Source: Marinitoga piezophila KA3 (GTDB lineage Bacteria; Thermotogota; Thermotogae; Petrotogales; Petrotogaceae). From it: a DNA stretch of 64,000 bases. Position numbers and translations under genes: made by a program. Shown here in pieces: positions 1 to 64,000 of this stretch. Under the pieces are notes generated by a model, which saw only the letters and a list, made by a program, of their open reading frames with translations, was not told where the DNA came from and did no database searches. Positions within the stretch are counted from its first letter, which is position 1. Each line of letters starts with the position of its first letter. The stretch is taken from contig NC_016751.1 of assembly GCF_000255135.1 (NCBI RefSeq), positions 1,612,001 to 1,676,000 of the forward strand. Direction: 5' to 3'.

Positions 1-1
1 T

Positions 2-1036
2 AATTATGGTGCAGCAGTTGCATCTCAGGCTTCAAAAAGAGGATTAAAATCAATAATTGTTCAAGAATGTTTTGACAGCAGAGGAATTGGACAACCAGAA
101 ATCCTTGAAAAAGCAAGAGCATGTGAAGCATATGGTGCAGAAGTTGTGCAATTAAGTGTTGGACCCGAACTCTTTTACTATTTCCTCGTTCTCCTTGAAG
201 AAACGGGGTATTTTAATGCTTCACTTTATACACCATTTGGTATAGCTGGTGTTGAAACATTGGGATATGAAATAGCAGAACAATCAATGAATCAATTTGG
301 AAAGTATCCTGATGCTGTTGTTATTACTCATGCTGGTGGTGGTAATGTAACAGGAACAGCCAGAGGATTGAAAAAAGCTGGTGCTGTTAATACAAAAATT
401 ATAGGTGCCAGTGTGGATCTTCATGGATTGCATATGGCATCAGATACAGACTTTAACAAAAAATCATTTACAACAGGTCATACAGGATTTGGAATACCAT
501 TTGCAACATTTCCGGATAGATCAGATGTTCCAAGAAATGCCGCAAGACCTTTGAGATATATGGATGAATATGTGCTTGTAACTCAGGGTGAAGTCTTCTA
601 TATTACAGAAATGCTTGCAAATATAGAAGGTATGCAGAGAGGACCTGCCGGGAACACATCATTAGCTGCTGCATTTGCATTGGCAATGGAAATGGAAGAA
701 GACCAGATAATTGTTGTAAACGAAACAGAATATACAGGTGCAGGTAAATTGCCTTCAGCACAGCTTACATTTGCAAAGGAAAATGGTATTGAAATAAAAT
801 TTGGAGATCCAATTGAAGAGGATAAACCAGGTAAAAACATAGTATTGCCTGATCATCCATCAAAGTTAAAGGTAATAAAATATCCAATAGAAAAAATGAG
901 AAAATCATATATAAAAGAATTAAAAAAGAGATTTGGAAAAACAGAATTTACAGAAAAGGAAATTGAATTTATTGCAGAAGATTTGAGGATTTCTACAGAA
1001 GAAGTGAAAAACCTTATTAAGGAGGTATTGAGCTAA
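2..1036 (+). CDS. ortB: 2-amino-4-ketopentanoate thiolase, beta subunit (OrtB), 5'-truncated by window edge
   Basis: The frame is open from base 2 to a TAA at 1034-1036 (344 visible residues), so the gene begins upstream of the window. The protein looks like a PLP-dependent fold-type II enzyme with glycine-rich cofactor loops (HAGGGNVTGTARG) and a C-terminal helical tail. OrtAB is known to cleave 2-amino-4-ketopentanoate with CoA and PLP to acetyl-CoA and alanine, the last step of oxidative ornithine degradation. The assignment rests heavily on context: the stop overlaps the ortS start by one base (TAATG), and ortE follows. The PLP lysine would lie in the missing N-terminal part. OrtA is expected just upstream. 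Confidence 0.85.
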   Translation, partial: NYGAAVASQASKRGLKSIIVQECFDSRGIGQPEILEKARACEAYGAEVVQLSVGPELFYYFLVLLEETGYFNASLYTPFGIAGVETLGYEIAEQSMNQFGKYPDAVVITHAGGGNVTGTARGLKKAGAVNTKIIGASVDLHGLHMASDTDFNKKSFTTGHTGFGIPFATFPDRSDVPRNAARPLRYMDEYVLVTQGEVFYITEMLANIEGMQRGPAGNTSLAAAFALAMEMEEDQIIVVNETEYTGAGKLPSAQLTFAKENGIEIKFGDPIEEDKPGKNIVLPDHPSKLKVIKYPIEKMRKSYIKELKKRFGKTEFTEKEIEFIAEDLRISTEEVKNLIKEVLS

Positions 1037-1407
1037 TGGAACCAAGAAAATCAGATTTTGAAGAAAGAGCAAAACATTTAATGAATATGTCCGATGAGGA
1101 ATTAGATAAATATTTCTGGGATCTTGTTGAAAAAGTAGTAGATCCTCTAATTGAATTAGCTTCAACACATACATCACCATCTGTTGAAAGATCTGTATTA
1201 TTGAGAATGGGTTTTAACAGTATGGAAGCAAAAGCATTAGTTGATAAATTCTTTGAAAAGAATATACTTGGCAAAGGTGCTGGAAATATTGTATATACAA
1301 TAGCCAAAGAACATAATATTGATTATATACAGGCAGGAAGAGACTTAATTGCAGGAAAATACTGGGACGATGTGGATAGAATTTTTATTCATGGAGGCGA
1401 TAAATGA
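1036..1407 (+). CDS. ortS: D-ornithine 4,5-aminomutase, small S subunit (OrtS)
   Basis: A 123-residue, mostly helical acidic protein of the size of the OrtS family. With OrtE it forms the adenosylcobalamin- and PLP-dependent mutase that moves the side-chain amino group of D-ornithine to give 2,4-diaminopentanoate. A Shine-Dalgarno (AAGGAGG) lies about ten bases upstream, inside the end of ortB. The ATG overlaps the ortB stop, and its own TGA overlaps the ortE ATG (ATGA), so translation is coupled across the three subunit genes. No cofactor motif is expected in this subunit; the name depends on the adjacent, well-recognised ortE. Confidence 0.88.
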   Translation: MEPRKSDFEERAKHLMNMSDEELDKYFWDLVEKVVDPLIELASTHTSPSVERSVLLRMGFNSMEAKALVDKFFEKNILGKGAGNIVYTIAKEHNIDYIQAGRDLIAGKYWDDVDRIFIHGGDK

Positions 1408-3602
1408 TGAAATTAGAGCCTAACAAAAAATTAAATGTAGAAGAAATCTTAAAGGATTTAGATAAATACAGACCAAAAAGAAAAGGTTGGACATGGAGAA
1501 AAAAATTACCTCCAAGAACCAAAATAGGAGAATTTGAATATTATGAAGTAAGCGAACCTCTAAAAAACTTTGTTGCATTACCAGCAGCACATTATTTCAA
1601 CAATATTGATCCACAACCACAGGAAGTAATTACATCAGAAATTGCTTCAGGTAGATTTGAAGAAGATATAAGAAGAATGAGAATGGCCGCATGGCATGGT
1701 GCAGACCATATTATGGTTATTAGAACATTAGGTCAAAGTCATATGGACGGTTTAATTGAAGGAACACCAGAGGGTATTGGTGGTATACCAATTACAAGAA
1801 AGCAATTAAGAGCTTCAAGAAAGGCTCTTGACTTAATAGAAGAAGAAGTGGGTAGACCTATAAACTTCCACAGTTATGTTTCTGGTGTTGCAGGTCCGGA
1901 AGTTGCTGTATTATTTGCTGAAGAAGGTGTAAACGGAGCTCATCAGGATCCACAATACAACGTATTATACAGAGGCATTAATATGATCAGATCATTTGTT
2001 GATGCTGCTGTTGCAAAAAAGATTATGGCATCGGTTGATATGCTTCAAATTGACGGAGCTCACAATGCAAATGCATCAGCAAAATTTGCATGGAAGGTTA
2101 TGCCAGAATTGTTGGTACAACATGCAATTAACTCATTATACTCAGTAAAGGCTGGAATGAAAAAAGAAAATATCGCTTTATCCACAGTTCCGCCAATAGT
2201 TTCACCAACACCAGAATTTAGATTAAACTTCGTATATGCAATAACAATAAGGGAATTATTCAAAGATTATAAATTTAGGGCACAAATGAATACAAGATAT
2301 ATAGAATCCGATCTCTTTGACGCAACAAGAATACACGTATTGGATACATTAATTTCCAGATTAACAAAGGCAGATATACAATCAACAATTACACCAGATG
2401 AAGGAAGAAACGTTCCATGGCACATTAACTCTATCCGTGGTGTAGAAACTGCAAAACACACATTAATTGCTTTAGACGGCATTAAAGAAATGGTTCAGAT
2501 TAACTGGGATAATGTAAGAGACAAAGTTAGAGAATTAAAGATGAGAGCTATATTAATGCTCGAAGAAATAATTGAAATGGGCGGATACTTTGAAGCTGTT
2601 GAAAATGGAATGTTCGTTGACAATGGCGAATATCCAGAAAGAATGGGCGATGGTATTGTAAGAAAGAAAGATGGAGGAATTGGAGCAGGTTCTGTTGTTC
2701 CAAGAGACAAAGACTACATGGCACCTGTATGTCACCACTTTGGTTATAACAACCTTCCAGAAGGTCTTGAAAAGCCATGTGACTTAATTGGTGGATGTAC
2801 ATTATGTAATCCTGATAAGATCCAATACATAGACGAACTTGATGAAGAGGATAATGTATATAAGAGACTTGAAAAAATAAGGGAATACAGAGAAAATAAC
2901 TTAATCAAACCAGAAGTAGAATGGAGTTATGACGGTTACATTCAGCTTGATATGACAATTCCTGAATCACCAGAATATGCAGAAGCAGCCGCTCTTGAAA
3001 TCTGTAAGAGAATGGGACTTGAAGACGCACAGGTTATTGCAAAAACAGTTCTTCACCCAACAGAAGGAACATATCTTGAGTTAAAGGCAAAAGTACCATT
3101 TGCTATTAAGAAGGACGAACTTGTATTGCCTAAAAAAGCAGAAGTAATGTCAGATGATGAATTATTTGAATTCTTTGCTAAAAACAAGGTAAAGGTTGTA
3201 GCTGGTACAGTTGGTAATGATGAACACAATGTTGGTATCAGGGAAATTCTCGATATTAAACATGGCGGTATAGAAAAATACGGTATAAAATATGAATATC
3301 TTGGAACAAGTGTTCCACCAGAAAAATTAATAGATGCTGCAATTGAATTTGGCGCACAGGCTGTACTTGCTTCAATGATTGTTACACATAATGATGTACA
3401 TGTTGAAAACATGAAAAAATTGCATCAATTAGCAATAGAAAAAGGTGTAAGGGATAAATTGTTATTAATAGTTGGAGGAACACAGCTAAATGACGATTTA
3501 GCAAAAGAAAATGGAATGGACGCAGGATTTGGAAGAGGAACAAAAGGAGCTCATGTTGCAACATTCATTGCAAAGAAATTAAAAGAAAAAATGGAAGAAT
3601 AA
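1404..3602 (+). CDS. ortE: D-ornithine 4,5-aminomutase, large E subunit (OrtE)
   Basis: A 732-residue catalytic subunit. Near residue 606 it has the cobalamin-binding signature DEHNVG (DxHxxG), with His608 as the predicted lower axial ligand of Co. Lys619 in DIKHGG, eleven residues later, matches the PLP Schiff-base lysine described for the Clostridium sticklandii enzyme, where both cofactors are held in one Rossmann-like C-terminal domain. The N-terminal part is the TIM-barrel substrate domain. Two adjacent ATGs (1404 and 1407) could start it; the first overlaps ortS by four bases. A strong terminator follows directly. The last 16 codons are repeated, nearly identically, at 5279-5326. Confidence 0.93.
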   Translation: MMKLEPNKKLNVEEILKDLDKYRPKRKGWTWRKKLPPRTKIGEFEYYEVSEPLKNFVALPAAHYFNNIDPQPQEVITSEIASGRFEEDIRRMRMAAWHGADHIMVIRTLGQSHMDGLIEGTPEGIGGIPITRKQLRASRKALDLIEEEVGRPINFHSYVSGVAGPEVAVLFAEEGVNGAHQDPQYNVLYRGINMIRSFVDAAVAKKIMASVDMLQIDGAHNANASAKFAWKVMPELLVQHAINSLYSVKAGMKKENIALSTVPPIVSPTPEFRLNFVYAITIRELFKDYKFRAQMNTRYIESDLFDATRIHVLDTLISRLTKADIQSTITPDEGRNVPWHINSIRGVETAKHTLIALDGIKEMVQINWDNVRDKVRELKMRAILMLEEIIEMGGYFEAVENGMFVDNGEYPERMGDGIVRKKDGGIGAGSVVPRDKDYMAPVCHHFGYNNLPEGLEKPCDLIGGCTLCNPDKIQYIDELDEEDNVYKRLEKIREYRENNLIKPEVEWSYDGYIQLDMTIPESPEYAEAAALEICKRMGLEDAQVIAKTVLHPTEGTYLELKAKVPFAIKKDELVLPKKAEVMSDDELFEFFAKNKVKVVAGTVGNDEHNVGIREILDIKHGGIEKYGIKYEYLGTSVPPEKLIDAAIEFGAQAVLASMIVTHNDVHVENMKKLHQLAIEKGVRDKLLLIVGGTQLNDDLAKENGMDAGFGRGTKGAHVATFIAKKLKEKMEE

Positions 3603-3605
3603 TAT
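3558..3605 (+). repeat. Direct repeat copy A: 3' end of ortE
   Basis: This 48-bp segment, the last 15 codons of ortE plus TAT after the stop, recurs at 5282-5329 in the same orientation with one mismatch (3566 C, 5290 T). The final 39 bp (3567-3605) are identical. The repeat spacing is 1724 bp and similarity stops right after the TAATAT at both ends. Confidence 0.9.
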
Positions 3606-3607
3606 AA

Positions 3608-3635
3608 AACCCCTCTGCACCACTGCAGAGGGGTT
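3608..3635 (+). terminator. Rho-independent terminator of the ort operon
   Basis: A perfect 12-bp stem (3608-3619 with 3624-3635) with a CCAC loop is followed by a T-rich run at 3637-3643. It starts six bases after the ortE stop and should end ort transcription before the islet genes on the other strand. Confidence 0.9.
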
Positions 3636-3665
3636 GTTTTTTTCTGTAATTTTCAAAATAACAAC

Positions 3666-3809
3666 CTATTTTTTATCATTTCTTTTATTATTTTCATTTT
3701 TTAATGGCAATTTCATTACTATATAAGATAATTTTATTATCGCAACCAATATTACAATTGAAAAGAGCAAATTCAAAATATTTATAAAACTTGTAAAATT
3801 AAAGTCCAT
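3666..3809 (-). CDS. Small single-pass membrane protein (47 aa), unrecognised
   Basis: An ATG at 3807-3809 with a strong Shine-Dalgarno (GGGGGAG, five bases upstream) opens a 47-codon frame ending at TAG 3666-3668. The peptide begins MDFNFTSFIN, has one hydrophobic helix at about residues 8-34 (FSIVILVAIIK within it), and ends in a charged Lys/Asn tail (NKRNDKK). This layout suggests a single membrane helix. It lies 11 bases downstream of the lipoprotein stop, probably in one transcript with that gene and the CPBP protease. Function is unknown; small membrane peptides next to CPBP proteases are sometimes toxins, bacteriocins or regulators, but nothing in the sequence proves that here. Confidence 0.6.
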   Translation of the reverse strand: MDFNFTSFINILNLLFSIVILVAIIKLSYIVMKLPLKNENNKRNDKK

Positions 3810-3820
3810 TATACTCCCCC

Positions 3821-4438
3821 CTAATAATTTATTTTATACGTTCCTGAAACACTTACATCATATGAATAAAGTTTTATTAAATTTTGTATTAGCAAATATA
3901 AATTTACAGTTCCACTTCCTCTCAAAGTTGCGGATTGCTTATCCGAACTTATTTCTACAGAAGCTTTTGGATATTCTAATTTTGCTGCTAAGGTCCATCC
4001 GGTTAAAGAACATCTTTCATTTGAGTAACTTAAAATTTCTCCAAATGAACCATCTTTAAAAATTTTTAAGTCTGCCATTACATTAAAATATATATTTGCG
4101 ATATTAAGATTATTCTTAGTTATTTTTTTTGAAAATTTAGCAGTATAATAAGAAGTATATCCTTTTGTAGTTAGTTTATTTGTCAATTCAAATCTAACAT
4201 TACTTTTATTCAAATTTGTTTTTGAAATTTCTTTAAGCAAATATTCCAATTCAAAAGAATTTTCTACTTTAATCGGTATAATGTTTTTTGGAATTTCATC
4301 TTTTTTTATAGTTTTTAAATTATATCTATTTGAAATTTCATCTATTCTCTTCATTTCATCAATTTCATTATTTGTTATACAAGAAGCAAAAAATAATATA
4401 AACATAAATGAAACCAACACAATTATTAATTTTTTCAC
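3821..4438 (-). CDS. Putative lipoprotein (205 aa), unrecognised family
   Basis: With the GTG at 4436-4438 the product starts MKKLIIVLVSF and runs through a hydrophobic stretch to the lipobox FASC, so it is predicted to be exported and lipid-anchored. The mature part is rich in Asn, Lys and Ser with alternating hydrophobic residues and no motif I recognise. An upstream 16-codon ORF ends in a TGA that overlaps this GTG (GTGA), which suggests coupled translation. A longer frame from a TTG at 4459 exists but puts seven extra residues before the signal peptide. The gene is part of the islet bounded by ortE-tail repeats. Confidence 0.65.
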   Translation of the reverse strand: MKKLIIVLVSFMFILFFASCITNNEIDEMKRIDEISNRYNLKTIKKDEIPKNIIPIKVENSFELEYLLKEISKTNLNKSNVRFELTNKLTTKGYTSYYTAKFSKKITKNNLNIANIYFNVMADLKIFKDGSFGEILSYSNERCSLTGWTLAAKLEYPKASVEISSDKQSATLRGSGTVNLYLLIQNLIKLYSYDVSVSGTYKINY

Positions 4439-4485
4439 AAAAAAAACACTTCCGTACAAAGATTACCAAAAATACGTTTATTCAT
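4435..4485 (-). CDS. 16-codon leader ORF upstream of the lipoprotein
   Basis: The only strong Shine-Dalgarno in this area (AGGAGGG) precedes ATG 4483-4485. That ATG opens a 16-residue frame (MNKRIFGN...VFFL) ending at TGA 4435-4437, one base inside the GTG start of the lipoprotein. It contains a run of eight T residues. Adding one T to that run would fuse the peptide in frame to the lipoprotein. It may be a coupling leader peptide, a slippage-controlled N-terminus, or the trace of a frameshift. Confidence 0.4.
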   Translation of the reverse strand: MNKRIFGNLCTEVFFL

Positions 4486-4513
4486 ACAATCCCTCCTGAT
4501 TTTTATATTTTTA

Positions 4514-4525
4514 TCTGGCGCCAGA
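4514..4525. promoter_or_regulatory. 12-bp GC-rich palindrome (candidate operator)
   Basis: TCTGGCGCCAGA is a perfect palindrome without a loop. It stands out in very AT-rich sequence between the CPBP gene stop and the leader ORF Shine-Dalgarno. A dyad of this form fits binding of a dimeric regulator better than a terminator, because no T run follows. The function is inferred. Confidence 0.35.
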
Positions 4526-4537
4526 AATTAATTTTTA

Positions 4538-5122
4538 TTAATTATAAAGTCCTTTTACAAAATTGTTGAGAAAGTGATAAAGCATAGGTGAATATATTGA
4601 TTTAGACTTTTTAAATGAATAATAATAAATTATTGCAGAGATAAAGACAAATAATTTCCCATCTAACAATGTATATTGTTCATGAACGACAGCAAAAATA
4701 AATGCTGAAATAAAACAAATTAACTTATTATTTTTAAATATAATTTCCAAAAAACTTATCACTATTAATCTATATAATATTTCTTCATATATAGGTGCCC
4801 AGGTTATACTCATTAAATCTATTGAAAAAAAAGCATTAAAATCAAAATTTTTAATCTTTATATATATTCCGAAAAGATAAAATATCAATATAAATAAAAG
4901 CAATTTATCTTTAAATATAATAGTAAAATTATTAAATTTAAAATAGAATTTTAACGTTTCATCGCCTTTTATTTCAATATAAACCGCTATAAGATATAAA
5001 AGAAACATTATAGCCCAAAAATATGAAATAGTAGAAGTGATTCCAACGTAAGCTATAGCAATAATGTGAAAAAATATTATTATTTTTATTCTAAATGACT
5101 GATTTTCCATATTATTTATCAT
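4538..5122 (-). CDS. CPBP (CAAX/Abi-type) intramembrane metalloprotease
   Basis: A 194-residue polytopic membrane protein with the three signature motifs of the CPBP family: EExxxR at residues 113-118 (EEILYR), a conserved His at 147 (FAVVH), and HxxxN at 183-187 (HFLNN). About six membrane segments are visible. Members cleave within the membrane; in bacteria many sit near bacteriocin or peptide genes and give self-immunity or process peptides. No clear Shine-Dalgarno precedes the ATG at 5122, and a second ATG lies four codons in. It is probably the first gene of the three-gene minus-strand islet. Confidence 0.8.
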   Translation of the reverse strand: MINNMENQSFRIKIIIFFHIIAIAYVGITSTISYFWAIMFLLYLIAVYIEIKGDETLKFYFKFNNFTIIFKDKLLLFILIFYLFGIYIKIKNFDFNAFFSIDLMSITWAPIYEEILYRLIVISFLEIIFKNNKLICFISAFIFAVVHEQYTLLDGKLFVFISAIIYYYSFKKSKSIYSPMLYHFLNNFVKGLYN

Positions 5123-5278
5123 AAATTTTCACATTTATAGTATTTTTATATTTTTTTTAATTATATCAAAAGAAAAAAAGAAATCAATACAAATAAAAAA
5201 TTTTACCTTATATTTCCAATATTTAAATTTATAATTAATATATCAACTGATTAAATAATAACAATATAATATGGATGC

Positions 5279-5326
5279 ATCGCAACATTTATTGCAAAGA
5301 AATTAAAAGAAAAAATGGAAGAATAA
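5279..5326 (+). pseudogene. ortE 3'-end remnant
   Basis: The last 16 codons of ortE (IATFIAKK...EE stop) are present here without the rest of the gene. Compared with ortE the copy has one conservative codon change (GTT to ATC, Val to Ile) and one silent change (TTC to TTT). It has no start and should not be expressed. It is either the mark left when the islet inserted at the ortE 3' end or the relic of a deleted second ortE. Confidence 0.85.
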
Positions 5327-5329
5327 TAT
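5282..5329 (+). repeat. Direct repeat copy B: ortE-tail repeat near the tRNA cluster
   Basis: This is the partner of 3558-3605: same orientation, 47 of 48 bases identical, and it closes the islet. The bidirectional terminator and tRNA-His follow within 50 bases. Confidence 0.9.
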
Positions 5330-5341
5330 TATAGAAATAAC

Positions 5342-5372
5342 AAAAAAAGACCCAAATAATGGGTCTTTTTTT
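5342..5372. terminator. Bidirectional terminator after the tRNA cluster
   Basis: A 13-bp stem (5342-5354 with 5360-5372) is built from A7GACCC and its complement with an AATAA loop. Read on the minus strand it ends the tRNA operon with a T run; read on the plus strand it also ends in T7. Confidence 0.88.
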
Positions 5373-5374
5373 GT

Positions 5375-5450
5375 TGGGGTGGCATGTGGGATTTGAACCC
5401 ACGACATCCTGATCCACAGTCAGGCGTTCTACCACTGAACTAATGCCACC
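5375..5450 (-). tRNA. tRNA-His (anticodon GTG)
   Basis: The cloverleaf folds with anticodon stem-loop CTGACTGTGGATCAG and T-loop GGGTTCAAATCCC. It has the His-specific extra 5' G paired with C73. The CCA end is encoded. It is the last gene of the four-tRNA operon. Confidence 0.95.
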
Positions 5451-5469
5451 ATCACTAAATAAAAAAAGG

Positions 5470-5546
5470 TGGCGCGCCCAGAGGGACTCGAACCCCCAAC
5501 CCTTGGATTAGAAATCCAATGCTCTATCCTATTGAGCTATGGGCGC
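5470..5546 (-). tRNA. tRNA-Arg (anticodon TCT)
   Basis: Acceptor stem GCGCCCA pairs with TGGGCGC. The anticodon loop is ATTTCTAAT with TCT, and the T-arm is GGGGGTTCGAGTCCC. CCA is encoded. It abuts tRNA-Gly with no spacer. TCT reads AGA, a heavily used Arg codon in this AT-rich window. Confidence 0.95.
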
Positions 5547-5622
5547 TGGAGCGGCCGACGAGACTCGAACTCGCAACCCCTGGCTTGGAAGGCCAGTGTT
5601 CTACCAATTGAACTACAGCCGC
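5547..5622 (-). tRNA. tRNA-Gly (anticodon TCC)
   Basis: Acceptor stem GCGGCTG pairs with CGGCCGC, allowing wobble. The anticodon stem-loop is CTGGCCTTCCAAGCCAG, and CCA is encoded. Its 3' end touches the 5' end of tRNA-Arg at 5546. Confidence 0.93.
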
Positions 5623-5642
5623 ACAGAAAAACCGCCACCTTC

Positions 5643-5718
5643 TGGTCGGAGCGACTGGGATCGAACCAGCGACCTCCGGTTCCCAAGACCGGCGCGCTAC
5701 CATCTGCGCTACGCTCCG
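5643..5718 (-). tRNA. tRNA-Pro (anticodon TGG)
   Basis: Acceptor stem CGGAGCG pairs with CGCTCCG. The anticodon stem-loop is CCGGTCTTGGGAACCGG, the T-arm is CTGGTTCGATCCCAG, and CCA is encoded. It is the first gene of the tRNA operon, about 34 bases downstream of a consensus promoter. Confidence 0.95.
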
Positions 5719-5751
5719 CCACTTACCGTCTTCATTCGACGTCCGAGAATT

Positions 5752-5780
5752 ATAATACCACAAAAATCAAATTCTGTCAA
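5752..5780 (-). promoter_or_regulatory. Strong sigma-A promoter of the tRNA operon
   Basis: On the minus strand TTGACA (5775-5780) is followed after 17 bases by TATTAT (5752-5757), preceded by TGG as an extended -10. A TATAAT overlaps three bases further on. This near-consensus arrangement fits a stable-RNA promoter. Confidence 0.8.
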
Positions 5781-5810
5781 GTTAAAAATTATTTCAAGTT
5801 TTTTACAAGT

Positions 5811-6518
5811 TTATAGCTCATCGAGCTGTTTTACAATTTTTTGTAACACATCAGGCTCTTCATAAAAGGAAACTACCTCACCATCTATTGTTTCTATAGT
5901 TAAACAAAATGTTTCAAGGTGCGGTTTATGAAGGGTTCTGAGCCTTCTGTTCGGCATAAATAAATCACGTATTTTTACGTAGTATAATTCTTGATTGCTT
6001 TTTATATCATATAGATTATAACTTTTTATATCTGATTTATTTATAATGCGTTTATAATAATCGCCATTTGGCATTTGAACAGAAAAAGCGATTTTTCCAT
6101 CTTTTATACCTAAAATGCTTCCTAATAACTTTCCAATTTCTTCTATTGAAGAAACTTCACCACGACCAAAAAATAAATGATAGAAATTCCAATCTTTTTC
6201 ATTTTCACCGCTTTCTGATAAATATTCTTTTAAAATATCAATTTTTTTCTCATCATTTGCTGCAACAAGAAATATAATAGCTACTGTTATTAAATAAGCA
6301 AGTATAAATAAGTTAGTAAATCCAAATAACAATGCAATAGCTTCTGCTGCTATAATTGTTCCTGCCAAAAAGGAAAATACCTGTTTTCCTTGAAGTTTTA
6401 ATATTCTATAGAATATTATAAAAAGTATTAATGAAACACCGAAAAAAGCCCAACCTTTTATAAAATACTGCAATAATGGGGTTAATCCAAATAATATTGC
6501 TAAAATACTATAATTCAT
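5811..6518 (-). CDS. Membrane protein of unknown function (235 aa)
   Basis: About four hydrophobic segments fill the first 90 residues. A soluble C-terminal half of about 145 residues follows, containing NPxR-like basic patches and beta-strand-like stretches, so it is probably a membrane-anchored cytoplasmic domain. The gene starts 12 bases after the mnmE stop with a good Shine-Dalgarno (AGGAGG), so it is likely the second gene of an mnmE operon. I do not recognise the family. Its end lies about 90 bases from the tRNA-Pro gene, and the tRNA promoter lies in that gap. Confidence 0.75.
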   Translation of the reverse strand: MNYSILAILFGLTPLLQYFIKGWAFFGVSLILFIIFYRILKLQGKQVFSFLAGTIIAAEAIALLFGFTNLFILAYLITVAIIFLVAANDEKKIDILKEYLSESGENEKDWNFYHLFFGRGEVSSIEEIGKLLGSILGIKDGKIAFSVQMPNGDYYKRIINKSDIKSYNLYDIKSNQELYYVKIRDLFMPNRRLRTLHKPHLETFCLTIETIDGEVVSFYEEPDVLQKIVKQLDEL

Positions 6519-6529
6519 TTTCGTACCTC

Positions 6530-7873
6530 CTATTTTCCTACGCAGAAATTTCCAAAAATATTATCAAGAAGTGTTTCTGTATAATCTTCGCCTGTTAATT
6601 CATTTAAAGATTCGATAGATTTTCTTACATCAAACATTATAGCATCATTGGTAAGACCTAAATGAATACCATTTAGAGCATTTTCAATAGAATCGATAGC
6701 TTTTTTAACAGCGTTTTTTTGTCTTTCGTTAGTGAGGGTATACTCTTTTGTAATTACCACATCTTTTAATTCGTTATAAATAAGATTTTCTAATTCCTGG
6801 ATTTCACCATTTGCAGCGGAAATTTTCACTATTTTATATTCCTTCCATGGGATATCAATTTTATCGGTATTTTTTATATCTGATTTATTTATTACAATTA
6901 CAATTTTTTTGTCTGTATAGTTTTTTATTTTTTCAAAGATTTCAAGATCATAATCTTCAATTCCAGTGGAATTATCAAGAACAAATAATATCATTTTTGA
7001 TTCCTCAATAGCTTTTAACGAACGTTCTACGCCTATTTTTTCTACAATATCTCCTGTTTCTCTAATTCCTGCTGTATCAATTACTTTTATATATATACCT
7101 CGAATGTTTAAATTTTCTTCTATAGTATCTCTGGTTGTTCCAGGAATATCAGTCACTATAGCTCTATCTTTTCTTAAAAGTGCATTTAAAAGTGTGGATT
7201 TTCCAGCATTTGGTTTTCCAACAATAGCCATTTTAATTCCTTCAACTGCTGCAATTCCGTTATCAGCATTTTCATATAGATAATTGAGTTTTTCTTTTAC
7301 AGAATTAAGGGAATCCAAAAATTCAAAGTTGTCAACTTCAAAATCATCAGGATAATCCATTTCAACTTCAATTCTTGCCGCAATATTGTATAAGACGCTT
7401 TTTAATTCTTTTATATCTTTTGAAAGCTTTCCGTCTATTTGACTTGCTGCAGCTTTTAAGGAATATTCTGAGTTAGCGTGTATCATTTCATTTATAGCTT
7501 CAGCTTTTATAAGATCCATTTTTTTGTTCATTACAGCACGTTTAGAGAATTCGCCAGGCAAGGCTTCTCTTACACCTAAAGATAAGATTATATTTAATAT
7601 TTTTTTTGTAAGGAGAATACCACCATGTCCAAATATTTCGAGCATATCTTCGCCTGTGTAGCTTTTTGGTCCCTTATGATATACCCACGTTACTTCATCA
7701 ATTAATTCATTATTTTGTTTTAGAAAACTATAATACATATATTTGGGTTTTGGATTTTCCATATTAAATAGTTCTTTAATAACTTTAATAACTTTATCAC
7801 CAGATAGTCTTATTACTGAAATTGCTCCAGTTCCTGGAGGCGAAGAAATTGCAGCAATAGTATCAAAAATCAT
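6530..7873 (-). CDS. mnmE: tRNA uridine-34 modification GTPase MnmE
   Basis: A 447-residue protein with all MnmE parts. The N-terminal formyl-THF-binding domain begins MIFDTIAAISSPPGTGAISVIR. A helical domain carries an inserted Ras-like G domain with P-loop GKPNAGKS (about residue 222), switch DIPGTTRD, DTAG and NKSD. The C-terminus is the conserved CVGK containing the catalytic Cys. With MnmG it installs the aminomethyl group at wobble uridine of some tRNAs. The start is preceded by AAGGAGTGG. A TGATATAAT promoter lies about 30 bases upstream, between the gene and the inverted-repeat element. Confidence 0.96.
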   Translation of the reverse strand: MIFDTIAAISSPPGTGAISVIRLSGDKVIKVIKELFNMENPKPKYMYYSFLKQNNELIDEVTWVYHKGPKSYTGEDMLEIFGHGGILLTKKILNIILSLGVREALPGEFSKRAVMNKKMDLIKAEAINEMIHANSEYSLKAAASQIDGKLSKDIKELKSVLYNIAARIEVEMDYPDDFEVDNFEFLDSLNSVKEKLNYLYENADNGIAAVEGIKMAIVGKPNAGKSTLLNALLRKDRAIVTDIPGTTRDTIEENLNIRGIYIKVIDTAGIRETGDIVEKIGVERSLKAIEESKMILFVLDNSTGIEDYDLEIFEKIKNYTDKKIVIVINKSDIKNTDKIDIPWKEYKIVKISAANGEIQELENLIYNELKDVVITKEYTLTNERQKNAVKKAIDSIENALNGIHLGLTNDAIMFDVRKSIESLNELTGEDYTETLLDNIFGNFCVGK

Positions 7874-7902
7874 ATAACCACTCCTTGAAAAATTTCTGAT
7901 TT

Positions 7903-7911
7903 ATTATATCA
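7903..7911 (-). promoter_or_regulatory. Extended -10 promoter of mnmE
   Basis: On the minus strand the sequence reads TGATATAAT, about 30 bases before the mnmE start. No good -35 is seen. The same nine bases precede at least six other genes in this window. Confidence 0.6.
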
Positions 7912-7955
7912 TATTAATGTAGTTTCTTTTTTTAATATTATAATTTTTTATTGTA

Positions 7956-7978
7956 AATATAGATTTACTGAAATTAAA
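7956..7978 (+). repeat. Left terminal inverted repeat
   Basis: 23 bp, exactly complementary to 8672-8694. It begins AATATAGATTTACTG. Similarity ends sharply on both sides. Confidence 0.85.
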
Positions 7979-8060
7979 TCATCTTTTATATTAAAGTTAT
8001 TTTAAAAGTAGAAAAATAATATTCTCTCAGACGACAAGAATTTCTGATCTTTGTTCTATA

Positions 8061-8255
8061 AAAAACACTCCTAAAAAGGTTCATTCAGGCGGTGAAATTT
8101 CTTATTCCTCACTCCAATATTGCTTGCCGCCGCCGCTCAGACATCGCCTCCTGCGCTGCTTCGCTAAAAATCACATCCGTGTGATTTTTACGGCTCACGC
8201 AATATCTCCGTTCGGGAAATTTCAAGCCTTCATTCACCTTTTTACTCGTGTTTTT
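8061..8255 (-). repeat. Large imperfect hairpin 1
   Basis: The arms AAAAACAC/GTGTTTTT, TAAAAAGGT/ACCTTTTTA and TGAAATTTC/GAAATTTCA pair, then AATATTGC/GCAATAT. Inside, a perfect 10-bp hairpin (8166-8175 with 8180-8189) has loop CGGA on the minus strand, closed by CA...TG. The central part (8123-8160) is GC-rich. The minus strand is probably the sense strand, because the ACGGAT-type loop then matches the loops of hairpin 2. Confidence 0.7.
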
Positions 8256-8350
8256 TATGTTTTACTTATATAATAAAATATAATAAGAAATAAGAAAATA
8301 GAAATAATAATATGAGCGAAAACTTGAAAATTCCGAAGAGAAACAACTAT

Positions 8351-8544
8351 GATTGAGAAAAATAAAAACGAACGAAAACTCGCAGGTTGCCCGAGAAAAT
8401 CACGAATGGAGGCTGTCAAAAAAACAGGATGTTTTTTTGAGCGCAGCTTCTGCAGGGATGCAGAATCTAAGCGACAGCCGGGAATGAGTGATTTTCGAGG
8501 ATTAGCAACCAAGTTGTTTGAGGGAGTTTTTATTTTTCTCAATC
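8351..8544 (+). repeat. Large hairpin 2 with two inner stem-loops (three-way junction)
   Basis: A perfect 19-bp outer stem (8351-8369 with 8526-8544) is followed inward by GGTTGC/GCAACC, AAAATCAC/GTGATTTT and GGCTGTC/GACAGCC (8411-8417 with 8473-8479). Within it sit two perfect hairpins: A7CA-GGA-TGT7 (8418-8438) and TTCTGCA-GGGA-TGCAGAA (8448-8465). The fold resembles a structured RNA more than a protein-coding region. Confidence 0.75.
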
Positions 8545-8671
8545 AACAACACAAAAGGACGAACATGGATGTGAGTCTGCAACAACCGGTGGGAACAAGA
8601 ATTTTTGAGGATTAGTATCGAGCTCCAAGAGTAAATGTTTTTATAAAGTTTCCTAATAAATATTTTTTTAC

Positions 8672-8694
8672 TTTAATTTCAGTAAATCTATATT
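8672..8694 (-). repeat. Right terminal inverted repeat
   Basis: Exact reverse complement of 7956-7978. It ends two bases before the -35 box of the acetyltransferase gene. Confidence 0.85.
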
Positions 8695-8695
8695 A

Positions 8696-8724
8696 TTGAC
8701 AGAAAAAAGAATTTTTGATATAAT
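8696..8724 (+). promoter_or_regulatory. Consensus sigma-A promoter of the acetyltransferase gene
   Basis: TTGACA at 8696-8701, a 17-base spacer and TATAAT at 8719-8724 with an extended -10 TGA. The -35 starts two bases outside the terminal inverted repeat, so the element edge forms the upstream flank of this promoter. Confidence 0.85.
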
Positions 8725-8752
8725 TAGCTTAACGAAATATGGGGGTGGAATT

Positions 8753-9283
8753 ATGTTAGAAGGGAAATTAGTGAAATTAAGAGCTTATTCAAAAAATGAT
8801 TTAGAAAAGGTTCTTGAATATATTAATGATGAAGAAGTTAGAAAGAATTTAATGCCGGGGATTCCTTATCCTTTTAGAATGGAAGATGAAGAAAAGTGGT
8901 ATGAAAAACTCAATCCTTTTGGTGGAGGAAAGTATGATTTTGCTATTGAATTAAAGAAAACCGGAGAATATATAGGTGGTTGTGGGGTAAATGAAATAGA
9001 TTGGAAAAATTCTGTAGCTACTGTCGGAATTTTTATAGGGAAACCTTTTTTTAATAAGGGATACGGAACAGAAGCTATGAAGTTGCTTGTTGATTTTGTT
9101 TTTAAAGAAATGAATATAAATAAAGTGAAGTTGCATGTTTTTAGTTTTAATCAAAGAGCGATAAAATCATATGAAAAAGTTGGATTTAAAGTTGAAGGAA
9201 TACTAAGAGAACAAATTTTTAGAGAAGGAAAATATCACGATGAAGTAATAATGGGGATATTGAGGAAAGAATGGAATAAATAA
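8753..9283 (+). CDS. GNAT N-acetyltransferase, RimJ/RimL-SpeG type
   Basis: A 176-residue acetyl-CoA-dependent acetyltransferase. It starts MLEGKLVKLRAYSKNDLEKV as in RimL/SpeG-like proteins. The acetyl-CoA-binding segment GKPFFNKGYGTEAMKLL is at about residues 98-114, and the C-terminal NQRAIKSYEKVGFKVEG strand-helix is typical of the family. The substrate cannot be told from sequence; spermidine, ribosomal proteins or other amines are possible. The ATG at 8753 was chosen because GGGGGTGG precedes it and the longer frame from 8696 runs through the promoter. It is convergent with ispE and shares its terminator. Confidence 0.88.
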   Translation: MLEGKLVKLRAYSKNDLEKVLEYINDEEVRKNLMPGIPYPFRMEDEEKWYEKLNPFGGGKYDFAIELKKTGEYIGGCGVNEIDWKNSVATVGIFIGKPFFNKGYGTEAMKLLVDFVFKEMNINKVKLHVFSFNQRAIKSYEKVGFKVEGILREQIFREGKYHDEVIMGILRKEWNK

Positions 9284-9312
9284 GGCGCTACCTTTAAGGT
9301 TGCGCCTTATTT
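9278..9312. terminator. Bidirectional terminator overlapping two gene ends
   Basis: An 11-bp stem AAATAAGGCGC (9278-9288) pairs with 9302-9312, and an inner ACC/GGT stem closes a short loop. The stem includes the stop codon of the acetyltransferase, and the loop region holds the ispE stop (9294-9296). Confidence 0.8.
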
Positions 9313-10061
9313 ATTGCGAATATAGTGCTTCCAGAGCCGCTCATTAAAGAAAATACAGATTTTTTTGACATATCATATTTTATTTTTTTTAGTTCAGGAT
9401 ATTTTTTAAATACAACCTGTTCAAAGATATTAAACGCATTTTCTCTGGCTAACATAAAATTTTTTTCTTTTAATGCTTCATAAAGCTTGTATGGATCTCC
9501 ATATCTTTGTAATTCATTCCAGTTATTGTCTATTTCACCATACATTTCCGGTGTTGAAACATGTATTCCTGGAAAATTAAATTCAAAATTAAGGTTTAAT
9601 GGATTAAGAAATGTAAGTTTATCCCCGATACCTTCAGCAATTGCTGTTCCACCAAATATTAAAAATGGAACATCACCACCAATTTTCGTACCGATTTCAA
9701 TAATGTCTTTATCAGAAATATTATAATGTTCTTTTAAAAATTTTAATACAGCTGCAGCATCAGCACTTCCACCACCAATTCCGCCACCTTGAGGAAGTTT
9801 TTTTTGCAATTGAATTTTGAGATTAAATTTATATCCTGTGAGTTTTTTAAATGTATCAATAGCCTTTTTTATAATATTCTTTTCCCAGGGAAAATTCAAT
9901 TCTGGTTCTGAGTGAAATTCTTCTTTTTCTGAAAATTCTATTTCAATTTCATCATATATTGGAATTGTCTGGAATAATGTGAGTATATCATGATATCCAT
10001 CTGATCGTTTATTAACAACATCAAGATAGAGATTAACCTTGGCATATGCTTTAAATAGCAT
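9294..10061 (-). CDS. ispE: 4-diphosphocytidyl-2-C-methyl-D-erythritol kinase IspE
   Basis: A 255-residue GHMP kinase. It opens with the family motif AKVNLYLDV and has the ATP-binding motif LPQGGGIGGGSADAAAV at about residues 91-107 and the third motif MSGSGSTIFA near the C-terminus. It phosphorylates CDP-ME in the MEP isoprenoid pathway. Family members are usually about 280-290 residues, so it is slightly short at the C-terminus, which ends inside the shared terminator. Its ATG overlaps the NUDIX gene stop by one base, so it is in an operon hslV-NUDIX-ispE. Confidence 0.95.
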   Translation of the reverse strand: MLFKAYAKVNLYLDVVNKRSDGYHDILTLFQTIPIYDEIEIEFSEKEEFHSEPELNFPWEKNIIKKAIDTFKKLTGYKFNLKIQLQKKLPQGGGIGGGSADAAAVLKFLKEHYNISDKDIIEIGTKIGGDVPFLIFGGTAIAEGIGDKLTFLNPLNLNFEFNFPGIHVSTPEMYGEIDNNWNELQRYGDPYKLYEALKEKNFMLARENAFNIFEQVVFKKYPELKKIKYDMSKKSVFSLMSGSGSTIFAINKAQP

Positions 10062-10645
10062 TAGATCACCTCTAAAGCTTTTAATGCTATTTCAGACCAA
10101 CCTTCAAATTTTCCATCAAAATTCTTTAATTCCTTTTCTGATATCCAGGTTTCTTCAAAATTTTCTTTTTCTTTTATTTCAGCTTTTGTTATATATGCAA
10201 TGAACAATATTCCAAGGTGAACTCTTGAAACTGATGTGGTATCATCAAGTATTAATCCCACGTATTTTAATGATTTGATCTTTTCAATATCTGTTTCTTC
10301 ATCTAATTCCCTATTAAGGCCGTTATAAAATGTTTGTTCAGGGTTTTCAGATTCATCAACGGGATTTATATGACCGCCAATTCCCACACTATATAAATTA
10401 TGCAATCTTTTTTCTGTTTGTTTTTTTGTTCTTTTTACAACAAGTATTTCATTATTTTCATTTTTTAAAACAACATATGGAATAATTTGTTTTTTCGATT
10501 CATCATTTTCAGCTATATCTCTATCTATAAAGTATGCATTTTTAAAGATTTTTTCAAGAATGGTTTGTTCAACTACTGCAAAACTGTTATCAAATTCAAT
10601 ATCGTTTAGGACTTCATTATCTATAACCCAGACTTTTTCTTTCAT
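10061..10645 (-). CDS. NUDIX hydrolase
   Basis: A 194-residue protein. A Nudix box variant lies at about residues 97-125 (GGHINPVDE ... RELDEETDI) and keeps the metal-binding RExxEE core, but has eight instead of seven residues before Arg and Asp in place of the usual final Gly. An N-terminal alpha/beta region of about 55 residues precedes it. The substrate is unknown. The start at 10643-10645 was chosen because GGAGG stands seven bases upstream and the ATG overlaps the hslV stop (ATGA); the longer frame would run 42 bases into hslV. Confidence 0.85.
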
Positions 10646-11175
10646 TCCACAACCTCCACAGTGATGTTTTGATTGGTGTAAATACATATTTCACCGGCAA
10701 TTTTTAATGCTTCTGTAGCGATTTTTTCTGCATCGAGATCGGAATTTTTAAGTAAAGCTTTAGCTGCTGCAAGTGCATATGGTCCTCCTGAACCTATAGC
10801 CATAACGTTTTCTTCTGGTTCAATTACTTCACCATTTCCAGAAATTAATAAAAGATAGTTTTTATCAGCAACGAGTAACATAGCTTCTAATTTTCTTAAA
10901 ATTTTATCAGTTCTCCAATCTTTTGATAATTCAACGGCAGCTTTTAAAAGATTTCCAGCGTTTGCTCTGTATTTTGCTTCAAAACGTTCAAATAAAGCTA
11001 ATGCATCTGCAACAGAACCTGCAAACCCGGCAACAACCTTTCCTTCACCCAATCTTCTAACTTTTCTTGCAGTTCCTTTAAATATAGTATTTCCAAGAGT
11101 TATTTGTCCGTCTCCAGCAATTACTGTTTTTCCGTCTTTTTTTACTCCTACAATAGTTGTTCCTCTAAATTCCAT
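10642..11175 (-). CDS. hslV: ATP-dependent protease HslV (ClpQ), peptidase subunit
   Basis: A 177-residue beta-type proteasome-like protease. The sequence [16 protein letters not shown] implies removal of a five-residue propeptide to expose the catalytic Thr. [10 protein letters not shown] and the glycine-rich [16 protein letters not shown] match the family. It forms double hexamers gated by the HslU ATPase. No hslU is adjacent: the next gene is a NUDIX hydrolase. It is the first gene of the minus-strand operon; a Shine-Dalgarno (GAGGTG) precedes the ATG. Confidence 0.94.
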
Positions 11176-11295
11176 ACTTTCACCTCATTTTTCTATTATT
11201 TATTAATATACTCATTTTTAATTAATTCGTAAAGAATTTTGCTTATAATTTTATTAATCAACAATACAAATTATATCACAGGAGGGGTAAAGATT

Positions 11296-11745
11296 ATGAA
11301 AAAAGTATTTTTATTTTTGGCTATGACAGTATTAATATTTAACGTGGCATTTTCAGCAAAAACTGTTTTTAACATGTCTGTTGTGTTTCCAACATTAAGG
11401 GATTTGGATGGAAGAATGGAAGGAATTTTGTCTTTTAAAAGTCCATCTGAAATAAAATATGGATTTGCTTCAGGTTTTTTTGTACCTTTTATAAAATACA
11501 ATCTTTTTGATTTAAATGGTACATTTGATTTTGCAACTTCAATTAATACATTGGAATATAAAACAGAATTTTCTGTGATTTATACCTTTGGAAAAAGAGA
11601 AGCTTCAATGTTTATTGAACAACCTATTACTTCTGATCTGGAATATTCCACAAAATATGGAATTAGATTTTTTGTAGAAGGGCTCAATGAAAATGTGATT
11701 ATATCAACAACATTAAAGGATATTTTTGTTGGTTTTACGTATTGA
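11296..11745 (+). CDS. Secreted protein of unknown function (149 aa)
   Basis: The ATG at 11296 follows AGGAGGGG. It gives a clear Sec signal peptide MKKVFLFLAMTVLIFNVAFSA, with cleavage expected after AFSA. The mature part alternates hydrophobic and polar residues, contains many Phe and Tyr, and ends with an aromatic residue (VGFTY). This resembles small outer-envelope beta-strand proteins, but I recognise no family. It sits just before a response regulator, about ten bases apart, so the three genes probably share a transcript. The longer frame from 11239 was rejected because it has no ribosome site. Confidence 0.7.
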   Translation: MKKVFLFLAMTVLIFNVAFSAKTVFNMSVVFPTLRDLDGRMEGILSFKSPSEIKYGFASGFFVPFIKYNLFDLNGTFDFATSINTLEYKTEFSVIYTFGKREASMFIEQPITSDLEYSTKYGIRFFVEGLNENVIISTTLKDIFVGFTY

Positions 11746-11755
11746 GGTGTAATTA

Positions 11756-12418
11756 ATGTATAAAATTCTTGTAGTTGAAGACGATAAAAGTATTTCAAGG
11801 TTGTTAGAACTTGAATTGAAACATGAAGGATATATTGTAGAAGTTGCTTTTACAGGAAAAGAGGGGCTTGAAAAGTACGAGGAATTCAAGCCCGATGTTA
11901 TTATACTTGATTTAATGCTTCCTGAAATAGATGGTATTGAAGTTGCTGACTCAATTAGAAATTATGATCATAATGTTGGAATAATTATGCTAACTGCAAA
12001 AAGCGATCTGCCTTCGAAAATTGAAGGATTAAAAACAGGTGCAGATGATTACATGGTAAAGCCTTTTGAAATAGAAGAGCTGGTTGCACGAATAGAAGCA
12101 TTATTAAGAAGGCTGGGAAAACATGAAAGTATGAAGGTTGGGAATATAGAAATGGATCTTGAAAAAATGGAAGTGAAGGTTAATGAAAAAGTTGTAAACT
12201 TAACACTTACTGAATTCAATCTATTAAAGTATTTTATGCAGAATAAAAATGTGGTAATATCAAAAGAAAAATTACTTGAAGAAATATGGGGATATGATGA
12301 TCTTGAAAATATAAATCTGGTAGAGGTATATATTAATTATTTAAGAAAAAAGCTTGGAAAAGAAGGAAAAAAAATAAAGACAGTAAGAGGTGTTGGTTAC
12401 GTATTTAAAGAGGATTGA
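11756..12418 (+). CDS. Two-component response regulator, OmpR/PhoB family
   Basis: A 220-residue protein. The receiver domain (1-120) has the acidic pocket Glu8-Asp9-Asp10, phospho-acceptor Asp52 (IILDLMLPE), Thr in MLTAKSD and Lys in VKPFE. The C-terminal winged helix (about 125-220) has LTLTEFNLLKYF and the recognition region VEVYINYLRKKL, ending TVRGVGYVF. It is a DNA-binding transcription regulator paired with the overlapping histidine kinase. The target genes are not known; the secreted-protein gene just upstream may belong to its regulon. Confidence 0.93.
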   Translation: MYKILVVEDDKSISRLLELELKHEGYIVEVAFTGKEGLEKYEEFKPDVIILDLMLPEIDGIEVADSIRNYDHNVGIIMLTAKSDLPSKIEGLKTGADDYMVKPFEIEELVARIEALLRRLGKHESMKVGNIEMDLEKMEVKVNEKVVNLTLTEFNLLKYFMQNKNVVISKEKLLEEIWGYDDLENINLVEVYINYLRKKLGKEGKKIKTVRGVGYVFKED

Positions 12419-13727
12419 TAATAAAAAAAGTGTGGTCTGGAGCCTTACATTTATATATACAGGAATTATGATAGTGGTTTTACTTGCTATCATATTTTCT
12501 CTTCGATATTTTGTTGAAAAATCATCTGTGAAAACTTATGCCATTTATTTAAAACAGCAGGTTGAACGTTTTTCAGACACGCCTCAACACTTTATGGGAA
12601 GAATGATGTCAAGACCTTCGCTTTTAAAGGATGCTGAAAGATTGAAAGCAAGCTTGTTGGCTAATAAGGTTGTTATCCTGGATGGCATTATTGTAAATGA
12701 CCCATATGGAATAGTAGATGAAAAATTATTTAATATGAAAGAAAAATATGCTGTATATGAAAAAGATGATATCTATTATATTTTTATAAAAACAAAAATT
12801 TTTGATAATTCAGATTTGATTATAGGTGGGCCATCCCTTGAATATACAGCATTATTGAAAACATTTAATTCTATGGCACTTAATTTAAGTTTTTTGAGTA
12901 TTTTAATATCGCTATTAGTATCGTATTACTTTGCTAAACGTTCTCTTAAACCGTTATTGATTATTTCTGAAGAAATAGCGGAGATTAATGTTGAAAATTT
13001 AAATAAACGAATGCCAGAGCAAAATTATTATGAATTTGACAAGTTGACTCAGAATATTAATTTAATGCTTGAAAAAATAGATGAAGGTTATAAGTTGCAG
13101 AAACAGTTTGTATCTGATGTATCTCATGAATTAAGAACGCCGCTTACATCTATTATTGGATATATAAAATTAATAGAACGTTGGGGAAAAGAGGATAAAC
13201 AAATTTTTGAGGAATCACTTGAAAATATAAAAAACTCTGCAGAGTATTTAAAAGATATGGTTGAAAATTTATTATTGCTTACTAAAAATGAAGAAGATAT
13301 AGTTTTTGAAGAATTAAATGTAAAGGATGTAGTAGAAAAGATTATAAATATATATAAAAACGAGGATATAAATATACATTATGAATTAAAGGATTTATAT
13401 GTAAAGACAAATAGTAATTACCTTGGAATTATAATAAAAGTTATTCTTGAAAATGCTATAAAATACACAAAGCAAAATAATAAAAACAATGTATATATAA
13501 AAATGTATAATTCTACAATTGAAATTATAGATGAAGGGCCTGGAATTCCTGAAGATGAGATTAATAAAATTTTTGAGAGATTTTATAAATCTGAAAAATC
13601 AAGAACAGGTAAAGGATTTGGGCTTGGATTATCAATAGCAAAGAAATTAAGTGAAAAATTAGGATTAAAAATAGAGGTTAACAGCATTCTGGGTAAAGGA
13701 AGTTCATTTAAGATTAAATTTTCTTGA
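12390..13727 (+). CDS. Membrane sensor histidine kinase
   Basis: Up to 445 residues. TM1 spans about 17-40 and an extracytoplasmic sensor of about 120 residues follows. TM2 spans about 163-182, then HAMP. The HisKA motif SDVSHELRTP has His246, and the HATPase domain has the N box (VILENAIKYT), DEGPGIP and GFGLGLSIAKK. It is the partner of the response regulator it overlaps. The start is uncertain: GTG 12390 gives a 29-base overlap, while GTG 12432 would start the protein right at TM1 (VWSLTFIY). No start is ideally placed behind the AAAGAGG at 12407-12413. Confidence 0.9.
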   Translation: MLVTYLKRIDNKKSVVWSLTFIYTGIMIVVLLAIIFSLRYFVEKSSVKTYAIYLKQQVERFSDTPQHFMGRMMSRPSLLKDAERLKASLLANKVVILDGIIVNDPYGIVDEKLFNMKEKYAVYEKDDIYYIFIKTKIFDNSDLIIGGPSLEYTALLKTFNSMALNLSFLSILISLLVSYYFAKRSLKPLLIISEEIAEINVENLNKRMPEQNYYEFDKLTQNINLMLEKIDEGYKLQKQFVSDVSHELRTPLTSIIGYIKLIERWGKEDKQIFEESLENIKNSAEYLKDMVENLLLLTKNEEDIVFEELNVKDVVEKIINIYKNEDINIHYELKDLYVKTNSNYLGIIIKVILENAIKYTKQNNKNNVYIKMYNSTIEIIDEGPGIPEDEINKIFERFYKSEKSRTGKGFGLGLSIAKKLSEKLGLKIEVNSILGKGSSFKIKFS

Positions 13728-13732
13728 AAATT

Positions 13733-13760
13733 TTGTTTTTTTATTTTTTTGTTGTATAAT
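13733..13760 (+). promoter_or_regulatory. Likely promoter of the yicC-remA-gmk-rpoZ operon
   Basis: TATAAT at 13755-13760 is preceded after 16 bases by TTGTTT (13733-13738). It lies 20 bases before the yicC ATG. Confidence 0.5.
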
Positions 13761-13779
13761 GATATTAAGAGGTGAAAAT

Positions 13780-14655
13780 ATGAGAAGTATGACAGGTTAT
13801 GGAAGAATAGAGAAAAATATAGGTAATTATAGTTATACTGTTGAAATAAAATCTTTAAATGGAAAGCATCTAAATATTAAAACAAATCTCCCCTGGATAT
13901 ATTCTTCACTGGAATTAAAAGTAAATGATCTTCTAAAAAAGAATTTTAAAAGAGGATCATTAAGTGTATATATTGATATTAGACTTCTTCAACCCAAAAG
14001 TATTATAAAAATAGATAAGCCATTAGCAAAATCTTACTACGATGCATTAAATGAACTTGCACAATATCTCCACCTTAGTGATAGTCCATCTCTTGATTTA
14101 CTGGTAAAATTTAAAGAAATAATGAGGTATTCAATTGATGAAGAAGAATTATTGGTAATATGGGAAGGTCTTGAAGAGGCTGTTAATATTGCTATAGATA
14201 AGGTTATAAGTGTTCAGGAGTCTGAAGGTGAAAAGATTAAAGGGGTTATTCTTGAATATGTAGAAGAAATAGAAAAATTAACTACATTAATAGAAGAAAA
14301 AAGCGGAGAAATGAAGGAATATTATAAAAATAAATTAAAAGAATCATTAAAAGACCTGGATTTAAATATTGAATACAATAAAGAAAGATTGGAATATGAA
14401 ATAGCCTTAATTCTTGAAAGAGGAGATATTACAGAAGAAATCGATAGATTAAAAATGCATACCAAGAAATTTAAGGAAGTTGTAAATTCTGAAAAAGAAT
14501 CAATAGGCCAGAATCTTGATTTTCTTGCCCAGGAAATGCATAGAGAATTTAATACAATAGCTTCTAAATCAAAATTAAAAGAAATTACAGCTTTTTCGCT
14601 TGATGGAAGGCTATATGTAAATAAGATAAAAGAGCAGGTTCAAAATATACATTGA
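13780..14655 (+). CDS. yicC: YicC-family endoribonuclease/stress protein
   Basis: A 291-residue protein. It begins with the diagnostic MRSMTGYGR and carries the conserved VEIKSLNGKHLNI. The C-terminal DUF1732-like part contains ERGDITEEIDRLKMHTKKF and SKSKL near the end. YicC proteins are reported to be endoribonucleases. The ATG at 13780 follows AGAGGTG and fits the family start; the longer frame from 13759 overlaps the promoter. It is first of the conserved cluster with remA, gmk and rpoZ. Confidence 0.93.
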   Translation: MRSMTGYGRIEKNIGNYSYTVEIKSLNGKHLNIKTNLPWIYSSLELKVNDLLKKNFKRGSLSVYIDIRLLQPKSIIKIDKPLAKSYYDALNELAQYLHLSDSPSLDLLVKFKEIMRYSIDEEELLVIWEGLEEAVNIAIDKVISVQESEGEKIKGVILEYVEEIEKLTTLIEEKSGEMKEYYKNKLKESLKDLDLNIEYNKERLEYEIALILERGDITEEIDRLKMHTKKFKEVVNSEKESIGQNLDFLAQEMHREFNTIASKSKLKEITAFSLDGRLYVNKIKEQVQNIH

Positions 14656-14684
14656 TATAAAACAAAATATTCGGAGGTGTGTGT

Positions 14685-14978
14685 ATGTACGGATTAATTA
14701 ATATTGGTTTTGGTAATGTTGTAATTGGTGATAGAGTTATCGCTATTGTTAACCCAGAATCTTCACCATTAAAAAGATTAAAGGATATTGCAAAAGAAGA
14801 AGGAAAATTAATTGACGCAACATATGGAAGAAAAACAAGAGCTATTGTAATTACTGATAGTAACCATATCATATTAAGTGCTATACAACCTGAAACAATT
14901 AGTGGAAGATTTATGCAGAATTTTTATGATGTTGAAAGTGCTCTTGAAAAAATCAGGAGAGAGGTTTATTCTAAATGA
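14685..14978 (+). CDS. remA: RemA-like DUF370 regulatory protein
   Basis: A 97-residue protein of the DUF370/RemA family. It has [23 protein letters not shown] at the N-terminus and [28 protein letters not shown] in the middle. In Bacillus subtilis RemA is an oligomeric DNA-binding activator of biofilm genes. In many bacteria, as here, the gene stands between yicC and gmk. GGAGG sits eight bases before the ATG at 14685. The stop overlaps the gmk ATG by four bases. Confidence 0.92.
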
Positions 14979-15598
14979 CAAAAGGAATACTTTATGTCGT
15001 TAGTGGGCCAAGTGGAGTAGGTAAATCTTCAATTATAAAAGAAGCAATGAAAAGACTTAAGGGATTTACTTTTTCCATTTCATATACAACAAGAAAACCT
15101 CGTCCTGGCGAAGTAAATGGAAAGGATTATTTCTTTGTAGATGAAAAAACATTTGATGAAATGGTAAAAAATAACGAATTTCTTGAATATGCCGAAGTGC
15201 ATGGTCATAAATATGGAACATCAAAAAGTTTTATAAAAGAAAAAATCAATGAAGGTTTCAGTATAGTCCTGGATATTGATGTTCAGGGTGCATTAAATGT
15301 GGTAAAACAAATGAGAAAAGAAACAGTTCTTATATTTATTGCACCACCATCATATTCTGAATTAAAAAAGCGTCTTTTAAATCGAGGAACAGAAAAGATG
15401 GAAGATCTTAAAAGACGTCTTGAAGATGCAAAATGGGAATTATCTAAAATAAATGAATTTGATTATCTAATAGTAAATGAGGATTTAAACGAATCAATCA
15501 ACCAATTAATTTCAATATTTATAGCTGAACAAATAAAGACTGAAAGGGTTACCGAACATCTTGGTAATTATTCATTCTTTAAATTTGAGGAGGAATGA
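14975..15598 (+). CDS. gmk: Guanylate kinase
   Basis: A 207-residue P-loop kinase with [10 protein letters not shown] (about 10-19), the GMP-binding segment [19 protein letters not shown], and [11 protein letters not shown]. It converts GMP and ATP to GDP and ADP. It overlaps remA by ATGA and stands two bases before the rpoZ start. Confidence 0.97.
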
Positions 15599-15600
15599 GT

Positions 15601-15843
15601 ATGTCAATGGATTTTAACTATGATAAAATAATGGAAAAAGTTGGGTTCAAATATGTTGTGCCAATTATGGTTGCAAAAAGAGTACAGATATTAAAAGATG
15701 AAGGTTTTGATGCGACATCAAAACCACTTGTAGAGACTTCTGACAATAACCTTGTTACCATAGCTTTTAAAGAAATTGAGAAAGGACATGTAAGATTAAA
15801 AAACAAAGATAGACTTTCTGACTTAAAACCAGAGGTGAAATAG
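15601..15843 (+). CDS. rpoZ: RNA polymerase omega subunit
   Basis: An 80-residue protein in the position always occupied by rpoZ after gmk. It has the omega core KYVVPIMVAKRVQILKDE and the ETSDNNLVTIAFKEIEKG helix. The ATG at 15601 was chosen since GAGGAGG is seven bases upstream; the ATG at 15595 is only two bases from it. Omega helps assemble beta-prime. It overlaps the next GTG by one base. Confidence 0.9.
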   Translation: MSMDFNYDKIMEKVGFKYVVPIMVAKRVQILKDEGFDATSKPLVETSDNNLVTIAFKEIEKGHVRLKNKDRLSDLKPEVK

Positions 15844-16385
15844 TGAAAAAAACTTTACTATTTACTTTTTTAATCATTGCATTTATAGCAAGTGCTATTA
15901 ATTTTGATATAGGTATGTCTATATTAACAGGGAAAGATAATTGGAATATGGGATTGCGTCTGGGATTAGACGAAAATAACTTTGAATTTTTAACAGATAT
16001 TTCATATGTAAATGAGCCTGAATTATCTTTTATAACATTAATAGATGTAAGTACTTCTATTCTTAAAATAAGCGATACCAGTAATATAAATTTTGGTGTT
16101 GCATGGTTTAATGATAGAATTACAAAAGATGCAACAGAAAATAGAAGTATTTATCTTTTATATTCAGGATTGAAATTAAATATGGAAAATATAAGTTTAA
16201 AAGCAGGGTTTGGTTATCCGCTTTCACAGGAAACATATTCCACTAATTTAAGCGATTATATGTTTTTTAAGATAACTTATATAGTTCCACCACCAGAAGA
16301 TTTCATAGATGATTTAAAACTTGAATTTAGATTTTTAAATGGAAGAAAGGATTTTTCAATATATTTTTCGGAGCCAATACAATGA
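15843..16385 (+). CDS. Secreted protein of unknown function (180 aa)
   Basis: The GTG start overlaps the rpoZ stop and is preceded by GAGGTG. The signal peptide is KKTLLFTFLIIAFIASA. The mature part is rich in Asn, Ser and aromatic residues with alternating strands (GMSILTGK, MGLRLGL, ISLKAGFGYPL), which suggests a small beta-barrel or envelope protein. The family is not recognised. It is followed by a pseudopilin gene overlapping by four bases, so the pair may function together at the envelope. Confidence 0.7.
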   Translation: MKKTLLFTFLIIAFIASAINFDIGMSILTGKDNWNMGLRLGLDENNFEFLTDISYVNEPELSFITLIDVSTSILKISDTSNINFGVAWFNDRITKDATENRSIYLLYSGLKLNMENISLKAGFGYPLSQETYSTNLSDYMFFKITYIVPPPEDFIDDLKLEFRFLNGRKDFSIYFSEPIQ

Positions 16386-16822
16386 AAAAAGGATATATTC
16401 TTCTTGAAAGTGTAATATCTTTGATGATACTATCAATAATATCAGCAATTGTCCTTGCAATTAGTGCAAGGACAATTGTTATGTATAAAGAGATTTTATA
16501 TAAAGATTTTAAAAGACTTAATGCAGAAAATTCAATTTTATCATTGTTTAAATTATTAAAATACGATATAAAACCTGAAACAATAGAATTTAAAGAATAC
16601 AGTCTTACTAAACAAATGATATTTTTAAATAATGAAGATAAACCAGTAATAATAGAAAAATATGGAAATGATTTAAGTGTGGTGTATATCAATGAAGCCG
16701 GTCAAAAAACTAGAGATTATTTATATAGAAGTGTAAATATGTCAGATTTAAACTATCAAAACAAAATAATGAAATTTAGATTTGATAATTATGAATTAAA
16801 TATATATTCTGAGGAGTGGTAA
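16382..16822 (+). CDS. Type IV pseudopilin-like protein
   Basis: A 146-residue protein whose N-terminus MKKG-YILLES is a prepilin peptidase site: Gly at -1, Tyr at +1 and Glu at +5. It is followed by an unbroken hydrophobic helix (VISLMILSIISAIVLAIS) that would form the pilin stalk. The C-terminal part is small and lacks Cys pairs. No pilus assembly, secretion or prepilin peptidase gene is near, so it is an isolated minor pilin, perhaps ComG/GspI-like. ComF two genes downstream hints at a DNA-uptake link. The hydrophobic region carries a 14-bp perfect hairpin in its DNA. Confidence 0.75.
   Translation: MKKGYILLESVISLMILSIISAIVLAISARTIVMYKEILYKDFKRLNAENSILSLFKLLKYDIKPETIEFKEYSLTKQMIFLNNEDKPVIIEKYGNDLSVVYINEAGQKTRDYLYRSVNMSDLNYQNKIMKFRFDNYELNIYSEEW
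16446..16478 (+). repeat. 14-bp perfect inverted repeat within the pseudopilin gene
   Basis: 16446-16459 pairs perfectly with 16465-16478 around an ATTAG loop. It encodes part of the pilin membrane helix. No T run follows, so it is not a standard terminator. Confidence 0.8.
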
Positions 16823-16823
16823 A

Positions 16824-18098
16824 ATGGCAAATCCAATAATTGAGGCATACAAATTATTACAGGAAAAAATAAGAATTGAAAACATGAGAACATATCTTGA
16901 ATTGCTTGAATCAAAGGTTTCCACAGTTAAAGCAAAATCAATACAGGAACTTTCTAAACAAAAGGTTGAAGTAACTCATATAGAGGAAATGTTAAAAGAC
17001 CATAATGCAAATGTACGTCTTTCTGCGTTAAAATATCTGGAAAAAATGGGGAAATTAAGATGCGACTTATTAGAAGAATTGTTTACAGATATTTCTCCGG
17101 TAATAAGAAAAGAAAGTGTAAAATTATATTTAGCTCTTGGATGTGAGAACTTTGAAAAAATATATCCTCTTTCAAAAGATCCGGATTTCAAGGTTAGATT
17201 TCAATTGGTTAATTCATTTATAGAGTTCTATCCAGAAGATATAGAAAAAATAAAACCTTATTTTAAAGATGAACCTAATGCGCAAATAAAAGTATTGTTG
17301 GATTATAGCGATTCAATAAACGATAGCCTATTATCAGAAGAAATATCCATGACATTAAAAAAGTTATTGTTAAAACGATTTTTTGAAGCGAATGACTCTG
17401 TTACTGTATATAATGCATTAGGTGAGGCGTATTTAAATGCATCAAAAGAGATAAAATTATTGATAATAAAATATATGTCTGCATTGCCGTGTGAAATATC
17501 GAAGAATTTCTTTACAAAGAATATTGAAGAAGAAAAAGATATAGATTTATTATATGAATTGGTTAATAAAGGTAAGAAAATATGCGGAAATGATATAGTA
17601 GAAGATTGGGTAATAGACGAATTTATAAAATCAGAAATTCCTAAAATTAAGAATTTTGGATTTAAACTTGCAGCAGATAAGGATGATATGAATTATGTAG
17701 ATTATGCAAGGGAAATATTGGATACCGTAGAAGATGAATTTTTGAGCGGTGCGGTAAGTTATCTTTTACATTTTCTTGATTATACATTACTTGATAAAAT
17801 TCCAGAGTTTTTAGAATCACTTTCAGTAAAGAGAAAAGGTTATGCATTGCAAATAATAAGAAAATTAAAGGCAGAACAATTTTTAATGGAAGTTTCTAAA
17901 ATCGCAGAAAATAAATCATATCCAGTTAATTTAAGGAAAAATGCCATAAATATATTAAAAATATTAAAAGCAAACAATTTCTGGGAAACACCATATAATA
18001 TTTTAAAAGATGAAAATGAAAATGGTGCTTTAAAATTAGCAGCATTAACAACACTTTTAAAATTAAATCCAGAGGTTGTTCCAAGTGTTCTTGAATGA
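16824..18098 (+). CDS. HEAT-repeat protein
   Basis: A 424-residue, almost wholly helical protein. Paired helices of about 30-35 residues recur, for example NVRLSALKYLEKMG, VIRKESVKLYLALGC and PVNLRKNAINILKILKA, as in HEAT/PBS-lyase-type solenoids. No signal peptide or catalytic motif is visible, so a cytoplasmic scaffold role is likely. It begins two bases after the pseudopilin stop with AGGAGTGG before the ATG, and overlaps the comF start. Confidence 0.75.
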   Translation: MANPIIEAYKLLQEKIRIENMRTYLELLESKVSTVKAKSIQELSKQKVEVTHIEEMLKDHNANVRLSALKYLEKMGKLRCDLLEELFTDISPVIRKESVKLYLALGCENFEKIYPLSKDPDFKVRFQLVNSFIEFYPEDIEKIKPYFKDEPNAQIKVLLDYSDSINDSLLSEEISMTLKKLLLKRFFEANDSVTVYNALGEAYLNASKEIKLLIIKYMSALPCEISKNFFTKNIEEEKDIDLLYELVNKGKKICGNDIVEDWVIDEFIKSEIPKIKNFGFKLAADKDDMNYVDYAREILDTVEDEFLSGAVSYLLHFLDYTLLDKIPEFLESLSVKRKGYALQIIRKLKAEQFLMEVSKIAENKSYPVNLRKNAINILKILKANNFWETPYNILKDENENGALKLAALTTLLKLNPEVVPSVLE

Positions 18099-18702
18099 GA
18101 TATTTCCAAATAAATGTATTTCCTGCGGGAAAAAAATACCTTTCTATGAATTTCTTTGTATTGAATGCAAAGAAAAGTTATTTGATCCTTCAATAACAGT
18201 ATTAAATAACACAATTATATACCATTCCTCGTTTTATGAGGAAACAATGAAAAGAATAGTACAGGAATTCAAATTTCGTGAAAAAATACATTATGCTGAT
18301 TTTCTTTCAAAAATGCTATTAAAAACATATAAATATTTTAAAATAGATTTTTCAAATGAACCAGAAATATTATATATTCCGTCAATAAAACGTCATTATA
18401 AAATAAGGGGATATAATCCTGTAAAGGAAATTGCAAAGAATTTTTCTAAATATACAGGCTTTAAAATAAATCATGCAATTTCAGTAAAAAAAGGGTATAA
18501 TAAATCCCAGGTAGAAGCTAATACGATTGAAGAAAGAAAAAAGCAAATAAAAGGAAAATTCGTATTGGTCAGTGAGTTAGAAAAAAAAGATTATATACTA
18601 ATTGATGATGTTTATACGACAGGTGCTACAATAGAAGAGGTATTAAATATACTAAAAGGTAAAATTACTGTTATAACTCTTTGCAAAAATGTAAAGAAAT
18701 GA
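18085..18702 (+). CDS. comF: ComF-family phosphoribosyltransferase-like protein
   Basis: About 205 residues. An N-terminal zinc-binding motif (CISCGKK ... CIECKEK, two CxxC pairs) is followed by a phosphoribosyltransferase fold with the PRPP loop LIDDVYTTGATIEE at about residues 172-185. ComF proteins are linked to DNA uptake, possibly with PriA. The GTG at 18085 was chosen because AGAGG lies nine bases upstream; TTG 18076 is possible. It overlaps the HEAT-protein gene by 14 bases, so both are translated from one message. Confidence 0.85.
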   Translation: MFLNEIFPNKCISCGKKIPFYEFLCIECKEKLFDPSITVLNNTIIYHSSFYEETMKRIVQEFKFREKIHYADFLSKMLLKTYKYFKIDFSNEPEILYIPSIKRHYKIRGYNPVKEIAKNFSKYTGFKINHAISVKKGYNKSQVEANTIEERKKQIKGKFVLVSELEKKDYILIDDVYTTGATIEEVLNILKGKITVITLCKNVKK

Positions 18703-18801
18703 ATTTGTTCATAATGTTGAAAATCTGGTTATTACAAATAATTAAATATAGTTATAAGAAAAATTTTTAAATATGCTCTTGTTTGCTAAAAAAAAATATA
18801 T

Positions 18802-18829
18802 GATAGAATTTAAATGACAAAATTCTATC
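18802..18829 (+). promoter_or_regulatory. Hairpin abutting the DUF4912 gene ribosome site
   Basis: A perfect 10-bp stem (18802-18811 with 18820-18829) has an eight-base loop. Its 3' arm ends at the first base of CGGAGG (18829-18834). It could hold or free the Shine-Dalgarno; there is no T run for termination. Confidence 0.4.
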
Positions 18830-18842
18830 GGAGGTCATAGAA

Positions 18843-19637
18843 ATGATAATAGACAAAAAACTATCCATGTTGCTTGAAAATGATGAGCCCAGCATTCAAG
18901 AGTTAAGAAATATTGCCAAAAATATGGGCATTAAATTAAAAAGATCAATGAGAAAAAAAGATATTATAAAAGTTATAAAAAACAAGCTATTACAATTGAA
19001 GGAAGAAGGATTAATTACAGATCCAACGGTTATGAACAGTTTTACAACGAAGTCAATTAATAAAAATTCTATACTTAAATACGGGAAGAAATTAAATAAA
19101 AATATTCTTGTTATTACAAGTGTAAATGCAAATTGGGTTCATGCATTTTGGGAATTTTCAAATGAAATAATAGAAAAATTAAATAAAATTTCTGAAAGTA
19201 CAAAACTTATAATGAGATTTTATGATATAACAGGAATAGAAATGGATATAGATGTACCTCATAGAACATATGAATATCCAAATGATTTAAAAGAATATAC
19301 AAACTACTATTTTTATTTACCAGTTCCTAACAAAGAATACATTGCAGAATTAGGGTATTTTACACAGGAAAAAGAATTTATAGCGATAATTAGAAGTAAT
19401 AGAGTGAAGATGCCATCTGATAAGCCAAATTTTTCAGAATCAGTATATATGTATAATTTAAAAACTGGTAAAAAAAGAAAAATAAAGCATAAAAAAGAAT
19501 TTAATATAATTGAAAAAATTTCCGGAGTCTCTAATGGAAATATGATATTTTCTCAATTGGGAGATAAACCCCCTATATCAGGTGGAGGATCATTTATCTG
19601 GAACTTGTATTCTTTAAATAGGGGGATAAAGAAATGA
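18843..19637 (+). CDS. DUF4912 protein with N-terminal SAP/Rho-N-like domain
   Basis: A 264-residue protein. Residues 12-45 (PSIQELRNIAKNMGIKLKRS) resemble a Rho N-terminal/SAP helix-turn-helix fold. Residues 85-190 carry the DUF4912 pattern, including LVITSVNANWVHAFWEFS and a tyrosine-rich beta region. DUF4912 is a family of unknown biochemical role, often beside GH57 enzymes. Its stop overlaps the GH57 gene start by four bases, so a role in glycogen metabolism is plausible. It is preceded by a 140-base spacer with a hairpin before the Shine-Dalgarno. Confidence 0.8.
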   Translation: MIIDKKLSMLLENDEPSIQELRNIAKNMGIKLKRSMRKKDIIKVIKNKLLQLKEEGLITDPTVMNSFTTKSINKNSILKYGKKLNKNILVITSVNANWVHAFWEFSNEIIEKLNKISESTKLIMRFYDITGIEMDIDVPHRTYEYPNDLKEYTNYYFYLPVPNKEYIAELGYFTQEKEFIAIIRSNRVKMPSDKPNFSESVYMYNLKTGKKRKIKHKKEFNIIEKISGVSNGNMIFSQLGDKPPISGGGSFIWNLYSLNRGIKK

Positions 19638-21220
19638 AAAAAGGAAATATATTATTTGTTTTACATTCACATCTTCCATATGTAAGACATCCGGATTATG
19701 AAGAGTTTATGGAAGAGAGATGGCTTTTTGAGGCTATAACAGAAACATATGTGCCATTAATTCAGATGTTTAAAAAGCTTGAACATAGAGGAATAGAATT
19801 TAAATTAACAATGAGTTTTTCGCCTACATTAATTGAAATGTTGAGTAGCATTGATTTACAGGAAAAGTATGTTCGTTATTTAAAAAAGATTATAAAACTT
19901 GCAGAAAATGAATATATAAAAACAAAAGATGAAGAGATACAAAAACATAAAATGGCAGACTATTATCTAAATAGGTTTAAAGAAATTCTTGTTATATTTG
20001 AAAGAGAATATGAGAAAAATATTCTTGAAGCATTTAAAGAATATGCAGAAAAAGGTTATCTCGAATTAATTACCACAGCAGCAACTCATGCGGTTCTTCC
20101 AATATATCAGGAATATCCTGATATAGTTAAAATGCAGGTAAAATATGGTCTTGAAACATTTAAAAAAGCATTTGGATATTATCCAAAAGGTTTCTGGCTT
20201 CCTGAATTAGCTTATTATGAAGGACTTGATGCAATATTAAAGGAATTTGGAATAGAATATACAATACTTGAAAGAGAAGCTCTGATACACGGTGAAAGTT
20301 ATCCACTGTATAATGTATATAATCCAATAATGACACATGAAGGATTATTTGTATTTGGAAGAGATAAAGAAAATAATTTTGAGATTTTTGATCCGGAATA
20401 TGGATATACATCGGATCCAAGATATAGAGAATTTTATAGAGATATAGGATTTGATAGGGAATATGAGTATATAAAAGATTATATTGATAAAAGTGGAGTA
20501 AGATGCAACACAGGAATAAAATATCATAAAATAACAGGAAAGGAAAAAGAATTATTCGAAAAAGGATTATATGATATAGATGAAGCATATAGCGTTGTAA
20601 AAGAACATGCAAAAGATTTCGTTGAAAAAAGGAAAAAACAGTTAAAAAAGCTATCTAACGAATATCCAGAAATAGAACCAACAATGGTTTATGCATTTAA
20701 TACAGATTTTTTTGGGCATTGGTGGTATGAAGGAATTATTTTTTTACAAAAAGTTTTTGAAAATCTTGATGCAGTAGAAAACTTAAATGCAAAAACGCCA
20801 ATGGAAATTTTAAATGATATAGAAGAAATTCAAATGCTTTCACCTTCAAAATCAACGTGGGGAATAAACGGATATTTTGAAGAGTGGATAAATGGCAATA
20901 ATGATTGGATATATCCGGCAATATATGAAATGGTTGAAGTTTTGAAAAAGAAAATTAACAATAAATTTACAGAGCAGGAAAAACGTGTTTTGCAACAAAT
21001 GATAACAGAGCTAATGCTTACGCAATCAAGTGATTGGGCGTTTATTATAAGTTCAGGGACGACAGTAGAATATGCCGTTAACAGAATCAAAACACACGTG
21101 AAACGTTTTTTTGAACTTAATGAAATGCTTGACAGTGGAAAAATTGAAAAAAATAAGTTAAAATATTATATGTGGGTAGATAAGATTTTTGAGAACATTG
21201 ATTATAGTAAAATAATGTGA
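19634..21220 (+). CDS. 1,4-alpha-glucan branching enzyme, GH57 family
   Basis: A 528-residue glycoside hydrolase family 57 protein. It starts with the conserved LFVLHSHLPYVRHP and contains WLPELAYYEG with the predicted nucleophile Glu191 and AFNTDFFGHWWYEG with the predicted acid/base Asp358. It ends in a helical C-terminal domain (about 400-528, with LTQSSDWAF), as in bacterial GH57 branching enzymes. Thermotoga AmyC, first described as an amylase, is the close family type. It transfers alpha-glucan chains to form 1,6 branches in glycogen. No signal peptide is present, so it is cytoplasmic. Confidence 0.9.
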   Translation: MKKGNILFVLHSHLPYVRHPDYEEFMEERWLFEAITETYVPLIQMFKKLEHRGIEFKLTMSFSPTLIEMLSSIDLQEKYVRYLKKIIKLAENEYIKTKDEEIQKHKMADYYLNRFKEILVIFEREYEKNILEAFKEYAEKGYLELITTAATHAVLPIYQEYPDIVKMQVKYGLETFKKAFGYYPKGFWLPELAYYEGLDAILKEFGIEYTILEREALIHGESYPLYNVYNPIMTHEGLFVFGRDKENNFEIFDPEYGYTSDPRYREFYRDIGFDREYEYIKDYIDKSGVRCNTGIKYHKITGKEKELFEKGLYDIDEAYSVVKEHAKDFVEKRKKQLKKLSNEYPEIEPTMVYAFNTDFFGHWWYEGIIFLQKVFENLDAVENLNAKTPMEILNDIEEIQMLSPSKSTWGINGYFEEWINGNNDWIYPAIYEMVEVLKKKINNKFTEQEKRVLQQMITELMLTQSSDWAFIISSGTTVEYAVNRIKTHVKRFFELNEMLDSGKIEKNKLKYYMWVDKIFENIDYSKIM

Positions 21221-21244
21221 TCAATTTTGAAAGGAGGGCATAAA

Positions 21245-21820
21245 GTGCCAGAAAAATACTTTGAAATCAGATGGCATGGAAGAGCTGGTCAGGGTGCAAA
21301 AAGTGCTTCTCAGTTTTTAACAGAAGCTGCAGTAGAAGCAGGAAAATACTCAACAGCATTCCCAGAATACGGTGCAGAAAGATCAGGAGCACCAATGAAA
21401 GCATTTAACAGAATTGCTGATGTTCCAATTAGAATAAGAAGCGGTATTGAAAATCCAGATGTTGTTGTTGTATTCGATGATACTATGTTAGGATTGCCAG
21501 ATATTACAGCTGGTCTCGGTGAAGATAAGATTATGTTGGTTAACACAGTTATGTCACCAGAAGAAGTAAGAGAAAAAACAGGATTCAAGGGAAAAATATA
21601 TACAATTCCAGCAACAGATATAGCATTAGAAGAAATAAAAAGAGGTATTCCAAATACAGTTATGATTGGAGCTCTTGTTAAATTGACAAATGTTGTTCCA
21701 ATGGAAGTTGTAAAGGAAAAGGTTAGAAAAACATTTGAAAAGAAATTCTCCGAAGAAGTAGTTCAAGCAAACTTAAGAGCTGTTGACCGCGGTTATCAGG
21801 AGGTGAAAGGCGATGCCTAA
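21245..21820 (+). CDS. porG: Pyruvate:ferredoxin oxidoreductase, gamma subunit
   Basis: A 191-residue domain III/gamma subunit. It has EIRWHGRAGQGAKSASQFL near the N-terminus and PEYGAERSGAPMKAF, both diagnostic. It is first of porG-porD-porA-porB, the order known from Thermotoga maritima. The GTG at 21245 is preceded by GGAGG; the longer TTG frame runs through that site. The stop overlaps porD. The complex oxidises pyruvate with CoA to acetyl-CoA and CO2 and reduces ferredoxin. Confidence 0.95.
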   Translation: MPEKYFEIRWHGRAGQGAKSASQFLTEAAVEAGKYSTAFPEYGAERSGAPMKAFNRIADVPIRIRSGIENPDVVVVFDDTMLGLPDITAGLGEDKIMLVNTVMSPEEVREKTGFKGKIYTIPATDIALEEIKRGIPNTVMIGALVKLTNVVPMEVVKEKVRKTFEKKFSEEVVQANLRAVDRGYQEVKGDA

Positions 21821-22121
21821 ATACGATAGCTGGAAAGAAATGCCAATTGCTGGTGTAATAGATAAACCAGCAACAGCAAGAGAATACAATACAGGTACAT
21901 GGAGAGTAATGAGACCAATTGTAGATAAAGATGCATGTATAAATTGTATGCAATGTTGGTTATACTGTCCAGACATGGCAATAGATGGAAAAGTAAAAGA
22001 AGATGGAAAAACAGAAATGATAGGCTTCAACTACACATATTGTAAAGGTTGTGGAACATGTGCAGAAGTATGTCCTGTAAATGCAATTACAATGAAGCCT
22101 GAAACGGAATTTTTAAAATAA
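21813..22121 (+). CDS. porD: Pyruvate:ferredoxin oxidoreductase, delta (ferredoxin-type) subunit
   Basis: A 102-residue protein with two 4Fe-4S cluster motifs, CINCMQCWLYCPD and CKGCGTCAEVCPV, that pass electrons from the TPP site to ferredoxin. AGGAGG precedes the ATG, which overlaps the end of porG by eight bases. Confidence 0.96.
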   Translation: MPKYDSWKEMPIAGVIDKPATAREYNTGTWRVMRPIVDKDACINCMQCWLYCPDMAIDGKVKEDGKTEMIGFNYTYCKGCGTCAEVCPVNAITMKPETEFLK

Positions 22122-22136
22122 GGAGGTTGAATATAG

Positions 22137-23306
22137 ATGCCTAAAACATTAGCAATTACTGGTGCAGCTGCAGTTGCTCATGCAATGAGACAGATAAATC
22201 CAGATGTTGTAGCTGCATATCCAATAACACCACAGACTCCAATAGTTGAATATTTTGCACAATTTGTTGCAGATGGAGCTGTTGATACAGTAATGGTACC
22301 TGTTGAATCAGAACACTCAGCAATGAGTGCTGTTGTTGGTTCAGCTGCAGCAGGTGCAAGAACAATGACAGCAACAGCAGCAAACGGTTTAGCATTAATG
22401 TTTGAAATTGTATATATAGCAGCATCAATGAGATTACCAATTGTAATGCCAATAGTTAACAGGGCTTTATCAGGTCCTATTAATATACACGGAGATCATT
22501 CAGATGCTTACGCTGTAAGAGATGCTGGATGGATTCAGTTATTCTCAGAAAATTCACAGGAAGCATATGATATGACAATTATTGCTACAAAATTAGCAGA
22601 AAGAGAAGAAGTATTAACACCTGCAATGGTTAACCTTGATGGTTTCATTACATCACATGGTGTTGAAGGTGTAGAAATTTTAGATGACGAAGTTGTAAGA
22701 GACTTTGTTGGAATTTGGGAACCAAAATATCCATTATTAGATATTGATAACCCAATTACACATGGGCCATTAGACTTATTTGATTACTATTTCGAACATC
22801 ATAGACAACAACAAGAAGGTTTAAAAAATGCTTACAAAGCATTACCTGAAGTATTTGCAGAATATGAAAAGATTTCAGGAAGAAAATATGACTTCTTAGA
22901 TTTATATAGAATGGAAGATGCTGAATACGTAATGGTTGTTATGAATTCAGCTGCATCAACAGCTAAATATGTTGTTGATGAATTAAGAGAAAAAGGAATA
23001 AAAGCTGGATTAGTAAAACCATGGGTATTCACACCATTCCCAAAGAAAGAAATTTTAGAAGCTCTTGATGGTAGAAAAGCAGTTATGGTACTTGATAGAG
23101 CTATGTCATTTGGTAAAGAAGCACCATTATATTCATTGATAAAATCAGCATTATATGAAGCAAAGGAAAAACCAATGATAGGTTCATATGTATATGGTTT
23201 AGGTGGAAGAGATGTAACACCACACATGTTACACATTCCATTCGAAGACGCAATGAAAGGCGACCTTGATCCAAACGAAGAAAGATATCTCGGTTTAAAA
23301 GAATAA
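22137..23306 (+). CDS. porA: Pyruvate:ferredoxin oxidoreductase, alpha subunit
   Basis: A 389-residue subunit. It has YPITPQTPIVEYFAQF near residue 30, VESEHSAMSAVVGSAAAGARTMTATAANGL and the later HGDHSD segment typical of PorA domains I and II. It forms the pyrimidine-binding half of the TPP site with PorB. AGGAGG lies nine bases before the ATG. Confidence 0.96.
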   Translation: MPKTLAITGAAAVAHAMRQINPDVVAAYPITPQTPIVEYFAQFVADGAVDTVMVPVESEHSAMSAVVGSAAAGARTMTATAANGLALMFEIVYIAASMRLPIVMPIVNRALSGPINIHGDHSDAYAVRDAGWIQLFSENSQEAYDMTIIATKLAEREEVLTPAMVNLDGFITSHGVEGVEILDDEVVRDFVGIWEPKYPLLDIDNPITHGPLDLFDYYFEHHRQQQEGLKNAYKALPEVFAEYEKISGRKYDFLDLYRMEDAEYVMVVMNSAASTAKYVVDELREKGIKAGLVKPWVFTPFPKKEILEALDGRKAVMVLDRAMSFGKEAPLYSLIKSALYEAKEKPMIGSYVYGLGGRDVTPHMLHIPFEDAMKGDLDPNEERYLGLKE

Positions 23307-23321
23307 TGGAGGTGAATAATA

Positions 23322-24296
23322 GTGCCTGTAAATTTAAAGCAATTAATTAATTTGGTAGATAAAGAAGATTGGCCATTTACACAGGGACATAGATTATGTC
23401 CAGGATGTAACGCACCAATGGTAGCAAAATGGGCAACAATGACAGCAAAAGCTTTAGGATATGAACCAGTAGTAGGTGCAGCTACAGGATGTTTAGAAGT
23501 TTCATCAACAATATATCCATTTACATCATGGAATATTCCATACATCCATAACGCATTTGAAAATGTAGCAGCAACAATTTCTGGTGCAGAAGCTGCATAT
23601 AGATCATTAAAAAACAGAGGAAGATTAAAGACAGATAAACCAATAAAGTTTATAGCATTTGGTGGAGACGGTGGAACATACGATATAGGTCTTCAATCAT
23701 TATCAGGTGCAATTGAAAGAGGACATGATTTCTTATACATCCTTTATGATAATGAAGGTTATATGAACACAGGTAACCAGAGATCAGGATCAACACCTCC
23801 AGGTGCAGACGCAACAACAGAACCTGTTGGTAAAGTTAAAAACGGTAAAGTACAATTTAAGAAAAACATTGTTGAAATAATTGGTGCTCATGAAAACGTA
23901 TATGCTGCAACAGCTTCAACTTCAGATCCATTTGATTTTATGGCAAAAGTTGAAAAAGGTTTAAAACACGAAGGTCCAGCATTTATTGCAGTATTGGCAC
24001 CATGTGTAAGATTCTGGAGAATTCCTGAAAGTGATGGTCCAAAAATTACAAAATTAGCAGTAGAAACAAAATACTGGCCATTATACGAAATTGATAGAGG
24101 AGTATATAAAATTACAAGAAAACCAAGAAACTTCAAACCAATTGAAGAATATATCAGATCAATTGGAAGATTTAGAAAAGCATTACAACATCCTGAATAT
24201 CAGGATATGATCGCAGAAATGCAAAAATATGTAGATACAAGATGGGAAAGATTATTAAAACTTGAAGAAGTTACAAAAGATATGTACTTAAGATAA
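23322..24296 (+). CDS. porB: Pyruvate:ferredoxin oxidoreductase, beta subunit (TPP-binding)
   Basis: A 324-residue subunit. LCPGCNAP near residue 28 contributes two Cys to the proximal 4Fe-4S cluster. The TPP-Mg motif is FGGDGGTYDIGLQSL (about 112-126), followed by YDNEGYMNTGNQRSG. The start is GTG behind GGAGGTG. It is last of the por operon, and a strong terminator follows. Confidence 0.96.
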   Translation: MPVNLKQLINLVDKEDWPFTQGHRLCPGCNAPMVAKWATMTAKALGYEPVVGAATGCLEVSSTIYPFTSWNIPYIHNAFENVAATISGAEAAYRSLKNRGRLKTDKPIKFIAFGGDGGTYDIGLQSLSGAIERGHDFLYILYDNEGYMNTGNQRSGSTPPGADATTEPVGKVKNGKVQFKKNIVEIIGAHENVYAATASTSDPFDFMAKVEKGLKHEGPAFIAVLAPCVRFWRIPESDGPKITKLAVETKYWPLYEIDRGVYKITRKPRNFKPIEEYIRSIGRFRKALQHPEYQDMIAEMQKYVDTRWERLLKLEEVTKDMYLR

Positions 24297-24304
24297 TAAA
24301 ACTT

Positions 24305-24331
24305 AAAAACCGGGGCTTGCCCCCGGTTTTT
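24305..24331 (+). terminator. Rho-independent terminator of porGDAB
   Basis: An 11-bp stem AAAAACCGGGG (24305-24315) pairs with 24321-24331, which ends in T5. It starts nine bases after the porB stop. Confidence 0.92.
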
Positions 24332-24379
24332 AGGCTATAATAACAACACTAAAAATGCAGTAACAGAGGGGGTTATTAG

Positions 24380-26347
24380 ATGAGAGATTGGTTTGTCAAA
24401 TGGGAAAAGGTTATAGTTATAATAATCGTTGTATTATTTACAGCAGGTATAGTATGGTGGTCTGTTGCAGCATATATGGGGGCATCAAAACAGAATGCAG
24501 CAGCAAATGCTAAACCATCTAAAGATAATGCTGTAGCAGTGTTAACAAAAGATGGAACTGAACTTGATTATCCTTATTGGATTATGAATAATGAAGTAAG
24601 TGATGAAGTTTCACAGATGAGACAACAATATGCGGCATATGGTCAAAAAATTGATCCTGTATTTGATGAATTAGCATTAAATTACAATGCTGTAAAACAA
24701 TTATTCGATATAAAGGTAATAGAATATTATGCTGATCAAAATGGATTAACACCATCAGATAAAGAACTTGAAAAAGCGTTTAACAAATATATAGATGATC
24801 AAATTGCAAAATTAAAAGAAAATGAGGATACATGGAAGAAATATTTAGATTATTATAAAAGTGAAGATAATCTTAGAAATTTAATTAAATCAAACTATAA
24901 AAATATGTATAGAATCCAGTTAATTATCGATAAAGTAAAAGATCATGTATCAGCAGTTTCAAAAGATGAAGGGTTAAAATATCTAAAAGATAATTTTGAC
25001 GATTTAAAAAAGAAATACGAAGAAGTAAAAGCTCAACATATTCTTGTTAGTGATGAAGCTACAGCATTAAAGATTAAGAAAATGATAGAAGACAAAGAAA
25101 TTACATTTGAAGATGCAGCAGCAAAATATTCAAAAGACACATCAAATGCAACAAGTGGCGGAGAATTAGGTTGGTTCAAACATGGAGCAATGGTAAAAGA
25201 ATTTGAAGATGCATCATTTAACGCAACAGTAGGAGATTTAGTAGGACCTGTAAAAACAAATTATGGATATCATATTATAAGAGTACAGGATAAAAAAATC
25301 TTTAATAAACCAGAAGATATAATGGATAAATATCCAGAAATATATTCTGAAATAGAAAAAACACTTAAAAACGATAAATTTATAGAATGGTTGAAAAACT
25401 ATAAAGAAAGCGAAAAATTGGCTTTATCATATCTCGAGGAAGATTTAAAATTATATGATGAATATACAAAACTTTCACAGGATAAAGATGAAAATAAAAT
25501 AAAAGAATTTATTTCAGAGATGGAAAATTATGTATTTGATGATAAAGGTGAATTGGCAATAAACGTATCAGTTAATGAAATGGCTATATACGTTTATGCA
25601 ACTGGATTATTAAAAGATATATACGAAACAAGGTTGGATAAATTTACAAAATACTTAACCTTAAAAGATTCAGTTGATCCGGAAATAATAAAACTCAGCC
25701 ATGATGAAATTACAAAGAAAATAGAAGAATTAACAGCTAAAATGAAAAATGTATCAGGTGAAGAATATACAAAATTATTAAAAGAAAGATTTAAATATGA
25801 AGATGCAAAAGATTTTCTTGAATTAAAGGCAGAATTAAAAGATTATACTGATGAAGAAATAGCAAATGGAAAAGTAGAACTACAAAAAGAATTAGATAAT
25901 TTAAAAGCAAAAAGGATAAAAGTATTAGATGAATTATTTGCAGAATATCCAAGCTCAACAAAAACAGTTGATTTCTATTATAAAGAAGAACCACAAAATC
26001 CAGAAGTTGCTTTAAAATATTCAGAAAATAAATTTAACATGTATAAACAATACTTACAGTATATAGATGCAAATTCAATGTTCCAGTATTTTGGTCAGCA
26101 GCTTAGAGAAATTAGTTTCAATTTAAATAGAGTTGCATTCTCTAAAGCATCGACAGATACAAGATTAGAAGCACTTGAAACATTATTAGATTTCACAGAT
26201 ACATTTAGTCCAGATCCATTCACAAAATTGGGATACCTGGAAGAAATCAAAAAACTTGATCCAAAATATCCTGGAATAGACAAAATGATTGAAGAAACAG
26301 AAAAAGAATATGAAGCAACGAAAAATGCAACATCAACTAATAAATAA
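24380..26347 (+). CDS. Membrane-anchored parvulin-type peptidyl-prolyl isomerase (PrsA/SurA/PpiD-like)
   Basis: A 655-residue protein. An uncleaved N-terminal membrane helix (about residues 9-33, VIVIIIVVLFTAGIVWW) is followed by a SurA_N-like helical region. A PpiC domain at about 215-315 has VKAQHILVSDEATA, GGELGWFKHG and VGDLVGPVKTNYGYHIIRV. The C-terminal 300 residues are helical and rich in Lys, Glu and Leu, longer than usual for PrsA. It is probably a periplasmic folding helper for outer-envelope (toga) proteins. It is a single-gene unit between two strong terminators. Confidence 0.88.
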   Translation: MRDWFVKWEKVIVIIIVVLFTAGIVWWSVAAYMGASKQNAAANAKPSKDNAVAVLTKDGTELDYPYWIMNNEVSDEVSQMRQQYAAYGQKIDPVFDELALNYNAVKQLFDIKVIEYYADQNGLTPSDKELEKAFNKYIDDQIAKLKENEDTWKKYLDYYKSEDNLRNLIKSNYKNMYRIQLIIDKVKDHVSAVSKDEGLKYLKDNFDDLKKKYEEVKAQHILVSDEATALKIKKMIEDKEITFEDAAAKYSKDTSNATSGGELGWFKHGAMVKEFEDASFNATVGDLVGPVKTNYGYHIIRVQDKKIFNKPEDIMDKYPEIYSEIEKTLKNDKFIEWLKNYKESEKLALSYLEEDLKLYDEYTKLSQDKDENKIKEFISEMENYVFDDKGELAINVSVNEMAIYVYATGLLKDIYETRLDKFTKYLTLKDSVDPEIIKLSHDEITKKIEELTAKMKNVSGEEYTKLLKERFKYEDAKDFLELKAELKDYTDEEIANGKVELQKELDNLKAKRIKVLDELFAEYPSSTKTVDFYYKEEPQNPEVALKYSENKFNMYKQYLQYIDANSMFQYFGQQLREISFNLNRVAFSKASTDTRLEALETLLDFTDTFSPDPFTKLGYLEEIKKLDPKYPGIDKMIEETEKEYEATKNATSTNK

Positions 26348-26348
26348 G

Positions 26349-26381
26349 AAAATCAGAGAGCATCTAAAGCTCTCTGATTTT
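26349..26381. terminator. Bidirectional terminator between the PPIase gene and metH
   Basis: A 13-bp stem (26349-26361 with 26369-26381) and ATCTAAA loop with T7 on the plus side and A-rich sequence on the other. The metH stop lies in it at 26364-26366. Confidence 0.9.
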
Positions 26382-28712
26382 TTTATTATTTATAAACCTT
26401 TTTGCATATTTTAAAGCTTCATTTGCATTTTTGGCATAAAATACACCGAACTTTGAAGCAAGTTCTTTGTTCATAGAAGCCCCACCAGCAATTATAGGTA
26501 TTTCAACACCATTTTCCAGTAATAAATCTTTAACCTCCTTTATTTTTCCAACTGTTGTTGTCATCATTGCAGAAAGTCCTAAAAGATCTGACTTTAATTC
26601 TTTTACCTTTTCTAAAATAATCTTTCCTGGAATATCCTTTCCTATATCTATTACTTCATATCCTGAGCTTTTTAATACTGTAGCTACTATCTTTTTACCA
26701 ATATCATGAACATCACCTTCAACAGTAGCTACAAGAATTGTACCCTTTGATGAACTTTCTTCTTTTTTAAGCATATTATTTAGATATTCAAAAATAGGAG
26801 TTACCGTTTCAGCAGCTAAAATTAATTGTGGCAAATAAATTTCTCCTTTTGAATATAATTCACCGATATATTCCATTGTTTTGGCAAGAATGTTTTGACT
26901 CACCTGAAGAGGGGTATAATCTTTAAGCAACAAATTAATCTTTTCCTTTAATTCCCTGGATTTTTTCTTTAATATTAAGTCAGCTAATTCATCTCCTGTT
27001 GAGGTAGATGTATCTCTTGAAACTTCCATTCCATGCAATATCAATGAACCAAAAACAATATTCATGGTGCTGCTTTCTTTTGAGTTAAGTATTGCTCCAC
27101 TAAGACCATTGTGTATTGCAAGGGATAAAAACGAAGCATTAATGCCTTCTCTGCTTGGAAGTCCAAAACTTAAGTTTGATAATCCTATAGATGTTTTAAT
27201 ACCTTTTTCTGAAAGTAATTTTATAGTTTCAAGAGTAACAAAAGGATCTTTTTTTGCTCCAACTGGCAATACCAATGGATCAACAAAGATTCTATCTTTT
27301 GAAATACCATTTTCTTCAAGGTATTTAATGCCTTTCATAGCAATTTCAAATCTTTCCTGAGCAGTTTCTGGTATTTTATTTTTCATTGTAAGCAAAATCA
27401 GCATTCCGCCGTATCTTTTTAACCATCTTATAGCTGTATCCAATTTTTCTTTCTCAACAGTTGAAGAATTTATTAAAGGTCTTCCAACATACTCCTTTAA
27501 AGCAACTTCCATAAATTCGGGTTGTTGTATGTCCAGAGATAAAGGAATTGAACCTATTTTATCAAGAATTATTATACTTTTTTCAAAATGTTTTTTATCA
27601 AGCAATTTTTCAATACCAAGATTTATATCTAATACATGTGACCCTTCTTTTTCCTGAGCTGTTGCAAGATTTACCATTCTATCAAAATTATATTCCCTTA
27701 TAGCATTTTGGAAATTTTTCTTTCCTGAAGCATTTATCCTTTCGCCTATTATAAGAAATGGTTCTGTTTCTCTTAATATAGTTCTACTTGAGAGAAACTG
27801 TTTTTTTATAGTCTCTCTTTTTCTAACTCTTGTCTTGCCAATAAATTCTCTCATAAGTTTGATATGTTCTGGGCCTGTGCCACAACAACCGCCAATAATA
27901 TTTGCACCAAGATGAACAAAATCTTCCATATATACAGAAAATTTTTCAGGTGTTGTATTGTAAATTACACTTCCGTCTGGCTGAAGTTTAGGTTTTCCAG
28001 CATTTGGTTCAACGCTTATGGGCTTTTTTGAGTATTTTGAAAGTGTTTGAAATACCTTAATCATTTCTTCAGGAGTTAAAGTACAATTCATTCCTATAAC
28101 GTCTACATCAAGATCATTAAATAATGTGGCAAATATTTCAACACTTGTTCCTGTTACTGTTCGTCCATTTTCTTCAAATGTAAGATGTGCAATTATAGGA
28201 ATATTATTATCCAGATCCCTTAATGCTAAAAATGCAGCTTTTAATTCTTTTAAATCAGACATTGTTTCTATTATAAAACCGTCAATACCTGCGTTTAAGA
28301 GAATTTCTCCCTGCTCCTTAAATACCTCATATGCTTCATCAAATGATAATTCGCCGAGGGGAGTTAATAATATTCCTGTTGAGGATATATCTCCAAGAAT
28401 TTTTACGTTAGAATTTTTAGCAGCATCTTTCGCTATTTTTACAGCATGAAAATTAATATCTTTAATATTCTCTTTAACCTTTAATGATTGCATTTTTAAT
28501 CTATTTGCACTAAAAGTATTTGTTAATAAAAAATCAACACCAGCATTTACATAAGCTTTTTGTAATGTGTATACTGCATCTGGATTTGTTATATTCAACA
28601 ATTCAATAGGCATTCTACCTCTAATACCCATTTTGAAAAATTCTGTGCCATAAGCACCATCTAAAAAAAGAACTCTTTGATTTAACAATTCAGAAAATTC
28701 TTTTCTATTCAT
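26364..28712 (-). CDS. metH: Cobalamin-dependent methionine synthase lacking the activation domain
   Basis: A 782-residue protein. The homocysteine-binding barrel (about 1-290) has Zn ligands in GMNCTLTP and GGCCGTGPEH. The folate/pterin-binding barrel is about 318-560 (IGERINASGKKNF). The cap helices and cobalamin domain (about 570-782) have GDVHDIGK, the DxHxxG motif with the axial His. The fourth, AdoMet-binding activation domain of E. coli MetH is absent. It is supplied by the separate gene just upstream, whose TGA is only four bases from this ATG. It methylates homocysteine from methyl-THF. Confidence 0.95.
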   Translation of the reverse strand: MNRKEFSELLNQRVLFLDGAYGTEFFKMGIRGRMPIELLNITNPDAVYTLQKAYVNAGVDFLLTNTFSANRLKMQSLKVKENIKDINFHAVKIAKDAAKNSNVKILGDISSTGILLTPLGELSFDEAYEVFKEQGEILLNAGIDGFIIETMSDLKELKAAFLALRDLDNNIPIIAHLTFEENGRTVTGTSVEIFATLFNDLDVDVIGMNCTLTPEEMIKVFQTLSKYSKKPISVEPNAGKPKLQPDGSVIYNTTPEKFSVYMEDFVHLGANIIGGCCGTGPEHIKLMREFIGKTRVRKRETIKKQFLSSRTILRETEPFLIIGERINASGKKNFQNAIREYNFDRMVNLATAQEKEGSHVLDINLGIEKLLDKKHFEKSIIILDKIGSIPLSLDIQQPEFMEVALKEYVGRPLINSSTVEKEKLDTAIRWLKRYGGMLILLTMKNKIPETAQERFEIAMKGIKYLEENGISKDRIFVDPLVLPVGAKKDPFVTLETIKLLSEKGIKTSIGLSNLSFGLPSREGINASFLSLAIHNGLSGAILNSKESSTMNIVFGSLILHGMEVSRDTSTSTGDELADLILKKKSRELKEKINLLLKDYTPLQVSQNILAKTMEYIGELYSKGEIYLPQLILAAETVTPIFEYLNNMLKKEESSSKGTILVATVEGDVHDIGKKIVATVLKSSGYEVIDIGKDIPGKIILEKVKELKSDLLGLSAMMTTTVGKIKEVKDLLLENGVEIPIIAGGASMNKELASKFGVFYAKNANEALKYAKRFINNKKIREL

Positions 28713-28716
28713 CTTA

Positions 28717-29286
28717 TCACCAGCCTATTAAACAGGTTGTTGTTTTTCCTGGAATCATTATACCACTTTCACGAACCATAATTTTATCTGTTAAATTTAG
28801 CATTTCAACTATAATTTTATTTACTCTAATATCGATATCCCCATATCCAGGTGAAAAACGCATAGTACCTTTTCCATATTTAGTTCGTAATTTTTGGTCA
28901 AATGTATTATTTAATTTTTCAAGAGCTTCAGAAGCCCATGCGTCAAGTAACGTTCCTTCAAGAACTTTATTTCTTTCCATTAAGCTTTCAATTTCTTTAT
29001 CAATTCTCTCACCTAATGTTGAAAGAAATATAGATAATTTTTTTGAACCAACGAACTTTGAAGGAATTATTTCTTTGGGAACTTTATTTATTTCATATAT
29101 ATTATGCCACAATTGTGGACTTGCAAGTTCAAGACCTTTAAGATATATTTCGGTAACAATTTTATTTAGATTTTCATCATCAATAATTTTTTTATATATA
29201 CTTCCAGCACGCGCCAGATATATTTGTTTTGAAGGCATGTATTCGCTTTTTTGTGGAATATATTCTTCTATTTCAGAAAAATTCAT
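28717..29286 (-). CDS. Methionine synthase activation-domain protein
   Basis: A 189-residue free-standing homologue of the MetH reactivation domain, like Thermotoga maritima TM0269. It contains MRFSPGYGDI and ends with SGIMIPGKTTTCLIGW, which match the AdoMet-binding family signatures. It should reductively methylate oxidised cob(II)alamin in MetH. The ATG at 29284-29286 follows GAGGTG; the 11-codon-longer frame lacks a ribosome site. It is co-transcribed with metH. Confidence 0.88.
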   Translation of the reverse strand: MNFSEIEEYIPQKSEYMPSKQIYLARAGSIYKKIIDDENLNKIVTEIYLKGLELASPQLWHNIYEINKVPKEIIPSKFVGSKKLSIFLSTLGERIDKEIESLMERNKVLEGTLLDAWASEALEKLNNTFDQKLRTKYGKGTMRFSPGYGDIDIRVNKIIVEMLNLTDKIMVRESGIMIPGKTTTCLIGW

Positions 29287-29342
29287 CGTATCACCTCTAC
29301 TAATAAATAATAAAATCAATGCTTGTATTAAAGTTTTTATTT

Positions 29343-29351
29343 ATTATAGCA
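29343..29351 (-). promoter_or_regulatory. Extended -10 promoter of the methionine synthase pair
   Basis: The minus strand reads TGCTATAAT about 57 bases before the activation-domain gene. No riboswitch-like structure is evident in the short leader. Confidence 0.5.
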
Positions 29352-29421
29352 TATATATTTTTAAAGATAAAATAACGTATTGTGAGTTATATAAAAACTA
29401 TTTATTTATTTTGAGATGATA

Positions 29422-29430
29422 TGATATAAT
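29422..29430 (+). promoter_or_regulatory. Extended -10 promoter of pgl
   Basis: TGATATAAT, with a further TATAAT-like repeat directly after, lies about 58 bases before the pgl ATG. Confidence 0.55.
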
Positions 29431-29488
29431 ATAATTTAATAGAAGTATAAGGTAATTACTACTCTTAGAAGAGGATTTGGAGGTTTTA

Positions 29489-30181
29489 ATGAGAATATTT
29501 GAATACGAAAATATAAATGAAATGAGTTTTGAAACTGCAAAAACTGTTTTTAACTTTTATGATTATTACATAAGAAAACAGGGGTATTTTTCTCTGGTCT
29601 TAGCGGGGGGCAATACTCCAAAATTACTGTATCAAATTCTGGCATCTGAATATAATTTAAAAATAAACTGGAATGATGTATATATATTTTTTGGTGATGA
29701 AAGATATGTGGATAAAGAAAATGAATATAGCAATTATAAAATGGCTTTTGAAACGTTGATTTCAAAAATAGATATTCCCCCAAAAAATATTTTTAGAATA
29801 AGAACAGAAATCGAACCTATTGAAAAATGTGTAGAAGATTATGAAAACCAAATATTGAAATTTTTTGAGAAGAAAGATAAAGATGTTTCATTTGATTTAA
29901 TTCTTTTGGGAATGGGGAATGATGGACATGTTGCCTCAATTTTTCCAGATATTGAAATTTCAAATAATAAGTATATTGATTATGTTATACCAAAAAATGC
30001 AAATCCATTAGTTCCAAGAATAACCTTTACATATAATACTATAAATAATAGTAAAAACGTTGTTTTTTTAATTTCTGGAAAAGAAAAAATAAAAGTATTA
30101 AATGAAGTTTTTAGAGGGAAAGAATATCCGGTGGGAAATATAAAACCACGTGAGAATTTGATATATTTTATATCTAAGTAA
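29489..30181 (+). CDS. pgl: 6-phosphogluconolactonase
   Basis: A 230-residue protein of the NagB/DevB fold. It has LVLAGGNTPKLLYQIL (phosphate loop), VYIFFGDERYVD, and LGMGNDGHVASIFP with the catalytic His region. It hydrolyses 6-phosphoglucono-lactone in the oxidative pentose phosphate pathway. The ATG at 29489 has GGAGG six bases upstream. No zwf or gnd is adjacent in the window. Confidence 0.93.
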   Translation: MRIFEYENINEMSFETAKTVFNFYDYYIRKQGYFSLVLAGGNTPKLLYQILASEYNLKINWNDVYIFFGDERYVDKENEYSNYKMAFETLISKIDIPPKNIFRIRTEIEPIEKCVEDYENQILKFFEKKDKDVSFDLILLGMGNDGHVASIFPDIEISNNKYIDYVIPKNANPLVPRITFTYNTINNSKNVVFLISGKEKIKVLNEVFRGKEYPVGNIKPRENLIYFISK

Positions 30182-30283
30182 TCTTTATTAGTGATTTGAA
30201 GGTGTATTATTAAATTTCTATCAAAATATCAATCTAACCTCAGTATATTGGCGAAAAAATGAAGAAAAATTCCTGCAATTAAT

Positions 30284-30316
30284 AAAATAATGAGGCTTTA
30301 ACAGCCTCATTATTTT
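30284..30316. terminator. Bidirectional terminator between pgl and the amidase gene
   Basis: A 14-bp perfect stem (30284-30297 with 30303-30316) flanked by A and T tracts. The amidase stop codon (30310-30312) is inside the stem. Confidence 0.9.
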
Positions 30317-31683
30317 AATCCAAAATATTCCAGAATACTGTCTGATATTATTTTAGCGAACAAATCTATATATACACCGGATTTAAAGCTTATTTCTACT
30401 GTTGGATTTGAAAGAAATTCAAGTTCAAATAATACTGCCGGGCATTTAGTATATGCCAGTACTGCAAATTCAGCTGCATGTATGGATCTAAAAGGAATGT
30501 TATTTTCTTTGATGCGTTTTTTTAATAATTCTGCAAATTTTTTGCTTTCTGGAATTGAATTTTTCTTTTCTATAACTCTTGATTCTATTATATCCTTATT
30601 TTTTTTCATGTCGAGGTTTTCTTTCCTTGCGATTTTTCTGGCGTATTTATCGTTTGAAAATGAGAAATAATAAATTTCTGAACCTCGAACACTTCGATTT
30701 TCAAGATATGAATTGAGATGTATACTTACAAATAAATCTGCCCCAACATCATTTGCAAATTTTGCACGATTATATAATTCTACAAATTTATCATAGCTTC
30801 TTGTGAGATAAACCCTTATATTTTTATTTTTTAATAATTCCTGTGTTTTTAATGCAACCTTTAAAGCGACATCTTTTTCTTTCGTTCCAAGATATCCAAG
30901 AGCACCAGGATCAAAGTCTCCATGTCCGGGATCTAAAACCACTATAGGTGCAGTGAATTTTTCTGTTAATTCTATATCAAGAATAATTCTTCCGTTTTCT
31001 GTGATTTTGGTATATTTTTTTGCTTCGGCACCAAGTATTATGGTTACCCATATTTCTTTTTTAGAATGTTGCATGGCTTTTATCTGTTTTAGGAATTTAT
31101 TGTTATATGTTTTTGAAAAGGAAACTTCAGGAATCTCAGCACCATATATTTTTATTAAATATCCCGGTGCAGATGTGAGCGAATATACTTCATATTTTTC
31201 CGGTTTCATTGAAAATTCCATAATAACACGCAATCTTTCATTCATTAAAAAGCCGTCTATACTTTTTAATTTTGCAAGGTTGTAATTTAAATAATAACCC
31301 TTTGAATTAGTAAAATATTCAAGATTTGCAATTTGGGCTAATGTGCTTAATTCAACATAATAATTTTTATTTATATATTTAAAATTATTTTTGTCTAGTG
31401 TTAGTGATTCAGAAGAATTCAATATGGCAATTTGTGCATTTGGAAATACAACTGCTGACCATGTATCCTGAAATTTTATTATTAATAGATTTTCAGATGT
31501 AGAAATTACGTCGTATTCAAGATGTTTTAAATAAGAAACATTGAGGAAAATCTTTCCATTTTCCTCAATGTAATTAAGTCTATCTACTTTTTTCCATTGT
31601 AAAAACAAGTCTTTTGAAAATAATTGTATTGAAAATATAATTATTAGGAAAATTAAAAGAGGTAATTTTTTATTATAATTCAT
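30310..31683 (-). CDS. N-acetylmuramoyl-L-alanine amidase (AmiC/Amidase_3 type)
   Basis: A 457-residue secreted enzyme. A signal peptide (about residues 5-23) is followed by a copper-amine-oxidase/AMIN-like beta region. The catalytic zinc amidase domain (about 245-455) has VVLDPGHGDFDPGALG with a Zn His, a conserved Glu in TKEKDVAL, FVSIHLNSY with another Zn His, and the catalytic Glu in LFELEFLSNP. It cleaves the amide between MurNAc and the stem peptide. It lies two bases downstream of the LysM/M23 endopeptidase gene, so two cell-wall hydrolases are made together. Confidence 0.92.
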   Translation of the reverse strand: MNYNKKLPLLIFLIIIFSIQLFSKDLFLQWKKVDRLNYIEENGKIFLNVSYLKHLEYDVISTSENLLIIKFQDTWSAVVFPNAQIAILNSSESLTLDKNNFKYINKNYYVELSTLAQIANLEYFTNSKGYYLNYNLAKLKSIDGFLMNERLRVIMEFSMKPEKYEVYSLTSAPGYLIKIYGAEIPEVSFSKTYNNKFLKQIKAMQHSKKEIWVTIILGAEAKKYTKITENGRIILDIELTEKFTAPIVVLDPGHGDFDPGALGYLGTKEKDVALKVALKTQELLKNKNIRVYLTRSYDKFVELYNRAKFANDVGADLFVSIHLNSYLENRSVRGSEIYYFSFSNDKYARKIARKENLDMKKNKDIIESRVIEKKNSIPESKKFAELLKKRIKENNIPFRSIHAAEFAVLAYTKCPAVLFELEFLSNPTVEISFKSGVYIDLFAKIISDSILEYFGLK

Positions 31684-31686
31684 GCA

Positions 31687-32511
31687 TTACTCGCCACCCA
31701 TATAGTTTTTATCTATTTCAACATGTGCAAACTTCATTCCTGGTAAAAAGATCATAGGATTTACGCTCTTTTCATCAAGTGTTCTTACTTCAAAATGAAC
31801 ATGAGGACCTGTGGATATTCCTGTACTTCCAACTCTTCCAATTAATTCACCCTTTTTAACAATTATTCCAGGAACAACATCCGCTCTGGACATGTGTGCA
31901 AATATATAATAATGTTTTCCAGCCTTTATTTTTACATATATTCCATAACCTTTATCTTTTTTTACTTCTACAACCTTTCCGGTTATAGAAGAAAATATAG
32001 GTAATCCTTCGCTTAAAGCTATATCTATTCCACTATGAAATCTTTTTTCGTGGTAAATTGGATGTATTCTCCAACCGTAAGGTGAGGTTAATTCTCCCCA
32101 TACAGGCCATGAAACAGTAACCTTTTTATTGTAGGATAATCCAAGATAATTGTAAGGTATTAATAATTTCTGACCTACATATATTTTTTCTGGATTTGTT
32201 ATATGATTGTATTTTATTAAGAGATTTAAGTCTGTAAACATCGATTTGGCAATATATGAAAGATTATCACCAGATTTTACTGTATATATAAAAACAGGTT
32301 CTTCCGGGATTTTAATTTTTTGTCCTGGATATATATATTTCTTATAAGCGAGTTCGGGATTATAATCAACAATTAATGATAAGGGAATATTATGTTTATA
32401 TGCAATTAGTTCTAGAGAATCGCCAGATTTTACTGTGTATGTGTATGTATTAACAGAAAATATAGTTGTAATTAATAATGTTAAAATAATTAAAAAAATC
32501 CGATTTTTCAT
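31687..32511 (-). CDS. LysM-M23 murein endopeptidase
   Basis: A 274-residue exported protein: signal peptide, two LysM repeats (about 22-68 and 74-119, both starting YTVKSGD and ending in PGQK or VGQK), and an M23 peptidase domain. The M23 domain has HSGIDIAL (Zn His/Asp), the conserved FAHMSR and GPHVHFEVR (catalytic and Zn His). All catalytic residues are present, so it should be active. Its ATG overlaps the cheB stop. Confidence 0.93.
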   Translation of the reverse strand: MKNRIFLIILTLLITTIFSVNTYTYTVKSGDSLELIAYKHNIPLSLIVDYNPELAYKKYIYPGQKIKIPEEPVFIYTVKSGDNLSYIAKSMFTDLNLLIKYNHITNPEKIYVGQKLLIPYNYLGLSYNKKVTVSWPVWGELTSPYGWRIHPIYHEKRFHSGIDIALSEGLPIFSSITGKVVEVKKDKGYGIYVKIKAGKHYYIFAHMSRADVVPGIIVKKGELIGRVGSTGISTGPHVHFEVRTLDEKSVNPMIFLPGMKFAHVEIDKNYMGGE

Positions 32512-33557
32512 TATTTTCCTCCCAACAACTCTACGATTTTATCTGCTATTTCATAATTTGGAAGAACAAAATCTGCATAATTTTCTTCGACAACAGCTTT
32601 AGGCATTCCATATACTACGCAGGTTTCTTTTGATTCAGCAATTATTTTTCCGCCATAATGTTTAATTTTAAATGCACCTTTTGCACCATCTTTACCCATT
32701 CCTGTTAATACTGCGGCAATTATATTTGATTTATAAATTTCTGCGGCAAGATCAAATGTAAAATCTGCAGCAGGTCTAACATTATTTATTTTATCTGATT
32801 GATCAAGGAATGTATATACCTTGCTTCCGGAAGCTTTTAAACCAAGATGGTAATTTCCAGGTGCAATATATACAGTATCTGGTTTTAATTCTTCATTGTC
32901 TTCAGCTTCTTTTACATGCAATTCGGAAATCTTATCCAATCTTTTTGCGAGAGAATTGGTAAATCCTGGAGGCATGTGCTGAACAACAACCACCGGAACA
33001 TTTATCCCTTTTGGTAAGTTAGGAATAATTGTATCTAATGATCTTGGGCCACCAGTAGAAGAAGCAATTAAAACAATCTTTTGTCCTCTTAACATTGTTG
33101 ATATTCTTGGTTTTTTAGGTTTGATCCTTCTCATAGTCATTTTAGTCACATCAACCTTTGCAGCATTTCTTATTTTTTCCAATAATTCGTCAGCAACAGT
33201 CCTGAATGTCCATGAAACGCTTCCGGCAGGTTTTTGTATAAAATCTACAGCGCCATTTTCCAGTGCTTCAATTGTAATTTCAGAATCCTTTGAAGTTAAA
33301 CTACTAACCATTATAATAGGTGTAGGTCTTTTTTTCATAATTATTTTTACAGCTTCAAGACCGTTTAATTCCGGCATTTCGACATCCATTGTAATTACAT
33401 CTGGTTTTAATTGAATAGCCTTTTCAACACCTTCAAGACCTGTTTTGGCTATTCCAACGACCTTCATATCCTTTTGTTTTTCAATAATGTCTTTTAAAAC
33501 CATTCTCATGAATCCAGAATCGTCTACTATTAATATTTTAATTACTTTATCATCCAT
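32511..33557 (-). CDS. cheB: Chemotaxis response regulator protein-glutamate methylesterase CheB
   Basis: A 348-residue protein. The receiver domain has Asp58 (VITMDVEMPE) as phosphorylation site. The methylesterase domain is about 155-348, with Ser in IASSTGGPRSLD, His in VVQHMPPGFTNSLAKRL and Asp in LTGMGKDGA as the triad. It demethylates or deamidates chemoreceptors. It sits among cell-wall and lipid genes rather than with cheR or cheA. Its start overlaps the dgkA stop by eight bases. Confidence 0.96.
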   Translation of the reverse strand: MDDKVIKILIVDDSGFMRMVLKDIIEKQKDMKVVGIAKTGLEGVEKAIQLKPDVITMDVEMPELNGLEAVKIIMKKRPTPIIMVSSLTSKDSEITIEALENGAVDFIQKPAGSVSWTFRTVADELLEKIRNAAKVDVTKMTMRRIKPKKPRISTMLRGQKIVLIASSTGGPRSLDTIIPNLPKGINVPVVVVQHMPPGFTNSLAKRLDKISELHVKEAEDNEELKPDTVYIAPGNYHLGLKASGSKVYTFLDQSDKINNVRPAADFTFDLAAEIYKSNIIAAVLTGMGKDGAKGAFKIKHYGGKIIAESKETCVVYGMPKAVVEENYADFVLPNYEIADKIVELLGGK

Positions 33558-33993
33558 TGTTATCCCTCCCTTTTTTCAGGATGCTGCCGATAATTATAAA
33601 TAAAATGAATAGTATACCTATAATTATACCATATTTGGGAGGCCAATTAAACATTTTGCCACCGAATATTACAGCTGCAACAACAATAGAAAAAGTAGCT
33701 GCGATTAATACCGCAGCTGCTCCTAAATCTTTTATAATACCAACAATTGCATTATATTCTGGATGCATTAAATCCATCATTTTTTCTACAAGTGTATTAA
33801 TTGTTTCAAGGATAAGTACCATGAATATTGCCAGAGATATCCATAGTATCTGACTTTCATCAAGATTTAATATAATAGCCAATATAAAAGCCAATAATGC
33901 AAATGTAGTTTGTATTTTGAAATTTCTTTGGGTTGTAAAAACTTCAAATAATCCCTGGATAGCAAATTTTAAACTTTTTGAAAATTTTCTCAT
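33550..33993 (-). CDS. dgkA: Diacylglycerol/undecaprenol kinase family protein
   Basis: A 147-residue integral membrane kinase. Three core helices carry the family motif ETINTLVEKMMDLMHPEYNAIVGIIKDLGAAA: catalytic Glu, then KDxGAAAV. A fourth C-terminal helix (GIIIGILFILFIIIGSIL) goes beyond the usual DgkA length. In Gram-positive-like lineages the preferred substrate is undecaprenol, which would suit its place near cell-wall genes. The start overlaps the stop of the oxidoreductase gene by one base. Confidence 0.88.
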   Translation of the reverse strand: MRKFSKSLKFAIQGLFEVFTTQRNFKIQTTFALLAFILAIILNLDESQILWISLAIFMVLILETINTLVEKMMDLMHPEYNAIVGIIKDLGAAAVLIAATFSIVVAAVIFGGKMFNWPPKYGIIIGILFILFIIIGSILKKGRDNNG

Positions 33994-34589
33994 TAAAAAC
34001 CTCTTCCTACTGAATGTCCGTTATTTTTTATTTCATATTTCTTTTCGACGAATTCATATCCAATCTTTAATGCTTTTTCATCTATTTCATAAAATCTCTC
34101 ATTAACTCTCTTTTTCATTACTTCTACTAATGTATCAAGGCTAACAATGCCACAATTTTTAGCAATTGCCCCTAAACCTATCATATTAGCAACATTTGAA
34201 TTGCCTAATTTTTCATAAGCTAATTTTGAAGCAGGAATTGGGATAATCTTTTTTGTTACCCTTGCAACAGTTTGAGGTAATGCTTTTATATATGAGCTGT
34301 CGTAGAATATGATACCATTATTTTTAACTTTTGAAAGATGAGAGAATGCAATATCATGCATTAAGTATAATACATCAAATGTTTCAGCTTTAGGGTAATC
34401 TATGGTTTCTTCAGAAAAAAGAACGTCACAAAATGATAAACCTCCCCTAACCTGAGCACCATAGTGTTGAGATTGAACAACCCAATACCCTTCTTTAACC
34501 AATGATTCAGCAAGTATTAATCCCATTAAAATATTACCCTGACCGCCCATACCGCTAATTCTTATGCTTGAAGGTTCTCTTAATTTCAT
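33993..34589 (-). CDS. 2-oxoacid:ferredoxin oxidoreductase, gamma subunit
   Basis: A 198-residue gamma/domain III protein with IRISGMGGQGNILMGLILAES and VVQSQHYGAQVRGGLSF, as in the KorC/OorC branch. That branch differs from porG above. It overlaps the beta subunit gene by four bases. The specific substrate (2-oxoglutarate or a branched-chain 2-oxoacid) cannot be fixed from sequence. Confidence 0.88.
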   Translation of the reverse strand: MKLREPSSIRISGMGGQGNILMGLILAESLVKEGYWVVQSQHYGAQVRGGLSFCDVLFSEETIDYPKAETFDVLYLMHDIAFSHLSKVKNNGIIFYDSSYIKALPQTVARVTKKIIPIPASKLAYEKLGNSNVANMIGLGAIAKNCGIVSLDTLVEVMKKRVNERFYEIDEKALKIGYEFVEKKYEIKNNGHSVGRGF

Positions 34590-35413
34590 TTAGCAACACC
34601 ACCTAATTTAGCAGAGATTTCTGCGTATAAGTCTAAATAGGTTTTTTTAGCATCATCTTTATGGAATTCTCCAATTACTATTTTTCCTTCCAATTCTTCT
34701 TTTGACATATCTTTTGCTTTGTTTATTGTAATAGCATTATTTTTAAAGTAGTCCATAAACTGTGTTGGTTTTGACATTCCATTATATCTTCCATAGTAAG
34801 TATGACAATTTGATACTATTTCAACAACAGACATACCTTTGTGTTTTATAGCATTTTCTATATATTTAACGCTTTGCATGTAATGATATACTGTACTTCT
34901 TGCAACATAGGTAGCACCAGAAGCAATAGCCATTTGAACAGGATCAAAAGAGCGCTCAACATTTCCATATGGTGCTGTTGAAGCAGTTGCTTCATGAGGA
35001 GTGGTTGGTGAATATTGACCACCTGTCATGCCGTATATTGTATTATTAAATAGTATTACTGTTAGATTCATATTTCTTCTACAGGCGTGTATAAAATGAT
35101 TTCCACCAATAGCGAGCATATCACCATCTCCACCCATTACAACAACTTCGAGATCAGGCCTTGCAAGCTTTACACCTGTAGCAAATGGAATAGCTCTTCC
35201 GTGTAATGTGTGAAGAGTATTAAAATCTAAATATCCTGTAACTCTTGAAGAACAACCAATACCAGAAACAACAGCAACCTTATTTTTATCAAGGTTTAAA
35301 TTAGCAGCTGCTTCAATAAAAGATTTCATAATTATACCATTTCCGCAGCCTGGACACCATACATTTGGAAGTCTATCTTTTCTGAGATACTGAAAATACT
35401 TTTGAGTAGGCAT
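34586..35413 (-). CDS. 2-oxoacid:ferredoxin oxidoreductase, beta subunit (TPP-binding)
   Basis: A 275-residue protein. VWCPGCGNGIIMK supplies Cys ligands to a 4Fe-4S cluster. The TPP-Mg motif is MGGDGDMLAIGGNHF, followed by NNTIYGMTGGQYSPTTP. It is the KorB/OorB type. No alpha subunit gene precedes it: the upstream neighbour is dCMP deaminase with a 14-base gap. The alpha and any ferredoxin subunit must be encoded elsewhere. Confidence 0.9.
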   Translation of the reverse strand: MPTQKYFQYLRKDRLPNVWCPGCGNGIIMKSFIEAAANLNLDKNKVAVVSGIGCSSRVTGYLDFNTLHTLHGRAIPFATGVKLARPDLEVVVMGGDGDMLAIGGNHFIHACRRNMNLTVILFNNTIYGMTGGQYSPTTPHEATASTAPYGNVERSFDPVQMAIASGATYVARSTVYHYMQSVKYIENAIKHKGMSVVEIVSNCHTYYGRYNGMSKPTQFMDYFKNNAITINKAKDMSKEELEGKIVIGEFHKDDAKKTYLDLYAEISAKLGGVAK

Positions 35414-35427
35414 GCCGCACCTCCGAT

Positions 35428-35949
35428 TTATTTTAATTGGAATAGCCTGTATTCAATATTTGAAAGTTTAAAAAATAATTTTGTTAATGAATCTGGATAA
35501 TCTCCACCATATATTACACGCTTAATACCGGCGTTTATTATAAGCCTTGCGCAAACAGAACATGGTTGATGAGTTACATATATTGTTGCACCGTCAGTTG
35601 AAATTCCGAATTTTGCTGCCTGCATTAAAGCATTTTGTTCAGCGTGTAATCCATAACATATTTCCTGATGTTCACCGCTTTTTATATTTAATTCATCTCT
35701 GATACAGGTAATTTGATCACAGTGAGGAAAACCTGATGGTGGCTGGTTGTAGCCTGTTGCCAATACGCGTTTATCCTTTACTATTACAGCTCCAACCTTT
35801 CTATGGGTACACGATGATCTCTCACTAACAAGAAAAGCTATTTTCATAAAATAAATGTCCCAATCTTCAATATTTTTCTTTTCAGGAAAACTTATTTCCA
35901 ATAATTTATTTTTTTTTATATATTCATCTACCCTATCCCTTAAACTCAT
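35428..35949 (-). CDS. dCMP deaminase (ComEB-like)
   Basis: A 173-residue zinc deaminase. LHAEQNALMQ carries the Zn His and catalytic Glu, and THQPCSVCARLIINAG the PCxxC Zn ligands. TGYNQPPSGFPHC and the CTHRKVGAV region match dCMP deaminases. It makes dUMP for thymidylate synthesis. The start overlaps the hemW stop by four bases. Confidence 0.92.
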   Translation of the reverse strand: MSLRDRVDEYIKKNKLLEISFPEKKNIEDWDIYFMKIAFLVSERSSCTHRKVGAVIVKDKRVLATGYNQPPSGFPHCDQITCIRDELNIKSGEHQEICYGLHAEQNALMQAAKFGISTDGATIYVTHQPCSVCARLIINAGIKRVIYGGDYPDSLTKLFFKLSNIEYRLFQLK

Positions 35950-37100
35950 AATATATTTTCCCTCACTTCCAGTATTTTTTCAAATACCATTTTAGATAAA
36001 TCCAGGCCTTTTTCGTTTAATCTGACGTAATCATCAACAATAATCATATCAGATACCTCAGTACTCAAATTTTTGATGAATTTTAAAAATAAATCTCCGT
36101 ATTTTTTTTCTAAATTTTTAACGCTTATTCCTTTTATAAGTCTTAATCCCATAAATAATTCTTCTGTTAATTCATTTAAAGGTTCATTTTGAACATAATA
36201 ATCATATGGAATTTCATTGTTTGCTAATTTTTCCATATAGTCTTTCAATATCCATGTTTTTGTATATCTTATATTGCCAATATGACCACCGGCAGAAATT
36301 CCAAAACCATGATAATTTTCGTTATTCCAGTATTTTAGATTATGTTTACATTCAAAATTATTTTTTGCCCAATTGGAAATTTCATAACGTTGATAACCTA
36401 CTTTTGAAAGTTCAGAAATAACAAAATCATAACCTTCTTCTATAAATGCATCATCAGGTAATGAAAGTTTTCCTTTGTTTAGTAAACTCCGAAGTGGAGT
36501 TTCATGATCGCTATCAAAAATATAATATGAGACATGATCAGGCTGCATTTTTTCTATATATTTAATATTTTCTTCTAAACTTTTCCAGTTATCTCCTGGT
36601 AATCCTAAGATAAAATCAAAATTTATATTTGAAAAATACCTTCTAGCAAGATAATACTTTTCCTGTATAACTTCGTTGTTGTATTTTCTATTCATTCTTT
36701 TTAAGATTTCATTATCAAAAGTTTGCACACCAATACTCAGTCTATTTATACCAAGTGAGAAATATGTATGTAATAATTCTTCAGTAAGAATTTCAGGATT
36801 GCTTTCAATAGTTATTTCGTCAGGTTGAAAATTGAAAGAATCTGATAATTTTTTAAATAATTTTTCTATATTTTTTATATCAACATAAGTAGGTGTTCCA
36901 CCGCCTAAAAAAAGAGTTTCGATTTTCAGATTTTTGTCCTTATATAAATCTATTTCCTTAAAAAGCGATTCAAAATATCTATCCTGAATATTTAAATTTG
37001 TTGTCATGGGATAATCACAATATAAACATTTTGATTTGCAAAATGGAATATGTATATATAATCCAATTTTATTAGTATTCAATGAAGAAACACCATCCAT
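35946..37100 (-). CDS. hemW: HemW-like radical SAM protein (heme chaperone)
   Basis: A 384-residue radical SAM protein. GLYIHIPFCKSKCLYCDY gives the CxxxCxxC cluster motif near residues 19-26. The residue pattern after the third Cys is of HemW type; the fourth Cys of true coproporphyrinogen dehydrogenase HemN is missing. LFLGGGTPTY and ESNPEILTEELL follow, and a HemN_C region is present. It overlaps the upstream secreted-protein gene by 29 bases, so translation is probably coupled. Confidence 0.9.
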   Translation of the reverse strand: MDGVSSLNTNKIGLYIHIPFCKSKCLYCDYPMTTNLNIQDRYFESLFKEIDLYKDKNLKIETLFLGGGTPTYVDIKNIEKLFKKLSDSFNFQPDEITIESNPEILTEELLHTYFSLGINRLSIGVQTFDNEILKRMNRKYNNEVIQEKYYLARRYFSNINFDFILGLPGDNWKSLEENIKYIEKMQPDHVSYYIFDSDHETPLRSLLNKGKLSLPDDAFIEEGYDFVISELSKVGYQRYEISNWAKNNFECKHNLKYWNNENYHGFGISAGGHIGNIRYTKTWILKDYMEKLANNEIPYDYYVQNEPLNELTEELFMGLRLIKGISVKNLEKKYGDLFLKFIKNLSTEVSDMIIVDDYVRLNEKGLDLSKMVFEKILEVRENIL

Positions 37101-37911
37101 TATTGGTTATTATTATGCTTAAAGGATTTTTAATATCGTTTTTGCTTAGATACAATAAGAACCCAGCATCTTCGGACATCTTCATCTGCATGCCAATATA
37201 ATATTCGCTTTTATCTATTTTAAATGGTGATTGAAATGTGAAATAAGGATAATAATTATTTTCAGAATATAAAACTCCGTATCCCCAAAATCCAGAAAAA
37301 TACTTGTTTTCTAATATTCCAACAGGTAAACTCAGCGAAATACCTAAAGAGGATTCACCTAGAATAAAAGGTATTTTCATGTATCTTTGTGCATATACTG
37401 AGTAATTTGACACAGAAAAATCTGTATTTTTATATTTGAAACTATTTGAATATGTGGTGAGCTTTAATATAGTAGCTGCTAATATGTTAGAAGAAGAAAG
37501 ATTACGTGTTTCACTTCCGTTTTTAAATACTGAATTGTATGAATATGAGAAGCTTTTCATTGCCAGTTGATTGGAGTATTTTTTTATAGAATAAAAAATT
37601 TCTGGAGAATTGTTTTCTATATCGTATTTTATTCCAAAATCAAAAATTCTTTCGCCGATTTTTAATTTTATTTTTTTAAAGAATATTTTTTGATATGTAT
37701 AAAATTCTTTGGAGCCAGTATAATATGTTCCAAGTGTTGGAAAGTGTAAATCGTAAGAGAATGGATATTTTCCTGATATTCCAAGATTTTGATTTTTAGT
37801 ACTCCAAAACGGTATTTTTAATTCGAGATAATTATTGGTTATTTCATAATTAATGGAAAATGAAGTGATAAATAACAATAGTAAAAGAGAGATTAAAATA
37901 TTTTTTTTCAT
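37072..37911 (-). CDS. Secreted protein of unknown function (279 aa)
   Basis: The ATG at 37909-37911 follows AGGAGG. The signal peptide is KKNILISLLLLLFITSFS. The mature part is almost all beta-strand-like, rich in Tyr, Phe, Ser and Asn, and ends in an aromatic strand (GWCFFIEY). This is the look of an outer-membrane or toga-associated barrel. No known family is recognised. It has its own promoter (TGATATAAT at 37959-37967) and overlaps hemW at the 3' end. Confidence 0.7.
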   Translation of the reverse strand: MKKNILISLLLLLFITSFSINYEITNNYLELKIPFWSTKNQNLGISGKYPFSYDLHFPTLGTYYTGSKEFYTYQKIFFKKIKLKIGERIFDFGIKYDIENNSPEIFYSIKKYSNQLAMKSFSYSYNSVFKNGSETRNLSSSNILAATILKLTTYSNSFKYKNTDFSVSNYSVYAQRYMKIPFILGESSLGISLSLPVGILENKYFSGFWGYGVLYSENNYYPYFTFQSPFKIDKSEYYIGMQMKMSEDAGFLLYLSKNDIKNPLSIIITNNGWCFFIEY

Positions 37912-37958
37912 GAGGCACCTCCTGATATAATAAATTTTAAAATTCTCCACCAAGAAGA

Positions 37959-37967
37959 ATTATATCA
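37959..37967 (-). promoter_or_regulatory. Extended -10 promoter of the secreted-protein/hemW operon
   Basis: The minus strand reads TGATATAAT about 48 bases before the ATG. It is divergent from the lepA promoter 44 bases away. Confidence 0.6.
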
Positions 37968-38007
37968 CAATTTTAATTTTCATATTAGCAAATTTGAAAA
38001 ACTTTTC

Positions 38008-38016
38008 TGATATAAT
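38008..38016 (+). promoter_or_regulatory. Extended -10 promoter of lepA
   Basis: TGATATAAT lies 41 bases before the lepA ATG. TTGAAA upstream is too close to serve as a -35, so the extended -10 is likely the main contact. Confidence 0.6.
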
Positions 38017-38056
38017 ATAGAAAATTTTCATTGTTGTAATAGACGGAGGTGAAGTT

Positions 38057-39877
38057 ATGTATAATCCTGAATTGATAAGAAATATCAGTATTATAGCGCA
38101 TATAGATCATGGTAAAACAACATTGGTTGATAGAATACTTGAAATAACAAAAAGCATTGATAATCGTAAAATGCATGACCAATATCTTGATATGATGGAT
38201 ATTGAACAGGAAAGAGGTATTACAATAAAAGCACAACCTGTTAAAATTATGTATCCAGCTAAAGATGGAAATACCTATGAAATAAATATTATAGATACAC
38301 CGGGGCATGTTGATTTTACATATGAGGTTTCAAGAAGTCTTGCAGCATGTGAAGGAGCAGTGTTGCTCGTTGATGCATCTCAGGGGGTAGAAGCACAAAC
38401 AGTTGCAAATACATATCTTGCAATAGAAAATGATCTTGAAATTATTCCTGCGGTCAATAAAATCGATTTGCCAAATGCCAATGTTGAAGAGACATTGGCT
38501 GAAATAGAAGATTTAATAGGTATTTCAGCAGATGACGCGTTAAAGGTGTCCGGAAAAACAGGTGAAGGTGTTGAAGAGCTACTTGAAGAGATTATAAAGA
38601 GAATTCCAGCTCCTACCTCCAAAGGAACAAGTGAAGATAAGTTAAAGGCTTTGATATTTGATGCAAAGTATGATAAATATAGAGGAGTAATCATATATAC
38701 GAGAATATATGGAGGAACAGTTAAAACTGGCGATAAAATAATGACTATGTCAAATAAAGAAACATATGAAGTTGTTGAAGTTGGAATATTCCATCCCGAA
38801 ATGCAAAAAACAGATTCATTATCTGCTGGTGAAGTTGGATATATAATCGCAGGAATCAAAGAGGTTGAGCTTGCACGTGTAGGTGATACCATAACAAGTG
38901 CAACAGATCCAATAGATGAACCATTGCCAGGATATAAAGAAGTGAAACCTATGGTATATGCCGGTATATATCCTGGTGTTCCAGATTATTATGAAGAATT
39001 AAGAAAAGCGCTTGATAAACTAAAATTAAATGACGCTGCTTTAACCTTTAATCCTGAACATTCACCTGCGCTTGGATTTGGTTTTAGATGTGGTTTTCTT
39101 GGATTATTACATATGGATGTTGTAAGAGAAAGAATAGAAAGAGAATTTGAATTAGCCATTATATTAACAGCTCCAAATGTTGTTTATAAGGCTAAATTGA
39201 AAAATGGCGAAGAAATAGAAATTCATGATCCAACACAATTTCCTGATCAGGATTTATTGGAAGAAGTATATGAACCATATGTAAAACTTGATATTATTAC
39301 ACCAACAGAATATATGGGCGGTTTAATGGGTGTAGTTCAAAATGAAAAACGAGGAGAATTTGTTTCTGTATCAAATGCTGGTAAAGATAGGGTAGTTATG
39401 CATTTTGAAGTTCCACTTGGCGAAATAATCTTTGATTTCTTTGATAGAATGAAAGCGATTAGCCGCGGATATGCTTCAATGGATTATGAATTAATAGGAT
39501 TTAGAAAATCTGATTTATTAAAGGTTACAATACTTGTTAATAGAGAGCCAGTTGAAGCGTTGTCGTTTATTGCACATAGAAGTAAATTATATGAAATGTC
39601 GAAGAAAATGGTAGAAAAATTAAAGGATCTCATCCCAAAACATCAGTTTGAAATTCCAATACAGGCAAAAGCAGATGGAAGAATTATTGCAAGATCCACA
39701 ATTAAAGCATATAGGAAAGATGTTCTTGCAAAGTGTTATGGTGGAGATATAACAAGAAAGATGAAATTGCTTGAAAAACAAAAAGAAGGTAAGAAAAGAA
39801 TGCGCCAAATTGGTAGGGTAACAATACCTCAAAATGCATTTCTTGCAATTTTGAAAATAAATGAGGAAGAAAAATAA
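38057..39877 (+). CDS. lepA: Elongation factor 4 (LepA)
   Basis: A 606-residue translational GTPase. It has IAHIDHGKTTLVDR (G1), ERGITIKAQ (G2), DTPGHVDF (G3), NKIDLP (G4) and the LepA-specific C-terminal domain with AKCYGGDITRKMKLLEKQKEGKKRM. It acts on stalled ribosomes or during initiation under stress. GGAGGTG lies eight bases before the ATG. It is a single-gene unit with its own terminator. Confidence 0.97.
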   Translation: MYNPELIRNISIIAHIDHGKTTLVDRILEITKSIDNRKMHDQYLDMMDIEQERGITIKAQPVKIMYPAKDGNTYEINIIDTPGHVDFTYEVSRSLAACEGAVLLVDASQGVEAQTVANTYLAIENDLEIIPAVNKIDLPNANVEETLAEIEDLIGISADDALKVSGKTGEGVEELLEEIIKRIPAPTSKGTSEDKLKALIFDAKYDKYRGVIIYTRIYGGTVKTGDKIMTMSNKETYEVVEVGIFHPEMQKTDSLSAGEVGYIIAGIKEVELARVGDTITSATDPIDEPLPGYKEVKPMVYAGIYPGVPDYYEELRKALDKLKLNDAALTFNPEHSPALGFGFRCGFLGLLHMDVVRERIEREFELAIILTAPNVVYKAKLKNGEEIEIHDPTQFPDQDLLEEVYEPYVKLDIITPTEYMGGLMGVVQNEKRGEFVSVSNAGKDRVVMHFEVPLGEIIFDFFDRMKAISRGYASMDYELIGFRKSDLLKVTILVNREPVEALSFIAHRSKLYEMSKKMVEKLKDLIPKHQFEIPIQAKADGRIIARSTIKAYRKDVLAKCYGGDITRKMKLLEKQKEGKKRMRQIGRVTIPQNAFLAILKINEEEK

Positions 39878-39881
39878 ATTT

Positions 39882-39907
39882 TCCCCCTTCAGGATAATGA
39901 AGGGGGA
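39882..39907. terminator. Bidirectional terminator between lepA and the S41 protease gene
   Basis: A 10-bp GC-rich stem (39882-39891 with 39898-39907) and GGATAA loop with T6 on the plus side. The S41 gene stop (39889-39891) lies inside the stem. Confidence 0.88.
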
Positions 39908-41052
39908 TTTTTTAAACAAATATCAATAGCTTTTTCTAATAAAAGATCTTCTTCTGGTTCTCTGATATTTTCATATATTATACCAAAATCAGGATCTTCG
40001 ATTTTTATGTTTGGTTCAAAACCTTTTCCTGAAATATTTTCGCCATTTAAAGATATATATTGTCCTACAGGTATTATTATTTTTCTATTTTCATCAAGAG
40101 AAAATGTATTTAAAATTTCAGATTTTCCATAAGTTCTTTCGCCAATAACAGTTGCAAGGTTATTATCCCTGAGATATAATCCAACCAATTCAGAAGCTGA
40201 AGCGCTAAATCTGTTTACAATTACAACTATTTTTTTATTATTTAATTCTTTTCTGTATTTGATATTTTGAATTCGACTGAGCATATAATAATTATTTTTA
40301 AGTTTTATATTATAAAATACATTTTGAGGAGATAAAAGCGAAAGGACTTTTTGAGCTTCATTTAAAGAACCACCATGATTATTTCTTAAGTCAATAATTA
40401 TATTGTCGATTTTTCTTTCAATTGCAAGATTAATATAATCATTAAATCCTTCAAATAATCCTTCACCAAAATAGTTTATTTTTATTATCAAAAATTTTTT
40501 TTCTTTTTCTTTAATGACCTTTGTATCCATCATTTTATAAAAACCCGTCCTTTTTGAAAAGGAAATGTTAAATGTTTCTCGATTTTTGTTTAAAACAGTT
40601 ATTGTAAAATTTTCCGTGTTTTCGAATGAGGGAATATCATCTCTTCTAACATCTTTGCCGTTAATTGCTATTATATAATCTCCTGAACGCAAACCTTCTT
40701 TATAAACCTTTGAACCGAAAAAGACCTCTGATACCTCTACTGCCTGTTTTTTAAAATTATATTTTCCTGTAAAACCCAGTTTATATGCATAATCTGATGC
40801 GAGATCAACATAATCTTTATTGGATTTTATAAAATCGCTATATTTTGTATGAAGTCCCTGTATAGCATTATATAACATATCGTCAATTTCTTCATCTGTT
40901 AATTCTGGATAGTAGTTGTTTTTTATGCAATTGTACATTTTTCCAAATATATTAGATTCATGTAGTTTAAGTTTATATTCTGTATTTAGCCATATAAGGT
41001 AGAATATTGCAGCAACGATTAAAAGATTTAAAATAAATTTTGTTTTTCCCAT
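39889..41052 (-). CDS. S41-family C-terminal processing peptidase (CtpA-like)
   Basis: A 387-residue exported serine protease with an N-terminal membrane anchor (about 5-23) and a PDZ domain (about 85-150, GLRSGDYIIAINGKDV). The S41 core has IIDLRNNHGGSLNEA, catalytic Ser in VNRFSASASELVG and Lys in GERTYGKSE. It cuts C-termini of envelope proteins. It starts 21 bases after the upstream membrane-protein gene. Confidence 0.92.
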   Translation of the reverse strand: MGKTKFILNLLIVAAIFYLIWLNTEYKLKLHESNIFGKMYNCIKNNYYPELTDEEIDDMLYNAIQGLHTKYSDFIKSNKDYVDLASDYAYKLGFTGKYNFKKQAVEVSEVFFGSKVYKEGLRSGDYIIAINGKDVRRDDIPSFENTENFTITVLNKNRETFNISFSKRTGFYKMMDTKVIKEKEKKFLIIKINYFGEGLFEGFNDYINLAIERKIDNIIIDLRNNHGGSLNEAQKVLSLLSPQNVFYNIKLKNNYYMLSRIQNIKYRKELNNKKIVVIVNRFSASASELVGLYLRDNNLATVIGERTYGKSEILNTFSLDENRKIIIPVGQYISLNGENISGKGFEPNIKIEDPDFGIIYENIREPEEDLLLEKAIDICLKNPPSLS

Positions 41053-41073
41053 AGTATTCCTCCTTGTAAAAGA

Positions 41074-41676
41074 TTATAGTAAATAAATAATAAGTGCCCA
41101 ATAAATATGATCGGATCTTTTTATAATATAATACATCAAAAGAAAAAATACAAAGGAATATATATATCCTGTGAATAAAACATTATTAAATGAAAAATAA
41201 AATGAACTGTTTGTAAGTTTCAATCCATTTACAAATAATGATGCAAAGAAAGCTATTAAGAATGGTGATATAATACTGTCTGGATATGCATGTTCCATAT
41301 CATCACGTAATTTTATACATAGAAAATAAATTAGGATAATTGCAAAAATAATAGAGGATTTGTTATAAAAAACATATATGTTATATTTAATATTATGTAA
41401 AACATGAATTAGCGTTAATGCCAATATCAGCAAAAGCAATTTCGTATCCTTAAAATTTTCTAGTACGCTGTTGATATCTATTCTAAGAAAATATAAATCA
41501 TCTTCTTTAGTAAATGAGATTATGCTTTTAAAGAGTATATATATTGTAATAAAATTCAAAATGCCATTTCCATAAGGAAGACGCATATATAATGCAATAT
41601 TTGAATACAAAACCATAAGAAAAATAGCAAAGAAGTAAAAAATATCTTTTTTTTCATTTGAATCATAAAATTCCAC
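41074..41676 (-). CDS. Polytopic membrane protein of unknown function (200 aa)
   Basis: About six hydrophobic helices with short charged loops and no motif I recognise. The GTG start has GGAGG six bases upstream. An ATG two bases earlier is out of frame and short. It has a TGATATAAT promoter at 41729-41737 and is upstream of the S41 protease gene in the same unit, so it could assist or be a target of that protease; this is a guess from position only. Confidence 0.65.
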   Translation of the reverse strand: MEFYDSNEKKDIFYFFAIFLMVLYSNIALYMRLPYGNGILNFITIYILFKSIISFTKEDDLYFLRIDINSVLENFKDTKLLLLILALTLIHVLHNIKYNIYVFYNKSSIIFAIILIYFLCIKLRDDMEHAYPDSIISPFLIAFFASLFVNGLKLTNSSFYFSFNNVLFTGYIYSFVFFLLMYYIIKRSDHIYWALIIYLL

Positions 41677-41728
41677 ATTTTCCCTCCTTTTTTGTTAATA
41701 AATTATATTTTTAACAAACTTGTACAAT

Positions 41729-41737
41729 ATTATATCA
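41729..41737 (-). promoter_or_regulatory. Extended -10 promoter of the membrane protein/S41 operon
   Basis: The minus strand reads TGATATAAT, about 52 bases before the GTG start. Confidence 0.55.
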
Positions 41738-41759
41738 AAAAAAAATATCTTTTTCAATA

Positions 41760-41798
41760 AAAAAATCCTGAGAGTTGTTAATTCTCTCAGGATTTTTT
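41760..41798. terminator. Terminator after ribF
   Basis: A 10-bp stem ATCCTGAGAG (41765-41774) pairs with 41784-41793, with A6 on the left and T6 on the right, so it can work in both directions. It lies just downstream of the minus-strand ribF stop. Confidence 0.85.
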
Positions 41799-41822
41799 AT
41801 AATAATCAATAGTTAAGAAATT

Positions 41823-42719
41823 TTAGTTTTGGAATTGTGACAATAACTTTCTTGCATTGTCTTCATCTTTTATCATTTGACTGATTAATTCTTTTTCAGA
41901 TGAAAATTTCATTTCTTCTCTCATGAATTTTAAAACTTCAACTTCAATGACTTTATTATATAAATCACCAAAATAATCAAGGAAATATATTTCAACCTTT
42001 GGTTCTTTTATATCCAGATTAAAGGTTGGTCTCATTCCAACGCTCATAAGACCGAAATACTTGTATGGTGAATTTTTTACCCCGCCATATACAAGATATA
42101 CTCCAAATTTAGGGTAAATAATTTTTTCTTTATATCTAATATCAATGTTTGCTGTTGGAAATCCCAGTTTAAATCCAACATGCCTATCTTCATATACGGG
42201 GCCTTCCAATGTCCAGTTTCTTCCGAGTAACTTATTTGCTTCTTCAATTCTTCCATTTTGTATAGACCTTCTTATAAATGTTGAACTAATACGTGTTTCT
42301 GAAGTTTTTATATCGTTTATTATTTCCACTATAAAATCTTTCTTATGTCTTTCTGCGAGAAGGAAATTTATATCTCCTTTTTTACCTTTACCAAATGTAA
42401 AATCTTCTCCGCATACTATACATTTCATTCCATTATTTAAAAGAAAATCCAGGTATTCTCCATGAGTAATGTTGATGACATCTGGAAGTTCAAATACTTC
42501 TGTTTCAAAACCCATAGATTGCAAAATTTCTTCTCTTTTATATGATGGGTAAATTAATCCAACAAAATCATTGGAAAAATGATGTAAAGCCGGATATTTC
42601 ATTATATATGCTTTGGGTTTTAATTGATGTTTTTCCGCATAATCCAGAGTTTTTTTTAAAATTACCTGATGACCTTTATGTACGCCGTCGAAAGTACCAA
42701 TTGTTACCGCATAATTCAT
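41823..42719 (-). CDS. ribF: Bifunctional riboflavin kinase/FMN adenylyltransferase
   Basis: A 298-residue protein. The N-terminal FAD synthetase nucleotidyltransferase domain starts AVTIGTFDGVHKGHQVIL (HxGH-like) and has the SSTFIR (ISxTxxR-type) motif. The C-terminal flavokinase domain (about 175-298) has GFPTANID and VEIYFLDY. It makes FMN and then FAD. The ATG is preceded by GAGGTGG. Confidence 0.95.
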   Translation of the reverse strand: MNYAVTIGTFDGVHKGHQVILKKTLDYAEKHQLKPKAYIMKYPALHHFSNDFVGLIYPSYKREEILQSMGFETEVFELPDVINITHGEYLDFLLNNGMKCIVCGEDFTFGKGKKGDINFLLAERHKKDFIVEIINDIKTSETRISSTFIRRSIQNGRIEEANKLLGRNWTLEGPVYEDRHVGFKLGFPTANIDIRYKEKIIYPKFGVYLVYGGVKNSPYKYFGLMSVGMRPTFNLDIKEPKVEIYFLDYFGDLYNKVIEVEVLKFMREEMKFSSEKELISQMIKDEDNARKLLSQFQN

Positions 42720-42750
42720 AGTTCCACCTCATATTGATAATTTAACATCT

Positions 42751-43773
42751 TTAATCAAAGAAAATTTGAGCAAGTTTATAATATTCAAAAGGGACAAGTT
42801 TTTTGGTTGCTACACCATATTCCAATGGGATGGAGATAATTTCATTTCCCTTTAATGCAACCATTCTTCCAAAATCTCTTTTTTTGACTAAATTCATAGC
42901 TTCTACGCCATATCTTGTTCCAAGTATTCTGTCAAATGCAGTTGGGGTTCCGCCTCTTAATAGATGACCGAGAACTACAGAACGTGTTTCATAACCTGTT
43001 TTTTGTTCTATTATTTCTGCAAGATAATGAGCTACACCACCCAATCTAATATGTCCAAAGGCATCTATTGTTGATTTATCTGCAACCACTTCTTCTAATT
43101 CTGTTGGTTTAAATCCTTCTGCTACAGCTATTATCATATATCTATTTTTTTTCATTCTTCTATTGACATATGTTACAATTTCATTTATAGTCATTGGAAA
43201 TTCTGGAATCAAAATTAAATGAGCTCCTGCCGCAAGTCCAGCTTCAATGGTTATCCAGCCAGCTTCTCTTCCCATAAGTTCAACAATCATTACACGTTGA
43301 TGTGATTTCGCAGTAGAATGCAATCTATCAATGGCATCTGCGCCAACGTTTACAGCGGTATGAAAACCAAAAGTATAATCTGTATTTGAAACATCATTAT
43401 CTATAGTTTTAGGAACACCAACTACAGGATATCCTAAACTTGAAAGTTTAGCAGCAACTGATAAGGTATCATCACCGCCAATGGCTATTAAAGCGTCAAA
43501 CCCAAGTTCTTTAAAATTTTTTTCTAAAAGCATTCTATCTTCTTCTCTTTTAAATGGGTTTACTCTTGCAGTTCCGAGAATAGTTCCGCCTAAAATATGA
43601 ATACCTTCTACATCTTCATTATCAAGTTTCATAACATCTTTTGATAACATACCTTTCCATCCGTTTAAAACTCCATAAATTTCATAACCTTCGCCTGAAG
43701 ATCTAACAATACCTCTAATAACAGCATTTAAACCGGGACAATCTCCACCACCAGTTAAAATTCCTATTCGCAT
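42751..43773 (-). CDS. pfkA: 6-phosphofructokinase, group III, predicted PPi-dependent
   Basis: A 340-residue PFK with TGGGDCPGLNAVI at the N-terminus. Two positions decide the phosphoryl donor: GGDD (Asp102 where ATP enzymes have Gly) and PKTIDND (Lys122 where ATP enzymes have Gly). Both are the PPi-type residues. The catalytic TIDND base Asp127 region and MGREAGW are intact. The short length fits group III enzymes. It phosphorylates fructose-6-phosphate, reversibly if PPi is used. The promoter is TGATATAAT at 43851-43859; GGGAGGG precedes the ATG. Confidence 0.93.
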   Translation of the reverse strand: MRIGILTGGGDCPGLNAVIRGIVRSSGEGYEIYGVLNGWKGMLSKDVMKLDNEDVEGIHILGGTILGTARVNPFKREEDRMLLEKNFKELGFDALIAIGGDDTLSVAAKLSSLGYPVVGVPKTIDNDVSNTDYTFGFHTAVNVGADAIDRLHSTAKSHQRVMIVELMGREAGWITIEAGLAAGAHLILIPEFPMTINEIVTYVNRRMKKNRYMIIAVAEGFKPTELEEVVADKSTIDAFGHIRLGGVAHYLAEIIEQKTGYETRSVVLGHLLRGGTPTAFDRILGTRYGVEAMNLVKKRDFGRMVALKGNEIISIPLEYGVATKKLVPFEYYKLAQIFFD

Positions 43774-43850
43774 AATTCTCCCTCCCTGAAATATTAAAAT
43801 GAAAGAAAATATTTATAATTCATATTTAATATTCAAATCGTCTTAACAGT

Positions 43851-43859
43851 ATTATATCA
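43851..43859 (-). promoter_or_regulatory. Extended -10 promoter of pfkA
   Basis: The minus strand reads TGATATAAT about 78 bases before pfkA. Confidence 0.55.
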
Positions 43860-43924
43860 TATGCAGGAGATATTGTATAGTTAGAATGGCTAATTATAAT
43901 TAATAAAATTTATTTTTGATATTA

Positions 43925-43953
43925 TTGTAATTTTATTAAAATTATAGTATAAT
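43925..43953 (+). promoter_or_regulatory. Promoter of the cheX-atp operon
   Basis: TTGTAA (43925-43930), a 17-base spacer and TATAAT (43948-43953). It lies 30 bases before the cheX ATG and is the only good promoter seen ahead of the ATP synthase genes. Confidence 0.65.
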
Positions 43954-43982
43954 ATGTATGAATAAGTTAAAGGAGGAATACT

Positions 43983-44453
43983 ATGAATGTAAAAGTAATT
44001 AATTCTATTCTCGATGCTTTCTCAAAAACATTTAAGATGGCAACAAATGATATGGATATTGCTATCCAGAAACCTGTTGTTGATAAAGGAGAGGGAAGAT
44101 CCTATGAAGTTGTTGTTACCATAGGTTTTATAGGGGATTTACACGGGAATATTCATATAGGTCTTTCTGAAGAATCAGCAAGAGCGGTTGTTTCTAAGAT
44201 GATGATGGGAATGCCTGTTGAAAAACTTGATGAAATGAGTTTAAGTGCTTTAGGAGAACTTGGAAATATGATATCCGGAGCGATAGCAGTGAATCTTGAA
44301 CAGCTTGGTTATAAGATAAATATTACTCCTCCTTCGATTATGCATGGAAATAACATTATCTTTATTAAAGATGGTGTTTCTTTGAGATTCCCGTTAACAA
44401 TAGAAGGAAAGTATTCTGAAGAGTTTTTTGTAGTATTAAAAAGCGCGATATGA
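43983..44453 (+). CDS. cheX: CheX-like chemotaxis CheY-P phosphatase
   Basis: A 156-residue CheC/CheX/FliY-family protein. One active-site helix, LSALGELGNMISGAIAVNL, carries the ExxN signature (Glu and Asn positions) that inserts into CheY-P. CheX has a single such site, as here, whereas CheC has two. It removes phosphate from CheY to reset chemotaxis. AAGGAGG is seven bases before the ATG. The TGA overlaps the atpZ ATG, so it heads the ATP synthase operon. Confidence 0.9.
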   Translation: MNVKVINSILDAFSKTFKMATNDMDIAIQKPVVDKGEGRSYEVVVTIGFIGDLHGNIHIGLSEESARAVVSKMMMGMPVEKLDEMSLSALGELGNMISGAIAVNLEQLGYKINITPPSIMHGNNIIFIKDGVSLRFPLTIEGKYSEEFFVVLKSAI

Positions 44454-44749
44454 GAAGGCGAGATAAATTTGGAGTAGATATTAAAATATTTGCGCAACTT
44501 AATCTGGTATATTTTTTTGCTTTAACTGTATTGGCAAATATATTTGTTGGCTACATAATAGGATATATATTATCTTCCATAACACATGCAGAGGTGTGGA
44601 AGATAATCTTTTTGTTTTTAGGTATTATTTCTGGTTTATATCAAGGGATAATGGAATTAATGAAGGAGGCAGAAAAACAGGATAATGAATTTAAACAACA
44701 AAGAAATAGACAAACAACTACTGGAAAAAATGAAGGAAATAGCGATTAA
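44450..44749 (+). CDS. atpZ: AtpZ-like F1Fo ATP synthase accessory protein
   Basis: A 99-residue protein. Two membrane helices (about 19-41 and 49-69, with FVGYIIGYIL) form a hairpin between charged ends, as in AtpZ/AtpI proteins that assist c-ring assembly or Mg transport. It overlaps cheX by ATGA and the next ORF by 65 bases. The last part (QQRNRQTTTGKNEGNSD) lies in that overlap and is low in complexity. Confidence 0.75.
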   Translation: MRRRDKFGVDIKIFAQLNLVYFFALTVLANIFVGYIIGYILSSITHAEVWKIIFLFLGIISGLYQGIMELMKEAEKQDNEFKQQRNRQTTTGKNEGNSD

Positions 44750-45044
44750 AATAGGAATCCTTTCTCTGGGAGAAGTCGTAATTTTGTTTGTTTTTTTTGG
44801 TTTGAAATCATTATGGATTTTTTGGGGGAGCTTTGGAGCCGTAATTGGAATTTTAATGATAGTTGAAGATATTAAAAAAATAGTAACCAACGGCAAACAG
44901 AAATTTCCAAAAGGGTATATTATACGATATATTTTTTTTGGTATAATATTACTTGTTGGAGCACTTTTTTCTGAGGTAGGATTGTTTTTAACATTTTTAG
45001 GATTATTAAATATGAAAATAGCTGCACTACTTTCACCAAAATAA
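44685..45044 (+). CDS. atpI: ATP synthase subunit I-like protein
   Basis: A 119-residue protein with about four hydrophobic segments and charged N-terminal helix, in the place of atpI ahead of atpB. The first ATG (44685) gives a 65-base overlap with atpZ and sits 15 bases from GGAGG. The Met at 44730 is an alternative start that would shorten the overlap to 20 bases. The family assignment rests on topology and position. Confidence 0.65.
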   Translation: MNLNNKEIDKQLLEKMKEIAIKIGILSLGEVVILFVFFGLKSLWIFWGSFGAVIGILMIVEDIKKIVTNGKQKFPKGYIIRYIFFGIILLVGALFSEVGLFLTFLGLLNMKIAALLSPK

Positions 45045-45060
45045 CGGGGAGGAATATATT

Positions 45061-45885
45061 ATGTCTGAAAGTCAGAAAAAAACACTTCTTGTTTTATTCC
45101 TGATCTATTTAGGATTAGGGCTTGTAAATTTCATCTTTTTTCCTTCAGCTAATTTGGAAGGTGTAGGATTAAGATGGACTTATACGTTTGGAGATACACC
45201 CTCTTTTTGGAATACTATTAATCCAATGACATTAATTATGTCCGGACTTATTATTTTATTATTGATAGTTTTTGCTGCGGGTGTAAAATTTGAATTAATT
45301 CCAAACAAGAAACAATCGATAGTGGAGGCTTTGCTGGAATACTTTTGGGAATTAGTGGAAGACGCTGTTCCAAATCAAAGATATAGAAAAGCAATATTTG
45401 CTATTTCAACAACACTATTTTTATTTATTCTTGTTGCTAATTTACTTTCAGGTTTTCCGGGTATAAATGTAGCTCCTACGGAAGAAGGTATAAAATTTGG
45501 AATTTTGACAGACACATGGTATACTCCAACATCAGATTTAAATACAAATGGAACATTTGCTGTAATGGTTTTGGTAATAAGTCATATCTTTGCAATTAAA
45601 GCTAAAGGTATTGGTAGCTGGATAAAGATGTTTTTTGAACCAACACCTTTGTTATTTCCTTTGAATCTTATTGGAGAAATAGCAAAACCAGTTTCGCATT
45701 CATTAAGGTTGTTTGGTAATATATTTGGTGGAGGTATTCTTGTATTAATCATCAGTTATATGATTAAATATTTTGTATTACCTGTATTTTTATGGGGATT
45801 TTTTGGAATATTTGTTGGATTTATACAGGCTTTTGTGTTTTCGTTGCTTGCAATAGCATATATGGGATCATTGCTTGAAGAATAA
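45061..45885 (+). CDS. atpB: ATP synthase Fo subunit a
   Basis: A 274-residue integral membrane protein with the subunit a C-terminal core. The region AKPVSHSLRLFGNIFGGGIL contains the essential Arg facing the c-ring (SLRLFGN). A later helix carries the conserved polar residue region FIQAFVFSLLAIAYM. It forms the ion half-channels. GGGGAGG precedes the ATG. Confidence 0.95.
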   Translation: MSESQKKTLLVLFLIYLGLGLVNFIFFPSANLEGVGLRWTYTFGDTPSFWNTINPMTLIMSGLIILLLIVFAAGVKFELIPNKKQSIVEALLEYFWELVEDAVPNQRYRKAIFAISTTLFLFILVANLLSGFPGINVAPTEEGIKFGILTDTWYTPTSDLNTNGTFAVMVLVISHIFAIKAKGIGSWIKMFFEPTPLLFPLNLIGEIAKPVSHSLRLFGNIFGGGILVLIISYMIKYFVLPVFLWGFFGIFVGFIQAFVFSLLAIAYMGSLLEE

Positions 45886-45927
45886 TTTTTGTATCAACAA
45901 TAAATCTTTTTAAGGAGGTAGATTTAA

Positions 45928-46224
45928 ATGGCTGTTGAACAGGTAGCACAGGAAATTGTAAAATCAGGAAGTGAAGCTGCATTAGGTACAGGTTTATACT
46001 ACATGGGTAAATTTATTGGTGCAGGTTTAGCTATGGGTATTGGTGCTGTAGGTCCAGGTGTTGGAGAAGGTAATGTTGGTGCTCATGCTATGGATGCTAT
46101 GGCAAGACAACCTGAAATGGCTGGTACATTAACAACAAGAATGTTGCTTGCTATGGCTGTTACAGAATCAACAGGTTTATATTCATTGGTTATCGCATTA
46201 TTGATGTTAATCGTTTTACCATAA
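45928..46224 (+). CDS. atpE: ATP synthase Fo subunit c, Na+-type with two carboxylates
   Basis: A 98-residue hairpin proteolipid with an N-terminal extension of about 15 residues. Helix 2 carries TESTGLY, with Glu80, Ser81, Thr82 and Tyr85, the Na+-binding signature known from Ilyobacter tartaricus. In helix 1 the Na+ ligand Gln (GPGVGQG) is replaced by Glu47 (GPGVGEG), giving two carboxylates per site as in Fusobacterium nucleatum. The polar loop ARQPE contacts gamma and epsilon. AGGAGG precedes the ATG. Confidence 0.95.
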   Translation: MAVEQVAQEIVKSGSEAALGTGLYYMGKFIGAGLAMGIGAVGPGVGEGNVGAHAMDAMARQPEMAGTLTTRMLLAMAVTESTGLYSLVIALLMLIVLP

Positions 46225-46268
46225 TATATATTCGGGGTAGTAATCCCCATAAAAGGGGGTGCAAGTAA

Positions 46269-46760
46269 ATGTTAGATATAAATTTTACGTCATTGGTTAA
46301 TTTAGCAGGATTTTTTGTTTTATTATATTTTCTCTGGGTATCATTATACAAACCATTTTTTGATATTGCAGAGAAAAGAAGGCAAATAGTTGAAAGTGAG
46401 TTAAATCAATCTGAAAAACTCAGAAAAGAAGCTGAAGAGAAATTAGCTCAGGCAAATAAAGAGCTTGAAGAGATAAGAGCAAAGAAAGAAGATATTATAA
46501 AAGATGCAGAAAATCTTGCAAAAGATATAATTGCCAAAGCTAAAGAAGATGCAATGAATGAGAAAAGCAGAATAATTTCTGCAGCAGAAAAAGAAGCAGC
46601 TGAAATTAAAGAAGAAGCATATAAAGATATACAAAATAAAGTTGTTTCATTATCAATTGCAATTGCATCAATGATTTTAAAGAAAAATATCGATGAAAAA
46701 GTGAACGAAGAAATAATTAAAAGAGCATTTGAAGCTTTGGATAAGGGTGAAAAGTTATGA
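46269..46760 (+). CDS. atpF: ATP synthase Fo subunit b
   Basis: A 163-residue peripheral-stalk subunit: one membrane helix (about 8-26, NLAGFFVLLYFLW) followed by a long charged coiled coil (about 30-125, KRRQIVESELNQSEKLRKEA). It overlaps atpH by four bases. A Shine-Dalgarno (GGGGGTG) is seven bases before the ATG. Confidence 0.95.
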   Translation: MLDINFTSLVNLAGFFVLLYFLWVSLYKPFFDIAEKRRQIVESELNQSEKLRKEAEEKLAQANKELEEIRAKKEDIIKDAENLAKDIIAKAKEDAMNEKSRIISAAEKEAAEIKEEAYKDIQNKVVSLSIAIASMILKKNIDEKVNEEIIKRAFEALDKGEKL

Positions 46761-47311
46761 AAGCTTCAATTTCAGTTGCAACAAGATATGTAGATGCTTT
46801 TTTTGAATATTTATCAAAAAATAATAAATTGGATAAGTTAGAAGAATATGTTAATGCTATAAAGAAAATAGTTGAAAAAATTGAAAATGATCATATGTTT
46901 GCTGATATGATAGGTAATCCTTTGCTTCCAAAGGATTATATTGCTATGGAGATAGCAAAAACGGCAGAGATAGATGATGTTGATTTTAATAAGTTTATTA
47001 GAGCTATTGTTTATAAGAAGAGGCAATTAATGTTGCCAATGATTTTTACTTTATTAGAACAAAAAAACAATGAACTAAAAAAAGTAGTAAAGGTAAAGGT
47101 TATAACACCTTATGCCTTAAATAAAGAAAATATAGAAGAATTAAGAGGATTAATACATAAAAAAACCGGTAGAACAGCAGAGTTAGATTCTGAAATAGAC
47201 GAATCATTAATAGGTGGTATGCAATTACAACTTGAAGACAAAGTATTTGACTATTCAGTAAAAGGAATACTGGAAAAAATCGGACGCGAGTACGCTTCCA
47301 AGCGGGGGTGA
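46757..47311 (+). CDS. atpH: ATP synthase F1 subunit delta
   Basis: A 184-residue protein. The helical N-terminal domain contains ATRYVDAFFEYLSKNNKLD, and the C-terminal part has the family motif LIGGMQLQLEDKVFDYSVKG. It links F1 to subunit b. The ATG overlaps the atpF stop. Confidence 0.93.
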   Translation: MKASISVATRYVDAFFEYLSKNNKLDKLEEYVNAIKKIVEKIENDHMFADMIGNPLLPKDYIAMEIAKTAEIDDVDFNKFIRAIVYKKRQLMLPMIFTLLEQKNNELKKVVKVKVITPYALNKENIEELRGLIHKKTGRTAELDSEIDESLIGGMQLQLEDKVFDYSVKGILEKIGREYASKRG

Positions 47312-47317
47312 TTTGTT

Positions 47318-48835
47318 TTGAGAATAAATCCTGATGAACTTGAAAAGGTAATTGAGGAACGTATTAAATCATATGAATCAGGTGAAATAAAAGAAGTTGG
47401 ATGGATTATCCAGGTTGGTGACGGTATTGCCAGAGCATATGGGTTAAGAGATGCAATGGCAAGTGAGCTTGTGGAAATCCATACAGATGAAGGTGAAGTA
47501 ATAGATGGTATAGCCTTAAACCTTGAAGAAGATAATGTTGGTATTATTATACTTGGTGATTATAAGGTTATTAAGGAAGGAAACAAAGTTGTTAGAACAG
47601 GAAGAATTGCAGAAGTTCCTGTTGGAGAAGAATTATTAGGAAGAGTTGTTAATCCTTTGGGACAGCCTTTAGATGGAAAAGGTCCAATTAATGCTAAAAA
47701 TACAAGACCAATAGAATTTAAAGCTCCAGGTGTTGTATTAAGAAAGCCTGTTGATACACCATTACAGACAGGTTTAAAAGCTATTGATACAATGATTCCT
47801 ATTGGAAGAGGTCAAAGGGAATTAATTATTGGAGATAGACAAACAGGTAAAACAGCAATAGCTATAGATACAATCATTAACCAAAAAGGTAAAGGCGTTC
47901 ACTGTATTTATGTTGCAGTAGGTCAGAAATCATCATCTGTTGCAAGAACAGTTGCAAAACTTGAGCAACATGGTGCAATGGAATATACAACAGTTGTTGT
48001 AGCAAGTGCAAGTGATCCAGCATCATTATTGTATCTTGCTCCATATGCAGGTTGTGCAATGGGCGAATATTTCATGTTTAATGGAAAAGATGCACTTGTT
48101 GTATATGATGACCTTTCAAAACACGCAGCAGCTTATAGGGAACTTTCATTGCTCTTGAGAAGACCACCAGGACGTGAAGCATATCCAGGTGATGTATTTT
48201 ACTTGCATTCCAGATTATTGGAAAGGGCAGCAAGATTAAATGAAAAATATGGCGGAGGTTCATTAACCGCATTACCTATAATCGAAACACAGGCAAATGA
48301 TGTTTCTGCATATATTCCTACAAATGTTATTTCTATTACAGATGGACAGATTTATCTTGAACCATCATTGTTCTATGCAGGACAAAGACCAGCTGTTAAT
48401 GTTGGTTTATCAGTTTCAAGGGTTGGTGGTGCTGCACAGATTAAAGCTATGAAACAGGTTGCTGGTAGTTTGAGGCTTGATCTTGCACAGTACCGTGAAC
48501 TTGAAGCATTTGCGCAATTTGCAACAGAACTTGATGAATCAACAAGGAAACAGTTAATCAGAGGTGAAAAGCTTTCTGAACTATTAAAACAGGGGCAATA
48601 TATGCCTATGGATGTTGAAGATCAGATTGCAGTCGTATTTGCTGGTGTAAATGGATATCTTGATGATATACCAACATCAAGCATATCAAAATTTGAAAAA
48701 GAATTCTTACAATTCTTAAAATCAAATAGACCTTCTATTTTAGAAGCAATAAAAACTAAAAAGAAAATTGATGATGAACTTGAAAAAGACTTAAGAAAAG
48801 CTATTGAAGACTTTAAACAGGGTTTTCAGGCTTAA
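47318..48835 (+). CDS. atpA: ATP synthase F1 subunit alpha
   Basis: A 505-residue nucleotide-binding subunit. The P-loop is [13 protein letters not shown] (about 169-181), and [15 protein letters not shown] near 365 supplies the Arg finger region. The start is an unusual TTG: GGGGGTGA lies five bases before it and the first residues ([15 protein letters not shown]) fit the family N-terminus. Confidence 0.97.
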
Positions 48836-48849
48836 GGCGGTGAAAGGCC

Positions 48850-49686
48850 ATGAGTCGTGGAAAACTTAGAATATTAAAACAAAGGCGTGCTTCAACGCAG
48901 TCAACTATGAAAATTACAAAAGCAATGGAAATGGTTGCTGCGGCAAAAGCCAACAAGATTGTAAAAGATATTCAGGCATTAAAAGATTATGCATATTATG
49001 CAGAAAAGGTAATAAAAAAATTATCTCCTGTTGAAGATAGTATATATACATCAAAAAAGCCTGGCACTTTAATAGTAACAGTTACACCAGATATGGGGTT
49101 GTGCGGAGCATTCCCGATGGAATTAGCGAAAGAAGCTATGAACTTAGCAAATAAAACAGAAGATTTTGTTGGTTTTGTAAATATTGGAACAAAAGGTGAA
49201 ATAGAACTTAAAAAAACAGGCAAATTAATATTATCCAGAACCAAACTATACGATGTTCCTACGCAGGAAAATGCAGAATATGTTCTTGATGATATAATTG
49301 ATATTATTGAAGAAAAAGGTATAGGAAAGGTTAAAGTAGTATATGGTGCATTTAAAAATGCCCTTGTCCAAAAACCTGAAATAGTTGATTTGCTTCCTGT
49401 ATCTTTTGAAGGCAAAAATGAATCAAGATATGAATATGAACCAGATTCAAAAGAACTATTTGAAGAAGCTGCATATTTATATCTTTTATCAAAAATGTAT
49501 ATGATTTTGTATGAAACAAAGATTAGTGAATTATATGCAAGGAAAAATGCAATGCATAATGCTACAGATAATGCAAAGAACTTAATCGAAAAGCTCACAT
49601 TAGCTTATAATAAAGCAAGACAGGCTTCAATTACACAGGAATTAATCGAAATAGTAAACGGAGCACAGGCATTGCAAGAAGAATAA
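48850..49686 (+). CDS. atpG: ATP synthase F1 subunit gamma
   Basis: A 278-residue central-shaft subunit with the N-terminal coiled coil (RKLRILKQRR-type start, TKAMEMVAAAK), DMGLCGAFPMELAK and the C-terminal ARKNAMHNATDNAKNLI helix. It turns ion flow into rotation within alpha3beta3. Confidence 0.96.
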   Translation: MSRGKLRILKQRRASTQSTMKITKAMEMVAAAKANKIVKDIQALKDYAYYAEKVIKKLSPVEDSIYTSKKPGTLIVTVTPDMGLCGAFPMELAKEAMNLANKTEDFVGFVNIGTKGEIELKKTGKLILSRTKLYDVPTQENAEYVLDDIIDIIEEKGIGKVKVVYGAFKNALVQKPEIVDLLPVSFEGKNESRYEYEPDSKELFEEAAYLYLLSKMYMILYETKISELYARKNAMHNATDNAKNLIEKLTLAYNKARQASITQELIEIVNGAQALQEE

Positions 49687-49710
49687 TAAGAATTTTTGGG
49701 GGTGTAATAA

Positions 49711-51120
<1,410 letters not shown>

Positions 51121-51132
51121 GGAGGGGGTAAA

Positions 51133-51528
51133 ATGTTTGATTTAAAAATAGTAACCCCCAAAGGAGTAAAAACAACAATTGAAGCAGAATATGCCGAATT
51201 TACAACAATAGAAGGTGGCATGGGTGTTTTAACAAATAGATTGCCCATTGTTGCCAAATTAAAAGTAGCTCCTTTAAAGGTAAGACACAAAGATGGAAAA
51301 GAAGAAGTATTTGCTGTTCATGGCGGAATTCTTGAAATGGACGGTAAAGAGATGATAGTTCTTACCACAGCAGCCGAAAGGCCTGATGAAATAGATGTAG
51401 AGACTGCAATGAAAGCAATTGAAGCTGCAAAAGAAAAATTAAATCATGCAGAAAGTTCTGTTGAAAAAGCAAAAGTCCAGGCAGAAATTGAGAAGAACAT
51501 GGTAAGAATATCAATTGCGAAAAAATAA
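51133..51528 (+). CDS. atpC: ATP synthase F1 subunit epsilon
   Basis: A 131-residue protein. The N-terminal beta sandwich has FTTIEGGMGVLTNRLPIVAKL and the C-terminal helical hairpin (about 95-131) can block rotation. It is last of the operon, and a strong palindromic terminator follows. Confidence 0.93.
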   Translation: MFDLKIVTPKGVKTTIEAEYAEFTTIEGGMGVLTNRLPIVAKLKVAPLKVRHKDGKEEVFAVHGGILEMDGKEMIVLTTAAERPDEIDVETAMKAIEAAKEKLNHAESSVEKAKVQAEIEKNMVRISIAKK

Positions 51529-51529
51529 T

Positions 51530-51561
51530 AATAAAAGCGCGGATTAATCCGCGCTTTTATT
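51530..51561. terminator. Bidirectional terminator between atpC and purB
   Basis: A 14-bp perfect stem (51530-51543 with 51548-51561) with loop TTAA, GC-rich core and T tracts on both strands. It is symmetric enough to serve both genes. Confidence 0.92.
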
Positions 51562-51563
51562 TA

Positions 51564-52856
51564 TTATAACCCAAAACGTTTATATATGGCGTCAATATTT
51601 CTAAGATAATAGTCAGGAGTAAATAATTTATCAAACTCTTCCTTTGAAAATAAGGAACGTATTTTTTCGTCATTCCATAATATTTCTTTAAAATCATTTC
51701 TGTTATCCCATGCTTCAAGAGCATATTTTTGAACGAATTTATAACCTTCTTCACGGCTTAACCCTTTATCAATCAAAGCTAATAACACTCTTTGCGAATA
51801 AACAAGATTATATGATCTTTGAAAGGTTTCCTTTATTCTATCCTCGTAAACAATTAAGTTTTCCATTAAATATTGTGTTTTTTTCACCATATAATATGCA
51901 ATTAATGTTGCATCAGGAAGAAATACTCTTTCCACAGATGAATGAGAAATATCCCTTTCATGCCATAGTGCAATGTTTTCGTATCCTCCAACAGTATAAC
52001 TTCTGAGCATTCTTGCCATACCGGTCAGTCTTTCACAGAGTATAGGATTCTTTTTGTGCGGCATTGCTGATGAACCTCTTTGTCCTTTTTTGAAAGGTTC
52101 CTGAGCTTCAAGTACTTCAGTTTTTTGTAAATGCCTTATCTCTATTGCAATTCTTTCAATTCCGGCACCAATTAAAGCAAGTGTTGAAAGAAATTCAGCA
52201 TGTCTATCTCTTGGAACAACCTGTGTAGCAACAGTTTCTGGCTTTAATCCTAATTTATTAAGAGCAATTTCTTCAATTTCCGGATCAATATTTGCGTAAT
52301 TTCCCACTGCACCACTTAATTTTCCAAATGAAATATTATCTATAGAATTTTTTAAACGATCAATATTTCTATTTAATTCAGCAAGATAGGAAAGCATCTT
52401 TAAACCAAAAGAAGTTGGTTCTGCATGAACACCATGAGACCTTCCTACAGTGTAAAGATATTTATATTTAACAGCATTATCTTTTAAAATATCAGCTAAT
52501 GTATACATTTCTTTTAAAATTATTTCTCCAGCTCTTTTTAATCCCAAAGACCAGGCTGTATCTACTATGTCTGAAGAGGTTAATCCTTTATGAAAGAATC
52601 TTGCTTCATCACCCATTTCATCTGTTATAGATTTAATAAAGGCAATGACATCATGATCTACTACACTTTCAATTTCAAGAATTTTTTCGACATCAATAAC
52701 AGCTTTTTTTCTAATTTTTTCAGCAGTACCTTTTGGTGCAATATTTTTTTCCTCAAAAGCTTCAATAACTGCTAATTCGATTTCCAGCCATCTTTTGTAT
52801 TTTTCTTCTTCTGACCATAATTCCTTTAAGGGGGATAGGGAATACCTTTCAATCAT
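51564..52856 (-). CDS. purB: Adenylosuccinate lyase
   Basis: A 430-residue fumarase/aspartase-superfamily enzyme. The signature GSSAMPHKKNPI (about 263-274) holds the catalytic Ser loop. TSSDIVDTA and GRSHGVHAEP supply the His and Thr residues of the active site. It acts twice in purine synthesis. It ends three bases from the shared terminator; the MBL hydrolase gene lies just upstream. Confidence 0.96.
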   Translation of the reverse strand: MIERYSLSPLKELWSEEEKYKRWLEIELAVIEAFEEKNIAPKGTAEKIRKKAVIDVEKILEIESVVDHDVIAFIKSITDEMGDEARFFHKGLTSSDIVDTAWSLGLKRAGEIILKEMYTLADILKDNAVKYKYLYTVGRSHGVHAEPTSFGLKMLSYLAELNRNIDRLKNSIDNISFGKLSGAVGNYANIDPEIEEIALNKLGLKPETVATQVVPRDRHAEFLSTLALIGAGIERIAIEIRHLQKTEVLEAQEPFKKGQRGSSAMPHKKNPILCERLTGMARMLRSYTVGGYENIALWHERDISHSSVERVFLPDATLIAYYMVKKTQYLMENLIVYEDRIKETFQRSYNLVYSQRVLLALIDKGLSREEGYKFVQKYALEAWDNRNDFKEILWNDEKIRSLFSKEEFDKLFTPDYYLRNIDAIYKRFGL

Positions 52857-52859
52857 TTT

Positions 52860-53519
52860 CTAACCTCCATATTTTAAAAAGATATTGTCATTTTTTAATT
52901 CTTCAAGATAACAGATATTCATATGGCCGGGCATTATTATAGTGGTATCTTTTTTTGATTTTATAAATTCTTTAAATATGGAAATGGATCTTTTCATCAT
53001 TTTCTCATCGCCATATGGAAGGTCAGTTCTGCCAATTGAATCACTAAACATAAAATCTCCGGTAAATATAAAATTACCAAAGTCATAAATCATTGAACCA
53101 GGAGTATGTCCCGGAAAATATTTTGCAAGAAATTTTAAATTGCCAATTTTATAATAACCTTCATAAAGTGTTTCAACATTAATGTTTAATTTAAAATCAA
53201 CACCAAACATATAACTTAGATTTTTAGAACTATCGTTTAAGTAACTTATTTCTTTATGTGGAACCAAAATTTTAAATCCTTTATCTTTTAGTATTTCCAG
53301 ACCAGCAATATGGTCATAATGGCCATGAGTTATCAGAATATATTTTTCTGGATAATTTTCAGGATTAAAAAATTGAAATATTATATCATTTCCTTTTCCT
53401 GGATCAATTATAATCAATGTATTATCATCGTCAATAACATAAGTGTTTACGCCAAAAGGAGGAAGAATAAATAAAAATACTTTTGTATTCCCTTTTTCGT
53501 AAAAAGGTATTAAATCCAT
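52860..53519 (-). CDS. MBL-fold metallo-hydrolase (glyoxalase II-like)
   Basis: A 219-residue protein. The metallo-beta-lactamase motifs are THGHYDHIAG, PGHTPGS, TGDFMFSDSIGRTDLPYG and MPGH. These make a complete dinuclear metal site of the kind found in glyoxalase II and related thioester hydrolases. The substrate is unknown. It is three bases upstream of purB and probably co-transcribed. Confidence 0.88.
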   Translation of the reverse strand: MDLIPFYEKGNTKVFLFILPPFGVNTYVIDDDNTLIIIDPGKGNDIIFQFFNPENYPEKYILITHGHYDHIAGLEILKDKGFKILVPHKEISYLNDSSKNLSYMFGVDFKLNINVETLYEGYYKIGNLKFLAKYFPGHTPGSMIYDFGNFIFTGDFMFSDSIGRTDLPYGDEKMMKRSISIFKEFIKSKKDTTIIMPGHMNICYLEELKNDNIFLKYGG

Positions 53520-53565
53520 TTTACACCAACCCTCAATTTAAAATTAATTTAGGTGATAATATTTT

Positions 53566-55257
53566 TTATTGTTTAGAAGATTTCATCTTTCTTAACAGGC
53601 TCTTTTTTAATTCTTTCATTTCTTTCATTTTTTTCTGTGCATCTTTAAATAAATTATCAATATTCTGATTTTTGTATTCAATTAAACCGTAGCTTATTGA
53701 AATTTTGTATTTGGCATCAGTAGTAATATTAAATTTCTTTATGGCATCAACAAATCTTTTTAAAACCCGTTGAGAAATTTCCAGATTAACAAATCTTAAA
53801 ACTACTACAAATTCAGAGTCTGTAAATCTGAAAACAAAATCTCTATCTCTAAATGTTTGTTTCATGATATCCACAAGATTTAAAATCATATCATTAGCTT
53901 CTTCTATTCCTAATGAATCTTTTACAAGGTAATAATTGTCGACTTCAAGATAAATAACACAGAAACTTTCCTGATTTTTAATTATTTTAGTAATTATATT
54001 CATTGCACCTTTTTTATTAAATAGCTTTGTTAAAGTATCTTTTAAAGCCATATCGTATAGTAAGTTTTTTTCTTTTTCCATTGATTCAAGTTTTCTTTTA
54101 AGATTTGAAAATTCCCTTTCTTCTTCACTTAATTTCTGCGCCAATGTTTTTGTTATATGCGAATAATATTTTATAAGAGTATCTATTTCTCTAACACCGG
54201 TATGATCATCGATTTTACCAATATTGCCATCCTCAATATTTTTTATTAAATTTGTAATAGGTTTTTCTACGCGTAAAGCATTTCTGTAACTAAATATCAG
54301 AACAATAATAGCAACAGAAAAGGTTATTATAATAAATAAAATTTCTACGATATTTTTTAAAGAAATTATTTCAGAAAAATCCATTACAACTTTTGTTAAA
54401 ACAACAAAATTAAACTTTCTATTATTTATAGTTGGTGGAGACCATTTGAAGTAGATATAAGCTTTTTTCCAGTTTGATAATTCTCTTATAGTGTAATCAT
54501 TAACTTTTCCAGTATTAACAGGAGAATTTTCAAAAATATTTTTCTCTTCTTTGCTTAATAAAGGAAACTTGCTTGAGAAAGGTGTATAGTTTATATTATA
54601 AGTATATATGTTTTGTATAAAATTAAAGTTCAAAACAGAAATTGTTTTAAAGAATATAGGGACAGAATTTTCATTTAACAATATTCCCAGCTCGAAAATA
54701 TTTCCGTTATCTAAAGTCTTATAAGCATACATTCTTGGAAAGTTTGTTTTTACTTCAAAAGAAAGCATACTAATATATGGATCTGTTTTACTTAGCTTTT
54801 TTTGAATAAACTTCCAGTATGAAGGAATTCTTTTTGCCAAATTTAATCCAAGATCAGGTTCATAATCAGTCTCGATTATTTCTCCATTTTTATTGATAAT
54901 ATAATAGTTTATGTCCTTTACAAAAGGATTGTTTTTGAATTTGTTAAATTTATATTCCTGAAAAAAGTTTTTAAAATTTTCAGGATTATTTATAAATACG
55001 TCTAAAACTTCTTTTAGTATAACTTCTGTCATTTCTTCGGCTTTTAAACTATAAACATCTAGCAACGGGATTTGAGAGTTATAAAAAGAAGTGATTGAAT
55101 TTAATGTTTTGGTTACTGTTGAAGTATATAATTTTTTAAAGATAATATTCATTGAAAATAGCAATAAGATTACTACAACAAGAACAATAGATATAATAAT
55201 AAACAGATTTTGTTTAAATAAAATATCCCGAATACTTTTATTATTTACCCCATGAAT
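53566..55257 (-). CDS. Membrane sensor with degenerate GGDEF domain
   Basis: About 563 residues: TM1 at about 15-35, an extracytoplasmic sensor of about 260 residues, TM2 (about 305-325, VEILFIIITFSVAIIVLIF), a HAMP-like linker and coiled coil, then a GGDEF domain (about 405-560). The active-site loop reads TDSEF instead of GGDEF, so diguanylate cyclase activity is unlikely; a c-di-GMP-independent signalling role is more probable. No ATG, GTG or TTG stands before TM1; ATT at 55255-55257 behind AGGGGG is the best start. A TTG at 55164 would delete most of TM1. Confidence 0.78.
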   Translation of the reverse strand: MHGVNNKSIRDILFKQNLFIIISIVLVVVILLLFSMNIIFKKLYTSTVTKTLNSITSFYNSQIPLLDVYSLKAEEMTEVILKEVLDVFINNPENFKNFFQEYKFNKFKNNPFVKDINYYIINKNGEIIETDYEPDLGLNLAKRIPSYWKFIQKKLSKTDPYISMLSFEVKTNFPRMYAYKTLDNGNIFELGILLNENSVPIFFKTISVLNFNFIQNIYTYNINYTPFSSKFPLLSKEEKNIFENSPVNTGKVNDYTIRELSNWKKAYIYFKWSPPTINNRKFNFVVLTKVVMDFSEIISLKNIVEILFIIITFSVAIIVLIFSYRNALRVEKPITNLIKNIEDGNIGKIDDHTGVREIDTLIKYYSHITKTLAQKLSEEEREFSNLKRKLESMEKEKNLLYDMALKDTLTKLFNKKGAMNIITKIIKNQESFCVIYLEVDNYYLVKDSLGIEEANDMILNLVDIMKQTFRDRDFVFRFTDSEFVVVLRFVNLEISQRVLKRFVDAIKKFNITTDAKYKISISYGLIEYKNQNIDNLFKDAQKKMKEMKELKKSLLRKMKSSKQ

Positions 55258-55460
55258 TTTTCCCCCTACCAGAAATAATTTTTTATATACATATTATACC
55301 TTTTTTTCTATAAAAAATCAAAAGAAAATATATTTCTTCTTATTAAATTTATTACTTATCTGAAATCCTAATTTGACTTAATTTTAACAGTATTAAAGTA
55401 TTTTGCAAGTATAATATAATCAGTATATATAAATCAAAATAAGAAAAAGGAGTGTTGAAA

Positions 55461-56747
55461 ATGCAGAAAGAAGTATTATCTACAGACAAAAACGTAAAAA
55501 GATATCTTGTAAAATTTGACAAAAGCGATATTACAAAAGCAGAAGACCAGATTGTTAGAGAATTAAACCAGAGATATACATTTCATGGTTTCAGAAAAGG
55601 TAAAGTGCCTAAGAAAGTTATGAAAATCAAATTTGGTGAAGATTTTGTTGAAATGGTTAGAGAAATATTATTAGATCAGGTTGAAGAAGAATTTAGAGAT
55701 GATAAGATTTTATTTGGTCCATATATTGAATCATTTGCTCTTGATAATGATTTTGCAGAAGTTGAAGTATTAGTTCACGAGCATCCTGAAATTACATCAA
55801 TGAAATTTGAGGAAATGAAAGTAGAGGTCCCAACAGAAAAAGAAGTTGTAGAAAAATTTGTAGAAGAAAGAATAAAGGATTTATTAGAAGAAAATCCTAT
55901 TCTTGAAGAAAAAGAAGAGCCAGCAGAGATCAATGATCTTGTAAAAGTAAAATATACAGTAGTTACAGAAGACGGAAAAGAATTATATAAAGATAAAGAA
56001 AGCGAATATGTATTATACGAAGAAGATAAAAGACCTATGGTTCAGGATCTTGTTGGAAAGAAAAAGGGAGATTACGTTGAAATAAACAGAGAATTTGAAG
56101 ACAAAAAATACGTGTATAAAATCAATGTTGAAGGAGTTTATAAAAGAATAGTACCTGAATTAACAGATGAAATAGCAAAAACATTAGACAGCGAAGTAAA
56201 TTCAGTTCTTGAATTAAAAGAAAAGCTCTCAAAAGAAGGAGCAGAATCATTTAAAGTATGGAAGGAAGATTATGTAAGAAATTACATATTAGCAGAATTA
56301 CACAAGTATGTTGATATAGATGTATCAGAGGAAACAATAGAAGATTTTGTTGAAAAAACTCTTGAAAGAGTTAAAAATAGCGGAAAATACGATGAAGAAG
56401 TGGAAAAATACGGTGGAGAAGAAAAATATCTTGATGAATTAAAAGAACAGGCTATAAGATCAATTAAGGAAATGACAGTAATTAACAAAATTTCAGAAGA
56501 TAATAATTTAAAGGTTGAAGAAAAAGAATTAAGCGAAGCTATACATTCATTTGCTCATATGTGGAGAATTCCTCATGACAAGGCAAGAGAAATTGTTTAT
56601 TCAAATGCAGAAATTTTAGGAAATCTTATGTGGGATATCTTAAGCAAAAAGGTTGCAGATTTCTTAAAGGAAAAAGTAGAAATAGTTGAAGTTGAAAACT
56701 TCGAAGAAAAGCAAAAAGAAAAAGAAGAAAATACAGAAGAAAATTAA
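55461..56747 (+). CDS. tig: Trigger factor
   Basis: A 428-residue ribosome-associated chaperone. The N-terminal ribosome-binding region has FHGFRKGKVPKKVM (the GFRxGxxP loop at about 46-55). The FKBP-type domain lies at about 152-235 (NDLVKVKYTVVTEDGKEL), and the helical C-terminal domain ends in a very charged tail (KQKEKEENTEEN). AAAGGAG lies eight bases before the ATG at 55461. A longer GTG-initiated frame is rejected. Confidence 0.95.
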   Translation: MQKEVLSTDKNVKRYLVKFDKSDITKAEDQIVRELNQRYTFHGFRKGKVPKKVMKIKFGEDFVEMVREILLDQVEEEFRDDKILFGPYIESFALDNDFAEVEVLVHEHPEITSMKFEEMKVEVPTEKEVVEKFVEERIKDLLEENPILEEKEEPAEINDLVKVKYTVVTEDGKELYKDKESEYVLYEEDKRPMVQDLVGKKKGDYVEINREFEDKKYVYKINVEGVYKRIVPELTDEIAKTLDSEVNSVLELKEKLSKEGAESFKVWKEDYVRNYILAELHKYVDIDVSEETIEDFVEKTLERVKNSGKYDEEVEKYGGEEKYLDELKEQAIRSIKEMTVINKISEDNNLKVEEKELSEAIHSFAHMWRIPHDKAREIVYSNAEILGNLMWDILSKKVADFLKEKVEIVEVENFEEKQKEKEENTEEN

Positions 56748-56769
56748 TTTTATAATTGTATAATTAAAT

Positions 56770-56795
56770 AAAACAGGGGAGAAATCCCCTGTTTT
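56770..56795 (+). terminator. Rho-independent terminator of tig
   Basis: An 11-bp stem (56770-56780 with 56785-56795) and GAAA tetraloop, ending in T4. Confidence 0.88.
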
Positions 56796-56828
56796 AATTA
56801 CATGGTATTAATTTAAGGGAGTGATAGA

Positions 56829-58982
56829 ATGGATATATTGAAAAATATTTCCGAAGAATTAAAAATAAAGGATTGGCAGGTAAAAAATACGGTAAATCTT
56901 TTAAATGATGGAAACACAATACCGTTTATAAGTCGTTATAGAAAAGAAGCAACAGGAAATTTAAATGAAGGAATCATAAGAAAAATTTCTGAATTATTCC
57001 AATACTATACAGATCTTGAAAAAAGAAAAGAAAGTGTTTTAAAATCAATAGAAGAGCAGGGAAAATTAACAGAAGAATTAAAAAATAAAATATTACAGGC
57101 TAAAAAACTCAGTGAAGTAGAAGATCTATATTTGCCATATAAAAAGAGAAAGAAAACAAAGGCTGATATTGCAATAGAAAATGGTTTAGAACCATTTGCA
57201 AAGAAATTACTTTCCGAGGAAATTGAAAATATTGAGCAGGAAGCTCAAAAATACATAAATGATAAAGTAAAAAGCGTTGAAGAAGTTTTTGAAGGAGTAA
57301 AATATATTATAGGTCAATATTTTGCTCATAATGAAAAAATAAGAAAAATTTTAAGAGATGACTTATTAAAATATGGAAGAATTGAATCAAATAAAAAGAA
57401 AAAGTTCATAGAAGAAAAGACAAAATACGATATGTATCATGAATTTTCTCAAGAAATAAGAAAAATACCAAATTATAGGGTTTTATCTATAAATCGTGGG
57501 GAAAAAGAAGGTGTTTTAAGCGTAAAACTCTCATTGGAAGAAAAATATATAGAAAAACTCTACAAATTCTATCTTACAAAATACGAGGAAAACAATAAAA
57601 TAATAAAAGAAGGACTTGACTATGGTTTTAAAAATATGCTCTTTCCGTCTATTTCAAATGAAGTAAGAAATTTACTTACACAAAGAGCTGAAGAATCTTC
57701 AATAGAATTGTTTTCCAAGAATTTAAAGGAACTATTATTAACCCCACCGTTGAAAAACAAAAGAGTTCTTGCTATAGACCCTGGATATAGAACAGGATGT
57801 AAAGTAGTAGCTCTTGATGAATCTGGCAAATTTCTGGAAAATGCAACAATATATCCCGTTCCGCCGCAAAATGAATTTGAAAAATCAGAAAAGATAGTAT
57901 TGGATTTTATAAAAAAATATAATCTAAACCTTATAGTAATTGGAAACGGAACAGCCTCAAGAGAAACACAGAGTTTTATAGTAGATGTTGTAAAAAAACA
58001 TAATCTTGGTCTTAAATATATATTTGCAGATGAATCCGGAGCTTCTGTATATTCAGCATCAAAATTAGCAGCTAAGGAATTTCCAGATTTAGATGTCACA
58101 GTTAGGGGAGCCATAAGTATAGGAAGACGTATTCAGGATCCTCTTGCAGAATTTGTAAAAATAGATCCAAAATCATTGGGCGTAGGTCAATATCAGCACG
58201 ATATGAATCAAAAGTTGCTAAAAGAAAAGTTAGAAAATACAGTGGAACATGTTGTGAATCTTGTTGGGGTAAATTTAAATACAGCTTCAGCAGCATTATT
58301 ACAATATATTTCAGGTATTACACCAAAACTTGCGGAAAATATTGTAAAATACAGGGAAGAAAATGGATTTTTCAAAGAAAGAAAGGAATTATTAAAAGTA
58401 AAAGGATTTGGTCCTAAAGCTTTTGAACAGGCAGCAGGGTTTTTAAGAATTTTTGATGGGAATAATCCGCTTGAAGTTACAGGTATTCATCCTGAAAGTT
58501 ATGAAAAAACAATACAATTATTAGAATATTTAGGTTTTAAACCAGAAGATATATTAAATTCAGAAAAATTAGAAACATTAAGAGAAAAGTTAAAAAAATA
58601 TTATGGTGAAAATGAATTAAAAAAATTAGCCGAACAACTTGAAATAGGAGAATATACGCTCAAAGACATAATAACAGAATTACAAAAACCAGGCAGGGAT
58701 TTAAGAGATGAATTACCTCAACCATTATTGTATGAAGACGTTTTAACCTTTGATGATTTAAAGGTTGGAATGATTTTACAGGGAAGAGTTACAAATATAA
58801 CAGATTTTGGAGCATTTGTAGATTTGGGAATAAAAGAAAATGGTTTAATACACAAATCAAATATGTCTGAAAAATACATAAAACATCCTTCAGAAGTTGT
58901 GAGCATAAACCAAATAGTAAATGTAGAAATACTTGATATGGATAAAGAATTAAAAAGAATAAATTTAAAATTACGTGGCTAA
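56829..58982 (+). CDS. tex: Tex-family RNA-binding protein
   Basis: A 717-residue protein. The N-terminal helical region has FISRYRKEATGNL. A YqgF/RNase H-like domain (about 318-450) begins VLAIDPGYRTGCKVVALD. Helix-hairpin-helix segments (about 485-555, with NTASAALLQYISGI) follow, and a C-terminal S1 domain (about 645-715) has LKVGMILQGRVTNITDFGAFVDLG. It is linked to transcription and RNA processing. AAGGGAGTG precedes the ATG. Confidence 0.96.
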   Translation: MDILKNISEELKIKDWQVKNTVNLLNDGNTIPFISRYRKEATGNLNEGIIRKISELFQYYTDLEKRKESVLKSIEEQGKLTEELKNKILQAKKLSEVEDLYLPYKKRKKTKADIAIENGLEPFAKKLLSEEIENIEQEAQKYINDKVKSVEEVFEGVKYIIGQYFAHNEKIRKILRDDLLKYGRIESNKKKKFIEEKTKYDMYHEFSQEIRKIPNYRVLSINRGEKEGVLSVKLSLEEKYIEKLYKFYLTKYEENNKIIKEGLDYGFKNMLFPSISNEVRNLLTQRAEESSIELFSKNLKELLLTPPLKNKRVLAIDPGYRTGCKVVALDESGKFLENATIYPVPPQNEFEKSEKIVLDFIKKYNLNLIVIGNGTASRETQSFIVDVVKKHNLGLKYIFADESGASVYSASKLAAKEFPDLDVTVRGAISIGRRIQDPLAEFVKIDPKSLGVGQYQHDMNQKLLKEKLENTVEHVVNLVGVNLNTASAALLQYISGITPKLAENIVKYREENGFFKERKELLKVKGFGPKAFEQAAGFLRIFDGNNPLEVTGIHPESYEKTIQLLEYLGFKPEDILNSEKLETLREKLKKYYGENELKKLAEQLEIGEYTLKDIITELQKPGRDLRDELPQPLLYEDVLTFDDLKVGMILQGRVTNITDFGAFVDLGIKENGLIHKSNMSEKYIKHPSEVVSINQIVNVEILDMDKELKRINLKLRG

Positions 58983-58991
58983 AATAATAAA

Positions 58992-59018
58992 ATAAGGCTC
59001 GAATTTTTCGAGCCTTAT
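58992..59018. terminator. Bidirectional terminator between tex and the cupin gene
   Basis: A 12-bp stem (58992-59003 with 59007-59018) with a TTT loop. The cupin gene stop (59015-59017) is inside the right arm. Confidence 0.82.
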
Positions 59019-59497
59019 ATATTTATTCCGAAATTATAATGTTTTTTAATATCTTCTAAAATCTCCCAGGTGCAGGATAATCCCTTTTTAAATCGTACAA
59101 GGTCACCTTTTTCAATTAAATACTCGCCGTTTTCAGTATATACTTTTACCTTACCTTCGAGGATATAGCAAACTTCAGAATCATCATAATACCAATCAAA
59201 TTTTGAAGCTTCCTTTGTCCAAATTGGCCATTTTTCTACATCCAGTTTTTTTAATAAGTCTTCATCAGGATTTTTAATTATTTTTACTTCCATTTCATTA
59301 TCCATCATTTTCACCACCGGATCCTTTAATTTTTTTTCAAGATTAACCATTGTTTCACCAAGTAGTTGAAAATATTCTTCTATGGATTCTTTGTCAAAAT
59401 TTTTGACAAGAAAATCCTCCAGATCATCAAATGATGCATCTGGATTCTCTTCAAAAAAAGTATCAACCATTGAAATAATTTTTTCCAATCTTTCCAT
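59015..59497 (-). CDS. Cupin (DUF861/EutQ-like) protein with helical N-terminal domain
   Basis: A 160-residue protein. Residues 1-65 are helical and acidic. Residues 70-155 match the cupin_3/DUF861 pattern (KFDWYYDDSEVCYILEGKVKVYT, then EKGDLVRFKKGLSCTWEI). The conserved His metal ligands of classical cupins are mostly absent. It stands 16 bases downstream of fliE, so it may be co-expressed with flagellar rod genes. The function is unknown. Confidence 0.78.
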   Translation of the reverse strand: MERLEKIISMVDTFFEENPDASFDDLEDFLVKNFDKESIEEYFQLLGETMVNLEKKLKDPVVKMMDNEMEVKIIKNPDEDLLKKLDVEKWPIWTKEASKFDWYYDDSEVCYILEGKVKVYTENGEYLIEKGDLVRFKKGLSCTWEILEDIKKHYNFGINI

Positions 59498-59513
59498 CGA
59501 ATAACCTCACTTA

Positions 59514-59822
59514 TTAAATCTGCATTCTCATAATTTCTTTGTAAGCCTGAACTATCTTGTTAGTAACTTCGGTTGTGAGTTTTAAAGATAAAGAAGCCTT
59601 TTCGGCAGAAATAATAACATTGTGAATGTTATCAATCTTACCAGCTGCATAATCAGCACTCATTTGTTGAGCCACCTTTTGCGTTTTGTTAACATCTTCA
59701 ATAGCGTTTTTAAGGATATCTGCAAAATTGAGATTTCCCTGTTTTGTTTGATCCTTTTTTTGCGTCCGTGCTATATTATTAATTCCATTTATTCCTGAAA
59801 TACCTGGTACCTTTTCAATCAT
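59514..59822 (-). CDS. fliE: Flagellar hook-basal body protein FliE
   Basis: A 102-residue protein with the FliE C-terminal signature NVIISAEKASLSLKLTTEVTNKIVQAYKEIMRMQI. It connects the MS ring to the rod. It follows flgC by 16 bases with a good Shine-Dalgarno (AGGAGGTG). The next gene is a cupin, not fliF. Confidence 0.93.
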   Translation of the reverse strand: MIEKVPGISGINGINNIARTQKKDQTKQGNLNFADILKNAIEDVNKTQKVAQQMSADYAAGKIDNIHNVIISAEKASLSLKLTTEVTNKIVQAYKEIMRMQI

Positions 59823-59838
59823 TTATTGCACCTCCTAA

Positions 59839-60270
59839 CTATGCTCCACGACCAATAGATAATGCAGAATTAAACATTGATTTTGCCGAATTCACCACAG
59901 CCACATTTGCTTCATAAGCTCTCTGTGCTGTAATTAAATCGACCATTTCACGTAAAACATTAACATTTGGATACTTTACATATCCGTTTTCGTCAGCGTC
60001 AGGATGTCCGGGATCGTAAACAAGTCTAAAAGGGCTTTTATCCTCAGCCAATTTCCCGACTTTTACGCCAGATAATTGCTCATCCTTTGTTGCTTTTTCT
60101 TTATTTAAAACCTCTTTAAAGGTTACAATCTTTCTTCGATATGGTCCACCATTTTCTGTTCTTGTGGTGTTGGCATTAGCAAGATTATTTGATATAACTT
60201 CTGATCTAAATCTTTCTGCAGTCATCCCGCTTGCTGCAATATCCATTATTTTAAATGCGTTTATATTCAT
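59839..60270 (-). CDS. flgC: Flagellar basal-body rod protein FlgC
   Basis: A 143-residue rod protein. The N-terminal rod motif is DIAASGMTAERFRSEVISNNLANANTT, and the C-terminal heptads are AQRAYEANVAVVNSAKSMFNSAL. The start overlaps the flgB stop by one base. Confidence 0.95.
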   Translation of the reverse strand: MNINAFKIMDIAASGMTAERFRSEVISNNLANANTTRTENGGPYRRKIVTFKEVLNKEKATKDEQLSGVKVGKLAEDKSPFRLVYDPGHPDADENGYVKYPNVNVLREMVDLITAQRAYEANVAVVNSAKSMFNSALSIGRGA

Positions 60271-60674
60271 TATCTAATGCCTCCTATAACTGTCTTGTAA
60301 TCATTAAATCTATAATTTATTAACCTTGTTAAAGCGTTGTATTGTAAAGTATTTTCCATCATTTTTACCATTTCAACGTCAATATCAACATTGTTTCCAT
60401 CTTCTCTATTGCTTCTTGATTTGTCCTCGATTATATTATAACTCACTTCATTTAAATCTGGAATATTTTTTAAGTGTTTTTGATTTGTAGTTTTAAGTTT
60501 TATTTCATTACTATCTCCAAGAGCTTTTCTTAACTCTTCTTCAAAGGAGACGTCTTTTCTTTTATAACCGGGTGTGTTATAATTAGCTATATTATGAGAA
60601 TAAACTCTCTGCCTAACAGAAACTGCATCGAGAGATTTTGGTATAATATTTAATGCAAGGTCTTTTACAAACAT
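60270..60674 (-). CDS. flgB: Flagellar basal-body rod protein FlgB
   Basis: A 134-residue proximal rod protein with RQRVYSHNIANYNTPGYKRKDVSFEE and the C-terminal MENTLQYNALTRLINYRF. AGGAGG precedes the ATG. It is first of flgB-flgC-fliE-cupin; the promoter should lie in the 60-base gap to the divergent csaB-like gene. Confidence 0.94.
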   Translation of the reverse strand: MFVKDLALNIIPKSLDAVSVRQRVYSHNIANYNTPGYKRKDVSFEEELRKALGDSNEIKLKTTNQKHLKNIPDLNEVSYNIIEDKSRSNREDGNNVDIDVEMVKMMENTLQYNALTRLINYRFNDYKTVIGGIR

Positions 60675-60736
60675 TTTAATCGCCTCCTGAATTATAATTC
60701 TATATATACATAAAAAATCCCTAAGGAGAGAAAAAT

Positions 60737-61750
60737 ATGAAAAAAATTTTTCTTATAGGTTATTACGGTCATGGGAATCTTGGAGATGAAATGTTATTTG
60801 AATCAACATTATATCTTCTTCAAGAATCAGGTTTTATAGGAGAAATATATGTTATTTCTGATAAACCGTTAGAAAAAGAAAATTTTAAAATTACAAATGT
60901 GGAAAAGTTTGATATTCCAGGTATAATAAAAACAATAAATCAAAGTAATTTAATTATATTTGGAGGAGGGAATCTTCTTCAAACAGAGACTTCTCTTAGA
61001 AGTTTCTGGTATTATGAATTTATAATAAACATAGCAAAACATTATAAAAAAAATATAGTATTTTTTTCACAGGGATTTGGTCATTTTAAACACAAATCAG
61101 CATTAAGAAGATTACCTAAAATTCTAAAATATAAAAATCTCTATGGTATTTTAAGAGATAAAACCAGTTATAGATATGCAAAAAGATATTCTAGAAACTT
61201 TGCATATGGTGTGGATATAGGTGTTTTGAAGTATAAAAATACAATCTTTAAGCGTGATCCGCAAAAAGGTCATGTTTCTATAGTAATAAAAAACAAAAGA
61301 AACTGGTCTAAAATAGTGAAAATACTAAAAGATTTAAAAGTTGAAAGACTTACCCCTATAGTATTTAATAAATCTCAGGATTCCATACATGCATATGAGT
61401 TTTTTGAACAATTTGAAAAAGAAATAAATATGAATTTTCCAATAACAGATGAAAGTAAAATAATAGATGAAATGTTAAAATCCGAATTTGTAATTTCTGA
61501 TAGATTACATGGTGGGATATTATCATTATATCTGGGAACTCCCGTGATTTTATATAAAAACAAGAAAAATTTCAGGGTATTTAAATCTATAGACTATAAA
61601 TATAATCTCTTCTTTTCAAATGAGGAAGATATATTATATCCTATAGCAATGCTAAATGATTTTGATTTTGAGATTTTCCAAAGTAAATTTTTATTAATGC
61701 TAAACGCATCTCATCACGAACATCTGGATTTAATTAAAACCTTCTTATAA
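60737..61750 (+). CDS. csaB: Polysaccharide pyruvyl transferase, CsaB-like
   Basis: A 337-residue GT-B-like enzyme. It starts FLIGYYGHGNLGDEMLFE, as in CsaB, and has IIFGGGNLLQ, FFSQGFGH and the C-terminal SDRLHGGILSLYLGTPVI motif. CsaB adds pyruvate ketals to cell-wall polysaccharide, which anchors SLH-domain S-layer proteins. It overlaps the convergent downstream gene by 17 bases. Confidence 0.9.
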   Translation: MKKIFLIGYYGHGNLGDEMLFESTLYLLQESGFIGEIYVISDKPLEKENFKITNVEKFDIPGIIKTINQSNLIIFGGGNLLQTETSLRSFWYYEFIINIAKHYKKNIVFFSQGFGHFKHKSALRRLPKILKYKNLYGILRDKTSYRYAKRYSRNFAYGVDIGVLKYKNTIFKRDPQKGHVSIVIKNKRNWSKIVKILKDLKVERLTPIVFNKSQDSIHAYEFFEQFEKEINMNFPITDESKIIDEMLKSEFVISDRLHGGILSLYLGTPVILYKNKKNFRVFKSIDYKYNLFFSNEEDILYPIAMLNDFDFEIFQSKFLLMLNASHHEHLDLIKTFL

Positions 61751-62780
61751 TATTAAGAGTTTTATTTTCCGTATCCAATACCAGTATTATATTATCTGTT
61801 GGGACCTCTATATCTATAAGATAATCTCCAATCTTTAGTTTTTCATACACCTTGAGGTTTTTATCAATTACAAAAAATTCTCCTGTAATATGAGAAATAG
61901 CAAATAAAAAGTCATTTGATTTATTATAAGCAAAATCTACAATAGGAATATCCTTTAGGATATGTCTAATCTTTTTATCTTTAAAAGAATAAAAATACAA
62001 TCCGCCGTAATGGGAATTACCTACAATCATATCATTGAAAATTCCTATATTCGTAAGATTTTTTCCAAATTGTGCGATCTTTTTTTGATAATTATCAGAA
62101 AATTCAAAAATTCCACCTTCAAAATATTCACCTAAATAATAATAATCATTGTATTTTACAATATCAATAGGGAACAAAATACGTTTTAAGTTTATTATAA
62201 AATCTTCTTTTGAAAGATCGAAAAGCAATTTATAAGTTTTTAAAATGTCATCCTTTTCGTTTTCATACATAGGAACCATAATGTCATCATCTATAATTGA
62301 AATAAAAGGAGCACGTACAGGGAATTTATAAAAATTATCGATTTTAAGCTTTTGCTTGTCTATTATATATAAACCATAAGGATTAATTGTAGTAATATAA
62401 AATTTATCATTTGAATATTTCATATTAATAGGTCTCGCGTAAAGCTTTAATTTCCTGCTCAAACTTCCCCATTTATTAATAACCTTTATTGAAGGGTCGC
62501 CGTTGTCTATAACATATAGATAATTATTAATATAATATCCCGCCATTGGAATTGAAAGTATTCCGTTGTCCACATACAATACAGTGTCACCATTTACATA
62601 ATCTACTACTTTAGCTGTTCCACTATAATTACAAATTGTAGCATAATTCCCATAAATGTCTATATGAAAGGTTCTTTCGCCAACGGGGATCTTATCAACA
62701 ACCTGAAATGTATCAGGCGAACCAAATATGTTTATACTTGCCAATAAAATTACTATAAAAATATATAAATATCTTTTCAT
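61734..62780 (-). CDS. Secreted beta-propeller-like protein of unknown function (348 aa)
   Basis: The ATG at 62778-62780 lies behind AGGAGG. It gives a signal peptide (KRYLYIFIVILLASINIFG). Repeated short strands such as GNYATICNYSG, NYLYVIDNG, DKFYITTINPYGLYII and DFLFAISHITGEFFVIDKN suggest a six- or seven-bladed propeller with degenerate repeats of about 40-50 residues. No catalytic motif is visible. The 3' end overlaps the csaB-like gene by 17 bases, tail to tail. Confidence 0.72.
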   Translation of the reverse strand: MKRYLYIFIVILLASINIFGSPDTFQVVDKIPVGERTFHIDIYGNYATICNYSGTAKVVDYVNGDTVLYVDNGILSIPMAGYYINNYLYVIDNGDPSIKVINKWGSLSRKLKLYARPINMKYSNDKFYITTINPYGLYIIDKQKLKIDNFYKFPVRAPFISIIDDDIMVPMYENEKDDILKTYKLLFDLSKEDFIINLKRILFPIDIVKYNDYYYLGEYFEGGIFEFSDNYQKKIAQFGKNLTNIGIFNDMIVGNSHYGGLYFYSFKDKKIRHILKDIPIVDFAYNKSNDFLFAISHITGEFFVIDKNLKVYEKLKIGDYLIDIEVPTDNIILVLDTENKTLNIIRRF

Positions 62781-62967
62781 CTTCAACCTCCTGGATAATA
62801 ACATTCATCTTATAATTATACATCAAAATTTTATATTTACCAACCAAATAATATTTTATAGTTTTTTTAACTCTTAATTTTTATGTTATTTAAAATTAAT
62901 CACAATATATGTATAATATAAATATATATGACAGAAAAAATCATATTTAAAACAGGAGGTATTAAAT

Positions 62968-63384
62968 ATGGAATTAGAATTAAAACATATGGGTGGAATG
63001 CAATTTGTAGCTAAGACACCTTCTGGACACGATGTAATAATAGATGCCTCGCCTGAAGTTGGAGGAGCAAATACAGGGCCAAGAGCTCTTGAATTATTCT
63101 TAGCAGGAATTGGTGGATGTACAGGAATAGATGTAGCATTGATTTTAAAGAAAATGAAAGTAAATTATAAAGATTTAAGAGTAAAATTAGAAACAGAAAG
63201 AAAAGAAGATCATCCAAAAGCATTTACAAAAATAAATATCAAATATTATTTTAAAGGAAAAGATCTTCCAATGGAAAAATTAGAAAGAGCAGTAAAATTA
63301 TCTCAGGAAAAATATTGCTCTGCTTCTGCAACTGTAAAAGGTGTGGCAGAAGTTACATATGAGATAATTGTTGAGGAGGAATAA
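62968..63384 (+). CDS. OsmC-family peroxiredoxin-like protein
   Basis: A 138-residue OsmC/Ohr-superfamily protein. Two redox Cys are present, in GIGGCTGIDVAL and QEKYCSASATVKG. These Cys act against hydroperoxides in the family. GGAGG precedes the ATG and a TATAAT lies about 55 bases upstream. The stop is one base before the Mrp ATPase ATG, with a Shine-Dalgarno inside its own end (GAGGAGG). Confidence 0.88.
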   Translation: MELELKHMGGMQFVAKTPSGHDVIIDASPEVGGANTGPRALELFLAGIGGCTGIDVALILKKMKVNYKDLRVKLETERKEDHPKAFTKINIKYYFKGKDLPMEKLERAVKLSQEKYCSASATVKGVAEVTYEIIVEEE

Positions 63385-63385
63385 T

Positions 63386-64000
63386 ATGGCAGATAAAAAA
63401 ATTCAATTTAATTTACTAAATCAGGATGATTTAAAAAATATCAAACACATAATAATGGTAATGAGTGGTAAAGGTGGAGTTGGAAAATCTACAATAGCTG
63501 TAAATTTAGCTGTAGCCCTTTCTCTCGAAGGAAGAAAGGTTGGATTAATGGATATTGACATGCATGGTCCAAACGTAATGAGAATGCTTGGTGGAACAGA
63601 AAAAGATCATCCATACCAGGTTGGAGAAAAGATTTTACCGCCAGAAGTAAATGGAATAAAAGTTATATCAGTTTCTCAATTTGTACCGGAATCAGGAAAA
63701 CCAATAGTATGGAGAGGTCCGATAAAAACAGGAACTATAAAACAATTCTTTAACGATATTGAATGGGAAGACTTAGATTATCTCGTTATTGATGCACCTC
63801 CCGGAACAGGTGATGAACCATTAACAGTAATGCAGATGTTAAAAAGATTTGATGGTGCAATTATAGTAACAACACCTTCTGAAGTATCAAAAGATGATGT
63901 TGAAAGAGCAATTAATTTCTTTACAGTAATGAACAAAAAAGTATTGGGACTTGTTGAAAATATGGCATACTTTGAATGTCCAAATTGCCATACAAAGCAC
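63386..64000 (+). CDS. Mrp/NBP35-type P-loop ATPase (iron-sulfur carrier), 3'-truncated by window edge
   Basis: 205 codons are visible and the frame is still open at the window end. It has the deviant Walker A MSGKGGVGKSTIAVNLA (about 27-43), MDIDMHGPNVMRMLG, the Walker B-like LVIDAPPGTGDEPLTV and NMAYFECPNC, the start of the CxxC that binds a bridging Fe-S cluster. The family carries Fe-S clusters to apoproteins. GAGGAGG lies eight bases before the ATG. Confidence 0.92.
   Translation, partial: MADKKIQFNLLNQDDLKNIKHIIMVMSGKGGVGKSTIAVNLAVALSLEGRKVGLMDIDMHGPNVMRMLGGTEKDHPYQVGEKILPPEVNGIKVISVSQFVPESGKPIVWRGPIKTGTIKQFFNDIEWEDLDYLVIDAPPGTGDEPLTVMQMLKRFDGAIIVTTPSEVSKDDVERAINFFTVMNKKVLGLVENMAYFECPNCHTKH

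Follow-up and report, generated by a model that had tools for sequence, protein, structure and literature searches.

Three small genes follow an oraE-type aminomutase gene in the window, the stretch of 64,000 nucleotides analysed here. Comparison with sister genomes shows that they form a one-species chimera at a variable site after oraE, composed of a module with a CPBP protease (module A) and a module with a putative lipoprotein and a 47-residue peptide, pep47 (module B). With a little under even confidence, we read this islet as part of a shuffling antagonism and immunity regulon, similar to the pneumococcal blp cassettes, in which the protease would serve in immunity or in peptide processing.

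The genes of the islet

The islet belongs to a genome (G000) of 2,244,793 bases in two contigs of 2,231,407 and 13,386, and has the following features.

1404-3602, strand opposite to the three islet genes: oraE-type aminomutase gene
3558..3605, plus strand: 48-nt direct repeat, left copy, which is the 3' end of the oraE-type gene
3608..3635: hairpin resembling a terminator, between oraE and pep47, with a terminator score on either strand
3666..3809, minus strand: gene for pep47, a 47-aa single-helix membrane peptide, no family above cut-off
3821..4459, minus strand: putative lipoprotein gene, 212 aa from the TTG at 4459, the longest frame
4435..4485, minus strand: 16-codon remnant, MNKRIFGNLCTEVFFL, of the gene for a secreted protein found after CPBP in sister species, identified from a seven-locus alignment and the frames
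4538..5122, minus strand: gene for a CPBP (Rce1-like) intramembrane protease, 194 aa, complete motifs, PF02517
5125..5261, minus strand: shared Marinitoga promoter element 5' of CPBP, core TGATATATTAAT at 5234-5245
5187-5182 and 5165-5160, minus strand: promoter boxes 5' of CPBP, -35 TTGATT and -10 TATAAT
5282..5329, plus strand: 48-nt direct repeat, right copy, at a synteny break before the tRNA-His cluster

The open reading frames and their spacing agree with the preliminary description, in which the three genes were collinear, closely spaced and on the minus strand, and the flanking 48-nt repeat was indeed found on both sides, in copies that are 98% identical. Between the repeats there are only the three ORFs and the remnant, with no recombinase or transposase detected by reading the ORFs and by a Pfam scan of the three proteins, and no Gly-rich peptide of the kind described below. 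An Rfam scan of the islet returned four tRNAs and no other RNA family. Among the ORFs of positions 1-9000, neither a regulator nor an ABC transporter lies beside the islet, which is bordered by oraE genes on one side and by tRNAs and an mnmE-type gene on the other.

Of the three proteins only the protease matched a Pfam family above its cut-off (PF02517, E 3.6e-14, 53.3 bits against a cut-off of 22.4). The catalytic motifs of CPBP proteases are EExxxR, FxxxH and HxxxN, and all three are present, as EEILYR, FAVVH and HFLNN at residues 113, 143 and 183. No relative with a solved structure was found up to E 1. The myxosortase, JDVT and Synerg-type CPBP sorting proteases belong to the same superfamily and gave weak NCBIfam matches (E 6.9e-5 to 1.6e-4), but at 21.9-22.9 bits these fall far under the curated cut-offs of 75-130. 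For the lipoprotein, a start at the GTG at 4438 (VKKLIIVLVSFMFILFFASC) is likelier than the TTG and gives the lipobox FASC; the corresponding lipobox, again by reading, is LTSC in a broken copy from G006.

The islet is a chimera at a variable site

Among 61 genomes, the trio occurs together in one, that of the window. The preliminary description had raised a possible three-gene system, and a search for the lipoprotein and peptide near CPBP elsewhere went against it, since relatives of the lipoprotein and pep47 were found away from CPBP; for the lipoprotein these were Bacillus plasmids, Brevibacillus phages, a Thermotoga MAG contig and the broken copies of G004, G006 and G007. A three-gene system as a conserved unit was rejected. 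When the sequence after the CPBP gene is aligned from seven loci, the ribosome site and first codons agree, and beyond them the window sequence runs on as the lipoprotein gene; the stop of the 16-codon remnant frame overlaps the lipoprotein GTG. Window positions 3667-4440 match contig C22 of G006 at 73.6%, and on this contig a frameshifted lipoprotein gene and an intact pep47 lie together, on another contig than CPBP. The shared sequence after CPBP with its remnant, together with the separate G006 locus, shows that the islet is module A with module B grafted onto it. Module A comprises the promoter and CPBP, followed in the sisters by a secreted protein with an MNKRIF-type signal peptide, of which the ribosome site and first codons are all that persists here, and module B would have been recombined in at the remnant junction.

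The surroundings of the islet are themselves rearranged. In three of the four relatives with a flank that could be compared (G001, G003 and G005), the tRNA-His cluster follows the same other gene, which we take to be an adenosylhomocysteinase. In G002 it follows something else, and the contigs of G004 and G006 end too near. In the window genome, two genes that lie beyond oraE in the relatives, presumably oleate-hydratase-like and TetR-like, are found 0.7 Mb away. Insertion by a repeat-making element is disfavoured, given that no recombinase was seen, that the stretch compared in G001 and G003 holds a single repeat copy, and that a synteny break is adjacent. The earlier proposal that the three genes travel in one repeat-bounded islet was not confirmed: CPBP stands beside oraE in G001 and G003 with one copy of the repeat, and the right copy in the window sits at the synteny break. 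For the 48-nt repeat, a rearrangement scar seems a better reading than the ends of an insertion.

The CPBP cassette has moved between species

CPBP is found in eight of the 61 genomes, comprising six of the seven in the genus and two distant genomes, and is absent from G005. Both copies in G002 are decayed, and the copy in G004 is truncated and lacks the EExxxR stretch. The window gene is 91.1% identical in DNA to the copies of G001, G003 and G006 (oraE, 87.4-88.3%), and comparison with G003 gives a dN/dS of 0.34, which indicates purifying selection. In G001, G003 and G006 the gene is apart from the lipoprotein and pep47 genes. In G001 and G003 it adjoins oraE and the gene after it encodes a 139-aa secreted protein starting MNKRIF, and in G006 CPBP and an MNKRIF gene (136 aa, with a different end) begin contig C54 while oraE is at the end of contig C8.

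Comparison of these cassettes indicates recent exchange. The promoter and CPBP of G003 are 100% identical to those of both G001 and G006; the MNKRIF partner gene of G003 is 100% identical to that of G001 and 95.4% identical to the G006 copy. The flanks are less alike, at 93.4-94.9% for oraE and 89.1% for the gene on the other side (G003 against G001 and G006). A cassette that is 100% identical between species, within flanks that are only 89-95% identical, must be one that moves, and the alignments thus show that it spread recently between species. Between G001 and G006, the gene on the side away from oraE is also 100% identical, so a larger stretch was exchanged among them. Compared with its relatives, the window copy has lost ~210 nt of leader as well as the GGG in its ribosome site, and so CPBP may be fading in this species. 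A plasmid search gave no match to CPBP and none to the Gly-rich peptide.

The secreted proteins encoded after CPBP share similar MNKRIF or MNKYIF signal peptides and have different mature parts (L038:5112-5531, L041:90-500, L049 at ~3880-4075 on the minus strand, and L050:4054-4461). One of them is a short peptide that ends GGSSSGGGPREL.

The 47-residue peptide is a real gene

The strong ribosome site reported for pep47 is present, with GGGGGGAG ending 4 nt before the ATG. The peptide occurs in five of the 61 genomes, all Marinitoga, and the copies have the same start with a ribosome site before each, although the G002 copy ends at 35 aa. Conservation of the frame, on which the preliminary description had staked the peptide, was borne out by pairwise dN/dS values of 0.14-0.44, as expected under purifying selection; these comparisons span 35-53 codons, offer few synonymous sites and reach a dS of 1.27. 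We conclude from the sequence comparison that pep47 is a real gene, and it matched nothing above cut-off in Pfam, NCBIfam or PHROGs. It is apart from CPBP in G001, G002, G003 and G006, stands alone in G001 and G003, and in G002 lies beside oraE, directly after the element described below and before a gene for a 173-aa membrane protein.

The lipoprotein keeps mobile company

Matches to the lipoprotein were found in five of the 61 genomes; the copies in the window and in G048 seem intact, and those in G004, G006 and G007 are broken by stops or frameshifts. A profile of the C-terminal domain extended this to six of 103 genomes of the phylum, where the matches in G046 and G064 are weak but lie in open frames. 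The same domain is common to plasmid and phage proteins. In a database search, the lipoprotein matched a secreted protein from Bacillus plasmids with 27% identity over 172 aa (E 1e-5) which, unlike the window protein, has no lipobox by reading. It is encoded on two mobilizable plasmids, between rep and relaxase/mobilization genes, and matches phrog_20411 and proteins of Brevibacillus Jimmer-type phages (29.7%), whose genes adjoin a recombinase gene. The phage link runs through this Bacillus protein, as the window lipoprotein had no direct relative in viral contigs or phage records. No CPBP or 47-aa peptide is annotated near the Bacillus and Brevibacillus relatives in the stretches viewed, for which the plasmid gene tables are incomplete.

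A search of genome contigs with the whole lipoprotein gave no match, and a search with the domain alignment returned a Thermotoga MAG contig and a Tannerellaceae contig, the latter of which was judged a chance match and set aside. Two structure models of the lipoprotein had mean pLDDT values of 57.5 and 40.1, too poor for use, and a PDB search with the first returned nothing at E <= 0.001. For the Bacillus relative, the search of solved structures gave only an unrelated methyltransferase at E 0.65. The company that this family keeps is that of mobile cargo, which is consistent with a role in competition and no proof of one.

Two neighbourhoods of relatives are described for completeness. In the Thermotoga MAG (G048 contig C35, L055:74-4199; L110 is the same contig), genes for radical-SAM/SPASM and YcaO proteins follow that of a 116-aa secreted protein carrying the C-terminal domain, in a RiPP-like layout; a RiPP link for the lipoprotein, suggested by this radical-SAM/YcaO pair, comes from one contig and was set aside. 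Other, distant relatives (L107:1483-2292 with 2441-3190; L109; G046 and G064) are near a 73-80 aa secreted DDGGGT peptide, and the G046 and G064 loci also encode a divergent, possibly TPR-like protein, an arrangement that by reading resembles peptide signalling.

A promoter element shared across Marinitoga

Sequence like that upstream of CPBP (5125-5261) stands before various genes in sister genomes, with 71-91% identity in the aligned copies. We aligned 14 copies, one per near-identical group and the window's included. In this alignment 29 of 192 columns are invariant, and TGATATATTAAT, the 12-base core, is the only invariant run of more than two columns; collecting the copies by similarity would by itself yield some identity, though not identity concentrated in a single run. 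The alignment thus shows an element common to these loci. An exact pattern, TGATATATTAAT-N22-34-GTAAA, had 18 matches in the seven Marinitoga genomes against one for a reversed control. A looser pattern had 20 matches against two, 15 of the 20 being element-like by reading, and added the pep47 of G003. Among 31 other genomes of the order, the pattern was no commoner than its control (two matches against three), so the element appears confined to the genus. Within the window, the core matches only once at <=1 mismatch, where chance would give 3.9 matches to so short a word. The case for the element rests on its position and its relatives rather than on the core being rare.

By reading, 13 of the 18 exact matches have -35 and -10 boxes in place, one is a relic and four (L087, L092, L097 and L099) were judged chance. 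The same judgement, made from the matched letters only, was reached for five of the 20 looser matches (L116, L120, L128, L132 and L133), and of the two matches outside the genus, in G010 and G011, the former is inside a peptidase-like ORF and was also judged chance. Behind the 14 exact-pattern elements we found CPBP (four), a decayed CPBP (one), Gly-rich peptide operons (five), a lone membrane gene (one), pep47 (one), an MFS-like gene (one) and a relic beside oraE (one). The G006 lipoprotein has a divergent form of the element, and no recognisable element precedes the G001 pep47. Another element-led operon, of a kind unlike the Gly-rich type, encodes a 197-aa protein, a 91-aa peptide and a membrane protein (L075:1640-3103, G003).

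Gly-rich peptide operons of the sister species

In the Gly-rich operons the element is followed by a first protein of unknown kind, a Gly-rich peptide of 103-109 aa, and a membrane protein of ~105 aa whose gene overlaps or directly follows. Operons of this kind were found at the following loci:

L086, G003
L089, G001
L094, G004
L101, G006
L103, G006
L073, G005

The N-terminal halves of the Gly-rich peptides are 86-100% identical in all 15 pairs from six distinct loci. The C-terminal halves fall into two types, with 58-98% identity within and 39-50% between types, and the next (membrane) genes split the same way (38-100% within, 23-32% between). Comparison of the loci thereby shows matched types of peptide and membrane gene, the C-half type agreeing with the next-gene type in six of six distinct loci (two, L078 and L084, are nearly identical); in type B, identity between the membrane genes of different species is only 38%, little more than the 23-32% seen across types. 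G006 holds one operon of each type, for which the N-half is 98%, the C-half 48% and the next gene 23% identical. The first gene is frameshift-split in G001 (L089) and at one G006 locus (L101), and shortened in G004 (L094). In G005 (L091, contig C35), a deletion has removed the first gene and the start of the peptide; what remains is the promoter (92%) and a block of 514 bp that contains the membrane gene and is 99% identical to its G004 counterpart. Retention of the membrane gene without the start of its peptide is as expected of an immunity gene.

Those Gly-rich peptides and membrane genes that were scanned gave no bacteriocin or immunity family above cut-off, the best hint being DUF6861 below its cut-off, so the antagonism reading is drawn from the genetics. 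The operons resemble polymorphic toxin systems (PMC3482391) in the constant N-half, the exchangeable C-half and an immunity-like gene that follows the C-half type. They differ in that the proteins are tiny (103-109 aa) and contain no known toxin domain. That paper gives such systems as relatively rare in Thermotogae.

Outside the window, the same genome encodes a circular bacteriocin at G000:C2 ~538,985-539,263 (L079:1920-2198), which matches PF09221 (Bacteriocin_IId, uberolysin-like) with E 4.2e-26. A single circular bacteriocin of Thermotogae, which may be this one, is reported in PMC8534725.

Comparison with blp cassettes

In pneumococcal blp cassettes the CAAX proteases BlpY, PncP and BlpG have a putative immunity role, and these cassettes (PMC4517551), like the Marinitoga loci, place a CAAX/CPBP protease beside variable peptide and membrane-protein genes, vary in content between strains and carry signs of recombination. 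A CAAX protease also adjoins the angicin bacteriocin cluster (PMC9298176). The Marinitoga genes differ in belonging to another phylum, in being scattered over several loci linked by the shared upstream element, and in the absence of regulatory or ABC-transporter genes from the islet; no bacteriocin family matches their Gly-rich peptides, in which a long constant N-half takes the place of a short leader. Set against the make-up of a blp-type class II locus, the islet has the CAAX protease, lacks the regulator and the ABC transporter, and its peptide, pep47, matches no known precursor family above cut-off in Pfam or NCBIfam. The literature library searched has no paper on both Marinitoga and bacteriocin; among the matches listed, none joined Marinitoga with antimicrobial peptides, and one paper on radical-SAM genome mining joins antimicrobial peptides with Petrotoga.

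By this analogy, CPBP probably acts in immunity, or it may process a membrane-active peptide. The protease would be expressed from an element that drives bacteriocin-like operons at other places in the genus and pep47 in other species, and the element would define a small competition regulon. The lipoprotein and pep47 would be envelope cargo of the same traffic, as immunity or effector proteins, and shared promoters and leaders would let cassettes swap by recombination. We infer toxicity, immunity, co-regulation and homologous recombination as the route from the sequences. The preliminary idea of a toxin/immunity cassette survives in part: its toxin/immunity flavour gains support because CPBP and pep47 each share their upstream element with polymorphic bacteriocin-like operons, but a three-gene unit conserved across the genomes was not found.

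Alternative explanations

We considered whether the site after oraE is simply a recombination hotspot that collects small AT-rich genes without a joint role, the element being no more than a good promoter inherited by common descent. The decay, truncation or loss of CPBP in G002, G004 and G005, the broken lipoprotein copies in G004, G006 and G007, the several element copies that are relics and the synteny breaks at the site would all follow from such orphan-gene turnover. It sits less well with purifying selection on pep47 and on CPBP, with 12 invariant core bases in otherwise divergent elements, with the matching of toxin and membrane-gene types and with the recent spread of the CPBP cassette between species, and we regard it as rather unlikely.

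Two narrower explanations concern the peptide. CPBP and pep47 could be partners in trans that usually lie apart, with the protease degrading or processing the peptide and the lipoprotein incidental. A complete CPBP and a full-length pep47 occur in the same four of seven Marinitoga genomes (G000, G001, G003 and G006), which makes a functional pairing in trans possible; one or both are impaired or missing in the others (decayed CPBP and a 35-aa pep47 in G002, truncated CPBP and no pep47 in G004, neither in G005), and both genes can follow the same element. Seven genomes make a small sample, however, and the CPBP genes of G001, G003 and G006 are identical in DNA, so these are not four independent cases, and the two genes are adjacent only in the window genome, where the lipoprotein gene separates them. 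Of the functional link proposed earlier between protease and peptide, the co-occurrence thus stands and the shared neighbourhood does not, and we consider partnership in trans quite improbable as the full account. Still less probable is that pep47 is a stand-alone small membrane toxin, in the style of type I toxin-antitoxin systems, or a leaderless bacteriocin, with CPBP irrelevant. Its size, one hydrophobic helix with a charged tail and own strong ribosome site would suit such a toxin, as would its different loci in each species and its position in G002 between the element and the 173-aa membrane gene, but it has no match above cut-off in Pfam, NCBIfam or PHROGs, Rfam finds no RNA family in the islet besides tRNAs, and the G001 and G003 copies stand alone with no obvious antidote.

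A possible competition regulon in Marinitoga

In its broader form the regulon reading is slightly more tentative. It holds that a genus-specific, TGATATATTAAT-marked regulon comprises interchangeable antagonism cassettes, among them undescribed Gly-zipper toxins in which the N-half is constant and the C-half swapped, each with a membrane immunity gene to match. CPBP with its variable secreted partner would have swept between species, and pep47 would be a further effector or immunity peptide on which CPBP may act.

If this is true, peptide warfare with swappable toxin and immunity genes would extend to deep-vent Thermotogota, and a short DNA motif would predict the members of a competition regulon. 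An orphan CPBP protease would also gain a testable role, as would a secreted-protein family common to Bacillus plasmids and Brevibacillus phages. The islet itself is a chimera, and its promoter leads to what is apparently an undescribed competition regulon.
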